From assembly GCF_015679265.1 (NCBI RefSeq), contig NZ_CP064942.1, forward strand, positions 1,458,001-1,522,000: a DNA stretch of 64,000 nucleotides. The letters run 5' to 3'. The stretch's first letter is position 1, and every line of letters begins with the position of its first letter. The notes below the pieces were generated by a model that had not been told where the DNA came from, ran no database searches, and saw nothing but the letters and a program-made list of their open reading frames with translations. A program made the translations under genes and the position numbers. Origin of the DNA: Pontivivens ytuae (GTDB lineage Bacteria > Pseudomonadota > Alphaproteobacteria > Rhodobacterales > Rhodobacteraceae). This document shows positions 1 to 64,000 of the stretch, piece after piece.

Positions 1-1221
1 GCGCATAACAACGCGCGGCTGCAGGCGTTCCTTGACGAATACGGCTTCGAATACGAGTTCGCGTCGTCCACCGACTACTACCTGTCGGGGCGGTTCGACG
101 ACATGCTGCTGCGCGCGCTGGAGCGCTTCGACAAGATCCTCGACATCATGCTGCCGACGCTGGGCGAGGAACGGCGCGCGACCTACTCCCCCTTCCTGCC
201 GGTGAGCCCCAAGACGGGCCACGTGCTCCAGGTCCCGACGCTGGAGCGCAACGTCGCGAAGGGCACGATCGTCTACGAGGAGCCAGATGGCGAGCGGGTG
301 GAGATCCCGGTGACCGGCGGCCACGTGAAGATGCAGTGGAAGCCGGACTGGGCGATGCGCTGGGCCGCGCTGGGCGTCGATTACGAGATGTCGGGCAAGG
401 ACCTGATCGACTCCGTGACGCAGGCCTCCAAGATCTGCCGCGCGCTGGGCGAGCCGGTGCCCGAGACGCTGACCTACGAGCTGTTCCTCGATGCGGACGG
501 ACAGAAGATCTCCAAGTCGAAGGGCAACGGGCTGTCGATGGAGGAGTGGCTGACCTATGCCTCCCCCGAGAGTCTGCAATACTTTATGTACCAGAAGCCC
601 AAGACGGCGAAGCGGCTGCATTTCGACGTGATCCCGAAGGCGGTGGACGAGTACCATCAGCAGCTCCGCGCCTATCCCGATCAGGACGAGAAGGCGCAGC
701 TCGCCAACCCGGTGTTCCACATCCACGGGGCAGCGGTGCCCGGCAGCTTCATGGCGGTGCCATATTCGATGCTGCTGAACCTCGCCTCGGCGGCGAATGC
801 GGAGAGCAAGGACGTGCTCTGGGGCTTTATCCGCAAGTACGCGCCGGATGCCGCGCCCGAGACCCATCCGGAGCTCGATGCGGCGGCCGCCCGCGCAGTG
901 CGCTATTTCGAGGACGTCGTGAAGCCGCAGAAGGTCTACCGCGCGCCAACGGATGTGGAGCGGTCGGCGCTCGCCGACCTGCGTGACCGGCTTGCGGCGT
1001 GGGACGGCGAGGTGGAGGCCGAGGCGCTGCAATCCGAGGTCTTCGCCGTGGGTAAGGCGCATGGCTTCGAGCCGCTGCGCGCCTGGTTCTCCGCCATCTA
1101 CGAGGTGCTTCTGGGCGCCTCGCAGGGTCCCCGCTTCGGCGGCTTCGTGGCGCTCTACGGCGTGGAGGAGACCGTGGCGCTGATCGACCGGGCGCTCGCA
1201 GGCGAGCTAGCGGCCGCCTGA
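1..1221 (+). CDS. lysK: Class I lysyl-tRNA synthetase, 5' end outside window
   Basis: C-terminal 406 residues of a class I lysyl-tRNA synthetase, which charges tRNA-Lys with lysine using a Rossmann-type catalytic domain (unlike the class II LysS of enteric bacteria). The reading frame is open from the first base. The KMSKS-type ATP-binding loop appears as KISKSKGNG near visible residue 172, and it is followed by the helical anticodon-binding region. The HIGH motif and the true start lie upstream of the window. Class I LysRS is typical of archaea and many alphaproteobacteria. The identification is firm; only the N-terminus is missing. Confidence 0.93.
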   Translation, partial: AHNNARLQAFLDEYGFEYEFASSTDYYLSGRFDDMLLRALERFDKILDIMLPTLGEERRATYSPFLPVSPKTGHVLQVPTLERNVAKGTIVYEEPDGERVEIPVTGGHVKMQWKPDWAMRWAALGVDYEMSGKDLIDSVTQASKICRALGEPVPETLTYELFLDADGQKISKSKGNGLSMEEWLTYASPESLQYFMYQKPKTAKRLHFDVIPKAVDEYHQQLRAYPDQDEKAQLANPVFHIHGAAVPGSFMAVPYSMLLNLASAANAESKDVLWGFIRKYAPDAAPETHPELDAAAARAVRYFEDVVKPQKVYRAPTDVERSALADLRDRLAAWDGEVEAEALQSEVFAVGKAHGFEPLRAWFSAIYEVLLGASQGPRFGGFVALYGVEETVALIDRALAGELAAA

Positions 1222-1239
1222 GCTTCAGGACGCCTTTCC

Positions 1240-1430
1240 GCCTGCCGGCGGGGATATTTTAAGACAGATGAAAGGAGTGCCGTGCTCTCACGGGCGCGCG
1301 GTACAGGCGGGGACGCCGATGACCGCGACAGGTGAAGGCGCTCCGGGGCCGGGCCGGTGCCTGAGGTGTGCGCCCGCGTCCCGGAGCATCCGCGTCCTTC
1401 ATCTGTCCCGAAGTATCCCCGCCGGAGGCA
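1240..1430. repeat. Pair of inverted intergenic repeat copies (GGCGGGGATA family)
   Basis: The gap between lysK and the monooxygenase gene holds two facing copies of a short dispersed repeat. The plus copy, 1240-1277, has the core GCCGGCGGGGATATTTT and then GACAGATGAAAGGAG. The minus copy, 1397-1430, read on the minus strand, gives CCTCCGGCGGGGATACTTC and then GGGACAGATGAAGGA. They sit between convergent genes and could pair as long arms. I see no gene in the roughly 120 bases between them. Confidence 0.7.
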
Positions 1431-1457
1431 GACCATCGCGGGCAACAGGCGCGTCGG

Positions 1458-2921
1458 TCAGGCCGTGGCAGGCACGGTGGCGTGGCTAAACTCCATCGTT
1501 CCGTCCTGGATCGGATCCATGCGGAAGGCGCGCAGGTCGAGAAGGTAGTTCTGGTGGACCCGCCAGGGCCGCGTCTGCGCCTGTTTCGGCAGGTGCTCCA
1601 GCGCGCGCTGGATGTAGCCGGAGGTGAGCGGAACGGCCGGTTCGGCGCTCGCATCCTGTGGCGGGCGAGGCGTGGCGATGTCGGTGCCGGTCTTTTCCAT
1701 GTGGTCGAGCAGGCGGATGGCCCAGCGCAGGACGAGCTCGCATTTCAGCGTCCAGCTCGCGTTGGTGTAGCCGAAGGTCATCACGAAGTTCGGTACGTCC
1801 GACAGCATCGCGCCCTTGTAGCTGAGATGGCTGCCGGGATGCACCGCGTGCCCGCCGACGGTGACCCGCATGCCGCCCGCGAGCTTCATGCGCAGGCCGG
1901 TGGCGGTGACGATGATATCGGCCTCCACCAGCTCGCCGGAGACGAGGCGCACGCCTGCAGGCTCGAACCGCTCCACCGCGCCGGTGGTGATGGAGGCGGA
2001 GCCGTCCTTCAGAACCTCGAAGAAATCGCCGTCGGGTGCGAGGCAGAGCCGCTGGTCCCACGGCTTGTAGGGCGGGTCGAAATGGGTGGGGTCGGCCCCC
2101 GATTTCTTCACCACGTTCTTCGACAGCATGCCGCGGACGAGGGACGGCCAGCGTTGGGAGAGCTGGAAGAAGCCCATGCCCATCAGGATGTTCTTCCACC
2201 GCGTGACGGTGTGCGCCGCCTGTTCGGGCAGCACGCGGGAAAAGAAGCGGGCCATGCCGTCGCGGGCGGGCATGTCGGTCACGTAGGTCGGCGTGCGCTG
2301 GATCTGGGTGACGTGCGCGGCTGTCTTCGCCAGCTCCGGCATCAGCGTGACGGCGGTCGCACCCGAGCCGATGACGGCGACGCGCTTGCCGGTCCAGTCG
2401 AGATCCTCGGGCCAGTGCTGGGGGTGGATGATCGGGCCTGCGAAGTCCTCCTGCCCGGCGAAGACGGGGGCGTGGCCGCCCGCATAGTCGTAGTAGCCGG
2501 TGCAGATCATCAGGAAGCGCGTGGCGAGCTGCCGCGTGCCCTCCGGCGTCTCGACCGTGAGCTGCCAGCGGGCACCGTCCCAGTCGGCGGCGGTGACGCG
2601 GTGCTGATAGCGGATGCGCTCATCCACGCCGTAGGCCACCGCCGTTTCCCGGATATAGGCGTTGATCGACGGCCCGTCGGTGATCGCCTTCTCTCCCAGC
2701 CAGGGGCGGAAGGAGTAGCCCAGCGTATGCATGTCGCTGTCCGAGCGGATGCCGGGATAGCGGAAGTAGTCCCACGTGCCGCCCATCGCCTCGCGCGCCT
2801 CCAGCAAGGCGATGCGATCATCGGGGCGCTTCTCGGCCATCAGGCAGGCCGCGCCGATGCCGGAGAGGCCGGCGCCCACGATGATGACGTCGAGGCTGTC
2901 TGGGTCGGTCGTGTCGCGCAT
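1458..2921 (-). CDS. Flavin-containing monooxygenase, Baeyer-Villiger type
   Basis: A 487-residue FAD/NADPH-dependent monooxygenase. The N-terminal FAD-binding motif is GAGLSG (residues 16-21). The Baeyer-Villiger fingerprint FxGxxxHxxxW is present as FAGPIIHPQHW, and it is followed by the NADPH Rossmann motif GSGATA. Enzymes of this family insert oxygen into ketones or oxidise soft heteroatoms; the substrate cannot be read from sequence. The start is supported by AAGGAGG six bases upstream. It follows the deiminase gene on the same strand after a 73-base gap, so co-transcription is possible. The family is well supported, the substrate is not. Confidence 0.88.
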   Translation of the reverse strand: MRDTTDPDSLDVIIVGAGLSGIGAACLMAEKRPDDRIALLEAREAMGGTWDYFRYPGIRSDSDMHTLGYSFRPWLGEKAITDGPSINAYIRETAVAYGVDERIRYQHRVTAADWDGARWQLTVETPEGTRQLATRFLMICTGYYDYAGGHAPVFAGQEDFAGPIIHPQHWPEDLDWTGKRVAVIGSGATAVTLMPELAKTAAHVTQIQRTPTYVTDMPARDGMARFFSRVLPEQAAHTVTRWKNILMGMGFFQLSQRWPSLVRGMLSKNVVKKSGADPTHFDPPYKPWDQRLCLAPDGDFFEVLKDGSASITTGAVERFEPAGVRLVSGELVEADIIVTATGLRMKLAGGMRVTVGGHAVHPGSHLSYKGAMLSDVPNFVMTFGYTNASWTLKCELVLRWAIRLLDHMEKTGTDIATPRPPQDASAEPAVPLTSGYIQRALEHLPKQAQTRPWRVHQNYLLDLRAFRMDPIQDGTMEFSHATVPATA

Positions 2922-2994
2922 TGGATCCTCCTTGCCGGGAGTTTATCGGGCTGTACTGCCAGGGGCGAGGGAACGCTGCGTCAGCCGCGGCTTA

Positions 2995-4080
2995 TCACAC
3001 CGCAGGCTGCTGCTGTGTGGCGCAGTGGATGCCGCCACCGATCCAGCCGAGCGCGTCGGCATCGAGAGCGACGACCTCCCGCCCTGGGTGGAGTACGGCG
3101 ATGGCCTGCTGCGCGGCGGCGTCGGCCTCCGCATCGCCGAAGCGCGCCATGATGACCGCACCGTTGCAGACATAGTAGTTGACGTAGGAGGCGAGGAACT
3201 CCGCATCGTGCACCCGGGGGCGTGCGGGGTCCTGGATCTCCGTCAGCCGGAGCGGGCGACCCGCCACATCGATCGCGGCAGCGAGGATGTCGCGGGTTTC
3301 GCGGGCGGTTCGCAGCCACGGATCGGAGGGATCGTCCTCAGCCGGCATCTGGATCAGCACTTCGCCCGGCGCGGTGAAGCGGGCGAGCGCGTCGATGTGA
3401 TAGTCCGTGATGTCCTGCCCCGCGAGGCCGGGCGCCCAGATCATCCGATCCGCGCCATAGGCGTCGAGGAGCAGCGCCTCGACCTCGGCCAGGCTGCCCG
3501 GGTTGCGGTTGGGGTTCACCCAGGAGCTTTCATGGGCGATCAGGGTGCCCGCACCATCCTGCTCCACCCCGCCGGGCTCCCCGACGAGGCCGTTGTCGAG
3601 GAGCGGGAGCGCCATCCGCTCGGCCACGCGGCAGGCGATCTCGCCGTCGTTGGGATGGCGCTGCTTGCCGCCCCAACCGTTGAAGTTGACATGCCGGATC
3701 GCGAGGTCGCCGGTGCCGTCCACCACGAAGAGCGGACCGCTGTCGCGGGCCCAGAGGTCGTCAGTGGGGATATCCCAGAGGGTCACCGCGTCCGTGACCT
3801 GCGGGGCGATGGCCGCATGATGCTCGGCCGCGGCAAGCAGGACCACCGGCTCAAACGCCGCGATGGTATTGGCGAGCGTGGCGATGGTATGCTGGACCTC
3901 GTCGAGGAACCAGCGCTCGGGGTAGACGGTGCGGTCCACGGGCCACTGAAGGAAGGTACGCTCGTGCGGTGTGTCTTCAGCCGGGACATACCAGCGTCCG
4001 GTCGGCTGGCCGGTTGCGCGTGAGGTGAAGGAGGCCGCGGCGGTGCCCGCGAGCGCTGCCAGAACGTGACGTCGCATCAT
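2995..4080 (-). CDS. Agmatine deiminase/peptidylarginine deiminase family protein, exported
   Basis: A 361-residue protein of the agmatine deiminase fold (PF04371), guanidine-modifying enzymes that convert agmatine to N-carbamoylputrescine. Visible motifs are WARDSGP near residue 110 and the C-terminal nucleophile loop GGGIHCATQQQP. The N-terminus MMRRHVLAALAG looks like a twin-arginine or Sec signal, which is unusual because classical AguA is cytoplasmic. I chose the start at 4080 because AAAGGAA lies seven bases upstream; a longer start at 4131 has no such site. A periplasmic role in using external agmatine or arginine-like compounds is inference. Confidence 0.82.
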   Translation of the reverse strand: MMRRHVLAALAGTAAASFTSRATGQPTGRWYVPAEDTPHERTFLQWPVDRTVYPERWFLDEVQHTIATLANTIAAFEPVVLLAAAEHHAAIAPQVTDAVTLWDIPTDDLWARDSGPLFVVDGTGDLAIRHVNFNGWGGKQRHPNDGEIACRVAERMALPLLDNGLVGEPGGVEQDGAGTLIAHESSWVNPNRNPGSLAEVEALLLDAYGADRMIWAPGLAGQDITDYHIDALARFTAPGEVLIQMPAEDDPSDPWLRTARETRDILAAAIDVAGRPLRLTEIQDPARPRVHDAEFLASYVNYYVCNGAVIMARFGDAEADAAAQQAIAVLHPGREVVALDADALGWIGGGIHCATQQQPAV

Positions 4081-4331
4081 CAGAATGTTCCTTTCTTTTG
4101 AGCGCGTACCGTGGCGATTGCGCCCTGACAACCGTCCTCGATATGGGTTCGAAGGCGCCGGATGGTGAGAGGGAGCGGCGATGTGATCTGCCGCTCCGCA
4201 ACCTGGCTATGCGCGCCTTTCATCCGGCGTTCATGTTCCTGCCCGCGCCGTTTTAATCCCGCGTCGGCTATGGGCTTCAAGGGAGGCTGGCAGGGTGGTG
4301 GCATGGAAACGAACGGGCCTTGGAGGGCGAC
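4081..4331. other. Divergent promoter region
   Basis: A 251-base gap between the minus-strand deiminase gene and the plus-strand P-loop gene; it must contain both promoters. I see no confident -35/-10 pair. A TTCAT pair spaced exactly 11 bases apart (4219 and 4230) is weakly reminiscent of the phased repeats near the response-regulator gene further on, but it is too short to call. Confidence 0.35.
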
Positions 4332-5399
4332 ATGACCATCAACACCACCTTCTTCGACATGACGCGGCTGGAGCGGGCGAAGTGGGCCTTTACCACCCGG
4401 CGGGTGGCGCGCGGCGATGTGCGGGGTGTGAGCGCCGATCTGACCGACGCGCAGCCGGGTGACCTGATCCTCTGCGAGATCGTGGAGATCGGGCAGCACA
4501 AGAAGATCCAGCTCGCCGACCGGCGCAATGCGGCGAGCTATCCGGGCGATCTCGTGGTGCTGTGCCTTGGCGATCGTTATGCGCCGGATCAGTTCATGGC
4601 GCGCGCGGTCGTCGTCGGCGAGGTGGCGCATCTCGCGGCGGGCGGCGGTGTCGTCGGCACCGTGGAGGCGGCGCATGACCGGATGGATGCGCCGACCACC
4701 CTGCGCCCCCTCGGCGTGCTGATCGACGAGGCGGGGGCGCGGCTCAACATCGGGGCTTACGCGCTGCAGCCGATGAGCGCGCCGGAGGATGTGACGGTGA
4801 TCGGCGTCTTCGGCGCCTCGATGAACTCGGGCAAGACCACCGCGGCCTCCAGCCTCGCTCACGGGTTGCAGCGGGCGGGCTATGCGACGGTGGGGGTGAA
4901 GGCGACGGGCACGGGCGCCTTCGGTGACTTCAACGCGTTCGAGGATGCGGGCGTGACCGCGATGGACTTCTCGGATGCGGGCATGGCCACGACCTTCCGC
5001 ATGCCGCTGGAGCGGATCGAGGCGGGGTTCGAGACACTGATCGGCCATGCCGCTGCGGGCGGGGCGCAGGTCGTGGTGGTGGAGATCGCCGACGGTGTCT
5101 TCCAGCGGGAGACGCGGGCGATCCTTGCCGGGTCCCGCATCCGGCGGCGGCTCGACGGGATCCTGTTCGCGGCGCCGGACGCGCTGAGTGCGCTGGGCGG
5201 AACCATGGTGCTGGAGCGGCACGGGCTCACGCCCTTCGCCATCTCGGGCATGGTCACGTGCTCCCCGCTCGCGCGGGCGGAGGCGGAGGAGGTCACGGGC
5301 CTGCCGCTTCTCGCGCGTGAGGATCTGTGGTCGGCGGAGGTGATCGAGCAGGTCGTCGCCCCCTTGATGCGAAACCGCGTGGGCCAGCGCGCGGCATGA
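4332..5399 (+). CDS. P-loop NTPase of unknown function, first gene of a pseudo-ABC/two-component cluster
   Basis: A 355-residue protein with a perfect Walker A, GASMNSGKTT (residues 161-170), in the middle of the chain. It has a later acidic strand ending VVVEIADG and an FQRET motif, like SIMIBI-class NTPases such as the DUF1611, MobB and BioD groups. The first 150 residues form a separate beta-rich domain I do not recognise. The ATG at 4332 is preferred over the in-frame TTG at 4320 because GGAGGG lies four bases upstream. The stop overlaps the next start as ATGA, so the two proteins are probably made in fixed ratio. Its biochemical role is unknown. Because the ABC-like partner lacks its own ATPase motifs, this protein could be the nucleotide-using partner; that is inference only. 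Confidence 0.75.
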   Translation: MTINTTFFDMTRLERAKWAFTTRRVARGDVRGVSADLTDAQPGDLILCEIVEIGQHKKIQLADRRNAASYPGDLVVLCLGDRYAPDQFMARAVVVGEVAHLAAGGGVVGTVEAAHDRMDAPTTLRPLGVLIDEAGARLNIGAYALQPMSAPEDVTVIGVFGASMNSGKTTAASSLAHGLQRAGYATVGVKATGTGAFGDFNAFEDAGVTAMDFSDAGMATTFRMPLERIEAGFETLIGHAAAGGAQVVVVEIADGVFQRETRAILAGSRIRRRLDGILFAAPDALSALGGTMVLERHGLTPFAISGMVTCSPLARAEAEEVTGLPLLAREDLWSAEVIEQVVAPLMRNRVGQRAA

Positions 5400-6982
5400 G
5401 CCGGCTCCCGCGGCTCTGGTCTGGGGACCGTGTCGGTGACGCGGTCCTCATTCCCGTTCTCGGCATCGCGCAGGCCGTGGCGATGGGCATCGGCGCCTTC
5501 GCCACGCGCGATGCGTTCACGGCCCTGCATGGCGGCGGCCCGCCGACCGACGGAACGCTCGCCACGCTGATCCTCGCAGGGCTCGCCACGGCGGGCTTTG
5601 CGTTGTTGGCGGGGATCCGGTCGGAGGCGCTTGGCCAGAGCGTCGCGCGCGAGATGCGGGTGGTGCTCTACGATCACCTCGCGGGCATGTCGCGGCGGGA
5701 TGTGGAGGCGCGCAGGCTCGGCGCGCTGTCCCTGCGCTTCGTAGGCGATCTGTCGGCGGTGCGGCTGTGGTACGGGCGCGGGCTGCCGCGCGTGGCCTCG
5801 GCCCTCGTGGTGCTGCCCGGCGCGGGCCTAGTTCTGTGGCTGCTGGAGCCGCAGATCGCGGGCGCGGCCATCCCGCCCGTGGCGCTGTCGCTGGTGGTGA
5901 TGCTGGTCGCCGCCGTCGGATTGCAGGCGCGGCACCGGCGGCTGCGGTCGCGGCGGGCGGGGATATCCATTGCGATGATGGAGCGGATCGCGGTGTCGCC
6001 GGAGCTCGACCTGATGGGCCGCACCGGTTTTGAGCTGAAGCGGTTGGAGGAGGACGGCGCGACGCTGCGGCGCAACGCCGTCTCCCGCCGTTGGCAGCAG
6101 GAGGCGCTGCGCATGATCCCGCAGGGCGGCGCGGCGGTGGCGGGCGCGGCGGTGCTCTGGATGGCCGGCATGCAGCAGATCGCGCCGGGGACCGCGGCGG
6201 CGGGGCTGTCGGTGCTCGCCATCCTGATCCTGCCGCTGCGCGAGCTTGCCGACGCGTGGGACCAGTATTGCGCCTGGCGGATCGCGCGGGAGAAAGCGTT
6301 GAACCTGCTGGCAAAACCCAGCGTCCGACGCAGTGCGCGGCATCGCGGCCATCCGGTCCGGCTGCGCGCGACCGGGATGCTGGAGGGGCGGCCCCTCGAC
6401 GTGGAAATCGTGGCGGGGACCGCGGCGCGGATGGCGCGGCGGGCGGGGGTGGCCCACCTCGCCGCCGCGTTCGCGGGACTCGACCCCGATCCGGCGCTGC
6501 ACATCCGCTATGACGGGCGCACCACCCTGCCCCGCGTCGCCCATATCGGCGACCGGCCCGTGGTCTTGCAGGGCACGCTGCACCGGGCGCTGACGCTGGG
6601 CCTTGCCCCGCGGCCGGGGCGGAAGGAGACGGCGAAGGTCGCGCGGGCCTTCGGCCTCGCCCCCCTCCTCAAGCGGACCGGGGGGCTGAAGGGCAAGGTG
6701 GCCGAAGCCGGGCGCGACGTGACGGTGGCCGAGAGCCTGCGTCTCGACCTCGCGCGAGCGATGCTGGCGGAGCCGGATGTCGTCGTGATCGACAGCGCGC
6801 GCTTCGACGCGGATCCGGAGCGGGGGGCGCTGCTCACCCGGCTTCGGGCGCGGACGGAGGCGACGGTGCTGGTCGTCGGCCCGGCGGCGGAGGGCTTTGT
6901 CTTCGACCGTGAGATCGACCTAAAATTGAATGAAGCAACACCCTCTCCCGCGGTCGCCGATTCGGCTGCGGCATCGTTCTAA
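5396..6982 (+). CDS. ABC exporter-like membrane protein with degenerate nucleotide-binding domain
   Basis: A 528-residue protein laid out like a type IV ABC exporter half-transporter. About 300 residues of transmembrane domain (hydrophobic helices near residues 15-35, 55-75, 140-160, 163-185 and 240-290) precede a C-terminal domain that aligns by pattern with an ABC ATPase. The ATPase motifs are lost: the Walker A position reads AGTAARMARRAG, the signature reads VTVAES instead of LSGGQ, Walker B reads VVVIDS with no catalytic Glu, and the switch His region reads VLVVGP. The Q-loop-like VVLQGTL survives. It overlaps the upstream P-loop gene and precedes a sensor kinase gene by nine bases. ATP hydrolysis by this protein is unlikely; a sensory or scaffold role, or reliance on a partner ATPase, is inference. 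Confidence 0.8.
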   Translation: MSRLPRLWSGDRVGDAVLIPVLGIAQAVAMGIGAFATRDAFTALHGGGPPTDGTLATLILAGLATAGFALLAGIRSEALGQSVAREMRVVLYDHLAGMSRRDVEARRLGALSLRFVGDLSAVRLWYGRGLPRVASALVVLPGAGLVLWLLEPQIAGAAIPPVALSLVVMLVAAVGLQARHRRLRSRRAGISIAMMERIAVSPELDLMGRTGFELKRLEEDGATLRRNAVSRRWQQEALRMIPQGGAAVAGAAVLWMAGMQQIAPGTAAAGLSVLAILILPLRELADAWDQYCAWRIAREKALNLLAKPSVRRSARHRGHPVRLRATGMLEGRPLDVEIVAGTAARMARRAGVAHLAAAFAGLDPDPALHIRYDGRTTLPRVAHIGDRPVVLQGTLHRALTLGLAPRPGRKETAKVARAFGLAPLLKRTGGLKGKVAEAGRDVTVAESLRLDLARAMLAEPDVVVIDSARFDADPERGALLTRLRARTEATVLVVGPAAEGFVFDREIDLKLNEATPSPAVADSAAASF

Positions 6983-6991
6983 GGTTCGCCC

Positions 6992-8575
6992 ATGCGTGTC
7001 TCGACCCTGCTGATCGCCTATGCCTTTCTGTTCGTGACGCTGACCCTCGGCAGTGCCGCCATGGCGATCTGGACCACGGAACGCGGGCGGATGCTGGAGG
7101 AGCGGATCGAGCTCGCCGAGCAGTCCTACCACGCGCACCTCTCGCTGCAGTCCAACATCTACCAGCTCTTCAAGCAGCACGGCGACGCGCTGATCATCGG
7201 CGACCGGGACAACGGCGCGCTGGAGGCGGTGATCCAGGACGCGATCGGGCGTGACATCCAGCTCATCCGCGACACGATCGGGCGGGAGATCGAGCTCGTC
7301 GGCGAGGAGGAGATCGAGGAGCTCGCCCGGCTCGCCGAGATCGAGCGCAGGGTGAACACGGTGACGGTCGCGCTGACCCGGATTTCGAGCGGAGAGGCGG
7401 GATCGGACCAGGCGCGGTTACGCGCGCAGCTCGTCGACATCCTCGACCGGGAGGTCGACATCCAGATCGCCCAGCTCATCAGCGAGGCCTTGGCCGAGGA
7501 GGAGGAAGAGGTCGCCGAGACGCTGGTCGAGGCCGCCGCGTTCCGGGACCGGGTCCAGATCGCCGCCGTCGCCGTGGGCTTGGTGGCGGCCATCGCGCTC
7601 GGCTACGCGATCTGGACCTTCAACCGCTACCTGCGCCGTCCGATCCTGGCATTGAGCGAGGGGGTGCGGGCCTACGAGGCGGAACGCTTCGACCAGGACA
7701 TCAAGGTGCGCGGCGGGCGGGAGTTCGAGAATCTCGGCGCGCTGCTCACCAACATGGCGCGCAAGCTGCGCCAGCGGCAGCTCAGCCAGAAGGAGCTGAA
7801 CGAGCGGCTGGAGACCGAGGTCGCTGGCCGCACGCGGGAGCTGGAAAAGCTGCTGCGCCAGTTCGAGATCTCGGAGGCGAACCGGCGGCGGCTGATGGCC
7901 GATATCAGCCACGAGCTGCGCACGCCGCTGACCATCATCCAGGGCGAGGCGGAGGTGACGCTGCGCGGCGGACCGCAGGAGGCGGAGACCTACATGGAGG
8001 CGCTGTCGCGCATCCGCGACTCGGCCAAGCACACCAACCGGATCGTGGACGACATGCTGCTGGTCGCCCGGCAGGAGGCGGACGAGCTGCGGCTCGACCT
8101 GCGCGACGTGGACCTGATGGCCGTGATTGACGATGCGCGCGGGCTGTTTCCGGGGGCTGTGCGGCTCGACAGCGGGCTGACCTCCCTGCGCATCCGCGGG
8201 GACGAGATGCGGATGCGCCAGTGCCTGCTCGCCCTCTTCAACAATGCCGCGCGCTATGGCGGGCCGGACATCGTGGTGCGTGCCTTCCACGAGGGGGGCC
8301 GCGCCATCGTCACGGTCGAGGATAACGGCTCGGGTCTGACCGATATCGAGAAGTCGCAGGCCTTCGACCGGTTCTATCGCGGCTCGAACGCGTCGGGCGT
8401 GACCGGAGAGGGCACGGGCCTCGGTCTTCCCATCGTGCGCGCCATCGTGAAGGCCCATGGCGGGGACGTCGAACTGGAGGACGGGCGGGAGGGCGGCCTG
8501 CGAGTCGCGATGAGCTTCCCCACTCCGCGGGCGGGCATCCGGCTGGTGCCCGGAGCGGCCTCGGACAGCGCATAA
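6992..8575 (+). CDS. Sensor histidine kinase with periplasmic helical sensor and HAMP domain
   Basis: A 527-residue membrane histidine kinase. TM1 covers about residues 4-26, a charged and strongly helical periplasmic segment about 27-185, and TM2 about 190-210. A HAMP domain follows (RRPILALSEG onward), then a coiled coil. The H-box DISHELRTPL has the phosphoacceptor His at residue 307. The N-box is NNAARYG, and the G-boxes are EDNGSG and GTGLGLPIV. It follows the pseudo-ABC gene by nine bases and is followed after 184 bases by its likely partner regulator. The helical sensor may detect a membrane or protein signal, perhaps the ABC-like protein; that is inference. Confidence 0.92.
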   Translation: MRVSTLLIAYAFLFVTLTLGSAAMAIWTTERGRMLEERIELAEQSYHAHLSLQSNIYQLFKQHGDALIIGDRDNGALEAVIQDAIGRDIQLIRDTIGREIELVGEEEIEELARLAEIERRVNTVTVALTRISSGEAGSDQARLRAQLVDILDREVDIQIAQLISEALAEEEEEVAETLVEAAAFRDRVQIAAVAVGLVAAIALGYAIWTFNRYLRRPILALSEGVRAYEAERFDQDIKVRGGREFENLGALLTNMARKLRQRQLSQKELNERLETEVAGRTRELEKLLRQFEISEANRRRLMADISHELRTPLTIIQGEAEVTLRGGPQEAETYMEALSRIRDSAKHTNRIVDDMLLVARQEADELRLDLRDVDLMAVIDDARGLFPGAVRLDSGLTSLRIRGDEMRMRQCLLALFNNAARYGGPDIVVRAFHEGGRAIVTVEDNGSGLTDIEKSQAFDRFYRGSNASGVTGEGTGLGLPIVRAIVKAHGGDVELEDGREGGLRVAMSFPTPRAGIRLVPGAASDSA

Positions 8576-8644
8576 ACCTTCTATAAACCCGCCATCAACC
8601 AAAGGCCGATCCGGCATAAACCCGGCGCAGAACGGCGCTGAACC
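8572..8644. promoter_or_regulatory. Phased ATAAACC repeats, candidate response-regulator operator
   Basis: Between kinase and regulator genes, ATAAACC occurs at 8572, 8583 and 8616, ATCAACC at 8594, and CTGAACC at 8638. All are at multiples of 11 bases. Read on the minus strand this gives GGTTTA-N5-GGTTTA, the layout of the enterobacterial PhoP box and of direct-repeat sites bound by OmpR-family dimers. The first copy overlaps the kinase stop codon. It is a good candidate for autoregulation of the downstream regulator gene. Confidence 0.6.
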
Positions 8645-8759
8645 AAATGACGAGGGCTCTCGGACCTTGGTCGCGACCTTTTCGTTTCACCGCGTGGATG
8701 ATGGCCCTCCGCCTCCCCAAATGCTGTTTGCCCCTCAACAAAAGCAGCGAGGTGCGACG

Positions 8760-9431
8760 ATGAATGTCCTTCTGATCGAAGACGAGATGCGGGTGGCGAA
8801 CTTCATCCGCCGCGGGTTGAGCGCCGAGGGCTGGACGGTCCAGCACGCCCCCGACGGCGAGACGGGGGTGGAGATGCTCGCCCAGGGCAAGGTCGACGTC
8901 ATCGTGCTCGACCTCATGCTGCCGGGGATCAGCGGGCAGGACGTCTGCCGAAAGCTCAGGATGCGGCGGGACCCCACGCCGATCCTGATGCTCAGCGCCC
9001 TCGACAGCGCGGAGGAGCGGACGAGCGGGCTGAGGATCGGCGCCGACGACTACCTGCCCAAGCCCTTCGACTTCGACGAGCTGATCGCGCGGATCGAGGC
9101 GTTGCACCGCCGGGCCACCGCCTTCGACGGGCGCGTGGATACGGAGGTGGTGGATTGCGGCCGCATCACCTTCGACCGCCGCTCGCACATCATGAAGGTG
9201 GACGAGGCCCCGCTGGAGCTGTCGGCCAAGGAGCGGGAGGTGCTGCTCTTCTTCATGTCCAATCCGGGGCGGGTGCTCTCGCGCGAGCGGATCCTCAACG
9301 CAGTCTGGAGCATCAACGAGGATCCGATGACCAACGTCGTGGACGTCTATGTCGGGCGGCTGCGCAAGAAACTGGGCGAGCAGGGCCGGCGGATCGTGAC
9401 CTTGCGCAACGTCGGCTACCGCTTCGAGTGA
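8760..9431 (+). CDS. OmpR/PhoB-family response regulator
   Basis: A 223-residue two-component regulator. The receiver domain has acidic residues in IEDE (7-9), phosphoacceptor Asp51 in VLDLMLPG, Ser79 and Lys101 in LPKPFD. The C-terminal winged helix carries the family hallmarks LSAKEREVL, VDVYVGRLRKK and the final VGYRF. The start at 8760 is chosen because the receiver domain begins there (MNVLLIEDE) and a GAGGT precedes it; an upstream in-frame start at 8667 would add 31 non-homologous residues and run through the leader. It is the likely partner of the kinase upstream and may bind the phased repeats in its own leader. Confidence 0.93.
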   Translation: MNVLLIEDEMRVANFIRRGLSAEGWTVQHAPDGETGVEMLAQGKVDVIVLDLMLPGISGQDVCRKLRMRRDPTPILMLSALDSAEERTSGLRIGADDYLPKPFDFDELIARIEALHRRATAFDGRVDTEVVDCGRITFDRRSHIMKVDEAPLELSAKEREVLLFFMSNPGRVLSRERILNAVWSINEDPMTNVVDVYVGRLRKKLGEQGRRIVTLRNVGYRFE

Positions 9432-9488
9432 ACCGCGAATTGCTGCAACGCAAAAAACTGTCACGGCGTTCTCATATGCTACGAACCC

Positions 9489-10271
9489 ATGAGCATCGAA
9501 AGCCCCATGTTCTCTCTCACCGGGAAGCGGGCGCTGGTCGTGGGCATCGCCAACGACCACTCCATCGCCTATGGCTGCGCGAAGGCGCTGCGCGCGCAGG
9601 GTGCGGACCTTGCCATCACCTATCTCAACGCGAAGGCCGAGCCGCATGTGCGCCCGCTGGCCGAGGCGCTGGGGGCCGAACTGATCCTGCCGATGGATGC
9701 GAGCGACGACGCGCAGATGGATGCGGTCTTTGCCGCGATCACGGAGCAGTGGGGCGCGCTCGACGTGCTGGTGCATTCCATCGCGTACTGTCCGAAGGAG
9801 GACCTGCACGGGCGGGTCGTCGACTGCTCACGCGAGGGGTTCGTTGTCGCGATGGACACCTCCGTCCACTCCTTCCTGCGGATGATCCGGCGGGCGGAGC
9901 CGCTGATGCCGAACGGCGGGACTTGCATGACGGTGAGCTTCTACGGCTCGGAAAAAGTCGTCGACCACTACAACATCATGGGTCCGGTGAAGGCCGCGCT
10001 GGAGAGCGTGACGCGCTATGCCGCCGCCGAGCTGGGGCCCAAGGGCATCTCCGTCCACGCCCTGTCGCCCGGTCCGATGAAGACGCGGGCCGCGAGCGGG
10101 ATCGGCCATTTCGACGAGCTGATGGAGCAGACGGCGGCGCGCACGCCCACGCACCAGCTCGCCACCATCGACGATGTCGGCGCCTATGCAGCGTTCCTCG
10201 CCAGTCGCGAGGCCGCGAACGTGACCGGTGCCGTGCACCCCATCGACGGCGGCTACCACGTCGTCGGCTGA
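9489..10271 (+). CDS. fabI: FabI-like enoyl-[acyl-carrier-protein] reductase
   Basis: A 260-residue short-chain dehydrogenase of the FabI type, reducing enoyl-thioesters with NAD(P)H. Features are the atypical nucleotide motif GIANDHSIA near residue 19, the active-site pair Tyr-x6-Lys in YNIMGPVK, and the substrate-loop region SPGPMKT. The gene heads an operon with DUF3141, MaoC-phosphate acyltransferase and acetate kinase, so it may serve short acyl-CoA or hydroxyalkanoate metabolism rather than bulk fatty-acid synthesis. That reassignment is inference. Many alphaproteobacteria carry more than one FabI, so this copy may be secondary. Confidence 0.85.
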   Translation: MSIESPMFSLTGKRALVVGIANDHSIAYGCAKALRAQGADLAITYLNAKAEPHVRPLAEALGAELILPMDASDDAQMDAVFAAITEQWGALDVLVHSIAYCPKEDLHGRVVDCSREGFVVAMDTSVHSFLRMIRRAEPLMPNGGTCMTVSFYGSEKVVDHYNIMGPVKAALESVTRYAAAELGPKGISVHALSPGPMKTRAASGIGHFDELMEQTAARTPTHQLATIDDVGAYAAFLASREAANVTGAVHPIDGGYHVVG

Positions 10272-10287
10272 GACCGGAGTGAAGATC

Positions 10288-12579
10288 ATGAGTGCCCCGC
10301 GCGGACGCGAGTTCAACGACGACAGCCTGAAGCTGCAGGCCGAGCTGATGAAGATGGCGATGGAGCGGCACGCCGCCCGCGCCATGCACGACGCGCAGGC
10401 GCGGCGGTCCCGTACCGGGGAGGCGCTGGAGCGGCTGAAGGCCGAGGCGGCCCCGCAGCCCCCCACCGAGTTCGCGACGGAGCTCGCGAACTACATGCTC
10501 GACAGTTGGCAGCGCGCGTTGCTGACGATGGACGCCCTGCGCAAGCGCGGCGACATCTTCATCGCGCATGAGGATGCGGGCGCGCCGCCGGTGCTGATCT
10601 ACGATTACGAGGTGGTGGTCGATGGCCGCGACCTGCCGCGGCCCTGCAACTACATGCTGCTGGAGATCAAGCCGCCGGAAGGGATCGAGGTCTTCGCGTG
10701 GAAGCGGCCCTACGTGATCATCGATCCGCGCGCAGGTCATGGCCCGGGCATCGGCGGCTTCAAGACCGACAGCCAGGTGGGCGTGGCGCTGCGCGACGGC
10801 CACCCCGTCTACTTCGTGGCGTTCCGCCCGATCCCCGAGCCCGACCAGACCATCGCGGATGTGACCCATGCGGAGGCGGCCTTTCTGCGCGAGGTCCGCG
10901 CGCGCCATCCCGACAGCCCGAAGCCGGTCGTCGTGGGCAACTGCCAGGGCGGCTGGGCGACCGCGATCCTCGCCGCGATGAACCCGGACCTGACCGGGCC
11001 GATCGTGCTGAACGGCGCGCCCATGTCCTACTGGTCAGGCAAGCTGGGGCAGGATCCGATGCGCTATACCGGCGGCATCGCGGGCGGCGTGCTGCCCGCG
11101 CTCATCGCCTCGGACCTCGGCGGCGGGCTCTTCGACGGGGCGCACCTGGTGCTCAATTTCGAAAGCCTCAATCCCGGCCGCACGTGGTTTCGCAAGTATT
11201 ACGACCTCTACCGCGGCGTCGACACCGGCGAGGCGCGGTTCCTGGAGTTCGAGAAGTGGTGGGGCGGCTTCTACCTGATGAACGAGGCGGAGATCCGGTG
11301 GATCGTCGAGAACCTCTTCGTCGGCAATCGCCTCGGCCGCAACGAGGCGCGGCTGGAGACGGGGCGCCCGATCGACCCCAAGGCGATCCGCGCACCGATC
11401 ATCGTCTTCGCCAGCCACGGCGACAACATCACCCCGCCTGGCCAGGCGCTGAACTGGATCGTCGACACCTACGCCAACGAGCGGGAGATCGAGATCCGCG
11501 GCCAGCGCATCCTCTACATGGTGCATGACGAGGTGGGGCATCTGGGGATCTTCGTCTCCTCCTCCGTGGCCAAGCGCGAGCACACGCAGATGGCCTCCAC
11601 CCTCAAGACGATCGAGGCGCTGCCGCCGGGCCTCTACGAGATGCGGATCGAGGATCAGCAGGGCGAGGGGCACGAGAAGACCTTCGCCGTGAGCTTCGCC
11701 CGGCGGCAGTTCGAGGATCTGCTGACTGAAACCGGCGGGCGGCGGGAGGAGCGGGCCTTCGCCGCCGTCGCCCGGCTGTCGGAGAACCTCGCCGAGGCCT
11801 ATGACACGACGGTCCGGCCGATGGTGCGCGCCTCCGTCACGCCGCGGGCGGCGGTTCTGGCCCGGCAGCTCCATCCGCTGCGCGCCCAACGCCGGGTCTT
11901 TGCCACCCGCAATCCGGCGATGGGCACGGTGGCGGGCCTCGCCTCCCACGTGCGGGAGAACAGGGTGGCGGCGGGCGAGGACAATCCCTTCGTCATGGCC
12001 GAGCGGCTGTGGGCCGACGCGGTGGAAGCGGGCTGGAACCTGTGGCGGGACAGCTCGGCGGCGATGGCGGAGGCGACGTTCCTCGCCCTCTACGCCCATC
12101 CGCTGGCGCAGTGGTACGGCGCGCCGCGGGCCGACGCGCGGATCCACAAGTCGGAGGCGGAGCTCGACACCCTGCCCGAGATGATGATGGCGCTGGAGCG
12201 CACCGGCCAGGGCGGATTGGGCGAAGCGGTGGTACGGATGCTCGTCCTGCTCGCCGATACCCGCCGGGATGTGCGGCGCGACCGGCTGCAGCGGTCCTCA
12301 GAACTTCTCACGACGCGGCCGCCCTTCGACGCGCTGGACCCGGCCACGCGGACCGAGATGATTCATACGCAGACCCTGATCGTGCGCGCCGATCCCGATG
12401 CGGCCCGCGCCGCCCTGCCGGTGCTGCTGCCCACGCCCGGCATGCGGCGCGCCGCGCTCGACATGGTGCGCTACGTGGTCGGCGACCCGGCGGAGATGGA
12501 GCAGGCGACCCTCGACCTGCTCACCCGGCTGGAGGCAGAGTTGGAGGAGGCAGCGACCATGACGGAGGCCGCGCAATGA
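10288..12579 (+). CDS. DUF3141 protein, PHA-synthase-like alpha/beta hydrolase
   Basis: A 763-residue DUF3141 protein. The first 400 residues look like a class III-type poly(hydroxyalkanoate) synthase fold. The lipase box is GNCQGG with Cys219 at the nucleophile position (as in PhaC, where it is Cys and not Ser), an Asp follows in SHGDN, and a His in HDEVGHLG. The C-terminal 300 residues are helical and uncharacterised. The start at 10288 matches a GGAG about 10 bases upstream; an in-frame start at 10228 overlaps fabI. It overlaps the next gene by ATGA. A role in transferring or hydrolysing hydroxyacyl chains as part of an acyl-CoA to acyl-phosphate route is plausible but unproven. Confidence 0.82.
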   Translation: MSAPRGREFNDDSLKLQAELMKMAMERHAARAMHDAQARRSRTGEALERLKAEAAPQPPTEFATELANYMLDSWQRALLTMDALRKRGDIFIAHEDAGAPPVLIYDYEVVVDGRDLPRPCNYMLLEIKPPEGIEVFAWKRPYVIIDPRAGHGPGIGGFKTDSQVGVALRDGHPVYFVAFRPIPEPDQTIADVTHAEAAFLREVRARHPDSPKPVVVGNCQGGWATAILAAMNPDLTGPIVLNGAPMSYWSGKLGQDPMRYTGGIAGGVLPALIASDLGGGLFDGAHLVLNFESLNPGRTWFRKYYDLYRGVDTGEARFLEFEKWWGGFYLMNEAEIRWIVENLFVGNRLGRNEARLETGRPIDPKAIRAPIIVFASHGDNITPPGQALNWIVDTYANEREIEIRGQRILYMVHDEVGHLGIFVSSSVAKREHTQMASTLKTIEALPPGLYEMRIEDQQGEGHEKTFAVSFARRQFEDLLTETGGRREERAFAAVARLSENLAEAYDTTVRPMVRASVTPRAAVLARQLHPLRAQRRVFATRNPAMGTVAGLASHVRENRVAAGEDNPFVMAERLWADAVEAGWNLWRDSSAAMAEATFLALYAHPLAQWYGAPRADARIHKSEAELDTLPEMMMALERTGQGGLGEAVVRMLVLLADTRRDVRRDRLQRSSELLTTRPPFDALDPATRTEMIHTQTLIVRADPDAARAALPVLLPTPGMRRAALDMVRYVVGDPAEMEQATLDLLTRLEAELEEAATMTEAAQ

Positions 12580-13958
12580 ACCAGCTCACCAACACCACCT
12601 TCGACGCGCTGGAGGTCGGGATGGAGGCGTCGCTGACGCGGCTCTGCGTGCTCGACGACCTCTATGTCTTCGCCCATGCCTCCGGCAACCTGAACCCGCT
12701 GCACATGCCGGAGGCCGATGGTGACGGCGACGGCACGCCCGAGGCGGTGGCCCCTGCGATGTGGGTCGCCTCTCTGATCTCGGCGGTGCTGGGCAACCGG
12801 CTGCCGGGGCCGGGCACGTTCTACCGCGCACAGAGCCTGAAGTTCCTGGAGCAGGCCCATGCGGGCGACGAACTGACCGCCTGCGTCCGCCTGACCGCCA
12901 AGGGCGAGGGGCGCGAGGTCCGCTTCGACACGTGGGTGACGCGTGCCGACGGTACCACGATCTGCGAGGGCGAGGCGGTGGTCGTCGCTCCTGCCCTCAC
13001 CGTCAGCTTCGACACCGGCGACGTGCCGGGCCTCACCGTGCGCCGGCACGTCCATTTCGACGCGCTCCTGGAGCGGGCGGAACCCCTGCCCCCGATCCCC
13101 ACGGCGGTCGTGGCCCCCGAGAAGGCCGACGCGCTGAACGGGGCACTGCTGGGCGCGCGGCACACGCTCATCACCCCGATCCTGATCGGCGATCGGGAGA
13201 AAATCGCGGCCGCAGCACAGGAGATCGGCGCGGATCTGACGGGCCTCGAAATGCTGCACGAGCCCGACCACGGCGCCGCCGCAGCCATGGCCGTCGCCCT
13301 CGTCCACGAAGGGCGCGCGCGGGCGGTGATGAAGGGGCACCTGCATACGGACCTGCTGCTCCGCCACATCGTGAAGCGCGACGGCGGCCTGCGCGGGACG
13401 CGGCGGCTCAGCCATGTCTTCGTGATGGATGTGCCGGGGCTCAACCACCTGCTGTTGATCTCGGACGCGGCGATCAACATCGCGCCAGACCTCGAATGCA
13501 AGGTCGACATCGTGCAGAACGCCGTCGACCTCGCCCGCGCCATCGGGATCGAGGATCCGAAGGTGGGTGTCCTCTCGGCGGTGGAGACGGTGAACCCGCA
13601 CATCCCCTCCACCCTAGATGCCGCGATCCTGTCGAAGATGGCCGAGCGCGGCCAGATCCGCGGCGCGGTGGTGGACGGGCCGCTCGCCATGGACAACGCG
13701 ATCGACATGGAGGCGGCGCGCACCAAGGGGATCAAGTCACTGGTCGCGGGCCGCGCCGATATCCTGATCGCGCCCAACCTGGAGGCCGGGAACCTCATCG
13801 CGAAGGAGCTCACGTTCCTCGCCCATGCGGAGGCCGGGGGCATCGTGCTCGGCGCGCAGGTTCCGGTGATCCTCAACAGCCGCGCGGATGACGACAAGGC
13901 GCGGCTGGCCTCCTGCGCCGTCGCGGCGCTCTACGCGGAGGCCCAGGCGCGGGGATGA
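12576..13958 (+). CDS. Bifunctional enoyl-CoA hydratase (MaoC-like)/phosphate acyltransferase
   Basis: A 460-residue fusion. Residues 1-150 are a MaoC-like hot-dog hydratase with FAHASGNLNPLH, the catalytic Asp/His motif region here reading SGNLNPLH. Residues 160-460 are a phosphate acetyl/butyryltransferase domain that swaps CoA for phosphate on short acyl groups (for example the GHLHTDLLLR and VDGPLAMDNA motifs). The fusion joins hydration of enoyl-CoA to acyl-phosphate formation and lies directly upstream of acetate kinase (ATGA overlap), completing a substrate-level phosphorylation route. The acyl chain preference is not evident from sequence. Confidence 0.88.
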   Translation: MNQLTNTTFDALEVGMEASLTRLCVLDDLYVFAHASGNLNPLHMPEADGDGDGTPEAVAPAMWVASLISAVLGNRLPGPGTFYRAQSLKFLEQAHAGDELTACVRLTAKGEGREVRFDTWVTRADGTTICEGEAVVVAPALTVSFDTGDVPGLTVRRHVHFDALLERAEPLPPIPTAVVAPEKADALNGALLGARHTLITPILIGDREKIAAAAQEIGADLTGLEMLHEPDHGAAAAMAVALVHEGRARAVMKGHLHTDLLLRHIVKRDGGLRGTRRLSHVFVMDVPGLNHLLLISDAAINIAPDLECKVDIVQNAVDLARAIGIEDPKVGVLSAVETVNPHIPSTLDAAILSKMAERGQIRGAVVDGPLAMDNAIDMEAARTKGIKSLVAGRADILIAPNLEAGNLIAKELTFLAHAEAGGIVLGAQVPVILNSRADDDKARLASCAVAALYAEAQARG

Positions 13959-15094
13959 GCGACGCGATCCTGACGCTGAACGCGGGCTCCTCCTCGCTCA
14001 AATTCTCGGTCTACGCGACGGAGGCACCGCCGGCGCTGCTGATGGTCGGCCAGGTGGAAAACCTCGGGCCATCGGCTCGGCTGAAGGTCGGTGACGAGGT
14101 GCGGGAGATCGGGGCGGCGGACCACACGGTCGCCATCCGCGCGATCCTGGAGACGGCAAGCGCGGTCCTCGCCGGGCGCTCGGTCATCGCCGTCGGCCAC
14201 CGCATCGTGCATGGCGGCGAGGACTATACCGGCCCGGTGCTGCTGACGGCGGAGGTGCGGGAGAAGCTCGCCGCCCTCTCCCCCCTCGCGCCGCTGCACC
14301 AGCCGCACAACCTCGCCGCGGTGGAGGCGGCGCTGACCGCCTTTCCCGACGCGCCGCAGATCGGCTGCTTCGACACCGCGTTCCATCGGGGGCACGACTG
14401 GGCGGCCGACACCTTCGCCCTGCCCCGCCGGTTCTACGAGGAGGGTGTGCGGCGCTACGGCTTTCACGGCCTCTCCTACGACTACATCACCGGCGTCCTG
14501 CGGCGGGAGGAGCCGGAAATCGCGGCGGGCCGCGTGGTCATCGCGCATCTGGGCAACGGCGCATCGATGTGCGCGGTGAAGGGCGGGCGGAGCGTCGCCT
14601 CGACCATGGGGTTTTCAGCGCTGGACGGCCTCGCCATGGGCACCCGCTGCGGGCAGCTGGACCCCGGGGTGCTGCTCTACCTGATGGAGCGGGGCATGAG
14701 CGCGGCGGAGATCACGACGCTGCTCTACAAGGAGAGCGGGCTGAAGGGGCTGTCGGGCATCAGCCACGACATGCGCACGCTGGAGGCGTCCGACGCGCCC
14801 GAGGCCGCGCAGGCCATCGACTACTACACCTTCCGGATCCGGCGGGAACTGGGCGCGCTGACGGCGGTGCTGGGAGGGCTCGACGCGCTGGTGTTCTGCG
14901 GTGGCATCGGGGAGAACTCGAGCACCATCCGCGCGCGGGTCTGCGAGGGGATGGAGTGGCTGGGGATCACGCTCGATCCCGTGGCGAACGGAGCGAATGC
15001 GCGCCGCATCTCCTCCGGTCCCGTCGCGGTGATGGCGATCCCGACCGACGAGGAGCGGGTGATCGCGGAGGCCGCGGTCGCGCATCTGGCCTGA
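13955..15094 (+). CDS. ackA: Acetate/short-chain acid kinase
   Basis: A 379-residue ASKHA-fold kinase that makes ATP and free acid from acyl phosphate. The N-terminal signature NAGSSSLKFS, the FDTAFH motif, the HLGNGAS phosphate loop and the C-terminal GGIGENS are all present, and the length is close to the 400 usual for AckA. It overlaps the phosphate acyltransferase by four bases, so the two probably act in sequence. Butyrate or propionate kinase activity is possible given the operon, but the overall match is to AckA. Confidence 0.9.
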   Translation: MSDAILTLNAGSSSLKFSVYATEAPPALLMVGQVENLGPSARLKVGDEVREIGAADHTVAIRAILETASAVLAGRSVIAVGHRIVHGGEDYTGPVLLTAEVREKLAALSPLAPLHQPHNLAAVEAALTAFPDAPQIGCFDTAFHRGHDWAADTFALPRRFYEEGVRRYGFHGLSYDYITGVLRREEPEIAAGRVVIAHLGNGASMCAVKGGRSVASTMGFSALDGLAMGTRCGQLDPGVLLYLMERGMSAAEITTLLYKESGLKGLSGISHDMRTLEASDAPEAAQAIDYYTFRIRRELGALTAVLGGLDALVFCGGIGENSSTIRARVCEGMEWLGITLDPVANGANARRISSGPVAVMAIPTDEERVIAEAAVAHLA

Positions 15095-15163
15095 TCCGTT
15101 TTTCCTTCCCCTGTGCCGCGCGCCCGTTATCGTGGGCGCTGGTGCAGCGCAGGACGGGATTTC

Positions 15164-15772
15164 ATGGCTCAGATCATCACCTTCGCCCAGCAGAAGGGCG
15201 GCGCGGGCAAGACCACGGCGCTCGCTCAACTGGCCCAGCACTGGGCCGCGGCAGGGCGAAGTGTGGAGCTGGTGGACCTCGATCCGCAGGGCTCCCTGGC
15301 GCGGTGGGCGGGCATGCGGGAGGATATCGGCTGCCGGCAGAGCTCCGACTGGAAGGCCTCCTCCGACATCCGCTCGGCGGCGCGGGAGGCGGATCTGGTG
15401 CTGGTCGATTGCCCTGGGAACGCCGACATCCTGCTGCGCGCCACGATCCGGGACAGCGACCTTGTGATCGCACCATCACAGCCATCGGCCATGGACATCT
15501 GGGCGCTCGACCCGGTTGTCGACATGGCCGCGCGGGAGAAGACGCCGCTGCGCGTGCTGCTCACCCGCGTGCCCCCGACGGGCACGGCGGTGGAAGTGGC
15601 GAAGGGTGCTCTGAAGGCCGACCTGCTCGCCAGCCATATCGGCAACCGCGTCGTGTTCCAGCAGGCCTTCGCGCAGGGCAAGGCTGCCTCCGAGCTCCAG
15701 CGCCGATCCAAGGCAGCGGCGGAGGTCACGGCCCTCGCCAAGGAGGTCGAAGGGGTGCTCGCCGGGCTGTGA
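15164..15772 (+). CDS. ParA/MinD-type P-loop ATPase, stand-alone
   Basis: A 202-residue ParA-family ATPase. The deviant Walker A is KGGAGKTT with the signature lysine near residue 11, switch I is VDLDPQGSL, and Walker B is VLVDCPG. It lies 69 bases after ackA, with no partner parB and no helix-turn-helix extension, so chromosome or plasmid partition is unlikely; short stand-alone ParA-like proteins often position other cellular machines. The start at 15164 (MAQIITFAQQ) is where family homology begins; the in-frame start at 15113 has no support. Function unknown. Confidence 0.82.
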   Translation: MAQIITFAQQKGGAGKTTALAQLAQHWAAAGRSVELVDLDPQGSLARWAGMREDIGCRQSSDWKASSDIRSAAREADLVLVDCPGNADILLRATIRDSDLVIAPSQPSAMDIWALDPVVDMAAREKTPLRVLLTRVPPTGTAVEVAKGALKADLLASHIGNRVVFQQAFAQGKAASELQRRSKAAAEVTALAKEVEGVLAGL

Positions 15773-15780
15773 CGGATGCG

Positions 15781-15860
15781 TCGCCTCCGGCGGGGATACT
15801 TGAAGCAAGAAGAAAGCCCCATCCTTCTTCTTGCCGCCAAATATCCTCGCGCGGCAGCGC
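15781..15860. terminator. Bidirectional hairpin made from two inverted repeat copies
   Basis: Between convergent genes, GCAAGAAGAA (15805-15814) and its exact complement TTCTTCTTGC (15825-15834) form a 10-bp stem with a 10-base loop. The arms are the distal ends of two inverted copies of the dispersed repeat: core CCTCCGGCGGGGATACTT at 15784-15801 on the plus strand, and GCGAGGATATTTGG on the minus strand at about 15838-15854. It probably terminates transcription from both sides. Confidence 0.6.
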
Positions 15861-15884
15861 GAAACCGCGGCCCGAGCGCCGCAG

Positions 15885-16406
15885 TCAGCTCACCAGCACC
15901 GGCGTGCCGACCGGCACCGTGAAGAACAGGAAGGTGATGTCGTCCGCGCGCAGGCGGAAGCAGCCTGAGGAGGCCGCCGTCCCCACGCTCGACGGATCGT
16001 TGGTCCCGTGGATCGCGTAGTACGTCCAGTCGAAATAGAGCGCGTGGGAGCCCAGCGGGTTGTCCGGCGCCCCGCCCGGCGTCGGCTTCAGGTCCGGGTT
16101 CCGGCGCAGCATGTCCGGCGTCGGCGTCCAGTCGGGGCGGGCGCGCTTTCGCACGATCTCGGTGCGGCCGCGGCGGGTCAGGTCCTCGCTGCGCGGCACG
16201 GCGGTCGGCATCACCCGTGCAAACTGGCCGCCGGGCGACCACCAGGTGACCTCCCGCGCGGCGGTCGAGACGTGGATCCCGCCGCGGGAGATGTTTGGGA
16301 AGAACGGCTTCCAGTCCGGCGGCGTCGCAGCGCGGGCCGGCAGGGCGATGGTCGCGGCCCCGAGGGCAGCGAGGAAATGGCGGCGGTTGAGGGAAGGCTG
16401 GGACAT
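15885..16406 (-). CDS. L,D-transpeptidase (YkuD family), exported
   Basis: A 173-residue peptidoglycan L,D-transpeptidase, which cross-links meso-diaminopimelate residues or anchors proteins. An N-terminal twin-arginine-like signal (NRRHFLAALGAA) ends near ARAA. The catalytic signature is complete: IHGT, then SSGCFRL with the nucleophilic Cys. The protein is close to the minimal YkuD length. It is a single gene transcribed away from the HDAC-like gene. The family is certain; the exact cross-linking role is not. Confidence 0.9.
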   Translation of the reverse strand: MSQPSLNRRHFLAALGAATIALPARAATPPDWKPFFPNISRGGIHVSTAAREVTWWSPGGQFARVMPTAVPRSEDLTRRGRTEIVRKRARPDWTPTPDMLRRNPDLKPTPGGAPDNPLGSHALYFDWTYYAIHGTNDPSSVGTAASSGCFRLRADDITFLFFTVPVGTPVLVS

Positions 16407-16544
16407 GGGCTTGCTCCGAACTGAGGCGTGATCTCGCCGTCTGCCCTGTCCCTTGGCACCGACGCTCCTTATGCGGGGTAAACGAGGGGCGGGCGGTCCG
16501 GGTTCCGGCTTGACGCTGTGTCACTGGCCGCCCACGGTGCGCGC

Positions 16545-17633
16545 ATGACGGCCTTCTACTGGGATGAGCGGTGCTTCTGGCACTCCGGCGGGAACTACGC
16601 GCTGACAGCGCCGGTGGGCGGGCTGGTGCAGCCGCTCGCCGCCGGGGGTCTGCCCGAAAGTCCCGAGACGAAGCGGCGGCTGGTGAACCTGTTTCGGGTC
16701 ACAGGGCTGGCGGCGGAGCTCGACATGCAGGGCGCACCCGAGGCGACTGAGGAGGATCTACTGCGCGTGCACCCGCAGAGCTACTTCAGCGAATTCAAGC
16801 GGTTGAGCGATGCCGGCGGCGGCGAGCTGGGCGAACGGACGCCCTTCGGCCCCGGCGGCTACGAGATCGCGGCGCTGTCGGCGGGGCTCGCCGTGGCGGC
16901 TCTGGAGGGCGTTCTGCGGGGCGCGCATCGCAACGCCTATGCGCTGAGCCGCCCCCCGGGCCATCATTGCCTGCCGGATCGGCCGATGGGCTTCTGCCTC
17001 ATGGCCAACCTCGCCATCGCGATCCGTGCGGCGCAGGCGAAGGGGCTGGTGCGGCGTGTGGCGGTGGTGGACTGGGACGTGCATCACGGCAACGGGACGG
17101 AAGCGATCTTCGCCGAGGATGCGGACGTGCTGACGATCTCGCTCCACCAGGCGGGCAACTATCCCTGGCACACCGGCACGGTAGAAACGGACGCCGAGGC
17201 CAATATCAACGTGCCGTTGCCGCCGGGCGCGGGCCATGACGCTTACCTGCACGCAATGGAGCGGGTGGTGCGCCCCGCCCTCACCCGCCACGCGCCGGAG
17301 GTGATCGTGGTCGCCTGCGGCTATGATGCGAGCGGTGTCGATCCGCTGGCCCGGATGCTCGCGGGCTCCGACACCTTTGCCGCGATGACCGCTAGCGTGA
17401 TGGCGGCGGCGGAGGAGCTCTGCGACGGTCGCCTGATGATGGCGCACGAGGGCGGCTATTCGGAGGTCCACGTGCCGTTCTGCGGCCATGCCGTGCTCGC
17501 CACCATGGCGGGCAGCCCGATCACCGCGCAGGATCCGCTCGGCCCCCGCATCGCCGCCCACCAGCCCGACGCCCGCGTGCAGGCCCTGCATCGCGAGCTC
17601 ATCGGCGAGATCGCGGAGTATCACGACCTATGA
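16545..17633 (+). CDS. Histone-deacetylase-family amidohydrolase
   Basis: A 362-residue class II HDAC/acetoin-utilisation family enzyme, a Zn-dependent deacylase. The active-site pair is in SRPPGHHC, zinc ligands are in DWDVHHGNGT, and the second Asp site is in CGYDAS. Bacterial relatives deacetylate polyamines or small amides. I take the ATG at 16545 as start; the in-frame GTG at 16518 is possible, and neither has a strong ribosome site. It overlaps the GNAT gene by ATGA, a suggestive acetyltransferase/deacetylase pairing. Confidence 0.88.
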   Translation: MTAFYWDERCFWHSGGNYALTAPVGGLVQPLAAGGLPESPETKRRLVNLFRVTGLAAELDMQGAPEATEEDLLRVHPQSYFSEFKRLSDAGGGELGERTPFGPGGYEIAALSAGLAVAALEGVLRGAHRNAYALSRPPGHHCLPDRPMGFCLMANLAIAIRAAQAKGLVRRVAVVDWDVHHGNGTEAIFAEDADVLTISLHQAGNYPWHTGTVETDAEANINVPLPPGAGHDAYLHAMERVVRPALTRHAPEVIVVACGYDASGVDPLARMLAGSDTFAAMTASVMAAAEELCDGRLMMAHEGGYSEVHVPFCGHAVLATMAGSPITAQDPLGPRIAAHQPDARVQALHRELIGEIAEYHDL

Positions 17634-18253
17634 CCACGCCCCCCGACGCCGCAGGCGGCGGCCCGACCCAACGGGAGGAGGGGCCGGCCGGCCCCGACGA
17701 CGGGCGGGCGCACCCCTGGGCCGAGACCGAGCGGCTGATCCTGCGGCAATGGCGCGACGCCGACCGCGCACCCTTCGCCGCGCTCAACGCCGATCCGGAG
17801 GTGATGCGCTACTTCCCTTCCCCCCTCGACCGGGCCGGAAGCGACGCGTTCATCGACACGTTGCGCGGCAAGTGGGAGCGGGACGGCTTCTCCTTCGCCG
17901 CCGTTGAGCGCAAGGCGGATGGCGCCTTCATCGGCATGGTCGGCCTCAACCGCCCCGCCATCGCGCTGCCCTGCGGCCCCTGCGTAGAGGTCGGCTGGCG
18001 GATCGCCCGCCCATACTGGCGGCAAGGCTACGCGTCGGAGGCCGCGCGGGTTGCGCTTTCCCGCGGTTTTGCCATGGGCCTCAAGGAGATCGTGGCCTTC
18101 ACCCCCACCCAGAACCTCCCCTCGCAGGCGGTGATGCGCGCCATCGGAATGCGCCCCGATCCGGCGCGCGATTTCGACCATCCGAGCGTGCCGGAGGGGC
18201 ATCCGCTGCGGCGGCTCGTGCTCTATTCCATGACGGCCGAAGAGGCCGCATGA
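17630..18253 (+). CDS. GNAT-family N-acetyltransferase (RimJ/RimL-like)
   Basis: A 207-residue acetyltransferase. After a disordered Pro/Gly-rich stretch of about 30 residues, the GNAT fold starts at TERLILR. Later it has VGWRIARPYWRQGYASEA, the acetyl-CoA-binding motif region of the RimJ/L subgroup, and the terminal NLPSQAVMRAIGM. It starts within the stop of the HDAC gene and ends within the start of the hydrolase gene, so the three genes form an operon. The substrate is unknown. Confidence 0.87.
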   Translation: MTTPPDAAGGGPTQREEGPAGPDDGRAHPWAETERLILRQWRDADRAPFAALNADPEVMRYFPSPLDRAGSDAFIDTLRGKWERDGFSFAAVERKADGAFIGMVGLNRPAIALPCGPCVEVGWRIARPYWRQGYASEAARVALSRGFAMGLKEIVAFTPTQNLPSQAVMRAIGMRPDPARDFDHPSVPEGHPLRRLVLYSMTAEEAA

Positions 18254-18924
18254 CCCTGATCCTCGTCCCCGGCCATCTCTGCGACGCCCGGCTCTACGCG
18301 CCCCAACTCGAGCGCTTCCCGGAAGCGACCGTCGCCGAGGTCACGCAGGACGACAGCATCGCGGGCATGGCCGACCGCCTGCTGGCGCGTGCGCCGGAGC
18401 GCTTCGCCATCGCCGGGCTCTCCATGGGAGGCATGGTCGCGATGCAGGTGATGGCGACGGCACCCGAACGCGTCACCGGCGCCTGCCTGATCGCCACCGA
18501 CCCCACCCCGGCCCGCAACAAGGAGAAGGCCTGGCGCGCGGAACAGCAGGCGGCGGTTCGGGCGCAGGGCCTCGGCACCTTCATCGACACGTTCTCCAAC
18601 GCCTTCTTCGCCCATGATCCGGAGGTCGCCGCGCGGCTCGGCGCCCCCGTCCGCGCGATGATGGCGGACACGCCCGAGGCGATCTATCGCCGCCAGTCCA
18701 CAGCCCTCGACACCAGACCCGACCTGAGGCCCGCCATGGCCGCCTGCCCCGTCCCCACGCAGATCGTCGTCGGCTCCGAGGACCGGATCTGCCCACCGAA
18801 GCTGCATCACGCCCTCGCCGACACCATGCCCGACGCCACCCTCACCGTCATCGAGGGCTGCGGCCACCTCGCCTCACTGGAGCGGGCGGATATCGTGAGC
18901 GCGGCCATCGCCCGGATCGCTTGA
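18250..18924 (+). CDS. Alpha/beta-fold hydrolase
   Basis: A 224-residue alpha/beta hydrolase. The nucleophile elbow is GLSMGG (Ser near residue 58), the acid is probably in GSEDRICPP, and the catalytic His in GCGHLASLE. No signal peptide. It overlaps the GNAT gene by ATGA and is the last gene of the HDAC/GNAT operon. The substrate cannot be inferred; similar small hydrolases act on esters or thioesters. Confidence 0.85.
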
Positions 18925-18979
18925 CGCCACGTCCCGGAGCCGCCACCTTCCGCAGCGCAGCATCACGGGAGGACAGGCG

Positions 18980-19687
18980 ATGGCGAACAAGATCTACGGC
19001 TCGGCGACGGAGGCGCTCGACGGTCTCCTCTTCGACGGGATGTTCATCGCGGCGGGCGGCTTCGGCCTCTGCGGCATTCCCGAGCTGCTGATCTCGGCGC
19101 TGCGCGACGCGGGCACCAAGGACATCACGGTCGCCTCCAACAATGCGGGCGTGGACGGCTTCGGCCTCGGCATTCTGCTCGAAACCCGCCAGATCAAGAA
19201 GATGATCTCCTCCTATGTGGGCGAGAACGCGGAATTCATGCGTCAGTACCTCTCGGGCGAGCTGGAGCTGGAGTTCAACCCGCAGGGCACGCTCGCCGAG
19301 CGGATGCGCGCGGGCGGCGCGGGCATCCCCGGCTTCTACACGAAGACCGGCGTCGGCACGCAGGTTGCCGAGGGCAAGGAGCACAAGGAGTTCGACGGGG
19401 AGACCTATATCCTCGAACGCGGCATCGTCGCGGACGTCGCGATCGTGAAGGCGTGGAAGGCCGACGACACCGGCAACCTCGTCTTCCGCAAGACCGCCCG
19501 CAACTTCAATCCGCCCGCGGCGACCTGCGGCAAGGTCTGCGTGGCCGAGGTGGAGGAGATCGTACCCCGCGGCTCCCTCGACCCCGACAGCATCCACCTG
19601 CCCGGCATCTACGTGCACCGCCTGATCCAGGGCGAGCACGAGAAACGCATCGAGCAGCGCACCACCCGTCAGCGAGAGGAGGCCTGA
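18980..19687 (+). CDS. scoA: 3-oxoacid CoA-transferase subunit A
   Basis: A 235-residue alpha subunit of succinyl-CoA:3-ketoacid CoA-transferase, which activates acetoacetate with succinyl-CoA. The family I CoA-transferase glycine loop is GGFGLCGIP near residues 26-34, and the fold continues to the KTARNFNPP motif. GGGAGGA precedes the start. Its partner B subunit begins four bases after the stop, so they form one complex. The leucine pathway genes at 43680-54762 generate acetoacetate that this enzyme could use. Confidence 0.92.
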
Positions 19688-19690
19688 GCC

Positions 19691-20317
19691 ATGCCCTGGG
19701 ACCGCAACCAAATGGCCGAACGCGCCGCGCAGGAACTGGAAGACGGCATGTACGTGAACCTCGGCATCGGCATCCCGACGCTGGTGGCGAACTATGTGGG
19801 CGACAAGGACATCACCCTGCAGTCGGAGAACGGGATGCTCGGCATGGGCCCCTTCCCCTTCGAGGGCGAGGAGGATCCCGACCTCATCAATGCCGGCAAG
19901 CAGACGATCACCGAGCTTGCCCGCACCTCCTATTTCGACAGCGCGCAGAGCTTCGGCATGATCCGCGGCGGCAAGATCGCCTGCGCGATCCTCGGCGCGA
20001 TGGAAGTGGCGGAGAACGGCGACCTCGCCAACTGGATGATCCCCGGCAAGCTGGTGAAGGGGATGGGCGGCGCCATGGACCTCGTCGCGGGCGTGGGTCG
20101 CGTCATCGTCATCATGGACCACGCCAACAAGAAGGGAGAGAGCAAGCTCCTCAAGGAATGCACCCTGCCCCTGACGGGCACGGGCGTGGTGGACCGGATC
20201 ATCACCAATCTGGGCGTCTTCGACGTGGTCGAGGGCGGCTTGAAGGTGGTCGAGATCGCCGACGGCGTGACCATGGACGAGATCCGCGGCCAGACCGAAG
20301 CCGCTCTCGTCGCCTGA
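19691..20317 (+). CDS. scoB: 3-oxoacid CoA-transferase subunit B
   Basis: A 208-residue beta subunit of the same CoA-transferase. It carries the catalytic Glu in SENGMLG near residue 46, the GIGIPTL loop and the GGAMDLVAG motif. GAGGAGG at the end of scoA serves as its ribosome site. Length and order (A then B) match the bacterial heterodimer. The stop is followed by a small hairpin GGGGCG-CTCC-CGCCCC. Confidence 0.93.
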   Translation: MPWDRNQMAERAAQELEDGMYVNLGIGIPTLVANYVGDKDITLQSENGMLGMGPFPFEGEEDPDLINAGKQTITELARTSYFDSAQSFGMIRGGKIACAILGAMEVAENGDLANWMIPGKLVKGMGGAMDLVAGVGRVIVIMDHANKKGESKLLKECTLPLTGTGVVDRIITNLGVFDVVEGGLKVVEIADGVTMDEIRGQTEAALVA

Positions 20318-20420
20318 CCGGCAGGGGCGCTCCCGCCCCCTCGGACACACTGGCGAGCGCCCTGGCGTCGGGCTGGGCCGGCCTGCGACCGGACATCCCC
20401 CGAACCGCACGGCCCATTCC

Positions 20421-20482
20421 TTCCAGCTTGTTCAAATATCCCGCGGGGGTCCGGGGGCGCGAAGCCCCCGGCGCTTGCCAAA
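20421..20482 (-). repeat. Variant copy of the dispersed repeat with GC hairpin
   Basis: In the gap between the converging scoB and DUF427 genes the minus strand reads GGGGGCTTCGCGCCCCC, then CCGCGGGATATTTG. This keeps the GGGATATTT core of the dispersed repeat. The first part folds into an 8-bp GC hairpin (CCGGGGGC with GCCCCCGG around GCGAA), so it may stop transcription in this convergent gap. Confidence 0.55.
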
Positions 20483-20486
20483 CCCC

Positions 20487-20957
20487 CTACCAGTGCCGCG
20501 TCGCGGCATCCCCCTTCACGATCCCGTCGAGATTGGGCGTCACCCAGCCCCCGTAGAAATCACCGGGCTGCGGGGTGACCTGCACCCCGCCGACGAAGCA
20601 CGCGTCCATCAGGCCCGGATAAAAGGCGATGTGGTCGCGCAGGGCGGCGAACCGCTCCGTCGGTTTGGGGTAGGCCCAGGCGGCGCGCTCGACCCGACGG
20701 CCGCCGGCGACCACGTCGAAATAGCGGGCGCGGCCCTTCCACTCGCACCAGCTGGAGCCCGGCACCTCCACAAGCTTTGCAGGGATGTCCTCCGGCGGGA
20801 TGTAGTAGGTGGGAGCGTGGTGCGTCTCCAGCACCCGCAGCGCATCGCGGCTCTCGGCCACGATCTCCCCTCCGAGACGGCAGGAGACGGTAACGCCCGC
20901 CGACTCGAGGCGCGGCGGGCGGGGGTAGTCCTGAACGTTCTCGCGCGGCAATTCCAT
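20487..20957 (-). CDS. DUF427 domain protein
   Basis: A 156-residue protein of the DUF427 (PF04248) family. The hallmark residues are present: the TYYIPPEDI strand, CEWKGRARYFDV and AWAYPKP. The fold is a small beta barrel with no assigned function. It is a single gene next to the interrupted beta-helix gene, which follows the same direction upstream, and has no signal peptide. Confidence 0.88.
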   Translation of the reverse strand: MELPRENVQDYPRPPRLESAGVTVSCRLGGEIVAESRDALRVLETHHAPTYYIPPEDIPAKLVEVPGSSWCEWKGRARYFDVVAGGRRVERAAWAYPKPTERFAALRDHIAFYPGLMDACFVGGVQVTPQPGDFYGGWVTPNLDGIVKGDAATRHW

Positions 20958-20981
20958 GCCGCGCGAGGTAGCGCGCCGGGA

Positions 20982-23264
20982 TCAGGAGGGAAGGTCGCTG
21001 CGCACCGTCACCAGGATTTCGCCGGCGATGCTGTCCTGCCAGGTCAGGCTCACGCCGCTGCCATCCGTCTGCTGCTGGAGCGCCACCTGCGGCATCCGCC
21101 CGTCCCAGCCCGACAGCGTGCTCACCGGTGCGATGGACTGAACCCGCATCGCGCGCCCGCCGAAGGGCAGCCGCCCGCTGGTCAGGATGTTCCACGTCGT
21201 CGATGGGAAGAGGTTGAAGCCGGTGACCAGCAGCGGGCTCGCCGTGCGCGTCCCGATCTGCTCGTAGAGGTTGCCGGTGAAGGTGACGTTGACCGTACGG
21301 GCGTGATCGAAACTGCCCCGGTCGTCGTCCACGCTCTCCACCCGGTCCATGAAGTCGCCACCGATGGTCTTGAAGGAGTTGTCGGTGACGGTGATCCCGT
21401 CGATCTCCTGATCCGGGCCGATGGGGGCGAGGCGGATATAGGTGAACCAGTTCGGGATGCTGGACGCGGTGAAGATGTTGCCCGTGATCGTCAGCGCGCC
21501 ATAGGCCCGGTTCGAGCTGGAATTGGCATTGTACTCGTCCGTCAGCTCGATGAAGGCGTTGTCGCAGTAGTTGCCGACCATCGTGGTCTTGACGTTGCGG
21601 TTGCAGAAGATGACGCCGGCGGAGCGAGCCGCGTTCTCCACGACCCCGTCGCCCTGCCACCAGTGGTTGCCGACCAGAAGGTGCCCGCCGCCCGCGATCA
21701 CGGCGAAATGCAGGAACTGCACGACGCGGTTGTTGCGGATCTTCATGTCGTTCTTGTTGGTGTTGACCGCGATCGCGGTGCGGTCCTCAACATTCAGGTC
21801 GGTCTCGGGGCTGATGAACTCGTTGCTCTCGATCGAGATGCCGTTGCAGCCCTCGCCGATGGACGTGATACCGCGATCCTTGGGCCGGACGAACCAGCAG
21901 TGCTCGATATGCCAGGCGATGCCGGCGCGGCCGAGCATGAGGGCCGAGGCGCGGCGGCCGCAGTTGAACTCGATCTGCCGCAGGCACTGGCGCTGGATCG
22001 AGGTGAAGCCCGAGAAGTCGAGCATGTAGCGGAAGCGGGTGAAGGTGTAGGTCTGGCTCGCCGGGGCCGCGTAGAGCGGCTGGCTCAGCGTGATCGTGGC
22101 GTTGGGGATGTCGACCTCGCGCACGTAGATCTCCCGCCCCACACCGGTGCCCTGCACCAGCGAGCCGCGTTCGACCGCGGCGATGTTGGTCACATTGGTG
22201 AGCTTGAGCTGATCGACGGCGGCATCGTAGCTCGCCGTGGAGCTCGACATGCCCACGTCCCAGTCGGAGGAGCTGGAGGCGGAGAGCTGGCCGTTGTGGA
22301 TCACCCGGCGAACGCCGAACGTGTCGCGATCGCCGACCTCCGCATGCACATCGATGGGCCGCGACAGCGCGATGGAGCGGCCGCAGAGGTCCAGATCGGT
22401 GTGATCGGTGAAGCCGTAGAGCGCCTGCAGCGCCCGCTCGAGCGCCACCTGCTCGTCCTGGAAGGCCTGCAGGTAGGTGTCGTAGTTGTAGTTCGCGGTG
22501 AACGCGATCCGCCCCGGCGACGCGTCGGAGATCCGGCCGGTGAAGCGCATATGGGCGTCGAGCGTGATGCTGCGCCCGATCAGGTATTCGCCCTCGGGCA
22601 CCAGCACGTCGCGGCCCGCGCTCGCCGCATCCGCCGCCTAGAACGCATCAGCATCGTCGGTCACGCCGTCGCCGATGGCGCCGTAGTCGCGCACGTCGAC
22701 CCAGTCCATCATCGTGCGGTGAAAAACGGAGGTGACGTCCTCGATCCGGATATCCTCGATCCGAACGGAGCAGTTGTTGTCGCCCACGAGGTCGAGGCCC
22801 AGATGCCCGGCCGTCGCCGCCGTGCCCCAGACCATGTCGACGCCCGAACGGTTGCCGACACCGACGATGGCCGTGACCTCGTAGGGCACGCCGTAGTTCT
22901 CCAGGAACACCTCGGGCCCGAAGGCTGGCACGGTGGTGACCGGCGTGCCGGTCGCATCCTCCGCCGAGGCGCCGATGCGGACCGAGGGGCGGTTGCCCCC
23001 GACCAGCTTCACACGGGCGGTGACGCGCAGGTAGCAGCCCGGCGGCACGGCGGTGAGGCCGAACCAGCGCAGCTTCAGCACGCTCTCGGTCTTGAAGATC
23101 TCCAGGCAGTCGCCGAAATCGGCATCCGCCGTGACGAGGGCCGCATCGGCGGCGCCGTCATAGCTCGCGTCGCCGGGCCGCCCGTCCACGCGCGACCAGT
23201 TTTCCAGGCCCTCGATGAATGCAGGCGGCATCAGCGTGATGCCGTCGGTGACAGCCTTGTTCAT
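20982..23264 (-). pseudogene. Right-handed beta-helix (pectate-lyase-superfamily) protein interrupted by one amber codon
   Basis: Two consecutive open frames, 22641-23264 and 20982-22637, are in the same phase and separated only by a TAG codon at 22638-22640. Together they would make a 760-residue protein. An N-terminal carbohydrate-binding-like beta domain (starting MNKAVTDGITLMPP) runs into the pectate-lyase superfamily entry motif VRDYGAIGDGVTDDADAF. After the TAG come VLVPEGEYLIGRS and long beta-helix repeats. Such proteins usually have Glu or another residue where TAG falls, so GAG to TAG would be a single base change. Both halves remain free of other stops and frameshifts. It is either a very recent pseudogene, an amber-readthrough gene or a base error. 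Confidence 0.8.
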
Positions 23265-23453
23265 GAACCAAATCCCTTGTCGCCGGCGGGCGCGTCGGGA
23301 TGTGAAGTCGGGAAGGGTCAGAGCGGGAGCCCGCGGCGGGCTCCGATCCAGATCACGCCGGGGCCGGATCCGAAATGCTCTTGTGAAATGGCGGGGCCGC
23401 TGGCGGCCGCACCGTCTCCGGGTCTACCGCCCGAGAGTTAAGGCGATGTTAAT
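23265..23453. other. Gap with hairpin upstream of the beta-helix gene
   Basis: A 189-base non-coding stretch. A perfect 7-bp hairpin GGAGCCC-GCGGC-GGGCTCC lies at 23326-23344, without a T run. It may end the DUF4864 transcript before the beta-helix gene, whose promoter must lie between 23265 and about 23320. I see nothing else. Confidence 0.4.
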
Positions 23454-23864
23454 TCAGGCCCCCACGCCCGCGTCGGGCAGCAGCCTCACGCCGTTGATCT
23501 GCCAGATGCCGTCGGTCTCCACGAACTCGTATTCGGCAAGGAACAAACGGCCGTTGGCACCGCCCAGCACCACCTGCTGGTAAAACTTGTCCTCGCGCGC
23601 CTCGCTCAGCCCGAACCGGACGGAGGACGGCCGCCACACCATCGGATAGCCGCCGCGCACCATGGCCGCGAATCGCTGGGGCGTTCTGAAGATTTCCTGG
23701 ATGTTCGGCGAGGCATAGGTGAACGCCTCCTCGAAATCGTCCCGCTGGAAGGCGTCGAGTTGGGCGACGATGACATCCCGCGCCGCCGCCTCATCCGCCT
23801 GGACCGCACTGCCGAAGAGCAGCCCCACGACCGTCGCGGTCGCTATTGCAAACTTCCGCATCAC
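23454..23864 (-). CDS. DUF4864 protein, exported
   Basis: A 136-residue protein with a Sec signal peptide (hydrophobic residues 5-20, cleavage after VQA). The mature part matches DUF4864: AARDVIVAQLDAFQRDDFEEAFTYAS, an SnoaL/NTF2-like layout, with the conserved ending WQINGVRLLPD. It is found in many Rhodobacterales; function unknown, probably a periplasmic single-domain fold. The second ATG at 23861 is an alternative start. Confidence 0.8.
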   Translation of the reverse strand: MMRKFAIATATVVGLLFGSAVQADEAAARDVIVAQLDAFQRDDFEEAFTYASPNIQEIFRTPQRFAAMVRGGYPMVWRPSSVRFGLSEAREDKFYQQVVLGGANGRLFLAEYEFVETDGIWQINGVRLLPDAGVGA

Positions 23865-23968
23865 TTCTCTCCTCTACTTCCGACATTTTCTGAAAGTAGT
23901 ACGGCTCGCAAAGCATGAAAGTTTCCCTCACGCCGGATTGCGCGCACGTGACGCAGGTTCGCCGCAGG

Positions 23969-26020
23969 TCATGCCTCCGACAGGATTCGGAGAAAAACGT
24001 TACCAAACCGTTCCGTACGCGCCGGATCCATGCCCTGAACGCGCGTGAGCTCATCCTCCGAACCGGGCCGGACTGCGGCAATCCGCGCCAGGGTGGCCGT
24101 CGAACAGGAGAGCGGTTTCGCGGTCCCGTCCGGCCCGTAGGCGAGGTCGAGTTGGGCGGCGTGCAGCCGGTCCACGAGATCGCCGTAGCCTCGCGCCGCC
24201 GCACGCATCTTCGCGGGATGAACCTCGGGCTCCGGCGCGCCGGTGAGCACTTCGAGGAAGATGCGCCCGAACTTCTCCAGCTTCTTGGTGCCGACGCCCG
24301 GCAGGCGGCCGAAGGCATCGAGGGTCTGCGGTTTCGCCTCGACCATCGCGACCAGCGTGCGGTCGGGAAAGATGACGTAGGCGGGCACCTTCGCGGCCTC
24401 CGCCAGCTCCCGCCGCTTCGATTTCAGCGCCCAGAGCAGCGGCTCGTCGGCTTCGCTCACCATCGCCTCGACCTTCGGACGCTTCGCGTCGCGGCGCGTG
24501 AGGCTGTCCTTGCGCAGGGTGAGGCTCTGCTCGCCCTTCAGGACCGGGCGCGCCGCCTCGGTCAGGCGCAGCGCGTTGTGGCGCGCGGGATCGGGGCGGA
24601 CGAGGTCGAGCGCCATGAGCTGGCGGAAGATCGTCTGCCACTGCTTGCGGGAGAACTCGCGCCCGATCCCGAACGTGGACAGGCGCTCATGCCCGCGAGC
24701 GGTTACCTTTTCCGTCTCCTCGCCGAGGAGGATGTCGATGAGGTGGCCCGCGCCGAACCACTCCTCTGCCCGGAAGACGGTCGACAGCGCCTTGCGCGCT
24801 GCTTCGGTCGCGTCGAAGGTTTCTGGCTTTTCGAGGCAGAGATCGCAGTTGCCGCAGGGCTCAGCCAGCACCTCACCGAAATAGGCGAGCAGGGTCTGGC
24901 GGCGGCAAACGGGCGCTTCGGCCAAGGCCAGCAGCGTATTGAGGCGGGCATGGTCGGCCTGCTTGCGCTCGGGGCTCGCCAGTCCCTCCTCGATCTGGGC
25001 GCGGCGCAGGCGGATATCGTCGGGGCCGTAGAGGGTCAGCGTCTCCGCCGGGTCGCCGTCGCGGCCGGCGCGGCCGATCTCCTGGTAGTAGCTCTCGATG
25101 GACTTCGGCAGATCGGCGTGGAGGACATAGCGGATGTCCGGCTTGTCGACGCCCATGCCGAACGCGATGGTGGCAACGACGACGAGGCCGTCCTCGGTCT
25201 GGAACCGCGCCTCCGCCTCCCGACGGTCGTCGGGCTCCATCCCGGCGTGATAGCTGATCGCGGGCACCCCGGCCTCGCGCAGGGCCTGGGCCAGCACCTC
25301 GGTCTTGTTGCGCGATGCGGCGTAGATGATGCCGGAGCGGCCCTTGCGCGCCACCGCGTAGTCGAGGAGCTGGCGCCGCGGCTGGTTCTTCGGCTGGAAG
25401 GCGAGGGTGAGGTTAGGGCGGTCGAAGCCTTGGAGGAAGGTCCGCGGCTCGCGCCCGCCGAACAGGCGCTCCACGATCTCGGCCCGCGTTTCGGCATCGG
25501 CGGTGGCGGTGAAGGCGGTGATCTGGCAGCCCAGCGTCTCACGCAGGGCACCTATCCGTAAGTAATCGGGGCGGAAATCATGGCCCCACTGGCTGACGCA
25601 ATGCGCCTCGTCCACCGCGATCATGCCGACGCCGGCGCGGCGCAGCAGCCGCTCGGTACCCCCGGCGGCGAGGCGTTCGGGCGCGATGTAGAGGAGGCGC
25701 AGGTCGCCCCGGTCGATGGCGTCGAAAACCTCCTCGGTCTCCTCCTCCGTATTGGCGGAGGTGAGGTGGCCGGCGCTGACCCCGGCGGCGCGCAGGGCGC
25801 GGACCTGGTCGCGCATCAGGGCGATCAGAGGGCTAACGACAAGTGTTACAGCATTCCGGGATATAGCCGGAAGTTGGTAACATAACGACTTGCCGCCGCC
25901 GGTCGGCATGATGGCGAGCACGTCCTCACCGCCGGCCACCGCCTCCACGATCTCCGCCTGGCCCGGACGGAAGTCGGAGAAGCCGAAGACGGAGGCGAGG
26001 AGCGGGCGGAGATCGGACAT
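23969..26020 (-). CDS. recQ: ATP-dependent DNA helicase RecQ
   Basis: A 683-residue RecQ helicase (3'-5' unwinding in recombination and fork repair). Walker A is MPTGGGKSLCYQLP, Walker B is the DEAH motif VDEAHC, and motif VI is QEIGRAGRDG. The zinc-binding Cys cluster CRRQTLLAYFGE...CGNCDLCL follows, then an HRDC domain (VMVEAKPQTLDAFGRLPGVG region) and a C-terminal helix-hairpin stretch. GGAGGCC precedes the start. It lies 10 bases after the DUF4166 gene in the same direction. Three short stretches of the gene use AT-rich codons (TTA, ATA) unlike the rest. Confidence 0.95.
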   Translation of the reverse strand: MSDLRPLLASVFGFSDFRPGQAEIVEAVAGGEDVLAIMPTGGGKSLCYQLPAISRNAVTLVVSPLIALMRDQVRALRAAGVSAGHLTSANTEEETEEVFDAIDRGDLRLLYIAPERLAAGGTERLLRRAGVGMIAVDEAHCVSQWGHDFRPDYLRIGALRETLGCQITAFTATADAETRAEIVERLFGGREPRTFLQGFDRPNLTLAFQPKNQPRRQLLDYAVARKGRSGIIYAASRNKTEVLAQALREAGVPAISYHAGMEPDDRREAEARFQTEDGLVVVATIAFGMGVDKPDIRYVLHADLPKSIESYYQEIGRAGRDGDPAETLTLYGPDDIRLRRAQIEEGLASPERKQADHARLNTLLALAEAPVCRRQTLLAYFGEVLAEPCGNCDLCLEKPETFDATEAARKALSTVFRAEEWFGAGHLIDILLGEETEKVTARGHERLSTFGIGREFSRKQWQTIFRQLMALDLVRPDPARHNALRLTEAARPVLKGEQSLTLRKDSLTRRDAKRPKVEAMVSEADEPLLWALKSKRRELAEAAKVPAYVIFPDRTLVAMVEAKPQTLDAFGRLPGVGTKKLEKFGRIFLEVLTGAPEPEVHPAKMRAAARGYGDLVDRLHAAQLDLAYGPDGTAKPLSCSTATLARIAAVRPGSEDELTRVQGMDPARTERFGNVFLRILSEA

Positions 26021-26030
26021 GGCCTCCGGT

Positions 26031-27659
26031 CTAGCCGCTCGGATCGTCGGGTTCCAGACGCGAAAGCGTGCCTTTGTAGCGGACGATCAGGCCGAGGCCG
26101 AGCGGGGCATGGAGGGCCACGTCGAAGGCCGGTTTGCCGTCGGGTCCGGCCCGCTCGGTCGCCACGGATTTCGGCAGCAGAAACCGGGGGATGGGCAGGC
26201 CGAGGACGCGGCCAGAGGCGACTGGGAAGGCGAGCGCGTCTTTTGTCGCCGTCAGGTCGAGCGCGAACTCGGTGGGGCCGAAGCGTTCGTGCATCGCGCC
26301 GTTCTTCCAGCGGAGGTGCGAGCGGAATTTTCGCTTGCCGAAGGTCCGGGTCCAACGCTCGGTGTCGCCACGCCGCTCCATCACGACGCGGACCGGGGTG
26401 TCGGTCGTCGCAGCGGGAAAACCGAAGAGGCGGCGGATCAGGGCCGGGATCACGCCTCTCCCGTTCTCGATGGAGGCGGTGCCGGTCCAGATCGCCATGT
26501 CGGTGAAGTTGTGCAGGGCGCGAACCTCGGGCGGCAGGTCGTGGAAGCCGCTGACATGTCGGGGGAAAAGCGGTTCGACCTCCTCCTCGAAACGCGGGAA
26601 GCGGATCTGGAGGCCCTCCATCCCCGCCTCCAGCGCATCGAGCGGGATCTCGTCGACGCAGGCGCGGGCGCCGGGTTCGAGCGTGTCGAGGCGACCGGCA
26701 AGGACGCGCGCGGGGATCGCGGGGACGAAGGGGCCGTCGCCGCCCTCCGCAATCACCGACCATTGGCGGCGGAGCGTGCGGCCTTCACTCCGGCCCGTGA
26801 CGATCACCGCCATCCCGCCGGTCCCGGTGCCGAAGGGCTTCAGGAGCACCGCCGCCCAGTGGATCGGCACCGTGAGCAGGGTCAGGCGCGGCAGCAGGCG
26901 GCGTTTGCGCAGCCAGGCAATTACGCCGAGGCCACGATGCATCAGGCCAAGCTCCAGGCCCGCACGGAAGAGGACGGTCTCGGCCCCGAAATGCTTTGGA
27001 AACAGGGCGAGATCCGGCGCGCCGATCAGGCTGCCCGGGCGTTCGAGGCCGGGCTCCAGCGGGACCACGCGGCGATCCTCGAAGCCCGAAATTTCCTCCC
27101 ACCGGCCGCCGCGGCGGATGCGCAGGGGCTCACCGGCCTGGGCGAGGATGCTGCCGATCACGGCACGGCCGCGCGGCGCGCGGTTGCCGGGGAGCAGCGC
27201 GCTCTCGATCTGCGTCACGTCGAGGCCGTCGGCGAGCGCGGTGGCCGCAGCACCCGTGATCGCGGGCATGGTGGAGACGCCGGAGAAGACCGTGACGCCC
27301 GCGGCGCGCGCTTCGGCGTCCAGCGCGGTGATCCCGGCGGTGAACTCCGGATCGTCGGAGAAGTCGAAGCAGTGCATCCCGGCGGCGATCGCAGCATAAG
27401 CGACGCGGTAGGGATCGGACCCGAGGGTCTGAAAGGGTCCCGTCGCATCGACGACGAGATCCGCGCCGCTCTCGCCCAGCGCGGACAGATCGCCGGCGCG
27501 GTCGAGCATCAGCGGCTCCCCGCCATGCTCGGCACAGAACGCCTCCGCCTTCGTCCGCGAGCGGCCCGCGACGATGACCTCGTGACCGTCCCGAAGCAGC
27601 AGCCGCGCGAGCCGCCCGCCGAAGACGCCATAGCCGCCAAGGATGAGAATGCGGGCCAT
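26031..27659 (-). CDS. Saccharopine-dehydrogenase-like oxidoreductase with DUF4166 domain
   Basis: A 542-residue protein. The N-terminal NAD(P)-binding Rossmann fold is GGYGVFGGRLA (residues 8-18), with AGRS and the DATGPFQ segment of saccharopine-dehydrogenase-like proteins. The C-terminal 180 residues, from about LHNFTDMAIWTG on, match DUF4166. The long in-frame extension to 28346 is ignored because GGAGGGGCC lies directly before the ATG at 27659 and the Rossmann fold begins there. It is probably co-transcribed with recQ. The substrate is unknown. Confidence 0.82.
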   Translation of the reverse strand: MARILILGGYGVFGGRLARLLLRDGHEVIVAGRSRTKAEAFCAEHGGEPLMLDRAGDLSALGESGADLVVDATGPFQTLGSDPYRVAYAAIAAGMHCFDFSDDPEFTAGITALDAEARAAGVTVFSGVSTMPAITGAAATALADGLDVTQIESALLPGNRAPRGRAVIGSILAQAGEPLRIRRGGRWEEISGFEDRRVVPLEPGLERPGSLIGAPDLALFPKHFGAETVLFRAGLELGLMHRGLGVIAWLRKRRLLPRLTLLTVPIHWAAVLLKPFGTGTGGMAVIVTGRSEGRTLRRQWSVIAEGGDGPFVPAIPARVLAGRLDTLEPGARACVDEIPLDALEAGMEGLQIRFPRFEEEVEPLFPRHVSGFHDLPPEVRALHNFTDMAIWTGTASIENGRGVIPALIRRLFGFPAATTDTPVRVVMERRGDTERWTRTFGKRKFRSHLRWKNGAMHERFGPTEFALDLTATKDALAFPVASGRVLGLPIPRFLLPKSVATERAGPDGKPAFDVALHAPLGLGLIVRYKGTLSRLEPDDPSG

Positions 27660-27755
27660 GGCCCCTCCGGTTTTTCGTGGATCAGACAAGGGTTTGCTTA
27701 GTGCGGCGGCAGCCTTATTCATCTGTGACAGCGGGACGCAAAGGGGAGAGGCGGC

Positions 27756-28535
27756 ATGGCCTGGTGGCTCGATCTGATATTCGACGTGATCGTCGCGGGG
27801 GCGATCGCGGTCATCGCGCTGGCGCTGGCAAGCTTCGTGAAGGCGCAGATCCGGTCCTTCGGGCGGCGCTCGGACCGGTTCGACGAGACGCTGATGAACT
27901 TCCTCGCCACCGTGGCGCGGTACGCGGTGCTGGTCTTTGCAGCGATCTTCATCCTGGCGCGGTTCGGGATCCAGACGGCCTCCCTCATCGCGGTCCTTGG
28001 TGCGGCGGGCATCGCGATCGGGCTGGCGCTGCAGGGAACGCTGTCGAACCTCGCCTCTGGGCTGATGCTGCTCGCCTTCCGCCCCTTCAACACAGGCGAC
28101 TACGTGGAGGCGGGCGGCAAGTCCGGCACGGTGACGGAGATCAGCCTCTTCACCACGGAGCTCACGACGCCCGACAACGTGCAGGTCTTCGTGCCCAACC
28201 GCGATGTCTGGGACGGGCCGATCACCAACTACTCCGCCCATGAGGAGCGGCGCGTGGACCTCGTGCTGGGCGTCGGCTACGGCGCGAACCTCAAGGAGGT
28301 GGAGAACGTGATCCGCGGCGTGCTGGATGCGGAGGGACGGCTGCACGACGACAAGCCGGTCTTCGTGAAGGTGACGGCCCTCGGCGATAGCGCGGTGGAG
28401 TTCACGGTGCGGGTCTGGGTCGCGCGCGGTGACTACTTCGACGTGAAATGCGACCTGACCGCGGCGTTGAAGGAAGCGATGGACGATGCGGGCATCGACA
28501 TCCCCTATCCCACCCGCACGATCGTGAACGGATGA
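27756..28535 (+). CDS. Mechanosensitive channel, MscS family
   Basis: A 259-residue small MscS. Three transmembrane helices (about residues 7-28, 49-70 and 75-105) end in the pore helix GIAIGLALQGTLSNLASG. A beta domain follows (FNTGDYVEAGGKSGTVTEI) and the C-terminal vestibule. It releases osmolytes on hypo-osmotic shock. The divergent neighbour is the DUF4166 gene, and the stop overlaps the following HAD gene by ATGA. Confidence 0.92.
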   Translation: MAWWLDLIFDVIVAGAIAVIALALASFVKAQIRSFGRRSDRFDETLMNFLATVARYAVLVFAAIFILARFGIQTASLIAVLGAAGIAIGLALQGTLSNLASGLMLLAFRPFNTGDYVEAGGKSGTVTEISLFTTELTTPDNVQVFVPNRDVWDGPITNYSAHEERRVDLVLGVGYGANLKEVENVIRGVLDAEGRLHDDKPVFVKVTALGDSAVEFTVRVWVARGDYFDVKCDLTAALKEAMDDAGIDIPYPTRTIVNG

Positions 28536-29230
28536 TCCGGGCCTGCATCTTCGACGTGTTCGGCACGCTGGTCGACTGGCGGACCGGGATCGCGGAGGCC
28601 GCGGCCCCGGTGTTCGCGCGGCATGGCATCGCGCACGACCCCTTCGATTTCGCCGACCGCTGGCGGGCCGAGTACCAGCCGGGGATGGAGGCCGTGCGCT
28701 CCGGCGGGCGTGGCTATGTCCGGCTGGAGGTCCTGCATCGGGAGAACCTGGACCGCGCGCTTATCGGCGCTGGGATCGACCTGCCGGTGATGGAGCGCGA
28801 TGGGCTGAACGAGGGCTGGACCCGGCTGCCGCCCTGGCCGGATGTCGTTGAGGGGCTTCGGGCGGTGCGGGCGAAGATGCTGGCCGCGCCCTGCTCCAAC
28901 GGCTCCATCGCGCTGATGGCGCGGCTGGCCCGCTTCGGCGGGCTGCAGTGGGACGCGATCACGGGGGCGGAGATCGCGCGGAACTACAAGCCGATGGCGG
29001 AGGTGTACCATGCCTCCGCCGCCGCTCTCGGCTTCGCGCCGGGGGAGGTCATGATGGTCGCGACGCACAACGACGACCTCGCGGCAGCGCGGGCGGCGGG
29101 GCTGCGCACCGGCTATTTCCCGCGGCCTCTGGAATACGGGCCAGCGCGCGGGCGGGATCTGGAGCCGGCGCAGGACTGGGACATCGTGGCCGAGGATCTG
29201 CCGGGCCTCGCGGCCCAGTTGCCCGGATGA
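28532..29230 (+). CDS. Haloacid dehalogenase type II (HAD) hydrolase
   Basis: A 232-residue HAD-superfamily enzyme close to L-2-haloacid dehalogenases. The nucleophile motif is FDVFGTLVDW (Asp8), motif II Ser lies in PCSNGS, motif III Lys in NYKP, and the acidic motif IV appears as THNDDLAAA. The residues fit hydrolysis of 2-haloacids or a phosphatase-like role. It overlaps the MscS gene before it and the aminotransferase gene after it by four bases each. Confidence 0.87.
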   Translation: MIRACIFDVFGTLVDWRTGIAEAAAPVFARHGIAHDPFDFADRWRAEYQPGMEAVRSGGRGYVRLEVLHRENLDRALIGAGIDLPVMERDGLNEGWTRLPPWPDVVEGLRAVRAKMLAAPCSNGSIALMARLARFGGLQWDAITGAEIARNYKPMAEVYHASAAALGFAPGEVMMVATHNDDLAAARAAGLRTGYFPRPLEYGPARGRDLEPAQDWDIVAEDLPGLAAQLPG

Positions 29231-30138
29231 CCGGGCTGGAGCAGGGCGCCGCCTGGATGGACGGGCGGATCATCCCGGTGACGGACGCGGCGATCCCCGT
29301 CACGGACTGGGGCGTCACCCATTCCGACATCGCCTATGACGTGGTGCCGGTCTGGCAGGGTGCGTTCTTCCGGCTCGACGACTACGTGACCCGCTTCCTC
29401 GCCTCGCTCAGCGCACTGCGGATGGAGATCGGGATGGACCGCGCGGCGATCGAAGCAGCGCTGCACGAGATGGTCGCCGCCTCCGGCCTGCGCGACGCCT
29501 ATGTGGCGATGGTCGCAGCCCGAGGCCGCAACCCGGTGCCGGGCTCGCGCGATCCGCGCGACTGCGCCAACCACTTCTACGCCTGGTGCGTGCCCTACGT
29601 GCATGTCGTGAAGCCGGTGGTGGTGGAGCAGGGCTGTGCCGTCTGGATCGCCAAGTCCGTGCGCCGCATCCCGAAGGACAGCGTCGATCCGACGGTGAAG
29701 AACTACCACTGGGGGGACTTCACCTCCGGCCTCTTCGAGGCGAAGGAGCGGGGCTACGAGACCACGCTGCTGCTCGACCATGCGGGCAACGTGACGGAGG
29801 GGCCGGGCTTCAACGCCTTCGCGCTTTTCGGGCGGCGGATCGTGACGCCGGATGCGGGCGTGCTTCACGGCATCACGCGGCGCACGGTGCTGGAGATGGC
29901 TGCCGAGGCGGGGTTGGAGACGGAGGTGCGCCCCCTGCCCCTCGCCGAGTTCCTGGAGGCGGACGAGGTGTTCCTCTCCTCCTCCGGCGGCGGGGTGATC
30001 CCGGTGGCGCGGGTGGACGAGCGGGTGTTCTCGAACGGGCGGCCGGGGCCGGTGGCGCGCGATCTGCGCGACCGGTACTTCGCGTGGATGGGGCGGGCGG
30101 CGCATCGCAGCCCGGTGGACTACGGCCCTAGCGGGTGA
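29227..30138 (+). CDS. Class IV aminotransferase (D-amino-acid/branched-chain type)
   Basis: A 303-residue PLP enzyme of fold type IV. The PLP lysine is in TVKNYHWGD, the conserved Glu region in DHAGNVTEGPGFN, and the phosphate-binding GITRRTV and SSSGGG loops follow. The gene overlaps the HAD gene by ATGA and ends 11 bases inside the converging methyltransferase gene. It could be a D-amino acid or branched-chain aminotransferase or 4-amino-4-deoxychorismate lyase-like; motifs alone do not decide. Confidence 0.85.
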   Translation: MTGLEQGAAWMDGRIIPVTDAAIPVTDWGVTHSDIAYDVVPVWQGAFFRLDDYVTRFLASLSALRMEIGMDRAAIEAALHEMVAASGLRDAYVAMVAARGRNPVPGSRDPRDCANHFYAWCVPYVHVVKPVVVEQGCAVWIAKSVRRIPKDSVDPTVKNYHWGDFTSGLFEAKERGYETTLLLDHAGNVTEGPGFNAFALFGRRIVTPDAGVLHGITRRTVLEMAAEAGLETEVRPLPLAEFLEADEVFLSSSGGGVIPVARVDERVFSNGRPGPVARDLRDRYFAWMGRAAHRSPVDYGPSG

Positions 30139-31351
30139 AGCCCGCGACGAGCTCCACATGGCTCGACCAGCGGAACTGATCGACGATGGTCACGGGGCCG
30201 AGGCGGAAGCCGTGCTCCACCAAGAGCTTCGCATCGCGGGCGAAGGTGACGGGGTTGCAGGAGACATGGGCGAGGCAGGCAAGCCCGCTCGCCGCGATCT
30301 CGGCCACCTGCGCCTGCGCGCCCGCGCGTGGCGGATCGATCACGGCGGCATCGTAATCCTTGAGCTCCGAGGGCAGCAGCGGGCGGCGGAAGAGGTCGCG
30401 CGCCTTTGTGGTGACGCGCTTGAGGCCCGGCGTCTCCCGCCACGCGCGGTCGAGGGCGGCGAGCATGTCGGCGGCGCTTTCAACCGCGTGAACCTCCGCC
30501 GTCTCGGCAAGCGGCAGGGCGAAGGTGCCGCATCCGGCGAAGAGGTCGACGACGCGCGGAGCGTTGCCGACGATCCGGCGGACCTCCGCGACGAGGGCGG
30601 CCTCGCCTTCCGGAGTCGCTTGCAGAAAGGCGCCGGGCGGCGGGATCACGTGGCCGCGGCCCATCCTCTGCCGCGGCGGGGCGGGCGTGGCGATCACCTC
30701 GCCGTTCCAGCTGAGCCGGGCGATGTTGTGGGTGTGGATGAGGCCGGCGAGCTCGACGAGTTGCGCAGGCTCCAGCGGCTTCGCCTCGTCCACCGCCACG
30801 TCCGGCCCGGCCTCCGACAGCGTGACCGATAGACGCAGGATCCCCTTGCGGGAGGCGCCGAGGCGGGTCAGCGCGTCGAGGAGCGGCCGGAGCGCGAGGA
30901 GGTCGGGATGGACGACGCGGCACTCCGGCACCTCGACCACCTGATGGGCGGCGCGGGCGTGAAAGCCGACGGTAACACCCTTCCTGGTGCGCTTGCCTGC
31001 GAAGGTGGCGCGACGGCGGGAGCGCTCCGGCGAGGTCGCGACCTGCGAGATCGGGGCCTGCAGGCCCTGCGCGGCCAGCGCCGTCTCCACCACCTGCCGC
31101 CGCCAGTCGGCGACCAGCGTGTCGGAGGCATGCTGCATCACGCAGCCGCCGCACTGGCCGAAATGGGGGCAAGGCGCCTTCACCCGATCGGAGATGGGCG
31201 TGACGATGCGCGGCGCGGCCATGCGCCCCTCCACGATCTCGCCCGCCACGACCTCACCGGGCAGGGCGCCGGGCGCGTGCACCGGCGCGCCGTCCACCGT
31301 GGAAACCCCGTCGCCCAGATGGCCGAGCCGCTCGATCGTGATCGTATCCAT
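30128..31351 (-). CDS. SAM-dependent RNA uridine-C5 methyltransferase (RlmD/TrmA family)
   Basis: A 407-residue enzyme with a [4Fe-4S] cysteine cluster (CPHFGQCGGC) after an N-terminal TRAM-like region. The SAM-binding motif is VVDLFAGCGTFALPL, the ending motif DPPRAG, and the nucleophile SCNP. It methylates a uridine in rRNA or tRNA. The start at 31351 is chosen because the fold begins at MDTITIERLG; an in-frame extension to 31474 would run into the glycine riboswitch on the opposite strand. It converges with the aminotransferase gene, whose end overlaps by 11 bases. Confidence 0.9.
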   Translation of the reverse strand: MDTITIERLGHLGDGVSTVDGAPVHAPGALPGEVVAGEIVEGRMAAPRIVTPISDRVKAPCPHFGQCGGCVMQHASDTLVADWRRQVVETALAAQGLQAPISQVATSPERSRRRATFAGKRTRKGVTVGFHARAAHQVVEVPECRVVHPDLLALRPLLDALTRLGASRKGILRLSVTLSEAGPDVAVDEAKPLEPAQLVELAGLIHTHNIARLSWNGEVIATPAPPRQRMGRGHVIPPPGAFLQATPEGEAALVAEVRRIVGNAPRVVDLFAGCGTFALPLAETAEVHAVESAADMLAALDRAWRETPGLKRVTTKARDLFRRPLLPSELKDYDAAVIDPPRAGAQAQVAEIAASGLACLAHVSCNPVTFARDAKLLVEHGFRLGPVTIVDQFRWSSHVELVAGFTR

Positions 31352-31428
31352 GGCGGCGATGTACGGCCTCAGGGCCGCATGTGCAGCAAAAATCCTTGCG
31401 GGACGCCGCGGCTCGGGTATGTTTCCAC

Positions 31429-31583
31429 CGTCCCGTCCGGGAGAATGCGGCACGCGCCGCTGCCGAAGGAGCAACCGCCCCGGAAACTCTCAGGCCCACG
31501 GACCGGCGGGATCAGGACTCTGGAGAGAGGCGCAGGCCGCGCCCGCCGACGGGATAACGATCTCAGGCGAACGGACAGAGGGG
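31429..31583 (+). ncRNA. Tandem glycine riboswitch upstream of gcvT
   Basis: Two adjacent glycine aptamers of the GEMM-like gcvT class. The first (about 31429-31513) has GGGAGA, GCCGAAGGAGCAA and AAACTCTCAGG. The second (about 31514-31583) has CTCTGGAGAGAGG, CCGACGGGATAAC and ATCTCAGGCGAACGGACAGAG, all hallmark segments of the glycine riboswitch. It lies about 160 bases upstream of gcvT, fitting activation of the cleavage system by excess glycine. Boundaries are approximate. Confidence 0.92.
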
Positions 31584-31660
31584 GCATCGCCGCGCGACGG
31601 GCGCGCGGCCTGATGCTGACGGGGCTGCTCATGATCGGACTTCTGCATTCTCTCTTCGCG

Positions 31661-31718
31661 AAATATCCCCGCCGGAGGCTCCCGGTGGCGATCGCAGATG
31701 CCTCCGGCGGGGATATTT
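31661..31718. repeat. Perfect 19-bp inverted repeat between riboswitch and gcvT
   Basis: AAATATCCCCGCCGGAGGC (31661-31679) and its exact complement (31700-31718) flank a 20-base loop. Each arm is a copy of the dispersed repeat core. The right copy continues into GACAGATGAAGGAGG, whose AAGGAGG (31730-31736) is the ribosome site of gcvT. No T tract follows, so a simple intrinsic terminator is unlikely; a role in the riboswitch expression platform is possible. Confidence 0.75.
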
Positions 31719-31743
31719 CTGGACAGATGAAGGAGGGTGTGCA

Positions 31744-32829
31744 GTGAGCGGGCTGAAGCGCACGCCGCTGGCCGATCTTCACGCGCGCCTCGGCGGCAAG
31801 ATGGTGCCCTTCGCCGGGTGGGAGATGCCGGTGCAGTACGCGGACGGCGTGCTGAAGGAGCACCTGCACACGCGCGCCGCCGCCGGGCTCTTCGACGTGA
31901 GCCACATGGGGCAGCTCCGGCTCACCGGCGCGGACCGGGTGGAGGCGCTGGAGCGGCTGATGCCGGTCAACGTGGCCGAGCTGAAGCCCGGGCGGCAGCG
32001 TTACGGGCTGCTGACGAATGCGGTGGGCGGGATCCTCGACGATCTGATGTTCGCCAATATGGGCGACTGGATCTTCTTGGTGGTGAACGCCGCGCGGGCC
32101 GATCACGACATCCCGCATATCGCGGCCGAGACCAAGGTCGAGGTGCTCGACCGGGCGCTGATCGCCCTGCAGGGACCCGCGGCGGAGGAGGCGCTCGCGG
32201 CGCTGAACGGAGATGTGCGCGACATGCGCTTCATGGACGCGCGGGTGATGCCGCTGATCGAGGGCGACTGCTTCATCACACGTTCCGGCTATACCGGCGA
32301 GGACGGGTTCGAGATCTCGGTGCCGCGTGACGAGGCGGAGGCCGTGGCCGAGGCGCTGCTGGAGCAGGAGGGCGTCGCGCCCGTCGGTCTCGGCGCGCGG
32401 GACAGCCTGCGGCTGGAGGCGGGGCTCTGCCTTTACGGCAACGACATCGACGAGGGCACCACGCCGGTGGAGGCGGGGCTGACCTGGGCGATCCAGAAGC
32501 GGCGGCGGGAAGAGGGCGGCTATCCGGGTGCGGACGTCATCGGACCGCAACTTGCGACGGGGGCGGCGCGTCAGCGCGTCGGCCTGCGCCCCACCGGTCG
32601 GGCGCCGCTGCGCGCGGGCACGCCGCTTCATGCCGAGGAGAACGGACCCGAGATCGGCAGGATCACCTCCGGCGGCTTCGGCCCAACGGTCGGCGGTCCG
32701 ATCTCCATGGGCTATGTGCCGAGCGAATTTTCACAGGCGGGCACCGGGCTATTTGCGTCGCTCAGGGGGCGCTTCGAGCCGGTGACGGTCGCGCCCCTGC
32801 CCTTCGTTCAACAGAGCTACAAGAGGTAA
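31744..32829 (+). CDS. gcvT: Glycine cleavage system T protein (aminomethyltransferase)
   Basis: A 361-residue T protein that transfers the methylene group of glycine to tetrahydrofolate. The folate-binding start LHARLGGKMVPFAGWEMPVQY, the conserved YTGEDGFE and GLGARDSLRLEAGL segments and the C-terminal oligonucleotide-binding-like domain are complete. The start codon is GTG at 31744, supported by AGGAGGG seven bases before. It is followed at once by gcvH. The upstream tandem riboswitch implies glycine control. Confidence 0.95.
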   Translation: MSGLKRTPLADLHARLGGKMVPFAGWEMPVQYADGVLKEHLHTRAAAGLFDVSHMGQLRLTGADRVEALERLMPVNVAELKPGRQRYGLLTNAVGGILDDLMFANMGDWIFLVVNAARADHDIPHIAAETKVEVLDRALIALQGPAAEEALAALNGDVRDMRFMDARVMPLIEGDCFITRSGYTGEDGFEISVPRDEAEAVAEALLEQEGVAPVGLGARDSLRLEAGLCLYGNDIDEGTTPVEAGLTWAIQKRRREEGGYPGADVIGPQLATGAARQRVGLRPTGRAPLRAGTPLHAEENGPEIGRITSGGFGPTVGGPISMGYVPSEFSQAGTGLFASLRGRFEPVTVAPLPFVQQSYKR

Positions 32830-32832
32830 CAG

Positions 32833-33198
32833 ATGGCGCTGAAATTCACCGAAGAGCACGAGTGGCTGAAGGTCGACGGCGACGAGGTCATCGTCGGCAT
32901 CACGGAGCACGCGCAGAGCCAGCTCGGCGATCTCGTATTCGTGGAGCTGCCCGAGCCCGGCACCAAGGTGGAGAAGGACGACGAGATCGTGGTGATCGAG
33001 AGCGTCAAGGCGGCCTCCGACATCATGGCGCCGCTGGACGGGGAGATCACGGCCGTGAACGACAAGATCGTGGAGACGCCCTCGCTGGTGAACGAGGATC
33101 CGATGGAGGAAGGCTGGTTCTTCCGCATGTCGCTGAACGATCCGTCGGAGCTCGACGGGCTGATGGACGAGGACGCCTACAAGGCCTTCGTAGGCTGA
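32833..33198 (+). CDS. gcvH: Glycine cleavage system H protein
   Basis: A 121-residue lipoyl carrier that shuttles the aminomethyl group between the P, T and L proteins. The lipoyl lysine is in [11 protein letters not shown] (Lys near residue 60), and the C-terminal EGWFFRM is typical. It starts three bases after the gcvT stop with AGAGG before it. A hairpin with a T run lies between it and gcvP. Confidence 0.97.
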
Positions 33199-33206
33199 GG
33201 GTTGGG

Positions 33207-33274
33207 ACCGTCCCGGGCGGCAGACCCGGGACCTTTTTGAGACCGAACGGCCCCGGACCGGCGTCCGGGACGGT
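33207..33274 (+). terminator. Terminator-like hairpin with a competing pairing inside the gcv operon
   Basis: Between gcvH and gcvP, GTCCCGGG (33210-33217) and CCCGGGAC (33225-33232) form an 8-bp stem followed by CTTTTT, a classical intrinsic terminator. ACCGTCCCGG at 33207 can pair instead with CCGGGACGGT at 33265-33274, so two exclusive structures are possible. This could partly uncouple gcvP from gcvTH. The sequence resembles repeat modules after hisE, so it may instead be an insertion of a mobile hairpin. Confidence 0.6.
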
Positions 33275-33292
33275 CGGCAGAGGATGAGAGTG

Positions 33293-36130
33293 ATGCGCTA
33301 CACGCCGACGGATTATGCTCCTTACGACTTCGCCAACCGCCGCCATATCGGGCCGTCCCCGGCCGAGATGGAGGAGATGCTGGGCGTGCTGGGTGCCGAA
33401 AGCCTCGATGCGCTGATCGCCGATGTGGTGCCCGCGGACCTGCGGCAGGGCGAGGAGCTCGACTGGGCGCCGATCAGCGAGCAGGAGGCGTTGAAGCGGC
33501 TGCGCGCGGTGGCGGACAAGAACACGGTCCTCACCTCACTGATCGGGCAGGGTTATCACGGGACGGTCACGCCGCCGGTGATCCAGCGCAACATCTTCGA
33601 GAACCCGGCCTGGTACACCGCCTACACCCCCTACCAGCCGGAGATCAGCCAGGGGCGGCTGGAGGCCCTGCTGAACTACCAGACGATGATCGCGGACCTG
33701 ACGGGGCTGGAGATCGCGAACGCCTCCCTGCTCGACGAGGCGACGGCGGCGGCCGAGGCGATGGCGCTCGCACAGCGGGCGGGAAAGTCGAAGGCGACGG
33801 CCTTCTTCGTCGATCACCACTGCCACCCGCAGACCATCGACGTGATCCGCACGCGGGCCGAGCCGCTGGGCTGGGACGTGATCGTGGGCGATCCGTTCGC
33901 AGATCTGGACCCGGAGGCCGTGTTCGGCGCGATCTTCCAGTATCCAGGCACTTACGGGCACTGTCATGACTTCTCGGAGGTGATTGCGAAGCTGCACGAC
34001 GCCAAGGCGCTCGCCGTGGTCGCCGCCGATCCGCTGGCGCTGTGCCTGCTGAAATCGCCGGGCGAGATGGGTGCGGATATCGCCATCGGCAACACGCAAC
34101 GCTTCGGCGTGCCGCTTGGCGCGGGCGGGCCGCATGCCGCCTACATGGCGTGCCGCGATGCCTACAAGCGGTCCATGCCGGGGCGTATCGTCGGCGTCTC
34201 CGTCGATGCGCGGGGCAACCGGGCCTACCGGCTGGCGCTGCAAACACGGGAGCAGCACATCCGGCGGGAGAAGGCGACATCGAATGTCTGCACGGCGCAG
34301 GCGCTGCTGGCGGTGATGGCGAGCATGTATGCCGTGTTCCACGGGCCGGCGGGTCTGCGGGCCATCGCGCAGCGGGTGCACCAGAAGGCGGTGCGCGTGG
34401 CCGACGCGCTGGAGGCCGTGGGCTACACGGTCGAGCCCGGCACCTTCTTCGACACGATCACGGTGGAGGTCGGCGCCCCGCGCGAGGCAGTGATGCGCGC
34501 GGCCGTCGAGGCTGGGCTGAACCTGCGCCGCGTCGGCGAAACGAAGATCGGGATCGCGCTGGACGAGGCCGTCTGGCCGGAGGAGATCGCGCGGCTCATC
34601 GCCGTCTTCGGCGGCGTGGATGGTGGCGAAACCGATGCCTACCGCCTGCCCGAGGCCCTGATCCGGCAGAGCGAGTACCTGACCCACCCGATCTTCCACC
34701 AGAACCGGGCGGAGGCGGAGATGACCCGCTACATGCGGCGTCTCGCGGATCGGGACCTCGCGCTCGACCGCGCGATGATCCCGCTCGGCTCCTGCACGAT
34801 GAAGCTCAACGCGACGGTGGAGATGATGCCGGTGAGCTGGCCGGAATTTTCCGCCATCCACCCCTTCGCCCCGGCCGATCAGCGCGCGGGTTATGCGGAG
34901 CTGATCGAGGATCTGAATGCGAAGCTCTGCGCGATCACGGGCTATGACGCGATCTCGATGCAGCCGAATTCGGGCGCGCAGGGCGAGTATGCAGGCCTGC
35001 TGACGATCCGCGCCTATCACAAGGCGCGGGGCGAGGAGCGGGACATCTGCCTGATTCCGGTGAACGCGCACGGCACCAACCCCGCCTCCGCCCAGATGGT
35101 GGGACTGAAGGTCGTGGTGGTGAAATGTACCGAGCGCGGCGATATCGACCTCGACGATTTCCGCGCGAAGGCGGAGGAGGCGGGCGACCGGCTCGCCGCC
35201 TGCATGATCACCTATCCGTCGACGCATGGCGTGTTCGAGGAGACGGTGCGCGAGGTCTGCGAGATCACCCATGCCCATGGCGGGCAGGTCTATCTCGACG
35301 GGGCGAACCTCAACGCGATGGTGGGGCTGGTGAAACCGGGCGAGATCGGCGCGGATGTAAGCCACCTCAACCTGCACAAGACCTTCTGCATTCCGCACGG
35401 CGGTGGCGGGCCGGGCATGGGGCCCATCGGGGTAAAGGCGCATCTGGCCGAGCACCTGCCGGGGCACGTGTCCGAGGGCGGCTCGGGCGCGGTCTCAGCG
35501 GCGACCTTCGGCTCGCCCTCGCTGCTGCCGATCTCCTGGGCCTACTGCCTGATGATGGGCGGCGCGGGGCTGACGCAGGCGACGAAGGTGGCGATCCTGT
35601 CGGCCAACTACATCGCCAAACGGCTGGAGGGCGCGTTCGACGTGCTCTATCGCGGCTCCTCGGGCCATGTCGCGCACGAGTGCATCATCGACACGCGCCC
35701 GTTGAAGGAGAGTGCGGGCGTCACCGTCGACGACGTCGCCAAGCGCCTGATCGACAATGGTTTCCACGCGCCGACCATGAGCTGGCCGGTGGCGGGCACC
35801 CTGATGATCGAACCGACCGAGAGCGAGCCGAAGGCGGAGCTCGACCGCTTCATCGCCGCGATGCTCTCCATCCGGGAGGAGGCGCGCGCGATCGAGGACG
35901 GCACGCTCGACCGGGAGAACAACCCGCTCGCCCACGCGCCGCACACGATGGAGGACCTGGTGGGCGACTGGGACCGACCCTACAGCCGCGAGCAGGCCTG
36001 CTTCCCGCCGGGGGCCTTCCGCGTGGACAAGTACTGGGCACCGGTGAACCGGGTCGACAACGCCTATGGCGACCGGAACCTCGTCTGCTCCTGCCCGCCG
36101 CTGGAGGAATACCTCGAAGCGGCCGAGTGA
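33293..36130 (+). CDS. gcvP: Glycine dehydrogenase (aminomethyl-transferring), P protein
   Basis: A 945-residue single-chain P protein, the PLP-dependent decarboxylase of glycine cleavage. The PLP lysine lies in [20 protein letters not shown], and the Gly-rich [10 protein letters not shown] and [10 protein letters not shown] segments of the two fused halves are present. I prefer the ATG at 33293, where homology ([16 protein letters not shown]) begins and SD spacing is normal, over 33284, which abuts AGAGG. It completes gcvTHP; gcvL (lpd) is not in the window. Confidence 0.95.
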
Positions 36131-36221
36131 CGCGGGAACGCGCGGTACTACCTTCCGTTGTGTGATTGAACGGCGCGCCGAGACCTGGCGCGCCCAGCTT
36201 GCACCGGAAGGAGTTGGACGA

Positions 36222-36692
36222 ATGAAGGACACGGCACACGATCTGAGCGCGAACGCCAAGACCGCCGTTGTCGAGGGGCTGCACAACGCGCTGGCCGACG
36301 TGACGGTCGCGACGAAGAAGGCGCAGTTCTACCACTGGAACGTCACCGGCATGGCCTTCGGCTCGCTGCATGCGCTGTTCGAGGAGATCTACACCGATCA
36401 CTTCGCCGCTCAGGACGAGATGGCCGAGCGGATCCGCGCGCTGGGCGACTTCACCGAAGGCAGCTTCGCGCAGGCGCTGGAGCGCTCCGACATCGAAGAG
36501 GCGAAGAACGTGATCCCGGCGGAGAAGATGGTCGAGGACATGGCGGAGGCGCAGGAGATGATCTCCGGCAGCCTCAAGACGCTCGCCGAAACCGCGACGA
36601 AGCAGGGCGACGACCTGACCGAGGACCTCGCCATCGGGCGGGCGCAGGCGCATGAGAAGTTCGCCTGGATGCTGCGCGCGCATCTGGGCTGA
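36222..36692 (+). CDS. dps: Dps-family DNA-binding ferritin-like protein
   Basis: A 156-residue Dps/ferritin-like protein that protects DNA by oxidising and storing iron in a dodecamer. The ferroxidase-site helix KKAQFYHWNVTG and then LHALFEEIYTDHFAAQDEMAERIRALG hold the His, Asp and Glu ligands. AAGGAG lies before the ATG at 36222, and the longer in-frame open stretch upstream is rejected. It is monocistronic and ended by a strong terminator. Confidence 0.93.
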   Translation: MKDTAHDLSANAKTAVVEGLHNALADVTVATKKAQFYHWNVTGMAFGSLHALFEEIYTDHFAAQDEMAERIRALGDFTEGSFAQALERSDIEEAKNVIPAEKMVEDMAEAQEMISGSLKTLAETATKQGDDLTEDLAIGRAQAHEKFAWMLRAHLG

Positions 36693-36715
36693 CGGACTGA
36701 CCCGTCACGAAAGAA

Positions 36716-36749
36716 GGCCCGGCGCGTGGTGGCGCCGGGCCCTTTTTTT
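36716..36749 (+). terminator. Rho-independent terminator after dps
   Basis: GGCCCGGCGC (36716-36725), a six-base loop and the exact complement GCGCCGGGCC (36732-36741) are followed by C and seven T residues. It ends the dps transcript, 24 bases after its stop, and separates it from the converging copper chaperone gene. Confidence 0.93.
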
Positions 36750-36765
36750 GCGGATGACGCGCGGC

Positions 36766-37320
36766 TCAGTGGTCGTGGCCGCTGTGCTCACCGTCGCCAT
36801 GCTCCATAGCGGCATCGCCGTGGTTGCCATGATCGCCGTGGCCCCCGTGATCGCCATGGCCGCTATAATCCATGCCGCCGGCGCGGTTCTCGGCCGCGAA
36901 GTCGACGACGATCTCGCCCGCATTCTCGAAGACGAGGGTGACCGGGTAGTTCTCCCCTTCCACCAGCTGGTTTTCGAGCCCCATGAACATCACGTGGAAG
37001 CTGCCGGGGCGCAGCTCGACCGTCTCACCGGCGGGGATGGGGATACCGCCCTCGACCTCGCGCATCCGCATGATGCCGTCGTCGTTCTCGGTCAGGTGCA
37101 GCTCCATGCGCGCGGCGACATCGGAGCGGGCCTCGATCAGCGTGTCGTCGGTCTCGCCCTCGTTGGTGATGCTCAGAAAGCCGCCGGAGGCGCGGGCGAC
37201 GGTCGTGGTCGCGCGGGCCCAGGGATGGTCCAGCTTCAGCTCGCCCAGCTCGTAGTCGTGGGAAAAGGCAGGCGCAGCGAGCATCGCGGCGAGGGCCGCG
37301 GCGGAAAGGATGCGTTTCAT
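36766..37320 (-). CDS. Periplasmic copper chaperone, PCu(A)C family, with His-rich tail
   Basis: A 184-residue exported protein with a signal peptide ending AFS. The PCu(A)C copper-binding residues are present: Met/His in MELHLT, a Met in GIMRM, and the C-terminal HVMFM. These proteins deliver Cu(I) to cytochrome oxidase Cu(A). The last 40 residues are a tail of repeated His-Gly-Asp units (about 13 His), which may buffer Cu or Zn. It is followed in the same direction, upstream in the genome, by a small exported Cys protein. Confidence 0.9.
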   Translation of the reverse strand: MKRILSAAALAAMLAAPAFSHDYELGELKLDHPWARATTTVARASGGFLSITNEGETDDTLIEARSDVAARMELHLTENDDGIMRMREVEGGIPIPAGETVELRPGSFHVMFMGLENQLVEGENYPVTLVFENAGEIVVDFAAENRAGGMDYSGHGDHGGHGDHGNHGDAAMEHGDGEHSGHDH

Positions 37321-37357
37321 GTGGGATATCCTGTTCTGACGTGTTGGTCTTGCGGTG

Positions 37358-37711
37358 TCAGATCAGGACGGGTGGCCCCCTGCCCTGCGGCAGCATGAGG
37401 TCGGGGCGCACGTGCACCGGGGTGCCCTCGACGGGGAGCGCTCCGATAAGGGGGCGGGACAGGGGGACGGCCGCGCTGCCGCCGCGCACGCTGAGGGCCG
37501 CCGCCACGGCGAAACAGGCTTCACAGTGGAGGGCTGCCTCGCCCCCTTCGCTCTTGGCACGGCACAGGGCGTGGAGGGTCCCGTCGGGAGCGACCACGTA
37601 GGTCGGGCGGTGATCGGAGGTCGCGGCCTGCGCCTGAACGGCCCCGGCGATGCCCAACGTTAGCGTGAGCAGAGCGGCCAGAACAATCCGTGAGCATGTG
37701 CGCAAGACCAT
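37358..37711 (-). CDS. Small exported protein with Cys pair, copper-linked by context
   Basis: A 117-residue protein with a Sec signal (hydrophobic residues 8-25, cleavage near AQA). The mature chain has Cys in HALC and then HCEACFAVAA, a pattern seen in DUF2946-like proteins near copper genes. It is the first gene in a minus-strand pair with the PCu(A)C gene (37 bases apart). Family assignment is tentative; metal handling is inference from its neighbour and its cysteines. Confidence 0.65.
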   Translation of the reverse strand: MVLRTCSRIVLAALLTLTLGIAGAVQAQAATSDHRPTYVVAPDGTLHALCRAKSEGGEAALHCEACFAVAAALSVRGGSAAVPLSRPLIGALPVEGTPVHVRPDLMLPQGRGPPVLI

Positions 37712-37740
37712 ACAATGCTATATGCACTCAAGGCGTTGGC

Positions 37741-38877
37741 ATGGCAACGCAGAGCCCGAGGGGTCACTCATTGCGCGACGATCAGGAACATCAGGGCGCG
37801 TTTCCGCAGCTTCCACCCATCGACGCGACGAGTTCGCGCGCCGTCGATCTGGGGGCGAAGATCGCGATGATGCTGATGGCGCTGATCGTGCTCTTCATCG
37901 CGTTGGAGGCGGCGTTCGTGATCCTGGCGCCGATGAGCCTGGGCATCGTGCTGTCGCTGGTGCTAGGCCCGCTGGCTGCCAACCTGGAGCGGCGGGGGCT
38001 GAAGCCGTTCATAGTGGCAGCGCTTCTGACGCTGCTGACCGCGGTGTCGCTGGCACTGATCGTGGCAGGGATCATCCTGCCGATCCGCGACTGGATCGCC
38101 CGCTCGCCCGACATCTGGTACCGCCTCCGTGAGCTCGGCGCACTGCTCGAGGCGCAGATGGCCGGAATCGAACGCGCGGCCGAGCAGGTAGGCGAAGCCA
38201 TCGGCGGCGGGGCCGGCGGCGGCGAAGTCGGACTGCGCCAGCAGGCGGATCCGCTCACCTCCGTCCTGCCCGCGCTGAAGCTCGCACCGATGCTGATCGG
38301 GCAGTTCCTGATCTTCCACGTCACGATCTACTTCTTCATCGCGACGCGGGCGGAGATTCGGGACTACGTCCTCTCATTCTGCCTGTCGCGGCGGGCGCGG
38401 TGGCGGGTCGCGCGGATCTTCCGCGATATCGAGCGGGGGATCTCCCACTACTTCGCGACGATCGCGGTGATCAATTGCGGGCTGGGGCTGGTCACGGCAG
38501 CGATCTGCTGGGCCTTCGGGATGCCCAATCCGCTGGTCTGGGGCGGGCTGGCCGCAGTGCTCAACTTCGTGCCCTACCTGGGACCGGCGCTGATGACGGC
38601 GATCCTGTTCTCGGTGGGGCTGATCACGTTCGATCCGGTGCTGACCGCGTTCCTGATGGCGATGAGCTATGTGGCGGCGAACCTCTTCGAGGGGCAGTTC
38701 CTGACGCCCTCGCTGGTCGGGCGGCGGCTGGTATTGAACCCGCTTCTGGTGTTCTGCGCGCTGAGCTTCTGGCTGTGGCTCTGGGGGGCGGCGGGCGCGT
38801 TCCTCGCGACGCCGATCCTCTTGGCCGGGAAGGTCGTGCTGCGGCACCTGACGCCGCAGCACGTTGAACGGTTCTAG
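37741..38877 (+). CDS. AI-2E family transporter
   Basis: A 378-residue integral membrane protein of the AI-2E/PerM family. Helices pair at about residues 40-60 and 65-80, then 90-120, and after a periplasmic stretch at 180-215, 255-285 and 285-345. The family ending PYLGPAL and the following TFDPVL and FEGQFLTPSLVG region are present. Proposed roles include export of small molecules and Na+-coupled antiport; the AI-2 link is not general. The ATG at 37741 is preferred over 37690. The stop shares the tetranucleotide CTAG with the converging gene. Confidence 0.88.
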   Translation: MATQSPRGHSLRDDQEHQGAFPQLPPIDATSSRAVDLGAKIAMMLMALIVLFIALEAAFVILAPMSLGIVLSLVLGPLAANLERRGLKPFIVAALLTLLTAVSLALIVAGIILPIRDWIARSPDIWYRLRELGALLEAQMAGIERAAEQVGEAIGGGAGGGEVGLRQQADPLTSVLPALKLAPMLIGQFLIFHVTIYFFIATRAEIRDYVLSFCLSRRARWRVARIFRDIERGISHYFATIAVINCGLGLVTAAICWAFGMPNPLVWGGLAAVLNFVPYLGPALMTAILFSVGLITFDPVLTAFLMAMSYVAANLFEGQFLTPSLVGRRLVLNPLLVFCALSFWLWLWGAAGAFLATPILLAGKVVLRHLTPQHVERF

Positions 38878-39224
38878 CGCTTCGCCCCGCGCCCGATCTG
38901 GGCACCGACAAGGAAGGCCTCGATCAGTTGCGCGGTCAGTGCCGACCCGGCGAGGGCCGGAGTGGCGGCCGCGGGCGGTGGCGTGACGCGGACCTTGCGG
39001 CGGCGCCCCAGCAGCAGGACGATCAGGCCCAGCACGAACAGCGCCCCGGCCACGATCGCGCAGGCGATGATCGCGCCGTAGAGCCCGATCAGCCAGATCA
39101 GGCCCGCCGCGACGCCGAAGCCCAGCGCGCCGACGAAAAGGATGCCCGCGATGATGCCGCTGACGATGCGCTTGCGCAGGTAGGCCGCCTGGGCGGTGAG
39201 ACCCGTCAGAGCGGTGGACAGCAT
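38874..39224 (-). CDS. Small membrane protein, phage-holin-like family (Holin-X type)
   Basis: A 116-residue protein with two transmembrane helices (about residues 22-45 and 48-70) and a cationic loop RRRK. Such proteins are often named phage holin family, but they occur in pairs with DUF883-like proteins in the envelope of many proteobacteria and are not phage. It converges with the AI-2E gene, sharing its stop by a CTAG overlap, and follows the DUF883-like gene by one base. Function is unknown; envelope stress is a guess. Confidence 0.72.
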   Translation of the reverse strand: MLSTALTGLTAQAAYLRKRIVSGIIAGILFVGALGFGVAAGLIWLIGLYGAIIACAIVAGALFVLGLIVLLLGRRRKVRVTPPPAAATPALAGSALTAQLIEAFLVGAQIGRGAKR

Positions 39225-39225
39225 C

Positions 39226-39564
39226 CTATTTCCGGCCCTGCATCAGGCCGAAGAGCAAGCCGAGCCCCGCGGCGACGGCGAGCGCGGTCAGGGGACGTTC
39301 ACGCACCGTGCGCTCCGCATCGGCGGTCAGGCGGCCGATCTCGTCCTGTGCGCGGTGCGCGGCCTCCTCGCCCCGCAGCTTGAGGAGCTGCGCGCGGGCG
39401 TGCAGATCCTCCATCGTCTCGTCGGTGCGCTGCTTGCCGAGCTCCAGCAGCGTGTCGCTGAGGCGGGAGATGTCGGCCTTCAGCGTCTCGACCTCGCGCT
39501 GGAGGTCCTCGGCGCTCTTGCCGGTCTTGATCGGGGTGCCGTTCGTCGAACTCTGGGTCGCCAT
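39226..39564 (-). CDS. DUF883-like membrane-anchored protein
   Basis: A 112-residue protein with a long amphipathic helix or coiled coil (about residues 18-85) and a C-terminal transmembrane segment ALAVAAGLGLLFGLM. This is the ElaB/YqjD (DUF883) layout, which in E. coli anchors ribosomes to the inner membrane. AAGGAG precedes the ATG at 39564; a longer in-frame frame upstream overlaps pobA and is rejected. It is probably co-transcribed with the holin-like gene. Confidence 0.78.
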   Translation of the reverse strand: MATQSSTNGTPIKTGKSAEDLQREVETLKADISRLSDTLLELGKQRTDETMEDLHARAQLLKLRGEEAAHRAQDEIGRLTADAERTVRERPLTALAVAAGLGLLFGLMQGRK

Positions 39565-39628
39565 GTCGGGGTCTCCTTCGAGGTGGATCACACCCCACCA
39601 ACCCCTTGCACTGACAGGCGGTTCCGCG

Positions 39629-40777
39629 TCAGAGCGGCAGGCCCGAATAGTTCTCGACGAGGACCTTCCGGGCGGCCGCACTCTCGCTGAGCACGGCAAG
39701 CTCGCTTTCCTGCATCCGCTGGTCGAAATCCGACTGGTCGGGGAAGCGATGCATGGTCGTGGTGAACCACCAGGAGAAGCGGACGGCCTTCCACACGCGG
39801 GCGAGCGCGCGGGTCGAGTAATGCTCCAGCCCGCTGCGGTCGCCCGATTGCGCGGCGATGATCCCCTCGGCGAGGTACTGGACGTCGGACATGGCGAGGT
39901 TGAGGCCCTTCGCCCCCGTTGGTGGCACAATGTGAGCCGCGTCACCGCAGAGGTAGAGCGGCCCGTACTGCATAGGCTCGGCAACGAAGCTGCGCAGGGG
40001 CGCTGCCGATTTCTCGATGCTCGGGCCCGTTACCAGCGATTCGGCGGCCTCGGCCGGCAGGCGGCGGCGCAGTTCGTCCCAGAAGGCGTCGTCGGACCAG
40101 TCAGCCGGATCCTCGCTGGCGGGCACCTGGATGTAATAGCGCGAGAGCATCGCGTTGCGCATGGAGGCCAGAGCGAATCCGCGGGGGTGATTGGCGTAGA
40201 TCAGCTCCTCGGCCACCGGGGGCGTCTCGCTCAGCACGCCGAGCCAGCCGAAGGGATAGATCCGCTCGAAGAGCTTAATGCGGTCCGCGGGAATCGCCCG
40301 GCGGCTGACACCGTGATAGCCGTCGCAGCCCGCGATTAGCTCGCAGGTGATCTCATGTCGCTGTCCGCCCTGGCTGAAGCTCGCGCCGGGGCCGTTGAGA
40401 TCCAGCTCGATGTTGGAGACCTCGTGCAGGATCGTCACCGCATCCGCGTCGGAGCCGTCGTAGAGATCCTTCGTCACCTCGGTCTGGCCGTAGACCATGA
40501 CGGGCCGGTCGCCGAAATCGACGCGGTGGCGATGCCCCTCCCACGCCAGCTCGATGCCGTGATGAACGAATCCCTCCGCCTGCATCCGGGTGCCGAGGCC
40601 CGTGCTCTCCAGCAGATCGACGGCCTGCTGCTCCAGCACGCCGGCGCGGATGCGGGACAGCACGTGGTCGCGCGACTGCCGCTCCAGAATGACCGAGGAT
40701 ATGCCCGCCTGGGACAGGATGCGAGACAGCATCAGACCCGAGGGGCCGCCGCCGATGATGAGGACCTGTGTTTTCAT
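39629..40777 (-). CDS. pobA: 4-hydroxybenzoate 3-monooxygenase
   Basis: A 382-residue flavoprotein hydroxylase that converts 4-hydroxybenzoate to protocatechuate with NADPH and O2. The FAD motif is GGGPSGLM (residues 9-16), the DG motif is in AGCDGYHG, and GDAAHIVPPTGAKGLN is the second FAD contact. The start at 40777 is where homology begins. The divergent pobR gene is 33 bases upstream, the usual gene pair. No downstream protocatechuate dioxygenase genes lie in the window. Confidence 0.95.
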   Translation of the reverse strand: MKTQVLIIGGGPSGLMLSRILSQAGISSVILERQSRDHVLSRIRAGVLEQQAVDLLESTGLGTRMQAEGFVHHGIELAWEGHRHRVDFGDRPVMVYGQTEVTKDLYDGSDADAVTILHEVSNIELDLNGPGASFSQGGQRHEITCELIAGCDGYHGVSRRAIPADRIKLFERIYPFGWLGVLSETPPVAEELIYANHPRGFALASMRNAMLSRYYIQVPASEDPADWSDDAFWDELRRRLPAEAAESLVTGPSIEKSAAPLRSFVAEPMQYGPLYLCGDAAHIVPPTGAKGLNLAMSDVQYLAEGIIAAQSGDRSGLEHYSTRALARVWKAVRFSWWFTTTMHRFPDQSDFDQRMQESELAVLSESAAARKVLVENYSGLPL

Positions 40778-40810
40778 GACACAAGCATAGGCGCGGTCCC
40801 TTAAGCTTGA

Positions 40811-41692
40811 ATGGACGCAGGGCGCGCGATCCTGCACAAATCGAACATGGTGCCCGCGTTCAGCCTGTATGGAGAGGAGCAGCCCGGCGATCTGCCGGAC
40901 GTGCTGCATTGCGAGACGATCGCGGCGCGCGCGGCCTTGCACGGTTGGCTGATCTCGCCGCACCGGCACATGCGGATGCACCAGGTGCTGCGGCTGACCG
41001 CGCATGGGGCGATGGCGGAGGTGGACGGGGCACGCTTTCGCCTCGACGCGCCTTGTCTCGTGAACATGCCGCCGCAGGTCATCCACGGCTACGACTTCGA
41101 TCCGGGGACGGAGGGCTGGGTGCTGACCCTGCCGACGGAGCTGGTGATGGGCCGCGGCCTCGCCCGGCCCTTCGTGGCGGAGGGGGCCGGAGACGACATC
41201 GCGCTGTTCGACCTGATCGCCGCGGAGCATGCGGGCCGCGCGCCGGGCCGGGCGGAGCGGTTGCGGGCGCTCGCCGCCGCCCTGCTGATCGGCATCACCC
41301 GCGGCGGGGCGGAGGATGAGGAGGACGAGACCGGCCACCCGACCCTCCGCCGCTTCGCCTTGCTGATCGAGGAGCATTACCGCAAGCACCTCCCCCTGCG
41401 CGCCTATGCCGAGCAGCTCGGCATCACCGCCACGCATCTCTCCCGCCTCGCGCGGGAGGCGACCGGCGCCCCCGCCTCGCGGATGATCGAGGATCGGATC
41501 GTGCGGGAGGCGCGGCGCGAGCTCGCCTATACCGCCCTGCCCGTCAGCCAGGTCGCCTACGCGCTCGGCTACGAGGATCCGGCCTATTTCAGCCGGGTGT
41601 TCTCGCGCGCCACGGGCATGTCGCCGACGCAGTTCCGCACGCGGATCGGCCATGACGGGCCGCTGTCCACCGGGAACGGCGCGAAACGCTGA
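40811..41692 (+). CDS. pobR: AraC-family regulator of pobA
   Basis: A 293-residue AraC/XylS regulator. The N-terminal cupin sensor holds residues 15-150. The C-terminal double helix-turn-helix is clear: LRAYAEQLGITATHLSRLAREATG and then VSQVAYALGYEDPAYFSRVFSR. Its position divergent to pobA with a 33-base gap and the family suggest activation of pobA by 4-hydroxybenzoate. The ATG at 40811 may be too early; the ATG at 40847 (MVPAFSLYGE) is an alternative that would leave more promoter space. Confidence 0.88.
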   Translation: MDAGRAILHKSNMVPAFSLYGEEQPGDLPDVLHCETIAARAALHGWLISPHRHMRMHQVLRLTAHGAMAEVDGARFRLDAPCLVNMPPQVIHGYDFDPGTEGWVLTLPTELVMGRGLARPFVAEGAGDDIALFDLIAAEHAGRAPGRAERLRALAAALLIGITRGGAEDEEDETGHPTLRRFALLIEEHYRKHLPLRAYAEQLGITATHLSRLAREATGAPASRMIEDRIVREARRELAYTALPVSQVAYALGYEDPAYFSRVFSRATGMSPTQFRTRIGHDGPLSTGNGAKR

Positions 41693-41702
41693 GGGGGAAT
41701 GT

Positions 41703-41779
41703 TGGTGGCGGGGGGGAGACTTGAACTCCCGACCTCACGATTATGAGTCGTGCGCTCTAACCAGCTGAGCTACCCAGCC
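41703..41779 (-). tRNA. tRNA-Met (CAT), elongator
   Basis: A 77-base cloverleaf with encoded CCA. It has T8-A9, a D-arm GCTC...GAGC, an anticodon stem CACGA/TCGTG with loop CTCATAA (anticodon CAT), a variable loop AGGTC, and a T-arm GGGAG-TTCAAGT-CTCCC. The acceptor is GGCTGGG over CCCCGCC, which leaves a T4:C69 mismatch. The presence of a normal D-stem and no initiator features points to elongator methionine; a CAT anticodon could also be lysidine-modified tRNA-Ile. Confidence 0.92.
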
Positions 41780-41841
41780 ACTCTGGCGGGTCACATATCG
41801 GCCCGCGCGGGGGGCGTCAAGCGACGCTATGCGCCGCGCCG

Positions 41842-42330
41842 CTACGACAGGCAGGCCGACAGGGGCAGCACCGCCTCGCCCGCCGCGTCGAAGCGGGCCG
41901 TGGCACCGCCGGCGGAGATTGCGGCACCCTCGATCTCCGGCCCGCGAATGGTGTAGAGCGCGCCCGCCCCGACCTCCATCCGGTCGTCCACGTCGAAGTT
42001 GAAGGCGACGCCCTCCTCCGCCGGCAGGCTGTTGAGCGAGAAGCTGAGATCGGTGGCGCCGCGAAGCGGCTGCGGCATCTCCTCCACGAATTCCGCACCG
42101 CGGATGACGCGCAGCGCGTCCTCCGGCCCGCGTGCGTTCCGCGGCATGTCGAAATGGACGCCGCCGAGCGAGGTGGTGAAGTCGAGCGTGAAGCTGAGCG
42201 CGCCGAGCGGACACGCCCCGGCATTCTCGATCACGATGCGGTCGCGGGGTGCGCCCTCCCGAAAGAAGACGTGGACCTCCGCCAGCGCAGCGGTCGGCAG
42301 GAGGGAGAGGACGAGGATCGGGATACGCAT
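41842..42330 (-). CDS. Exported protein of unknown function
   Basis: A 162-residue protein with a signal peptide (MRIPILVLSLLPTAALAE). The mature part is beta-rich and acidic and carries only two Cys (in GACPLG and in SACLS near the end), which could form a disulfide. I do not recognise the family; the arrangement of beta strands hints at a small periplasmic barrel or an Ig-like fold. It is 48 bases upstream (minus direction) of the next gene, so an operon with the renalase-like gene is possible. Confidence 0.7.
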   Translation of the reverse strand: MRIPILVLSLLPTAALAEVHVFFREGAPRDRIVIENAGACPLGALSFTLDFTTSLGGVHFDMPRNARGPEDALRVIRGAEFVEEMPQPLRGATDLSFSLNSLPAEEGVAFNFDVDDRMEVGAGALYTIRGPEIEGAAISAGGATARFDAAGEAVLPLSACLS

Positions 42331-42378
42331 GGGACACCTCCGGTCGTCCGAAAGGCTCCGCCGAATCCCGGCGGCGGG

Positions 42379-42699
42379 TCAACTGCGCAGCTTGCCCCGG
42401 AGCTTCAGCGACAGCCGGTTGAGCGCGTGAAGGTCCGCCGTCCCCTCCAGCACCGCCTCGCCCAGGGCGATGGCATGCGCCAGCCGGTCGGGCGGGGTGT
42501 TGGCCCAGGCGGGGGGCTCGACGACCTCGCGCCAGGGCCGCTCCATCGTGGCGTCGAGCAGGATGCGGGCGAAGCAGTGATCCTCGTGCACCGGCCAGTC
42601 GCGGGTGCGGGCGGCGCGGGGCAGGCGTTCGCCGACCAGTTCGCGCCATCGGCGGCGCAGCGCGTCGTCCTCTTCCCGCGGGTCGTCGAGTGGGTTCAC
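42379..42699 (-). CDS. Conserved small protein of unknown function
   Basis: A 106-residue soluble protein starting at a GTG (42699) that overlaps the stop of the oxidase gene (GTGA). Conserved-looking blocks are WPVHEDHCFARILLDA and RPWREVVEPPAW and the helical end LAHAIALGEAVLEG. I cannot assign a domain; relatives in Rhodobacterales are sometimes labelled GCN5-related but no GNAT motif is visible. Translational coupling to the oxidase suggests a shared task. Confidence 0.68.
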   Translation of the reverse strand: MNPLDDPREEDDALRRRWRELVGERLPRAARTRDWPVHEDHCFARILLDATMERPWREVVEPPAWANTPPDRLAHAIALGEAVLEGTADLHALNRLSLKLRGKLRS

Positions 42700-43580
42700 G
42701 AGGCGAGCACCGCGTCGGCCAGGGCAGCCCCGCTCCGCACCGCGTCGCCCGCGTTGGGGCCGAGGCACCAGTCGCCCGCCGCACCGATCCGATGGTCCGC
42801 GTCGTAGAGGCAGGGCAGGCCCGCCGCCGTGCGCGTCCGGGCATAGAGCCAGCGGTGGATCATGGTCTCGACCGGCAGAACGGCGCCGGTGAGGGCGAGG
42901 AAGGCGTCGAGCAGCGCGCCCTGCACCTCCTCCCGCGGGCGGTCGACGGTGCCGCGGGACCATTCCGCGCCGCCATGGATCACCCAGAGATCGGCGGCGT
43001 TCTCCCGCTCCGGCCGGGCGGACTGGCGCAGGGCAACGTGGCCCGCGTCGAATTCGAGCCGGTCGGCCGCCTCGACGCGCTGATCGAAGGCGGCCATCAG
43101 GGTCCAGAGCGGGCTCATGCGCGCCTGCGCGACCTCGGGCAGCAGGGTGCCCGGCAGGAGGGCCTGCGCCTGGGGCGCTGGCAGGCACAGGAGCACTGTG
43201 CGCGCCCGGATCAGGCCGCGCGCGCCGTCGAAGGCGAGGCTCCAGCGACCCTCGCCCGGTGTCAGCGCGTCCAACTTCTCACCCTGATGGACGGTGAGAC
43301 CGGTGGACAGGTGCCGCGGGAGGCGGCTCATGGAGGGCACGCCGATATGGCCGTCCTCCCATGGCGCAAGCACGCGATCCGCGCTAGCCGCCATGCACTC
43401 CGGCAGGTCGTGGAGCACGGGAGCACCGTGATCATAGGCGCCGAAATCGCTGCGCCGGGTCGCGATGCGCCCGCCGGGGCCGCGTCCCTTGTCGAAAACC
43501 TCGACCACGAGACCCGCATCCACCAGCGCACGCGCACAGGTCAGGCCGGCAAGGCCGGCCCCGATCACCGCAACGTCCAT
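42696..43580 (-). CDS. FAD-dependent amine-oxidase-like (renalase-like) oxidoreductase
   Basis: A 294-residue flavoprotein. The N-terminal FAD motif GAGLAGLTCA and the following DKGRGPGGRIATRR match the renalase/NAD(P)-binding amine oxidoreductases, and a late FAD contact GDWCLGP is present. It oxidises small dihydro-nicotinamides or amines in relatives. I choose the ATG at 43580; an in-frame extension to 43634 is possible but lacks homology. The AT-rich gap before it contains a palindrome that may be its operator. Confidence 0.82.
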   Translation of the reverse strand: MDVAVIGAGLAGLTCARALVDAGLVVEVFDKGRGPGGRIATRRSDFGAYDHGAPVLHDLPECMAASADRVLAPWEDGHIGVPSMSRLPRHLSTGLTVHQGEKLDALTPGEGRWSLAFDGARGLIRARTVLLCLPAPQAQALLPGTLLPEVAQARMSPLWTLMAAFDQRVEAADRLEFDAGHVALRQSARPERENAADLWVIHGGAEWSRGTVDRPREEVQGALLDAFLALTGAVLPVETMIHRWLYARTRTAAGLPCLYDADHRIGAAGDWCLGPNAGDAVRSGAALADAVLAS

Positions 43581-43599
43581 GAATGTACCCCTGCTCACG

Positions 43600-43680
43600 G
43601 CTTGTTGGGGCAGTACATAAGCCAATTCGGCCACAAGTTCAGCCGAATTTTCATTAAACTATTTGAAATGAAATGGTTTT
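43600..43680. promoter_or_regulatory. AT-rich gap with an 8-bp inverted repeat
   Basis: AATTCGGC (43624-43631) and its complement GCCGAATT (43642-43649) flank a 10-base loop inside an AT-rich stretch unlike its surroundings. It sits after the last liu gene and before the renalase-like gene. It may be the end of the liu transcript, or an operator for the oxidase gene. The plus strand has TTTT after the stem, but no plus-strand gene reads into it. Confidence 0.4.
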
Positions 43681-44474
43681 CAGCCGGGCCGATTCCATGC
43701 AGGGGGTCGGCGCTCGAAGAAGGCGGAGACGCCTTCCCGGGCCTCCGGGCTCTCCCACGTATCGGCGAGGCGGCGCACCGTATCCTCGATGACCGCGTCG
43801 TCGATGCGGGGGCCGAGGGCGCGGGCGAGCGCCTTCGAGGCGGCGACGGCGCCGGGTGCGGCGGCGAGGTAGGGCGCGACCTCGGCCTCCACCGCCGCGT
43901 CGAGCGCGTCCGGGGCGACGGCACGGGCGGCAAGGCCAAGCTCCACCGCCTCCGCCGCGTCGAAGAGCCGGGCGGACATGAAGACGCGACGCGCGCGCCC
44001 CTCTCCCATGCGGGCGAGCACATAAGGTGAGATCGTCGCCGGGATCAGACCGAGCCGCGTCTCCGTCAGGCCGAAGCGGGCGGTGTCGGCGGCTACGGCG
44101 ACATCGCAAACCGACATCATGCCGACGCCGCCGCCGAAAGCCTGCCCGTTGATGCGCCCGATCAGGGGCTTCGGCAGCGTGTTGAGCGCGCCGAGCATGT
44201 CGGCGAGCCGCCGGGCCTCGGCCATCCGCTGCTCCCGCGTCGCGTCGAACTGCGCCTGCATCCAGGCGAGATCGCCACCGGCGCAGAAGCTCTTGCCCTC
44301 GCCGGTCAGGATCACGGCGCGGATGGCTTCGTTCTTTGCGATATGGGCGGCGGCTTCGGTGAGTTCCGAGATCATCTCCGCCGACATCGCGTTGTGCTTC
44401 TCGGCCCGAGCAAGCGTCAGCGTGGCGACGCTGCGGTCGTCGGTGGTCAGGCGGATGGTCTGATAATCGCTCAT
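43680..44474 (-). CDS. liuC: Enoyl-CoA hydratase, probable 3-methylglutaconyl-CoA hydratase
   Basis: A 264-residue crotonase-fold hydratase. The oxyanion hole segments CAGGDLAWM and GQAFGGGVGMM are present, as is a catalytic Glu in GLTETRLGLIP. It lies two genes after HMG-CoA lyase in the leucine catabolic cluster, which is why I assign methylglutaconyl-CoA hydratase rather than a general enoyl-CoA hydratase. It starts within the stop of the preceding unknown gene (ATGA). Confidence 0.85.
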   Translation of the reverse strand: MSDYQTIRLTTDDRSVATLTLARAEKHNAMSAEMISELTEAAAHIAKNEAIRAVILTGEGKSFCAGGDLAWMQAQFDATREQRMAEARRLADMLGALNTLPKPLIGRINGQAFGGGVGMMSVCDVAVAADTARFGLTETRLGLIPATISPYVLARMGEGRARRVFMSARLFDAAEAVELGLAARAVAPDALDAAVEAEVAPYLAAAPGAVAASKALARALGPRIDDAVIEDTVRRLADTWESPEAREGVSAFFERRPPAWNRPG

Positions 44475-45235
44475 TGCGCGGCCTCGCAAAGGGTCGGGGC
44501 ACGAACGCGGCCGTCCTGCAGGGCAGCGAGGCGCGGGACGCTCTGCTGGCCCTTCTCGCTGGCGCGCCACATGTCTTCGGAGATCAGGGCGGTGAGCGGG
44601 GAGCCGAGGATGTGCAGGCCACTGTCGCCGATCACCTCGGCACCAAGCGTTGCGCAATTATCCGGCGCGGCCGGGCAGTTCGCCGCGCAATAGGCGTCGA
44701 TGAGCGGCGGGCGGTCGGGCGGGGCGGCTTCGACACCGGGTACGTCGGCCACGACCGGCGCGAGCTCGGGCAGGTCCTGAAGCACCGTGCGCACGGCGCT
44801 GAACCGCTCCCGCCGGGCGAGGAGGCGGATCGCCTCGCGCGCCAGCCGATGCTCGCCGCGGGCGTGGAGGTCGAGCACGGTCTGCGGCGCCATGCCGACA
44901 TCGTCCATCTGCCGCATCAGGTCGGCGAGCGGCTGGTCGACCTCTGCCAGCCAGCTCCGCCCATCGGGGCTGCGGTAGACCGCGTCGCGCTCCTCGCGGC
45001 TGCGGTTGAGGGTAAAGACGGTCTGGAGCTCGCCCATATGCTCGACCGTGCCGAGGAGGAGCTGCGCCGCGGTGTTGCCCTCCCCCGCGAGGGTGGAGAG
45101 GCGCGGCAGCGCGTCGGCGTCCCGGTCGTCGAGCCAAAGTTCCAGCGCCGCCTCGAAGGGTGGCGCGTCGGCGCCCGGCACGGGCTGGGCTGCGGCAGCG
45201 CCGCTCAGTAGCAGAAGAAGGGCGCGCAGGATCAT
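44471..45235 (-). CDS. Exported Sel1/TPR-like protein in the leucine catabolic cluster
   Basis: A 254-residue protein with a signal peptide (MILRALLLLLSGAAAAQ). Residues 30-55 (ALPRLSTLAGEGNTAAQLLLG) resemble a Sel1/TPR helical pair, and a Cys cluster CAANCPAAPDNC lies near residue 185. The function is unknown. It sits between liuE and liuC with four-base overlaps on both sides, so it is translated with them although it is exported and they are not. This is unexplained. Confidence 0.72.
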   Translation of the reverse strand: MILRALLLLLSGAAAAQPVPGADAPPFEAALELWLDDRDADALPRLSTLAGEGNTAAQLLLGTVEHMGELQTVFTLNRSREERDAVYRSPDGRSWLAEVDQPLADLMRQMDDVGMAPQTVLDLHARGEHRLAREAIRLLARRERFSAVRTVLQDLPELAPVVADVPGVEAAPPDRPPLIDAYCAANCPAAPDNCATLGAEVIGDSGLHILGSPLTALISEDMWRASEKGQQSVPRLAALQDGRVRAPTLCEAAQ

Positions 45236-46092
45236 GCGGGGACACTCCTCAGGGACCGGGCAAAGGCGCCGGCCTCGGCCAGTTTCGCAGGGTCCACGCC
45301 GGTGTCGTGCCCTTTTGAGTGGAGGTGGGCCACCACCGCCTCCGTCGCGACGTTGCCCGCCGCACCGGGAGCGTAAGGGCAGCCGCCGAGGCCCCCGACC
45401 GCGGCGTCGAAGGTGCGTAGGCCGTGGGCGAGGCTCGCGTCGATGTTCTCCAGCGCGCGCCCGGCCGTATCGTGGAAATGGCCCGCAAACTTCTCCGCCC
45501 CCGCGACGGCGAGGACGGCGTCGAGCATGTAGTTTACCGCGCGCGGCGTGGCCTGCCCGATCGTGTCGCCGAGGCTGACCTCGTAACACCCCATCTCCAG
45601 CAGCGCCTCGGCCATCAGCGCCACGTTGTGGGGTGGCGTCGGCCCGTCGAAGGGGCAGTCGGTGACGCAGGAGACATAGCCGCGGACCGGCACGTTCTCT
45701 TCGGCTGCGCGGGCGGCGACGGGGCGGATGCGCTCCAGGCTCTCGGCCATGGTCGCGTTGATGTTCGCCTTGGAGAACCCTTCCGAGGCGGAGACGAAAA
45801 CGGCGACCTCATCCGCCTTCGCGGCCAAGGCCCCGTCGAGCCCCTTCATGTTGGGTGTGAGCACGGCGTAGGAGATGCCGGGGCGCCGCGCGATGCCCGC
45901 CATGACCTCCGCCGCGTCGCCCATCTGGGGGACCCATTTGGGGCTGACGAAGCTCGTGACCTCGATCTTCCTGAGCCCCGTCTCCGACAGCATGTCCGTG
46001 AGGCGGATCTTGTCGGCAGTCGGGATTTGCCGCTGCTCGTTCTGGAGCCCGTCGCGCGGGCCGACCTCGAAGATGGTGACGGGATCGCTCAT
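45232..46092 (-). CDS. liuE: Hydroxymethylglutaryl-CoA lyase
   Basis: A 286-residue HMG-CoA lyase, splitting HMG-CoA to acetoacetate and acetyl-CoA, the last leucine-pathway step. It has EVGPRDGLQNE at residues 8-18 (metal ligand Asp), SVTDCPFDG-like CVTDCPFDGPTPP, the HFHDTAG metal site and GLGGCPYAPGA with the catalytic Cys. Length and motifs are complete. It begins 46 bases after mccA, a gap that carries a partial dispersed-repeat copy. Confidence 0.94.
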   Translation of the reverse strand: MSDPVTIFEVGPRDGLQNEQRQIPTADKIRLTDMLSETGLRKIEVTSFVSPKWVPQMGDAAEVMAGIARRPGISYAVLTPNMKGLDGALAAKADEVAVFVSASEGFSKANINATMAESLERIRPVAARAAEENVPVRGYVSCVTDCPFDGPTPPHNVALMAEALLEMGCYEVSLGDTIGQATPRAVNYMLDAVLAVAGAEKFAGHFHDTAGRALENIDASLAHGLRTFDAAVGGLGGCPYAPGAAGNVATEAVVAHLHSKGHDTGVDPAKLAEAGAFARSLRSVPA

Positions 46093-46138
46093 GGCCGCCG
46101 ATCCGCCATGCGTATTTGGGGAAAGATGAAGGGGCGGG

Positions 46139-48055
46139 TCATGCCTCGGGCTCCAGCGTCAGGAGGATGTCGCCGTCGGAGACCTGGGCGCCGGGGGTGG
46201 TGGCAAGCTCGGCCACGGTGCCGTCGCGCGGGGCGGTGAGGGTGTGCTCCATCTTCATCGCCTCCATCACGATCAGCGGACTGCCCTTGGTGACGGCGGC
46301 GCCGGGCTCGGTATGGACCAGCTTGACGAGGCCAGGCATGGGCGCGGTGAGGCTGTCACCGCCTGCCCCGGCCTCCGCCGCCTGGTCGAGCGGGTCGATG
46401 CGGTGGAAGACGTGGGACGTGGCGCGGTCGAGAATCGTGACTGTGTTGCCGCTGACATCGAAGAGGTAGCGGCGGCCGTTCGCGGTGACGGTGGTGCCGT
46501 TGCGGTGGGCGGTGACGTCCCGTCCGTCGACGCGGTAGTGGCCGGGACCCAGCACCTCCACCTTCACGGCGCCGGTGTCGAGCGGGACGGTCTGGAGGAG
46601 CGGGGTCCACAGGGTGAAGCCCTGATGCGGCTGGGCCTCAAGGAAACCGCCGACGGCGAGCGCCGCGGCAGCGGTCATGTCCTCGGAGGGCTCGGGGCGG
46701 GCGGTCAGAGTGTCGTAGTCGCGGGCGATGAGGCCGGTGTCGACCTCGCCCCTCGCGAACCCTTCATGGCGGGTGAGGGCCGCGAGGAAGGCGAGGTTGG
46801 TGACGGAGCCCGCGACGAGCGTGTCCTCAAGTGCGGCGCGGAGCTGCGCCAGAGCCGCCTCCCGCGTGGGGCCGTGGACGATGATCTTGGCGATCATCGG
46901 GTCGTAGAAGGGCGTGATCTCATCCCCCGCGCGGACACCTGAATCGGCGCGGATGGCCTCCGGGAAGGCGAGCGCGGTCAGGGTCCCGGTGGCGGGCAGG
47001 AAGTCCTTCGCGGCATCCTCGGCATAGAGGCGTGCTTCGAAAGCGTGGCCCGTGAGGGTGATGTCATCCTGCGTTGAGGTCAGCGGCTCCCCCGCCGCGA
47101 CGCGGAGCTGCCATTCGACGAGGTCGGTGCCGGTGATCGCCTCCGTCACCGGATGCTCGACCTGCAGGCGGGTGTTCATCTCCATGAAGAAGAAGCGGTC
47201 GGGGGAGAGGCCGTCGGAGGCATCCACGATGAACTCGACCGTGCCCGCGCCAGCATAGCCGATGGCCTCGGCGGCTCGGACGGCGGCCGCACCCATGGCC
47301 GCGCGCATCTCCTCGGTCATGCCGGGGGCGGGGGCCTCCTCGATAACCTTCTGGTGGCGGCGTTGCAGGGAGCAGTCGCGCTCGCCCAGATGGATCGCAC
47401 GGGTGCCGTCGCCGAAGACCTGAACCTCGATGTGGCGGGGCGTGGTGATCCACTTCTCGATCAGTACGCGCGGGTCGCCGAAGGAGGACTGGCCTTCCCG
47501 GCTCGCCCCTTCGAGGGCGGTGCGGAAGTCCTTGGGCCGGTCGACCTTGCGCATGCCCTTGCCGCCGCCGCCGGCGCGGGCCTTGATGAGGACCGGGTAG
47601 CCGATCTGGTCGGCCTGTTGGCTCAGGAAGTCTGCGGACTGCTCGTCCCCGTGATAGCCGGGAACGACAGGAACGCCGGCCTCCTCCATCAGTTTCTTGG
47701 CAGCATCCTTGAGGCCCATGGCGCGGATGGCCTTCGCGGAAGGGCCGATGAAGGTGAGGCCTGCCTGCTCCACCGCCTCGACGAAATCCGGGTTTTCGGA
47801 GAGGAAGCCGTAGCCGGGGTGGATGGCCTGCGCGCCGGTGTCGAGGGCCGCCTGGATGATGGCGTCGCCCCTGAGGTAGCTCTCGGAGACCGGAGCCGGG
47901 CCAAGACGGACGGCCTCGTCGGCCATCTGCGCGTGCTTGGCCCGCGTATCGGCATCCGAGTGAACCGCGACGGTGCGCACGCCGAGGCGGCGGCAGGTCT
48001 CGATGACACGGCAGGCAATCTCGCCCCGGTTGGCGATGAGGATCTTGTGGAACAT
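46139..48055 (-). CDS. mccA: Methylcrotonyl-CoA carboxylase alpha subunit (biotin carboxylase + BCCP)
   Basis: A 638-residue alpha subunit that carboxylates biotin and carries it. The biotin carboxylase domain (ATP-grasp; GGGGKGMR and EMNTRLQVEHPVTE) fills residues 1-450. A linker follows, then the BCCP domain ending with EAMKMEHT, where Lys601 is the biotinyl site. Together with mccB it makes 3-methylglutaconyl-CoA. Its ATG at 48055 is one base after the stop of an orphan gene that separates it from mccB. Confidence 0.93.
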   Translation of the reverse strand: MFHKILIANRGEIACRVIETCRRLGVRTVAVHSDADTRAKHAQMADEAVRLGPAPVSESYLRGDAIIQAALDTGAQAIHPGYGFLSENPDFVEAVEQAGLTFIGPSAKAIRAMGLKDAAKKLMEEAGVPVVPGYHGDEQSADFLSQQADQIGYPVLIKARAGGGGKGMRKVDRPKDFRTALEGASREGQSSFGDPRVLIEKWITTPRHIEVQVFGDGTRAIHLGERDCSLQRRHQKVIEEAPAPGMTEEMRAAMGAAAVRAAEAIGYAGAGTVEFIVDASDGLSPDRFFFMEMNTRLQVEHPVTEAITGTDLVEWQLRVAAGEPLTSTQDDITLTGHAFEARLYAEDAAKDFLPATGTLTALAFPEAIRADSGVRAGDEITPFYDPMIAKIIVHGPTREAALAQLRAALEDTLVAGSVTNLAFLAALTRHEGFARGEVDTGLIARDYDTLTARPEPSEDMTAAAALAVGGFLEAQPHQGFTLWTPLLQTVPLDTGAVKVEVLGPGHYRVDGRDVTAHRNGTTVTANGRRYLFDVSGNTVTILDRATSHVFHRIDPLDQAAEAGAGGDSLTAPMPGLVKLVHTEPGAAVTKGSPLIVMEAMKMEHTLTAPRDGTVAELATTPGAQVSDGDILLTLEPEA

Positions 48056-48056
48056 C

Positions 48057-48518
48057 TTATGCCTCAGAGCTCATCACGCGAATAAGAGTCGGCGAGATAT
48101 CAAAGCGTTGTTTCGTATCGGGATCGTGAAAGATCCATCTTCCACGCACGAGCTCGCCTACCTTCAAAGAGCGCTCGAAAAAGACCTCCATCTGTTGATC
48201 GCCATCCCAACATGAAAAGAGCAGGGGCTCCGGATCGATCTTCAGCGCGGCTTCCGAAATGGCTTGAAGGCCCCCATATGCCCGCTTCCAGAGATCTTCT
48301 TCGGCGCTGTCGTAGAACGGTTCGGCCGGCGTGGGATCTATCAGGCAGCATGAGCAGTTCAGCCCGCTCTCAACACGGTCACCCAGAGAAACGACGTTCT
48401 TTTTGTGCTGGAGCGCGGCAGGCCCTTTATCGACGGGGGCAGTACCAAGTTCACCGATAGGACCTTTGTCGAAACCGGTCAGAACCGCGTCGGTCCCGAG
48501 ATAAACCTTCATGCACAT
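48057..48518 (-). CDS. Orphan low-G+C gene inside the leucine operon
   Basis: A 153-residue protein of no family I recognise. It has five Cys, including CSCC near residue 57, and two strong Trp-rich helices (EDLWKRAYGG and a WDGDQQMEVFF strand). It is fitted between mccB and mccA with 13 and 1 base gaps. A hand count of bases 48061-48520 gives 255 G+C of 460 (about 55%), well below its neighbours, which are clearly G+C richer. That suggests recent acquisition, and the shape (soluble, acidic) is like small immunity proteins, but no toxin gene is beside it. The alternative start is the ATG at 48512. Confidence 0.65.
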   Translation of the reverse strand: MCMKVYLGTDAVLTGFDKGPIGELGTAPVDKGPAALQHKKNVVSLGDRVESGLNCSCCLIDPTPAEPFYDSAEEDLWKRAYGGLQAISEAALKIDPEPLLFSCWDGDQQMEVFFERSLKVGELVRGRWIFHDPDTKQRFDISPTLIRVMSSEA

Positions 48519-48531
48519 TGGATTGCTTTCA

Positions 48532-50148
48532 TCACATCCGGAACACGCCGAAGCGTGTCTCCTCGATGGGGGCGCAGAGGCAGGCGCGCAGGGAGAGGGC
48601 CAGCACCTCTCGCGTCCGTGCGGGCGGGATCACGCCGTCGTCCCAGAGGCGGGCGGAGGCGTAGAGGGGGTGGGACTGTTCCTCGAACATCTCGACGGTG
48701 GGGCGCTTGAACTCGGCCTCGTCCTCCGCCGACCAGGTGCCGCCCTTGCGCTCGATCCCGTCGCGGCGGACGGTGGCGAGGACGCCCGCGGCCTGCTCGC
48801 CGCCCATCACCGAGATGCGGGAATTCGGCCAGGTCCACAGGAAGCGCGGCGAGTAGGCCCGGCCCGCCATGCCGTAGTTGCCCGCGCCGAAACTGCCGCC
48901 GACAAGCACGGTGATCTTCGGTACCTTCGTGGTCGCCACGGCGGTCACGAGCTTGGCGCCATGGCGGGCGATCCCCTCGTTCTCGTATTTCTTGCCGACC
49001 ATGAAGCCGGTGATGTTCTGGAGGAAGATCAGGGGGACGCGCCTTTGCGAGCAGAGCTCCACGAAATGCGCGCCCTTCTGCGCGGCCTCGGAGAACAGGA
49101 CGCCGTTATTGGCGATGATCCCGGCCGGGCAGCCCTCGATATGGGCGAAGCCGCAGACCAGCGTGGTGCCGAAGCGGGCCTTAAATTCGTCGAAGCGGGA
49201 GCCGTCGACGATGCGGGCGATGACCTCGCGGATGTCGTAGGGCGTGCGCAGGTCTGCGGGGACGATGCCCGTGATCTCCTCCGGGTCGTAGGCGGGGGGC
49301 TCGGGGGCCTGCCACTCGACGCTTGAGGGCGGCGTGAGGTTGAGGTTGGCGACGGCCTGGCGCGCGAGGGCGAGGGCGTGAGCGTCGTCCTCAGCGAGGT
49401 AGTCGGCCACGCCGGACAGGCGCGTGTGGACGTCGCCGCCGCCCAGATCCTCGGCCGAGACCACCTCGCCTGTCGCGGCCTTCACCAGCGGCGGACCGGC
49501 GAGGAAGATCGTGCCCTGCTCCTTCACGATGATGGTCACATCCGACATGGCGGGGACGTAGGCGCCCCCGGCGGTGCAGGAGCCCATGACCACGGCGATC
49601 TGCGGAATGCCCGCTGCACTCATGTTCGCCTGGTTAAAGAAGATGCGGCCGAAATGGTCGCGGTCAGGGAAGACCTCATCCTGGTTGGGCAGGTTCGCCC
49701 CGCCCGAGTCGACGAGGTAGATGCAGGGCAGGCGGTTCTGCTCCGCGATCTCCTGCGCCCTGAGGTGCTTCTTGACCGTCATCGGGTAGTAGGTGCCGCC
49801 CTTCACTGTGGCGTCGTTGCAGACGATCATGCAGAGGCGGCCCGCGACCCGCCCGATCCCGGCGATCACGCCGGCGCAGGGGGCGGCGCCGTCATACATG
49901 CCGTGGGCTGCGGTCGCCCCGACTTCTAGGAACGGCGCACCGGGGTCGAGGAGGTTCGCCACCCGCTCGCGCGGCAGCATCTTGCCGCGGCTCACATGCC
50001 GCTCCCGCGCCTTCTCGCCCCCGCCATCGGTGGCGGCGCGGGCGGCTTCGGCGATCTGGGCGAGGGCCGCGGCATGGGCCGACTTGTTGGCGGCAAAGCC
50101 CTCGCTGCCGGGCATGGCCTGGGTGGGAAGAAGGGTCAATTCGGCCAC
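48532..50148 (-). CDS. mccB: Methylcrotonyl-CoA carboxylase beta subunit (carboxyltransferase)
   Basis: A 538-residue carboxyltransferase that moves CO2 from biotin to 3-methylcrotonyl-CoA. Typical blocks are [34 protein letters not shown] and [11 protein letters not shown]. The start is uncertain: the GTG at 50148 gives an N-terminus ([15 protein letters not shown]) of normal family length and overlaps the upstream LprI stop; the ATG at 50115 is the alternative. It is translationally linked to the LprI-type gene before it. Confidence 0.92.
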
Positions 50149-50654
50149 TCCCGTTTGTCGATAAGGTCGAGGGTGCGCAGGGCGGTCAGCTCGGATCGGC
50201 AGATCGCGCCCTCGATCAGCCGCATGCTGCCAGAGCCCCAGAGCGCGTAGCGGTTGGAGCATTCGGCGTCCCGGAACGCGATCCAGGCGCGTTGGGCGTC
50301 GCGCAGGGTGTCGACCCGTGTCAATGGGACGTTGAACTCCGCATCATAGGTGTCCATTTCCGCGAATACGTCGATCACGGCGGCGTATTCGGCATTCAGA
50401 CGCGTGTCCCAGATTCGGCTCTCCAGCAGGTAACAGTCCATCATCCCGACCGTGGTCTGGTTCTGCCCGGGATCGGCGTCCATGCAGGCGGTCGCGATCC
50501 GGCCCATGCAGTGCTCGCGCTCCGCCCGGCCTTCAGCGGTGAGGCAGGTGTCGAGGATCTCCTGCGCCTGGCCCTCCGGATAGCGCTCGTTGGCCGCCAT
50601 TGCAGGCGCGCAGAGCACGGCGGCCAGCAGACCGAAGCGCGCCACGAGGCTCAT
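50136..50654 (-). CDS. LprI-family (DUF1311) exported protein 1
   Basis: A 172-residue exported protein (signal to APAMAA) of the lysozyme inhibitor LprI family. The mature part has the six-Cys pattern CLTAEG...[12 protein letters not shown]...[18 protein letters not shown] and the ending [13 protein letters not shown]. Members bind or inhibit lysozyme in Mycobacterium; the Rhodobacterales members are not characterised. It overlaps the EcsC gene before it and mccB after it. Confidence 0.82.
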
Positions 50655-51442
50655 TCGGCCACCTCAGGTGCGGGAAGCATCCGGCGGTGCGCCAGCCAAC
50701 GCTGGCGGTAGGCGTAGCGGGCGGAACGGGCGACGTCGGTCTGGAAGCTCGCGTTGACGGTGGCCGCGACCACGGCCCCGGCGAGCGGGACGATCTGCGC
50801 GGCCTTGCGGCGGGCGAGGCTGACGCCAAGCTCGCGCGCCACGCGCTCGACCACCCGGTCCACCAGCCAGTCGGCCCCTTCCCGCGCTGCTTCGGAGGCC
50901 GCGCCGCCGCCCAGAACGCGCGCCATGCGGTTGACCCGCCCGATCGCATCCGCCCGCGCCGCAAGGCCGCCGGTCGCGGCAAGCTCCAGCACGGCGAGAC
51001 GGAAGGCTCGCTCGTCCGGTCCGGTCCCGTCGAAACCGTAGGCGAGACCCGTCGCGCGGACATTGCGCGCCGCGATCCCCAGCGAAGCGGGGATGTCGAG
51101 CGTCAGGCCCGCGCCCCCCCACCAACCGGCCCCCGCGCCGGAGGCTGCGTTGAGCCCCATTGCCCAGCCCTGCGCCCGCAGGGCCGCCGCGTCGCACGAG
51201 GCGATGTCGTCCGCGTCATGCTCCGTCAGCTCCCGCGGCAGGGTCAGGCCCGCGGCCCGGTCCGCCCCGTCGAGCGCCGCGCGCACCAGCGCCGGCGGCA
51301 CGAGGCGGGAGAGGACGGAGCCGATGGGAGCCGTTACGGCCTCGGCCCCACGGCCGAGGCGGGTGGCACGGTGCGCCTCGAAGGCGCGCTGCTCGTCGAG
51401 CACGCGGTCGAGCGCCTGTGGAAGGTTGCGATCATCACTCAT
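50651..51442 (-). CDS. EcsC-family protein
   Basis: A 263-residue protein of the EcsC family, peripheral membrane proteins of unclear role (named for a B. subtilis ABC transporter operon). Amphipathic helices with GAGAGWWGGAGLTLDIPASLGIAARNVRATG and a C-terminal AGAVVAATVNASFQTDVARSARYAYRQRWL are characteristic. No signal peptide. It overlaps both LprI-type neighbours by 4 and 8 bases, so all three are translationally coupled. Confidence 0.85.
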   Translation of the reverse strand: MSDDRNLPQALDRVLDEQRAFEAHRATRLGRGAEAVTAPIGSVLSRLVPPALVRAALDGADRAAGLTLPRELTEHDADDIASCDAAALRAQGWAMGLNAASGAGAGWWGGAGLTLDIPASLGIAARNVRATGLAYGFDGTGPDERAFRLAVLELAATGGLAARADAIGRVNRMARVLGGGAASEAAREGADWLVDRVVERVARELGVSLARRKAAQIVPLAGAVVAATVNASFQTDVARSARYAYRQRWLAHRRMLPAPEVAE

Positions 51443-51926
51443 TGCCGAGCCTCTGGGTCGAAAGATACAGCGCCTGCTCCCCGGTCAGCCGCATCAGGCA
51501 TGCGAGTGTCGCAGGCCCTCCACCGGTGCCGCCGCCCCACTGCGCGCGCTCGAAATCGCAGGTCGCGTCGCGAAAGGCGATCCATTGGCGCTGCATCTCG
51601 CGCAGGGTCGGCGCGATGCGAGGGCCGGTGTTCTCCAGCTCCGCCAATTCGGCATCGCGCCGCTCGGTCTCTGCCTGCAGGCGGGCATATTCGGCGTTCA
51701 GGCGGTCGTCCCAGTAGGTGAGCTCGGCCTCAAGGCAGCCGCCCATGCCGACGGTACTTTCGCCACCCTCGGTCTCCTTCATGCAGTCGCTGGCGGAGCG
51801 GCCGATGCAGCTTCGCTGCTCATCCTCCGCCACGATGCCGAGGCACTGCTCCGTCATCTCCGGATCGAAGACGACGTCCTGGGCGGCAGCCGGAAACGCC
51901 AGCAGGCAGATCAGGAGCCACCTCAT
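51435..51926 (-). CDS. LprI-family (DUF1311) exported protein 2
   Basis: A 163-residue exported protein (signal MRWLLICLLAFPAAAQ) with the same Cys spacing as the first LprI protein: CLGIVAEDEQRSCIGRSASDCMK, GGCLEAELTYWDDRLNAEY and QRQWIAFRDATC. The two are paralogues, probably from duplication, and differ by a Gly-rich C-terminus here. It overlaps the flavodoxin-like gene start by ATGA. Confidence 0.82.
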   Translation of the reverse strand: MRWLLICLLAFPAAAQDVVFDPEMTEQCLGIVAEDEQRSCIGRSASDCMKETEGGESTVGMGGCLEAELTYWDDRLNAEYARLQAETERRDAELAELENTGPRIAPTLREMQRQWIAFRDATCDFERAQWGGGTGGGPATLACLMRLTGEQALYLSTQRLGNE

Positions 51927-52684
51927 GCGCGGTGCTCCGGGTTCTCGTAGTCGAAGCGGCAGCCGGCCTTCCACGCCTCACGGTCGTTGCCGTGGTTGGG
52001 GATACCGCCCACGTCCTTCAGCATCTTCGCCATGTGCATCAGGTTCCACGTCATGATCGTGGTGTTGCGCTGGGTGAAGTCATTACCGAAGCCCGCGCGG
52101 GAGCCGTCGTCGAGCGCGTCACCATAGGACGGCCCCGGCCCCGCCTCGCCGATCCAGCCGCAATCGGCCTGCGGCGGGATCGTGAGGCCGAGGTGGTTGA
52201 GCGCGAAGGCGATGGTCATCGCCGCGTGCTTGATCCCGTCCTCATTGCCGGTGACCACGCAGCCGCCGACCTTGTTGTAGAAGATGCTCTGCCCGCGGTC
52301 GTTGAGCAGGCCCGACATGCCGTAGAGCCGTTCGATCAGGATGCGGCAGATGGAGCTTTCCTCGCCCAGCCAGAGCGGCGTGCCGATGACGAGGATGTCG
52401 GCCTCCAGCACCCGCTCCCAGATCGCGGGCCACTCGTCGACCGGGTGGCCATGCTCGGTCATGTCGGGATAGACGCCCGGCGGGATGGTTTTGGAGGCCA
52501 TGTGGACATGCTCCACGGCGACGCCGTTCTTCTCCATCATCTCGGCCACGACGTTGAGGAGGAGCTTGGTGTGGCTCTCCTCCTCCACCCGCTTCAGCGT
52601 GGTGTTGAAGAGCATGGCGGAGAGCCCAGAGAAGTCGGTCGTGTTGCTGTCGCAGAGCGCGGTTTGCCGGGCGTTGAGCGTCAC
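51923..52684 (-). CDS. Flavodoxin-like/NADPH-dependent FMN reductase family protein
   Basis: A 253-residue flavodoxin-fold protein. CDSNTTDFSGLSAMLF is the FMN-phosphate loop, GTPLWLGEESS and VTGNEDG contact the flavin ring. Proteins of this kind reduce quinones or FMN. The start is GTG at 52684 (GTGA overlap with the stop of the gene before). An overlap with the LprI gene after it makes a chain of coupled genes. A redox partner role for the Cys-rich exported proteins is not obvious, as this one is cytoplasmic. Confidence 0.82.
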   Translation of the reverse strand: MTLNARQTALCDSNTTDFSGLSAMLFNTTLKRVEEESHTKLLLNVVAEMMEKNGVAVEHVHMASKTIPPGVYPDMTEHGHPVDEWPAIWERVLEADILVIGTPLWLGEESSICRILIERLYGMSGLLNDRGQSIFYNKVGGCVVTGNEDGIKHAAMTIAFALNHLGLTIPPQADCGWIGEAGPGPSYGDALDDGSRAGFGNDFTQRNTTIMTWNLMHMAKMLKDVGGIPNHGNDREAWKAGCRFDYENPEHRA

Positions 52685-53100
52685 TGCGCCGCCCCCGCAC
52701 GCAAGGACCGGGACCGTAGATCGGCGGTGCTGCGCGTCAGGATCGACACCTCGCAGGAGCGGCGGGCGCTGCCCGTCAGGTCACCGCACACCTCGTTGAG
52801 CGTGCCGCGGACCTGGCCGCGGGCGACGCGGGGCGCGAGGCCGATGCTGCCTGACATCTCGTTCACGAGCAGGCCCTGCCACATCACGCTTTCCCGCGTG
52901 CGGCAGGCATCGGCGGTGCTCTCCTCGTCGCATTGCTCGATGAGGTCGTTGTAGCAGGTCCACGCGCCGTCCCCGTCGACCTGCTGGATACAGGTGTCGC
53001 GCGCGGCGAGGTCGGGACGGGCATCGGTGATCTGGAATTGAGCGGCCGCGGGCAGCGCGACGAGGCTCGCGGCAAGGGCACAGGGGCCAAGAGAAGTCAT
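52681..53100 (-). CDS. Exported Cys-rich protein, divergent LprI-like
   Basis: A 139-residue exported protein (signal to PAAAQ). Cysteines CIQQVDGDGAWTCYNDLIEQCD...ACRTRESVMWQGLLVNEM follow the LprI layout of three Cys then a Trp and Asn region, but the usual W-x4-RD-x2-C ending is missing. I read it as a divergent third member of the group in this operon. Its stop overlaps the flavodoxin-like gene. A 98-base gap before it separates it from DUF1622 and may hold a promoter. Confidence 0.7.
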   Translation of the reverse strand: MTSLGPCALAASLVALPAAAQFQITDARPDLAARDTCIQQVDGDGAWTCYNDLIEQCDEESTADACRTRESVMWQGLLVNEMSGSIGLAPRVARGQVRGTLNEVCGDLTGSARRSCEVSILTRSTADLRSRSLRAGAAQ

Positions 53101-53198
53101 GGGGGTACCTCCCGAAGAACGACCGGCGGTAGCAATCCGGCCTCCCTTCAAGATAGGTCTTCCGCGCCGATCCGCGAAGTTTTGACGCATCTCCCGCC

Positions 53199-53594
53199 TC
53201 ACCGCGTCGCCTCCTCCGCCCGGATCTGACGGATCTCGCGGTCGAGGAAATAGCTCATGGCGGCCCGGATCAGGACGAGGAGGCCGAGAAACACCAGATC
53301 GTCGAGCCGAAGGCTCAGCACCGTGTGGATGATGTCGGAGACGATGAACAGCTCCAATCCGGCGAGGATGTAGCGCCCCAGTTCCTGCCGCTCGTAATTG
53401 ATGCCGCTGATCCGCGTCGTCGGCTGGCCGGACAGTTCCGCGCGCAGGAAGCCGACGACAAAGCGCCCTGCCCCGATCAGCATGACCGCGATGGCGATCA
53501 CCTCGATCCCGGCCGCAACCCAATCGAGCCCCGCGCCGAGCCAATGCAGCTCGCTATGCAGCACGCTCGGGGACTGGGTGGCGAGGCCCTCCAT
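53199..53594 (-). CDS. DUF1622 membrane protein
   Basis: A 131-residue integral membrane protein. Three helices at about residues 22-48, 73-93 and 98-113 and the family blocks RAELSGQPTTRISGINYERQELGRYILAGLE and SDIIHTVLS match DUF1622. The function is unknown. It begins four bases after the liuA stop, so it is expressed with isovaleryl-CoA dehydrogenase. Confidence 0.85.
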   Translation of the reverse strand: MEGLATQSPSVLHSELHWLGAGLDWVAAGIEVIAIAVMLIGAGRFVVGFLRAELSGQPTTRISGINYERQELGRYILAGLELFIVSDIIHTVLSLRLDDLVFLGLLVLIRAAMSYFLDREIRQIRAEEATR

Positions 53595-53598
53595 CGGC

Positions 53599-54762
53599 TC
53601 AGGCCGTGGCCTTCATCAGTTCGCGGCCGCAGAGCATGCGGCGGATCTCGGAGGTGCCCGCACCGATCTCCATCAGCTTGGCGTCGCGCATGATGCGGCT
53701 GAGCGGCGAGTCGTTCAGGAAGCCCGCGCCGCCCATCGCCTGCACGCCTTGGATCGCGGCGAGCATCGCCTGTTCGGAACAATAGAGCACGCAGGCGGCC
53801 GCATCCTGCCGCGTGACCTCACCCCGGTCGCAAGCCGCCGCGACGGCGTAGAGATAGGCGCGCGCGGTGTTCATCGACGTGTAGAGGTCGGCGATCTTCG
53901 CCTGCATCAGTTGGAAGTCCCCGATCGGCTGCCCGAACTGCTTCCTTTCATGCATGTAGGGCATGATGTGATCGAGAATGGCGTGCATGATCCCGACGCC
54001 GATGCCCGACAGCACCACCCGCTCGTAGTCGAGGCCGGACATCAGGACGTTCACGCCCTTCCCTTCCTCGCCGAGGATGTTCTCGAACGGGACCTCCACA
54101 TCCTCGAAGATCAGTTCGGCGGTGTTGGAGCCGCGCATGCCGAGCTTGTCGAAATGGGGACCGACGGAAAAACCCGTCATTTCCTTCTCGATCAGGAAGG
54201 CGGTGATGCCCTTGGGCCCGGCCTCCGGATCGGTCTTGGCATAGACGACCAGCGTCGAGGCGTCGGGGGAGTTAGTGATCCAGTACTTGTTGCCGTTCAG
54301 GATGAAGCGGTCGTTGCGCTTCTCGGCCTTCAGGCTCATCGACACGACATCGGAGCCCGCGCCCGCCTCGGACATAGCAAGGGAGCCGACATGCTCGCCG
54401 GAGATCAGCTTCGGCAGGTACTTCGCCTTCTGCTCCGCATTGCCGTTCAGCGAGATCTGGTTGACGCAGAGGTTCGAGTGCGCGCCGTAGCTGAGGGAGA
54501 CGGAGGCACTGGCCCGTGCGATCTCCTCGACCGCCACGGAATGGGCGAGGTAGCCCATGCCCGCGCCGCCATCCTCCTCCGGCACGGTGATGCCGTGCAG
54601 GCCGAGCTCGCCCATCTCGGTCCAGAGCTCGTTGGGGAAAAGGTTGTCGGCGTCGATCTTCGCGGCCATCGGCGCGACGCGGTCCTGCGCCCAGCGGTGG
54701 ACCATCTCGCGCAGGGCCTCGACCTCCTCGCCCAGCGCGAAGTTCATGGATGCGTGGAACAT
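53599..54762 (-). CDS. liuA: Isovaleryl-CoA dehydrogenase
   Basis: A 387-residue acyl-CoA dehydrogenase that oxidises isovaleryl-CoA to 3-methylcrotonyl-CoA, the entry to the leucine branch. The FAD contact MSEAGAGSDV and the ending GGAGFLNDSPLSRIMRDAKLMEIGAGTSEIRR are typical of isovaleryl-CoA dehydrogenases; the base Glu is expected in VLSGIGVG-adjacent helix. Of several starts, I choose the ATG at 54762 (MFHASMNFALGEE) because GGGAGG lies five bases upstream. The promoter upstream carries a palindrome. Confidence 0.93.
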   Translation of the reverse strand: MFHASMNFALGEEVEALREMVHRWAQDRVAPMAAKIDADNLFPNELWTEMGELGLHGITVPEEDGGAGMGYLAHSVAVEEIARASASVSLSYGAHSNLCVNQISLNGNAEQKAKYLPKLISGEHVGSLAMSEAGAGSDVVSMSLKAEKRNDRFILNGNKYWITNSPDASTLVVYAKTDPEAGPKGITAFLIEKEMTGFSVGPHFDKLGMRGSNTAELIFEDVEVPFENILGEEGKGVNVLMSGLDYERVVLSGIGVGIMHAILDHIMPYMHERKQFGQPIGDFQLMQAKIADLYTSMNTARAYLYAVAAACDRGEVTRQDAAACVLYCSEQAMLAAIQGVQAMGGAGFLNDSPLSRIMRDAKLMEIGAGTSEIRRMLCGRELMKATA

Positions 54763-54798
54763 CATATCCTCCCGTGCGGTCATTGCCGCTTCGGGAGG

Positions 54799-54827
54799 AT
54801 ATGAACATATGTTCAGTTTCGAGGCAA
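54799..54827 (-). promoter_or_regulatory. liuA promoter with palindromic operator
   Basis: On the minus strand TTGCCT (54827-54822, -35-like) and TCATAT (54804-54799, -10-like) are separated by exactly 17 bases. The 14-bp perfect palindrome TGAACATATGTTCA (54802-54815) lies in the spacer and overlaps the -10. This placement fits a repressor operator, probably of a TetR-type dimer. No such regulator gene lies in the window. Confidence 0.6.
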
Positions 54828-54837
54828 GCGCGGCGCG

Positions 54838-55302
54838 TCAGCGCAGAACGGCGTCGAGGCGGGAATAGCTCATCTCAAGACCGCTGGGCATCTGCTGGAG
54901 CATCATGTCCCGTGCCTCCTGCGACTGGTAGGTGATGACCATCTCGACGCGGGTCCCTGCCCCCTCGGCCGTGAAAGTCGTCACCACGCCCGTGTCGGTT
55001 GCGCCGGGAATGTCGAAAAGCTCGGTATGGACCATCCGGTGCGGTGGGTCGCACTCGGTCACGGTGCCTTCGAGGCCGAAGCCTTCGCCGTCCTGATTCT
55101 CCCAGCGATAGCGGACGGGCGCGCCGATCTCTGGCGCGATCTCGCAGATCGTCATGGTCCAGCCATCGGGACCCGTCAGCCATGTCTCCACGATGGCAGG
55201 GGTGGTGAACGCCTCGAACACGCGCTCGGGTGAGGCCTTGAAATGGCGGGCGACGTGGATCTCGCGGTCGCCGACCGCGTTGGCCGTCAGGGTGTCGAGC
55301 AT
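54838..55302 (-). CDS. SRPBCC (AHSA1-like) domain protein
   Basis: A 154-residue protein with the START-like fold of Aha1-type proteins. The entry motif REIHVARHFKASPERVFEAFTTPAIVETWLTGPDGW and the conserved GTVTECDPPHRMVHTE are present. In many bacteria such genes pair with an ArsR regulator as here; the ligand is unknown. The start at 55302 is one base after the ArsR stop; a longer frame upstream overlaps ArsR and is rejected. Confidence 0.86.
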   Translation of the reverse strand: MLDTLTANAVGDREIHVARHFKASPERVFEAFTTPAIVETWLTGPDGWTMTICEIAPEIGAPVRYRWENQDGEGFGLEGTVTECDPPHRMVHTELFDIPGATDTGVVTTFTAEGAGTRVEMVITYQSQEARDMMLQQMPSGLEMSYSRLDAVLR

Positions 55303-55303
55303 G

Positions 55304-55624
55304 TCAGTCCTCCTCTCGAGGCTCCGCCAGGATCGCGTCGAGGCGCTGGAAGTTCTGCGCGAGCACCTGTCTGTAGCGCTCGAGCCAGGCGTCAAGCTCG
55401 GCCAGCGCCTGCGGCTCCAGCCGGGCCGGGCGGCGCTGTGCATCCACCCGGCGAGAAATCAGCCCCGCCTCCTCAAGCACCTTCAGGTGCCGGGAGACCG
55501 CGGGCTGGCTGATCGCGAAGGGCGCGGCCAACTCACCGGCCGTCGCCTCCCCCTCCGCCAGCCGCTCCAGGATCGCGCGACGGGTCGGGTCGGCGAGGGC
55601 AGCGAAGGTGGCATCGAGCGGCAT
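55304..55624 (-). CDS. ArsR-family transcriptional regulator
   Basis: A 106-residue winged-helix repressor. ATFAALADPTRRAILERLAEGEATAGELA and then ISQPAVSRHLKVLEEAGLISRRVD are the ArsR/SmtB helix-turn-helix. No metal-binding Cys (ELCVCDL-like) is present, so it probably senses something other than a heavy metal. It is the first gene of a two-gene unit with the SRPBCC protein and may control its own promoter, which lies in the AT-rich 48 bases before it. Confidence 0.9.
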   Translation of the reverse strand: MPLDATFAALADPTRRAILERLAEGEATAGELAAPFAISQPAVSRHLKVLEEAGLISRRVDAQRRPARLEPQALAELDAWLERYRQVLAQNFQRLDAILAEPREED

Positions 55625-55672
55625 AACCGATTCCTTAATTAACTATATTGTTATATTAAGAGGCCGCGAAAT

Positions 55673-56617
55673 TCAATTGAGAAAGTCGCGGATCGCCTCC
55701 GCTGTCCGGTCCGGCGCCTCCTCCATCGGCAGATGGCCGATCCCGTCGAAGATCACGACCTCCGCCTGCGGCAGCCGCTCCGCGAAAGTCCGGGCGGCCG
55801 AGGGCAGCACGAACTGATCCTCGGCACCCCAGATCACCAGGACCGGCGCCTCGATCTCCCCGATCCGGTCGGCCATCTCCGGCTCCCGCTCCGCGTTGGC
55901 GGAGACGATGGCGGCGCGGCGGTTGCCGGGGTAGCGGATCAGCTCCCAGTAGCGGTCCACCATGGCGTCATCGATGATCGAGGTGACGGAGACGCTCGCC
56001 TCCAGCGAGCTCTCCACCAGCGGGCGCGGGGTGATGTTGGTCAGCAGCCAGCCACCGACGCGCGTGTCGAGCAGTTCGAAAACGAAGCTCGACGGCGGCT
56101 CCGGATCGTCGTCGCGCCGCGGCATGCCGGAGGAGGCGATCAGCACCAGCCCCGCCACCCGCTCCGACCGCGACAGGGCGTAGCGCCAGGAGACCCAGCC
56201 GCCGAAGGAGTTGCCGATGAGAACAGCCTGCTCCACCCCGAGGTCGTCGAGAACGGCATCCACCGCCTGCGCATTCCCCTCCGCCGAATAGTCGTCCTGC
56301 GGATGCGGCCCGGTCAGCCCGTGCCCCGGCAGGTCGAGGGAGATCACGTGGTAGCCGCCCAGCCGCGCCGCCAGCGGCTCCCACGTGTGCAGGGAGGAGT
56401 TGGAACCGTGGAGCATGACCACCGCCGGGTCCGCCGGATCGCCGGAGCTGCGGTAGTGCACCCGCAGGCCACCCGCACCCTCGGCAAAACGCGCCTGCGC
56501 CCCGCCATACTTCGCCAGCATCTCCACCGGATCCGTGTCCGGCGTGCGCAAAAGGAACACCGCCCCCGTCAGCAGAACCACCAGCGCGAGCAGCACCCGG
56601 CCCGTCCATTTCAGCAT
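55673..56617 (-). CDS. Membrane-anchored alpha/beta hydrolase
   Basis: A 314-residue alpha/beta hydrolase with an N-terminal hydrophobic segment ([18 protein letters not shown]), so it is anchored in the inner membrane or exported. The HGSNSS oxyanion motif, the nucleophile elbow GNSFGG, an Asp in WGAEDQFVL and a His in GIGHLPMEE make a full triad. The substrate is unknown. The start at 56617 avoids a longer frame overlapping hisB. Confidence 0.84.
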
Positions 56618-56683
56618 CGCACGCTCCCTTCCCACTGGCTCCGCCTTGCCCTTATAAGGGCGCGTCACGAAGGGAAGAAAGCG

Positions 56684-57271
56684 ATGCGCACTGCGACCAT
56701 CACCCGCAAGACGGCGGAGACGGACATCACGGTCGAGATCGATCTCGACGGCACCGGGGCCTATGACAACCAGACGGGCGTGGGCTTCTTCGACCACATG
56801 CTCGACCAGCTCGCGCGCCACGCGCTGATCGACATGAAGGTCCGCTGCGAGGGTGATCTGCACATCGACGACCATCACACGGTGGAGGATGTGGGCATCG
56901 CGCTCGGCCAGGCACTGAGCGAGGCGATGGGCGACAAGCGCGGGATCGTACGCTACGGCTCCTGCCTTCTGCCGATGGATGACACGCTGGTGCGCGCGGC
57001 GCTGGACCTCTCGGGCCGGCCCTATCTGGTGTGGAAGGTCGACTTCACCGCACCGCAGATCAAGAGCTTCGACACCGAGTTGGTGCGCGAGTTCTTCCAG
57101 GCGTTCAGTACCCATGGCGGGATCACGCTGCATGTCGAGAAGCTCGACGGCATCAACTCCCACCACATCGCGGAGGCCGCGTTCAAGGCGGTGGCCCGCG
57201 CCCTACGCGACGCGCTGGAGACCGACCCGCGCAAGGCCGACGCGATCCCATCGACGAAGGGAACGCTGTGA
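56684..57271 (+). CDS. hisB: Imidazoleglycerol-phosphate dehydratase
   Basis: A 195-residue monofunctional HisB, the sixth step of histidine synthesis. The metal-binding motifs [13 protein letters not shown] and [17 protein letters not shown] and the second pair [14 protein letters not shown] are complete. AAGGGAAG precedes the ATG at 56684. Its stop overlaps the hisH start (GTGA), so the pair is translated together. Confidence 0.96.
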
Positions 57272-57903
57272 CCTGCGCCATCATCGACTATGACAGCGGC
57301 AATCTGCACTCCGCCCAGAAGGCGTTCGAGCGGATGCGGCGCGAGGTCGGCGGGCCGGAGGTCGTCGTGACCTCCGACCCCGAGGTGGTGCGGAAGGCGG
57401 ACCGCATCGTCCTGCCCGGCGTCGGCGCCTTCGCCGATTGCCGCCGCGGGCTTCTGGCGGTCGCGGGCATGTACGAGGTGATCGAGGAGCGGGTGCAGGC
57501 GGGCACGCCCTTCATGGGCATCTGCGTCGGCATGCAGCTTCTGGCCACCGTCGGGCGGGAGTTCGGCGATACGCCCGGCTTCGACTGGATCGGCGGGGCG
57601 ATCACCCATCTGGAGCCCTCGACCCCGGCGCTAAAGGTGCCGCATATGGGCTGGAATGAGCTCCGGATCGCGCAGCGCCACCCGGTTCTCGCCGGAATCG
57701 AGGAAGGGGCGCACGCCTATTTCGTGCACTCCTTCCACATGTCGCTTGATGATCCCGAGCACCTGCTTGCCACCGTGAATTATGGCGGCCCGGTCACAGC
57801 GGCCATCGGGCGCGACAACCTCTTCGGCACGCAGTTCCACCCGGAGAAGAGCCAGAAGACGGGCCTGACCGCAATCGGCAACTTCCTCAACTGGACGCCC
57901 TGA
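57268..57903 (+). CDS. hisH: Imidazole glycerol phosphate synthase subunit HisH (glutaminase)
   Basis: A 211-residue class I glutamine amidotransferase that feeds ammonia to HisF. The nucleophile Cys is in GICVGMQLL, and the catalytic His/Glu pair is in QFHPEKSQ. The start is GTG at 57268. HisF, its partner, is encoded 2.8 kb downstream after an interrupted gene order. Confidence 0.95.
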
Positions 57904-57909
57904 AACGGC

Positions 57910-57940
57910 GAAGGCGGAGTACGCGGCCCCGCCTTCTTCT
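57910..57940 (+). terminator. Hairpin terminator after hisH
   Basis: GAAGGCGG (57910-57917) and CCGCCTTC (57929-57936) pair around an 11-base loop, followed by TTCTTTG. It lies between the converging hisH and DUF2147 genes. The minus strand of 57929-57960 also carries a variant of the dispersed repeat (GGCGGAGATAT, GGACAAAGAAGAAGG). Confidence 0.55.
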
Positions 57941-57973
57941 TTGTCCGGATATCTCCGCCTGAGACCGATGCTG

Positions 57974-58372
57974 TCAGTTGATGCGGGTCCAGGTCTGCGA
58001 GCGGCAGATAAACAGCACGCAGCCCGAAACCTCGAGCGCGTCGGCGCCCTGCAGTTGCATCGTCGAGCGGTATTCCTTGTCCTGATCCGGGGCCCAGATC
58101 GTGCCGTTGTTCCAGCTTGCGGAGCCGTTGGGCTCCATTCCCCAGATGATCGGCTTGCCGACGATGTCCGCATTGGTGGGCGTCCCGTCCGCCTGGAAGG
58201 CACCGCGGATGACACCGCAGCGCTGGTCCGTGGCGCCCTGGCAAGGGGCGATCTGCACGTGGATGTAGTTGCCCTCCTCCCCCGGCTGCGACTGCCAGAG
58301 GCCCTGCGCGTCCTGCGCCTGAACGGACAGCGGCGCCGCGGCGAGGGCCGCCGCAAGGATCATGCGCTTCAT
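57974..58372 (-). CDS. DUF2147 exported protein
   Basis: A 132-residue exported protein (signal to SVQA) of the DUF2147 family: GLWQSQPGE near the start, and GADALEVSGCVLFICRSQTWTRIN at the end with a Cys pair in CVLFIC. The fold is a lipocalin-like barrel; the function is unknown. It splits the hisH-hisA interval on the opposite strand. The longer in-frame start at 58498 is rejected. Confidence 0.82.
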   Translation of the reverse strand: MKRMILAAALAAAPLSVQAQDAQGLWQSQPGEEGNYIHVQIAPCQGATDQRCGVIRGAFQADGTPTNADIVGKPIIWGMEPNGSASWNNGTIWAPDQDKEYRSTMQLQGADALEVSGCVLFICRSQTWTRIN

Positions 58373-58518
58373 GGTCGTCTCCCCAAATTTTATGTCAGTT
58401 GAGCGACAGTTGGCCGAGGGCCGCGCGGGGTCAATGGTGACGTCGCGGTCCCGATGCTTTGCATTCGAGCGATCTTGGCGATAGGAGCGGGACGCCAAAC
58501 CTGCCGGAGACCGAGCCC

Positions 58519-59241
58519 ATGATCCTCTACCCCGCCATCGACCTGAAGGACGGCGCCTGCGTGCGGCTCTACAAGGGAGAGATGGACCAGGCGACGGTGT
58601 TCAACGACGATCCCGCCGCGCAGGCGCGAGCCTTCGTCGAGGCGGGCTGCGAGTGGCTGCACCTCGTGGACCTCAACGGCGCCTTTGCCGGTGCTCCGGT
58701 CAACGCGGGCGCGGTGGAGGCGATCCTGGCCGCGACCGACGTGCCGGCCCAGCTTGGCGGCGGGATCCGGGACCTCGCGACGATCGAGACGTGGCTGGAG
58801 AAGGGCCTCGCCCGCGTGATCCTCGGCACCGTCGCCGTGCGCGATCCGGAGCTGGTGCGCGAGGCCGCGCGGCTCTTCCCCGGGAAGGTCGCTGTGGGCA
58901 TCGACGCACGCGACGGGATGGTGGCCGTTGAGGGGTGGGCGGAAACGACGGACATCACCGCCACCGACCTCGCCCGCCGGTTCGAGGATGCGGGAGTGGC
59001 GGCCATCATCTACACCGATATCGACCGCGACGGCGCGATGCAGGGTCCGAATATTGAGGCGACCGCGGCACTCGCCCATGCCGTCTCCATCCCCGTCATC
59101 GCGTCGGGCGGCGTCTCCTCGCTCGACGACCTGCGGGCGCTGAAGGCCAGCGGGGCACCGCTCGACGGCGCGATCTCGGGCCGGGCGCTTTATGATGGCC
59201 GCATCTCAGTGCCCGAAGCGATGAAGGTGCTGGCGGGCTAG
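58519..59241 (+). CDS. hisA: HisA isomerase (ProFAR isomerase)
   Basis: A 240-residue (beta-alpha)8 isomerase of histidine synthesis. The catalytic Asp is in YPAIDLKDG, the second in YTDIDRDG, and the phosphate-binding motifs GGGIRD and [10 protein letters not shown] are complete. The ATG at 58519 begins the fold. Its stop TAG is shared as CTAG with the converging MipA gene. Confidence 0.95.
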
Positions 59242-60059
59242 TCGCGCCGCACCATCCGTTCGCTGCGCCGCAGGGTGTAGGCGAAGCCGAGGAAGGCGGC
59301 GGCCGTCACGTCCTCCTCGAAGAGCGGGCTGTCCTCGTTCTCCGCCCCTTCGTAGAAACCCAGACCGGTGCCCGCGAAGAGCTGCAGCCGGTCCGTGATC
59401 TCAGCCGAGACGCCGAGGCTCACCTCGGCCCCAAGATACCCGCCTCCGGCATCGAAGGCCGGGCGGGAGGGTGTCGCGAAGGGCGCGTCCACCTCGTAGA
59501 AGTAGTCGTGCAGCTCCTCCGTCGCCCAGATCGGCTGGACGGAGGCGAAGAGCCCGATCTCCCGCTCCGTCCCCAGCTCGCGTTCATAGCGGATCCGAGG
59601 CTCCAGCACCGCGCCCTGATACTCGATATCGTCGAAATCGACGGAGTAGACCGCGCGGGCGGCGAGCGCGAATTCCAGCTGGCCCCCGGCAAAACGCGGC
59701 CCCTCGACCACCACCTGCGGGCCGATCTGGACGAGCGGATCGAGATCCTCCAGCCCCTCGCGCGCATCGTTGTCGTCGCTGTTCACGCCGAAGGCCGCAT
59801 CGGCGGAGATGTCGAAGCGAAAGCGCGCGGTCTCCAGCGGGACGATGCGCGCGCCGTCCTCGTCGTCGAGCCGGAAGAAATCGCCCCGATAGATCACGTA
59901 GGGAAACGGTAGCCCGTTGAAGGAGGATTCGCCCGAGGCCGGATAGTCGGGGGCGTAGAGGCCGAAGGCGCCCACGCCGAACTCCCAGAGCGGTTCCTCC
60001 TCCGCATGCGCCGTGGTGGCGAGGCAGCAGAGGGCGGCGATCAGCAAGCGGTTCGGCAT
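59238..60059 (-). CDS. MipA/OmpV-family outer membrane protein
   Basis: A 273-residue protein with a signal peptide (to HAEE) and a beta-barrel of the MipA/OmpV family: [15 protein letters not shown] opening, the [15 protein letters not shown] segment, and an aromatic-rich C-terminus. MipA-type proteins link murein enzymes or form outer-membrane barrels. It lies between hisA and the DUF302 gene. Confidence 0.86.
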
Positions 60060-60156
60060 GGCGGTGCTCCGGTCATTGGCCGCGAAGGCTACGACCGGAA
60101 CGGGTCATGCCCTACCGCGCGGATCGCCCGAGGCCATCACAGTTGCGCGACGGGCC

Positions 60157-60618
60157 TCATTCCTCGGCCAGCGCCTGGCTGATCAGGTTGTCCACCACAG
60201 TGTTGATCCGCTGCACGTCCTCGGACTCCGGATCGATCCCGTGGATGAAGACGATGGCCTCCGCTCGCGGATGGCTGAGATAGACCGTGCCGTCCTCATC
60301 CTCCCAAGCCAGCGCGCGGAGCGGCAGGTCGAGGCCCACGGTCTGCGACATCTGCATGACCGGCGTGCCGAGCTGCGGGTTGCCGAAGATCAGAAGCTCG
60401 GTCGGCCGCAGGTCCATCGAGACCGCACGCGCCCCCTGCGCATGATCGATCCGGGCGAAGACCCGGCCGCCGGCCTCCGTCACGACCTGCGACAGGCGGT
60501 CGATGGTGACGAGCACCGAATAGGGGCTTTCCCGCGTCACCATGGGCTCATCCGGCATCTGGGCGGCGGCGGGGCCAGCGATGAGAAAGGCGAAAACGGC
60601 GGCAATACGGCGGATCAT
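60157..60618 (-). CDS. DUF302 domain exported protein
   Basis: A 153-residue exported protein (signal to PAAAQ) of the DUF302 family, whose core [29 protein letters not shown] and [14 protein letters not shown] is complete. DUF302 proteins bind small lipids or haem-like ligands; the function is unknown. It is divergent to hisF, and the shared gap has a palindrome. Confidence 0.88.
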
Positions 60619-60630
60619 GGGAAGCTCCTG

Positions 60631-60649
60631 TCGAACCCGATCGGTTCGA
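60631..60649. promoter_or_regulatory. Palindrome between DUF302 gene and hisF
   Basis: TCGAACC (60631-60637) and GGTTCGA (60643-60649) are exact complements around CGATC. The palindrome is 12 bases upstream of the DUF302 start and 52 upstream of hisF. It could be an operator or just a hairpin. Confidence 0.35.
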
Positions 60650-60701
60650 TTTGATATGGATCGGGGCCCGCTGTAGGAAAGGCCGGAACCGGAGACCCGC
60701 C

Positions 60702-61463
60702 ATGCTCAAGACCCGCATCATCCCCTGCCTCGACGTGAAGGACGGCCGCGTCGTGAAGGGCGTCAACTTCAAGGGCCTCGTGGACGCGGGCGACCCGGTG
60801 GAGGCGGCCATCGCCTATGATGCGGCGGGGGCGGACGAGCTCTGCTTTCTCGACATCGCCGCGACGCTGGAGAACCGCGGCACGATGTACGACCTCGCCA
60901 GCCGGACGGCAGAGGCCTGCTTCATGCCGCTGACCATCGGCGGCGGCGTGCGCACGGTCGAGGACGTGCGGGCGCTGCTGCTCGCCGGGGCCGACAAGGT
61001 GAGCTTCAACTCCGCTGCCGTGGCCAACCCGGATGTGATCAACGCCGCCGCCAACAAGTTCGGCGCGCAGTGCATCGTGGTGGCGGTGGACGCGAAGACG
61101 GTGGAGCCCGGCCGCTGGGAGATCTTCACCCATGGCGGCACGAAGCCCACGGGCATCGACGCGGTCGAGTTCGCGAAGGACATGGCCGCGCGCGGCACGG
61201 GGGAGATCCTGCTGACCTCAATGGACAAGGACGGCACCAAGTCGGGCTACAACCTGCCGCTGACCAAGGCGATCTCGGATGCGGTGAGCGTCCCTGTCAT
61301 CGCCTCGGGCGGGGTCGGCACGCTGGATCACCTCGTCGAGGGCGTGACGGAAGGCGGGGCGAGCGCGGTGCTCGCCGCCTCGATCTTCCACTTCGGAACC
61401 TATTCCATCGGCGAGGCGAAGGCCCACATGGCCGCCGCCGGCATTCCCATGAGGCTGCAATGA
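60702..61463 (+). CDS. hisF: Imidazole glycerol phosphate synthase subunit HisF (cyclase)
   Basis: A 253-residue (beta-alpha)8 cyclase that uses ammonia from HisH to close the imidazole ring. The catalytic Asp residues are in [13 protein letters not shown] and [10 protein letters not shown], and the phosphate sites in GGGVRT and SGGVGTLD. The ATG at 60702 begins the fold. It overlaps hisE by ATGA. Confidence 0.96.
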
Positions 61464-61771
61464 ACGTGCTCGACCGCCTGGCGGAGACCATCGCGGGGCG
61501 CGCCGGTGCCGACCCCGAAAGCTCCCACACGGCGCGGATGCTGGCCAAAGGGCCGGAGAAGTGCGCGGAGAAGTTCGGTGAGGAGGCCATCGAGGCGATC
61601 ATCGAGGCTGCGAAGGGCGACACCGACAAGCTGACCTACGAGGCGGCGGACGTGCTCTACCACCTCATGGTGATGCTGACGGCGCGTGGTGTGGCCTGGT
61701 CCGACGTGCTGGCCGAGCTGGAGCGGCGCGAGGGGACCTCCGGGATCGCGGAGAAGGCGTCACGGGGCTAA
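61460..61771 (+). CDS. hisE: Phosphoribosyl-ATP pyrophosphatase
   Basis: A 103-residue HisE, the second step of histidine synthesis. The MazG-like helices with [14 protein letters not shown] and [14 protein letters not shown] carry the Mg-binding acidic residues. It is separate from HisI, as usual in alphaproteobacteria. It is the last gene of hisF-hisE and is followed by a repeat-rich gap. Confidence 0.95.
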
Positions 61772-61774
61772 TTC

Positions 61775-61980
61775 GCGCCATCGTCCCGGCCGAAGCGCCG
61801 GGACCGTTCGACGGAAGCCGCAGCAGAAGGCCCCGGCGCGAGGCCGGGGTGGTTGGATTTTAGTGACGCCTGCCTGCGGACCGGACCGTCCCGGCCGTAG
61901 AGCCGGGACCGCTCGCTCAAGCTGGCACCCCTCCCACCCGGAAACGAAAGGCCCCGGCGCTGAGGCCGGGGCGGTTCAGT
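61775..61980. repeat. Two-module palindromic hairpin repeat after hisE
   Basis: A 230-base gap without a gene. It holds two copies of a module: first hairpin GTCCCGGC/GCCGGGAC at 61783-61804 and again 61888-61909, second hairpin CCCCGGC/GCCGGGG at 61831-61849 and again 61952-61971. The two modules are 105-121 bases apart and diverged in the spacers. They resemble the hairpin between gcvH and gcvP. Confidence 0.75.
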
Positions 61981-62001
61981 CTCCGTAAGCGACGTATGCG
62001 C

Positions 62002-62310
62002 TCAGAGGTCCGCCTTCTCGCGGTTCTCGGCGATGATGCGCTGCATCTCCTGCCGCTCCTCCTGGGAGCTCTTCAAATCCGGCGCGATGGCCGAAAACAC
62101 CGCGATGCCGTAGCCGATCAGCGCTACCGGCGTCAGCGCGAGGAAGTAGAGCAGGAAGCCCCAGACACCGAAGAAGATGCCGGCGAGGCCGCCGAGCATC
62201 GCGACGACGAGGCCGAACCAGAGCGGCGCATCCTCCCGCCCCTCATCAAGGTCCCGTAGCATCCAACCAAGTACGGGTACCCAGCGGTAAGGTCTGTCGA
62301 CGGCAGCCAT
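62002..62310 (-). CDS. Small membrane protein of unknown function
   Basis: A 102-residue protein with two adjoining transmembrane segments (residues 30-52 and 55-75), acidic before them (RDLDEGREDAP) and ending in a charged helix (SSQEERQEMQRIIAENREKADL). I recognise no family. It is a single gene followed by the repeat gap; the charged helix may sit on the cytosolic face. Confidence 0.7.
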   Translation of the reverse strand: MAAVDRPYRWVPVLGWMLRDLDEGREDAPLWFGLVVAMLGGLAGIFFGVWGFLLYFLALTPVALIGYGIAVFSAIAPDLKSSQEERQEMQRIIAENREKADL

Positions 62311-62376
62311 TTTCTTCCTCCAAACATAGGCTCTCGAAACGGTTACGCGGCGTGAGAGAAATGGTTCACCGTCAAA

Positions 62377-63306
62377 TCACGCGGCCCGGGTCAGTTCGCG
62401 GAAGACGTCCTCCAGATGAGGCTCCTCGGTGGCCATGTCGCGGATGGTGATGCCCTGCCCGCGCAGGTGGTCGAGCAGGTCCATCGCGGAGTGCTGGGAC
62501 TTGCGATAATGCAGTACCAGTGCGCCATCCTCGCGTGTCTCGCCCCGAACGCCATCGGGCAGACCGGGCAGGTCGGCATCGCCTTCAGGCGTCACGACGA
62601 GCGCCTTTGCGTCGAGCCGGGCGAGCAGGGCGGACGTTTCGTCGCAGGCCACGAGATTGCCCTGGGAGATGATGCCGATGCGGTCGCACATCTCCTCCGC
62701 CTCCTCCAGGTAATGGGTGGTGAGGATGATCGTGGTGCCAGCCGCATTGAGCTCCCGCACGTAGTCCCACAGCATCTGGCGCAGCTCGATGTCCACCCCG
62801 GCCGTGGGTTCGTCGAGGACGAGGACCTGCGGCGCGTGCACCAGCGCCTTGGCCACCAGCAGCCGCCGCCGCATCCCGCCCGACAGCGTGCGGGCATAGG
62901 CCTCCGCCTTGTCGGCGAGGCCCACCTTCTCGAGGATCGCATCGGTCCGCCGCCGCGCCGCCGGAACACCGTAGAGACCCGCCTGCACCTCCAGCGCCGC
63001 GCGGGGCGTGAAGAAGGGGTCGATGTTGAGCTCCTGAGGCACCACGCCGATCGAGGCGCGGGACATCCGCGGGTTCTCGTCCTGGTCGAAGCCCCAGATC
63101 CGCACCTTGCCTTCGGTCTTGTTCACCAGACCGGCCATGATGTTGATCGTGGTCGACTTGCCCGCCCCGTTCGGCCCCAACAGGCCGAAGATCGAACCCG
63201 CGGGAATGCCGAGGTCGAGGCCATGGAGCGCCACCTTGTCGGGCTCGCCGCCCTGCCCGCGATAGACCTTCTTCAGGCCGTGGAGTTCGATGGCGTTGTC
63301 GGGCAT
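62377..63306 (-). CDS. ABC transporter ATP-binding protein (NodI/CcmA-like)
   Basis: A 309-residue ABC ATPase: Walker A GPNGAGKST, Q-loop VVPQELN, signature LSGGMRRRL, Walker B VLVLDEP and switch His in LTTHYLEEAEE. It is of the drug-export or antibiotic-resistance class that works with an ABC-2 permease, which is not in the window. GGGAGGGG precedes the ATG at 63306; a longer frame to 63516 is rejected. All motifs are intact, in contrast to the ABC-like gene at 5396. Confidence 0.9.
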   Translation of the reverse strand: MPDNAIELHGLKKVYRGQGGEPDKVALHGLDLGIPAGSIFGLLGPNGAGKSTTINIMAGLVNKTEGKVRIWGFDQDENPRMSRASIGVVPQELNIDPFFTPRAALEVQAGLYGVPAARRRTDAILEKVGLADKAEAYARTLSGGMRRRLLVAKALVHAPQVLVLDEPTAGVDIELRQMLWDYVRELNAAGTTIILTTHYLEEAEEMCDRIGIISQGNLVACDETSALLARLDAKALVVTPEGDADLPGLPDGVRGETREDGALVLHYRKSQHSAMDLLDHLRGQGITIRDMATEEPHLEDVFRELTRAA

Positions 63307-63435
63307 GGCCCCTCCCCTCGTGCGGGCGCCCTTGCCGGGCCGCGCCGCTTGGATCATATTCCGCCGCGACCGGCGGGTTGCTGAGAGCGATCTATGCCGC
63401 GCTTCGCGAAACGCCAACTCTCGACAAGGCCGCCC

Positions 63436-63618
63436 ATGACCCGACCCGCACCAGAGATCGAGTATGTCACCAAGACCCGCATCGCCTGTGACGGCGGCAC
63501 AGGCGGCCTCGGCCACCCGCGCGTCTGGTACTCCATCGACCCGGAGGAAGGCTTCGTCGAGTGCGGCTACTGCGACAAGCGCTTCGTGCTGGAGGGCGGC
63601 CCGGCGGATCAGCGCTGA
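63436..63618 (+). CDS. Small zinc-finger protein, NDUFS6-like (PF10276)
   Basis: A 60-residue zinc-finger-domain protein: VACDG-like [17 protein letters not shown], then [11 protein letters not shown]. The Cys/His pattern C-x-GHP-x-CxxC matches the bacterial homologues of the complex I subunit NDUFS6. The start at 63436 ([11 protein letters not shown]) is the family start. It has no partner in the window. Confidence 0.85.
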
Positions 63619-63636
63619 GCCACCCTGCCCGTTCGA

Positions 63637-64000
63637 TCAGCGGGTGAGATAGCCGCCGTTCACCCACATCGTCTGCCCGTTGACCCACTGGCTGTCCGGC
63701 GAGGCGAGGAAGCGGACCAGCGGCACGATATCGTCGACCTTGCCAAGGCGTCCCTCGACGGAGAGCCCGGCGGCATAGGCCACTGATTGCGGCGTCTCTG
63801 CCCCGTGGAAGAAGGGCGTGTCGACCGGGCCCGGGGCGATGGCGTTCACGGTGATCATCCGGTCACCCAGCTCCTTGGCCATCATCCGGGTGTATTCCTC
63901 CACCGGCGCCTTGGTGCCGGCGTAGATCGCGTAGCCGGGGGCCGCGCCGGCCAGCAGCGACGTGGCGTTGTTGATGATGCGGCCGCCGTCGCGCAGGCGG
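63637..64000 (-). CDS. Short-chain dehydrogenase/reductase, 5' end outside window
   Basis: C-terminal 120 residues of an SDR oxidoreductase. The frame is open to the window edge. It includes RIINNATS, the active-site Tyr-x3-Lys in YAIYAGTKAP, NAIAPGPVDTPFF and the C-terminal cofactor end VNGGY. The coenzyme-binding N-terminal half lies outside the window. Function not assignable. Confidence 0.85.
   Translation of the reverse strand, partial: RLRDGGRIINNATSLLAGAAPGYAIYAGTKAPVEEYTRMMAKELGDRMITVNAIAPGPVDTPFFHGAETPQSVAYAAGLSVEGRLGKVDDIVPLVRFLASPDSQWVNGQTMWVNGGYLTR

Follow-up and report, generated by a model that had tools for sequence, protein, structure and literature searches.

The nucleotide-binding domains (NBDs) of ABC exporters are thought to be indispensable, and each ABC site is built from the Walker A motif and catalytic Glu of one half plus the signature motif of the other. 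ABC systems can also sense: BceAB, which has a different ABC fold and working ATPases, is the sensing ABC system for BceS, and BceS-type kinases have no large sensor domain of their own. In MsRv1273c/72c one site is degenerate (PMC12038006). CenKR of Rhodobacter sphaeroides has an OmpR-family regulator, an 11-bp-period direct-repeat site and envelope targets, with CenR, another alphaproteobacterial regulator, recognising TGA-N8-TGA (PMC9275681). The QseBC-VisP-LpxO axis ties a dioxygenase and a periplasmic OB-fold (BOF) protein to a two-component system (PMC5636140).

We analysed a 64,000-nt stretch of DNA, hereafter the window, from Pontivivens ytuae (Rhodobacterales; Rhodobacteraceae; GCF_015679265.1, NZ_CP064942.1, positions 1,458,001-1,522,000, forward strand), in which a preliminary description had reported a cluster of four genes. 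Gene calls and Pfam bear out this set, its coordinates and its spacing, with all four genes on the + strand. The gene of the P-loop protein (4332..5399, 355 aa) is joined through an ATGA overlap to that of the ABC-exporter homologue (5396..6982, 528 aa), which has six long membrane helices and an NBD. The histidine kinase gene (6992..8575, 527 aa) follows after a 9-base gap, and the gene of an OmpR/PhoB-family response regulator lies at 8760..9431 (223 aa, counted from the ATG at 8760). The kinase matches HisKA and HATPase_c above the Pfam cut-offs and HAMP below its cut-off, and the regulator contains Response_reg and Trans_reg_C. By their Pfam domains and by the catalytic residues read from the sequence, both proteins look complete, as in a two-component-controlled operon. 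Ahead of its HAMP/kinase core, the kinase carries an acidic and helical sensor region, about 200 residues long, that is conserved. The cyanobacterial kinases at L094 and L102 do not share this acidic region in the alignment and were not counted as window-type.

From its fold and motifs, the P-loop protein is a predicted NTPase of the SIMIBI class. Its model (pLDDT 95) matches the structures of SRP, HypB and BioD, which upholds the SIMIBI-like assignment proposed earlier. The NTPase domain (about residues 151-351) is BioD/HypB/SRP-like and carries an intact Walker A, GASMNSGKTT, at 4812..4838 (+ strand, residues 161-169); the N-terminal domain (about 1-150) is beta-rich and was barely tested by the fold search. 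Profile matches to BioD and MobB are weak, and the protein stays under the curated cut-offs of Pfam DUF1611 (14.1 of 25) and of NCBIfam MobB (15.9 of 76.2) and BioD (12.1 of 83.3). Residues G161, M164, G167, K168 and T169 are invariant in 89 alignment rows, and the P-loop motif is present at all 80 loci and in 119 of the 120 listed P-loop proteins; in P0052, Cys replaces the Gly before Lys. In L016, a relative, the sequence breaks off at the P-loop.

The ABC-exporter homologue joins a kept fold to a dead NBD. Pfam finds ABC_membrane (2.1e-9) and no ABC_tran at E up to 1. The model predicts with confidence a complete ABC-exporter fold, in which the degenerate NBD region (6362..6916, + strand, about residues 323-507) still adopts the NBD fold. 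A working exporter carries Walker A, LSGGQ, Walker B with the catalytic Glu, and the H-loop His. Here AGTAARMA stands at the Walker A position, VTVAES at that of LSGGQ and VVVIDSA at that of Walker B and Glu, and the His is absent by alignment reading. The ATPase is thus dead, as the preliminary description had it, with Walker A, signature, catalytic Glu and H-loop His all missing, and, of the genes that precede the kinase gene, only that of the P-loop protein encodes an intact nucleotide site.

Judged from motifs, the active site of the ABC NBD is lost repeatedly in this family, once together with the whole NBD. Among the 120 best-listed ABC homologues, the window protein counted in, the catalytic Glu occurs in none and Walker A is missing in 74. 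In the wider family, motif states read from automatic alignments divide 67 readable ABC proteins into 24 intact, 13 partly dead and 30 without Walker A, and one relative's protein has no NBD at all. By the same alignments, L065, L087 and L101 keep Glu and have lost His, and L066 keeps both and has lost Walker A. Outside the 67 are six fragments (L060, L091, L097, L099, L108, L111), L076, five loci without an ABC gene and two loci ending too soon. On the tree of the P-loop protein, the supported branches require Walker A to have changed state at least 8 times, provided that the ABC gene has moved together with its partner gene. A first tree, with rows of unknown ABC state among the groups, gave 12 and 10 changes; the final tree, from which these rows were dropped and to which L084, L092, L112 and L113 were added by eye, gave 9 and 8. 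Local decay of one ABC gene, for which intact ABC domains were sought in close homologues, is ruled out by the missing Glu in all 120 and the repeated Walker A changes. The nucleotide site of the P-loop protein is kept beside every kind of ABC partner, from intact through partly and fully dead to NBD-less.

The conserved unit is the pair of P-loop and ABC genes. In 73 of 78 readable loci the P-loop gene is followed by an ABC gene, whereas only 37 of 80 relatives have any kinase less than 6 kb away and 23 have a window-type kinase, mostly directly downstream. Of the linkage proposed earlier, that of the ABC gene stood and that of the kinase holds in a minority of relatives. The pair being more widespread, the quartet is unsupported as an ancestral unit; of 22 readable ABC proteins beside a window-type kinase, 8 are fully intact, so a dead ABC protein was not the nucleus around which the four genes first assembled. 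Hydroxylase, hydrolase, lipoprotein and porin genes travel with the pair. An alpha/beta hydrolase tried as a missing fifth gene had no match in the own genome, in a search run without a positive control. The preliminary description knew of no system with this set, and we found none either in the open-licence literature. Among the papers listed there, judged mostly by titles and abstract starts, we saw no counterpart of the SIMIBI and pseudo-ABC pair, nothing relevant on DUF1611, no paper joining DUF1611 with an ABC transporter and a histidine kinase, no degenerate-ATPase ABC exporter as a two-component sensor, and none that gave an ABC exporter a SIMIBI partner.

An 11-bp direct repeat of the pattern GTTCAT-N5-GTTCAT, TTTCATCCGGCGTTCAT, lies at 4218..4234 (+ strand), starting 114 nt 5' of the P-loop start codon, and we infer that it is the putative binding site of the adjacent regulator. 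The box is found 110-116 nt before the P-loop gene in 15 relatives and 119-202 nt before it in 12 more. The repeat precedes the P-loop gene at 23 of the 24 loci with a window-type kinase vs 5 of 57 elsewhere and, with few exceptions, occurs only where a window-type or more distant kinase is present or unreadable. Because this conserved promoter site tracks the kinase, the operon seems to act after the kinase and not to feed into it. Taken by itself, the window P-loop gene scores weakly for three repeats (shuffle p 0.037). A putative second box of three 11-bp repeats, GTTGATggcggGTTTATagaagGTTTAT, lies on the - strand at 8572..8599, at the end of the kinase gene and upstream of the regulator gene, and none of 1000 shuffles was as good. 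Of the loci with a window-type kinase, only L078 has no box close to its P-loop gene; about 325 nt ahead of the longest kinase frame there stands a box with one mismatch, which is no more than suggestive.

In the own genome, the box also precedes a gene of the aspartyl-hydroxylase family, presumably the same Pfam family as that of LpxO, and an OB-fold gene. The hydroxylase repeats recur in opposite orientation in five other genomes in a two-strand scan; a forward-strand-only scan misses them. The box at the OB-fold gene is confined to this genome (of 5 further OB-fold genes, 0 had one at p < 0.05), leaving this gene unsupported elsewhere as a conserved regulon member. Exact boxes number 28 in 15 genomes, four of which have none; 12 precede a P-loop gene (5) or an EF-hand gene (7), and the other 16 have no assigned gene. 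The reversed-pattern control for the box was not dinucleotide-matched. With one mismatch the own genome has three further sites (614107, 2246290, 2259637), and with up to two it has 112, so the loose box lacks specificity. A site at 2027578, inside a coding frame, was taken as chance.

We favour, with a probability of about 0.5, an envelope operon under two-component control, in which a SIMIBI NTPase together with a pseudo-ATPase exporter is the effector. The operon is probably controlled by its own two-component system. The kinase likely senses an envelope signal, such as a cation, a polycation or other envelope stress, through its acidic region, and would phosphorylate the regulator. The regulator would then bind the 11-bp repeat about 114 nt before the first gene and induce the operon, along with the aspartyl/asparaginyl-hydroxylase-family gene and, in this genome, the periplasmic OB-fold gene. 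The P-loop protein and the exporter-derived membrane protein may associate into one effector unit. Within it, the SIMIBI protein most likely carries out the decisive nucleotide-dependent step, because its site is kept whatever the state of the ABC partner. The ABC protein may serve as a membrane channel, receptor or scaffold, with its NBD retained for docking. Since hydroxylase, hydrolase, lipoprotein and porin genes accompany the pair, its likely role lies in modification or export at the envelope. More tentatively, the exporter-fold protein may have been uncoupled from ATP hydrolysis many times because the SIMIBI NTPase of the same operon, with its kept P-loop, took over energising or gating; this is possible but has the odds against it.

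The preliminary description, whose genes, dead ATPase and SIMIBI assignment stand, had inferred instead a sensing complex in which the membrane protein takes up signals and the P-loop protein provides energy or switching. Such a complex would respond to a ligand or to flux and thereby govern the kinase, in a BceAB/BceS-like manner, with the SIMIBI protein as a nucleotide switch. In its favour, a dead transporter is easier to imagine as a receptor than as a pump, linkage is to one kinase subfamily, and at L053, L054 and L055 a kinase/regulator pair stays beside the P-loop gene with no ABC gene following. Nevertheless, 57 of 80 relatives have no window-type kinase, such kinases also adjoin intact ABC proteins, the operon bears an apparent box of its own regulator, and the kinase has a sizeable sensor region, unlike BceS-type kinases. 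A sensing complex is thus possible but rather unlikely, and less supported than the operon with an effector. Sensing and being regulated can coexist, and BceAB-like sensing would be compatible with the box. We consider it unlikely that the box serves a general regulator of the envelope, for instance CenR, with the adjacency of kinase and pair being co-regulation only: the reverse complement of the box satisfies TGA-N8-TGA as an 11-bp-period direct repeat (PMC9275681), but the box is missing from 52 of the 57 loci where the pair has no window-type kinase, many of which are from Rhodobacterales.

Two further explanations concern the ABC protein and seem unlikely, to a similar degree. It could be the dead half of a heterodimer having one working site with an intact half encoded elsewhere, since its closest solved folds include the heterodimeric exporters CydDC, TmrAB and MsRv1273c/72c. 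However, it has lost Walker A and catalytic Glu of its own site and the signature of its partner's, so that by the composite-site rule no whole site could form; moreover, one relative has no NBD, and the own-genome search returned only the protein itself at E up to 0.001, a bound that a diverged half could escape. Alternatively, the ABC protein could be dispensable and slowly decaying, with the P-loop protein working unaided. In five of 78 readable loci no ABC gene follows the P-loop gene, the dead NBD changes faster than the transmembrane domain, three same-genus genomes give no full match, and the NBD frame of L076 stops early. Against such decay, all 120 listed homologues are 492-547 aa long (the search admits 0.55 to 1.75 times the query length), the dN/dS ratio lies well under 1, G393, L395 and R397 of an LQGSLRR-like segment are invariant in 50 rows, and the full exporter fold is confidently predicted.

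Repeated loss of the NBD site beside a kept NTPase site in the partner amounts to an experiment by nature on how an exporter fold is powered or gated, and the box gives a candidate regulon that opens signal and function to simple genetics. If the pair is an NTPase-gated channel or receptor, it would represent a new mode of action for a very large superfamily.

Compared with known systems, the P-loop protein has an extra beta-rich N-terminal domain that BioD, MobB, HypB and SRP NTPases and the DUF1611 protein TM0796 (2g0t) do not have. The window shares with the QseBC-VisP-LpxO axis a two-component system, a periplasmic OB-fold protein and a dioxygenase, and differs in that its hydroxylase has about 200 aa, with lipid A only a candidate substrate, and that the OB-fold link is confined to this genome. 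The box resembles the CenR motif, and a different regulator could bind it; the site here is longer, with GTTCAT halves, and tracks the adjacent kinase subfamily. In contrast to CydDC- and TmrAB-type exporters (type IV fold), the window copy is without Walker A, signature, catalytic Glu and H-loop His, and its conserved genetic partner is a SIMIBI NTPase. As in BceAB-BceRS, an ABC-type membrane protein adjoins a kinase and an OmpR-type regulator, whereas two BceAB-type features, a working transporter ATPase and a kinase without a large sensor domain, are replaced here by a dead NBD with no nucleotide site and a kinase with its own acidic region of about 200 residues.

The four-gene cluster of the preliminary description was found in full on the + strand of the window. 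The P-loop protein, a 355-aa SIMIBI-class NTPase, is encoded at 4332-5399 and its gene shares an ATGA overlap with that of the 528-aa ABC homologue (5396-6982). The histidine kinase (6992-8575) starts 9 bases past the ABC gene, and 184 bases separate its end from the regulator (8760-9431). Pfam matched the exporter TMD of the 528-aa protein and detected no ABC_tran domain in it, and its top NCBIfam matches, CydC and CydD, both lie far under the cut-off. On the 3' side of the cluster (9489-15094), an enoyl-ACP-reductase-like gene is followed by three genes named by sequence impression: a large alpha/beta-hydrolase-like gene, a phosphotransacetylase-like gene and acetate kinase.

The dead ATPase of the ABC homologue was confirmed. 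In an alignment of the best 120 of 227 homologues found, the window protein among them, the catalytic Glu is present in 0/120, and none of these close homologues is catalytically intact. Walker A is kept in 46, lost with retention of the Walker B Asp in 30, and lost together with this Asp in 44; among the listed proteins with about 57-61% identity, many still have a P-loop. The wider family was examined at 80 loci carrying the P-loop gene in named genomes (the best 80 of at least 273 confirmed) and in the window, where 67 ABC proteins were read, 63 from the alignment and 4 by eye. Walker A, Asp, Glu and the H-loop His are all present in 24 of them, 13 keep Walker A and have lost Glu and/or His, and 30 are without Walker A. 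State changes were counted on the tree of the P-loop partner, with unknown-state rows dropped and on the assumption that ABC gene and partner share one history. The Walker A label requires 9 changes on this tree, and the "intact" label 10, of which 6 are forced; as judged from these sequences, repeated ATPase loss holds, with supported branches forcing 8 of the Walker A changes. The P-loop partner retains its own nucleotide-binding motif. The intact state is spread over alphaproteobacteria, Methyloversatilis, gammaproteobacteria, cyanobacteria and one actinobacterial MAG; the probable ancestor is therefore a normal exporter, with the ATPase lost repeatedly later on. The loss is more remarkable than the preliminary description knew. 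In Novosphingobium taihuense, the homologue (L108:8846-10000) consists of the TMD only, its stop overlaps the next gene, and alpha/beta hydrolase and porin genes come after it. In Rubrimonas (L076:2655-4967), the ABC frame terminates mid-NBD, yet Walker A is present.

The P-loop protein occurs in 19/198 genomes of the window's family (own genome included; some matches are partial or weak), and 0/3 same-genus genomes match the ABC protein in full; the distribution is therefore patchy. At 73/80 loci, an ABC gene follows the P-loop gene on the same strand at a distance of at most 3 kb, a count that includes L052, where it stands behind two other genes, L091, where the match is weak, and several loci cut by a contig end. 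It is missing downstream at five loci (L053, L054, L055, L085 and L100), and at two (L070 and L082) the sequence stops too early or is broken. In a range of 6 kb around the P-loop gene, we found a kinase at 37/80 loci, a regulator at 36, an alpha/beta hydrolase at 38, an aspartyl/asparaginyl-hydroxylase-family gene at 18, an ECF sigma factor at 18, an anti-sigma factor at 17, an S8 subtilase at 17, an EF-hand protein at 10, a lipoprotein-like gene at 8 and porin O/P at 6, with families named from one representative each and the lipoprotein from a reading of its sequence. The hydroxylase adjoins 13/24 intact, 3/12 partly dead and 1/26 no-Walker-A ABC genes, the loci being related. Subtilase, sigma factor and anti-sigma factor form a recurrent module, which is perhaps an alternative control circuit; window-type kinases, defined by at least 38% identity over at least 300 aa, occur at only 2 (L062 and L069) of the 18 ECF sigma loci (L052, L061, L062, L065, L066, L067, L069, L079, L080, L081, L083, L084, L085, L086, L090, L091, L108 and L110). 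At L044, L048 and L057, VTC-domain and DUF4956 (MgtC-like) genes, named by Pfam on the L044 copies only, are divergent from the EF-hand gene and lie on the 5' side of the P-loop gene, at most ~2.3 kb from it, which hints at polyphosphate or divalent-cation physiology.

Window-type kinases are present at 23/80 loci, where the ABC protein is intact at 8, partly dead at 1, without Walker A at 13 and absent at 1 (L054). Their conserved sensor region is acidic, with 36 D+E vs 20 K+R over residues 1-215 in the window's copy, and may bind cations.

In close relatives, a GTTCAT-N5-GTTCAT box, the putative regulator site, lies upstream of the P-loop gene. An exact TTCAT-N6-TTCAT within 250 bp upstream on either strand was found at 19/35 kinase- and regulator-linked loci (window included) vs 2/46 others; control spacers of 3-5 and 7-11 gave at most 1 linked locus and 0 others, and shuffles gave ~0. 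With one mismatch allowed and loci grouped by window-type kinase, the box is present at 23/24 vs 5/57 loci (Fisher 2e-14, which ignores relatedness). The five comprise L053 and L055, with a more distant kinase (28-29%), and L060, L070 and L082, whose contigs end ahead of any kinase. In the Anderseniella loci L053 and L055, the box (7757, - strand) lies between the more distant kinase/regulator pair and a P-loop gene with no ABC gene after it. The distance from the start of the box to the start codon is 110-116 nt in 15 relatives and the window and 119-202 nt in 12 others, with start codons picked by a simple ribosome-site score. Three such 11-bp repeats on the other strand in the window's kinase-regulator gap region (0/1000 shuffles as good) suggest autoregulation.

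The window's own genome has 4 exact TTCAT-N6-TTCAT sites vs 1 for the reversed pattern, a control that is not dinucleotide-matched. These lie 114 nt before the P-loop gene, 115 nt before a hydroxylase-family gene 1.2 Mb from the cluster (PF05118, 64.5 bits; a family that accompanies the pair elsewhere), 115 nt before a gene for a 107-aa OB-fold protein with a signal-peptide-like start (PF04076, 24.3 bits, slightly below the 25.8 cut-off), and within a coding frame. One-mismatch sites to the longer box form are at 614107, 2246290 and 2259637 of contig C1, and 112 sites have at most 2 mismatches. Among 15 further genomes, the hydroxylase occurs in 5, in 2 of these within the cluster, and a triple 11-bp repeat lies upstream of it in 5/5, there in the opposite orientation (shuffle p <=0.004); with the own genome included, the triple repeat precedes the hydroxylase in 6/6. 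Upstream of OB-fold genes elsewhere, the repeat was found at 0/5 genes in four genomes. Exact long-form sites number 28 in these 15 genomes, spread over 11 of them, vs 1 for the reversed control; 7 precede EF-hand genes, 5 the P-loop gene, and 16 are without an assigned gene. At L178, a secreted protein is encoded 40 nt past an exact box; by sequence impression, its N-terminus resembles PepSY and its long tail is rich in Gly and Asn.

The sensing complex of the preliminary description, in which the membrane protein receives signals for the kinase and the P-loop protein supplies energy or switching, is not favoured. In the most likely mode of action, the kinase would sense an envelope signal, the regulator would bind the box, and the P-loop protein together with the ABC-derived protein would make a nucleotide-dependent step. 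The cluster combines known parts, and a bold possibility is that the SIMIBI NTPase has taken over the energising or gating of an ABC-exporter-fold protein.

The candidate targets point to a possible role in envelope modification. LpxO and the hydroxylase presumably share a Pfam family. Because CenR of Rhodobacter sphaeroides has a site related to the box (PMC9275681), the adjacent regulator is only a candidate for binding it. The OB-fold protein and hydroxylase among the candidate targets recall the QseBC-VisP-LpxO axis of Salmonella, in which VisP, an OB-fold protein controlled by QseBC, is an inhibitor of LpxO, a lipid A dioxygenase (PMC5636140).
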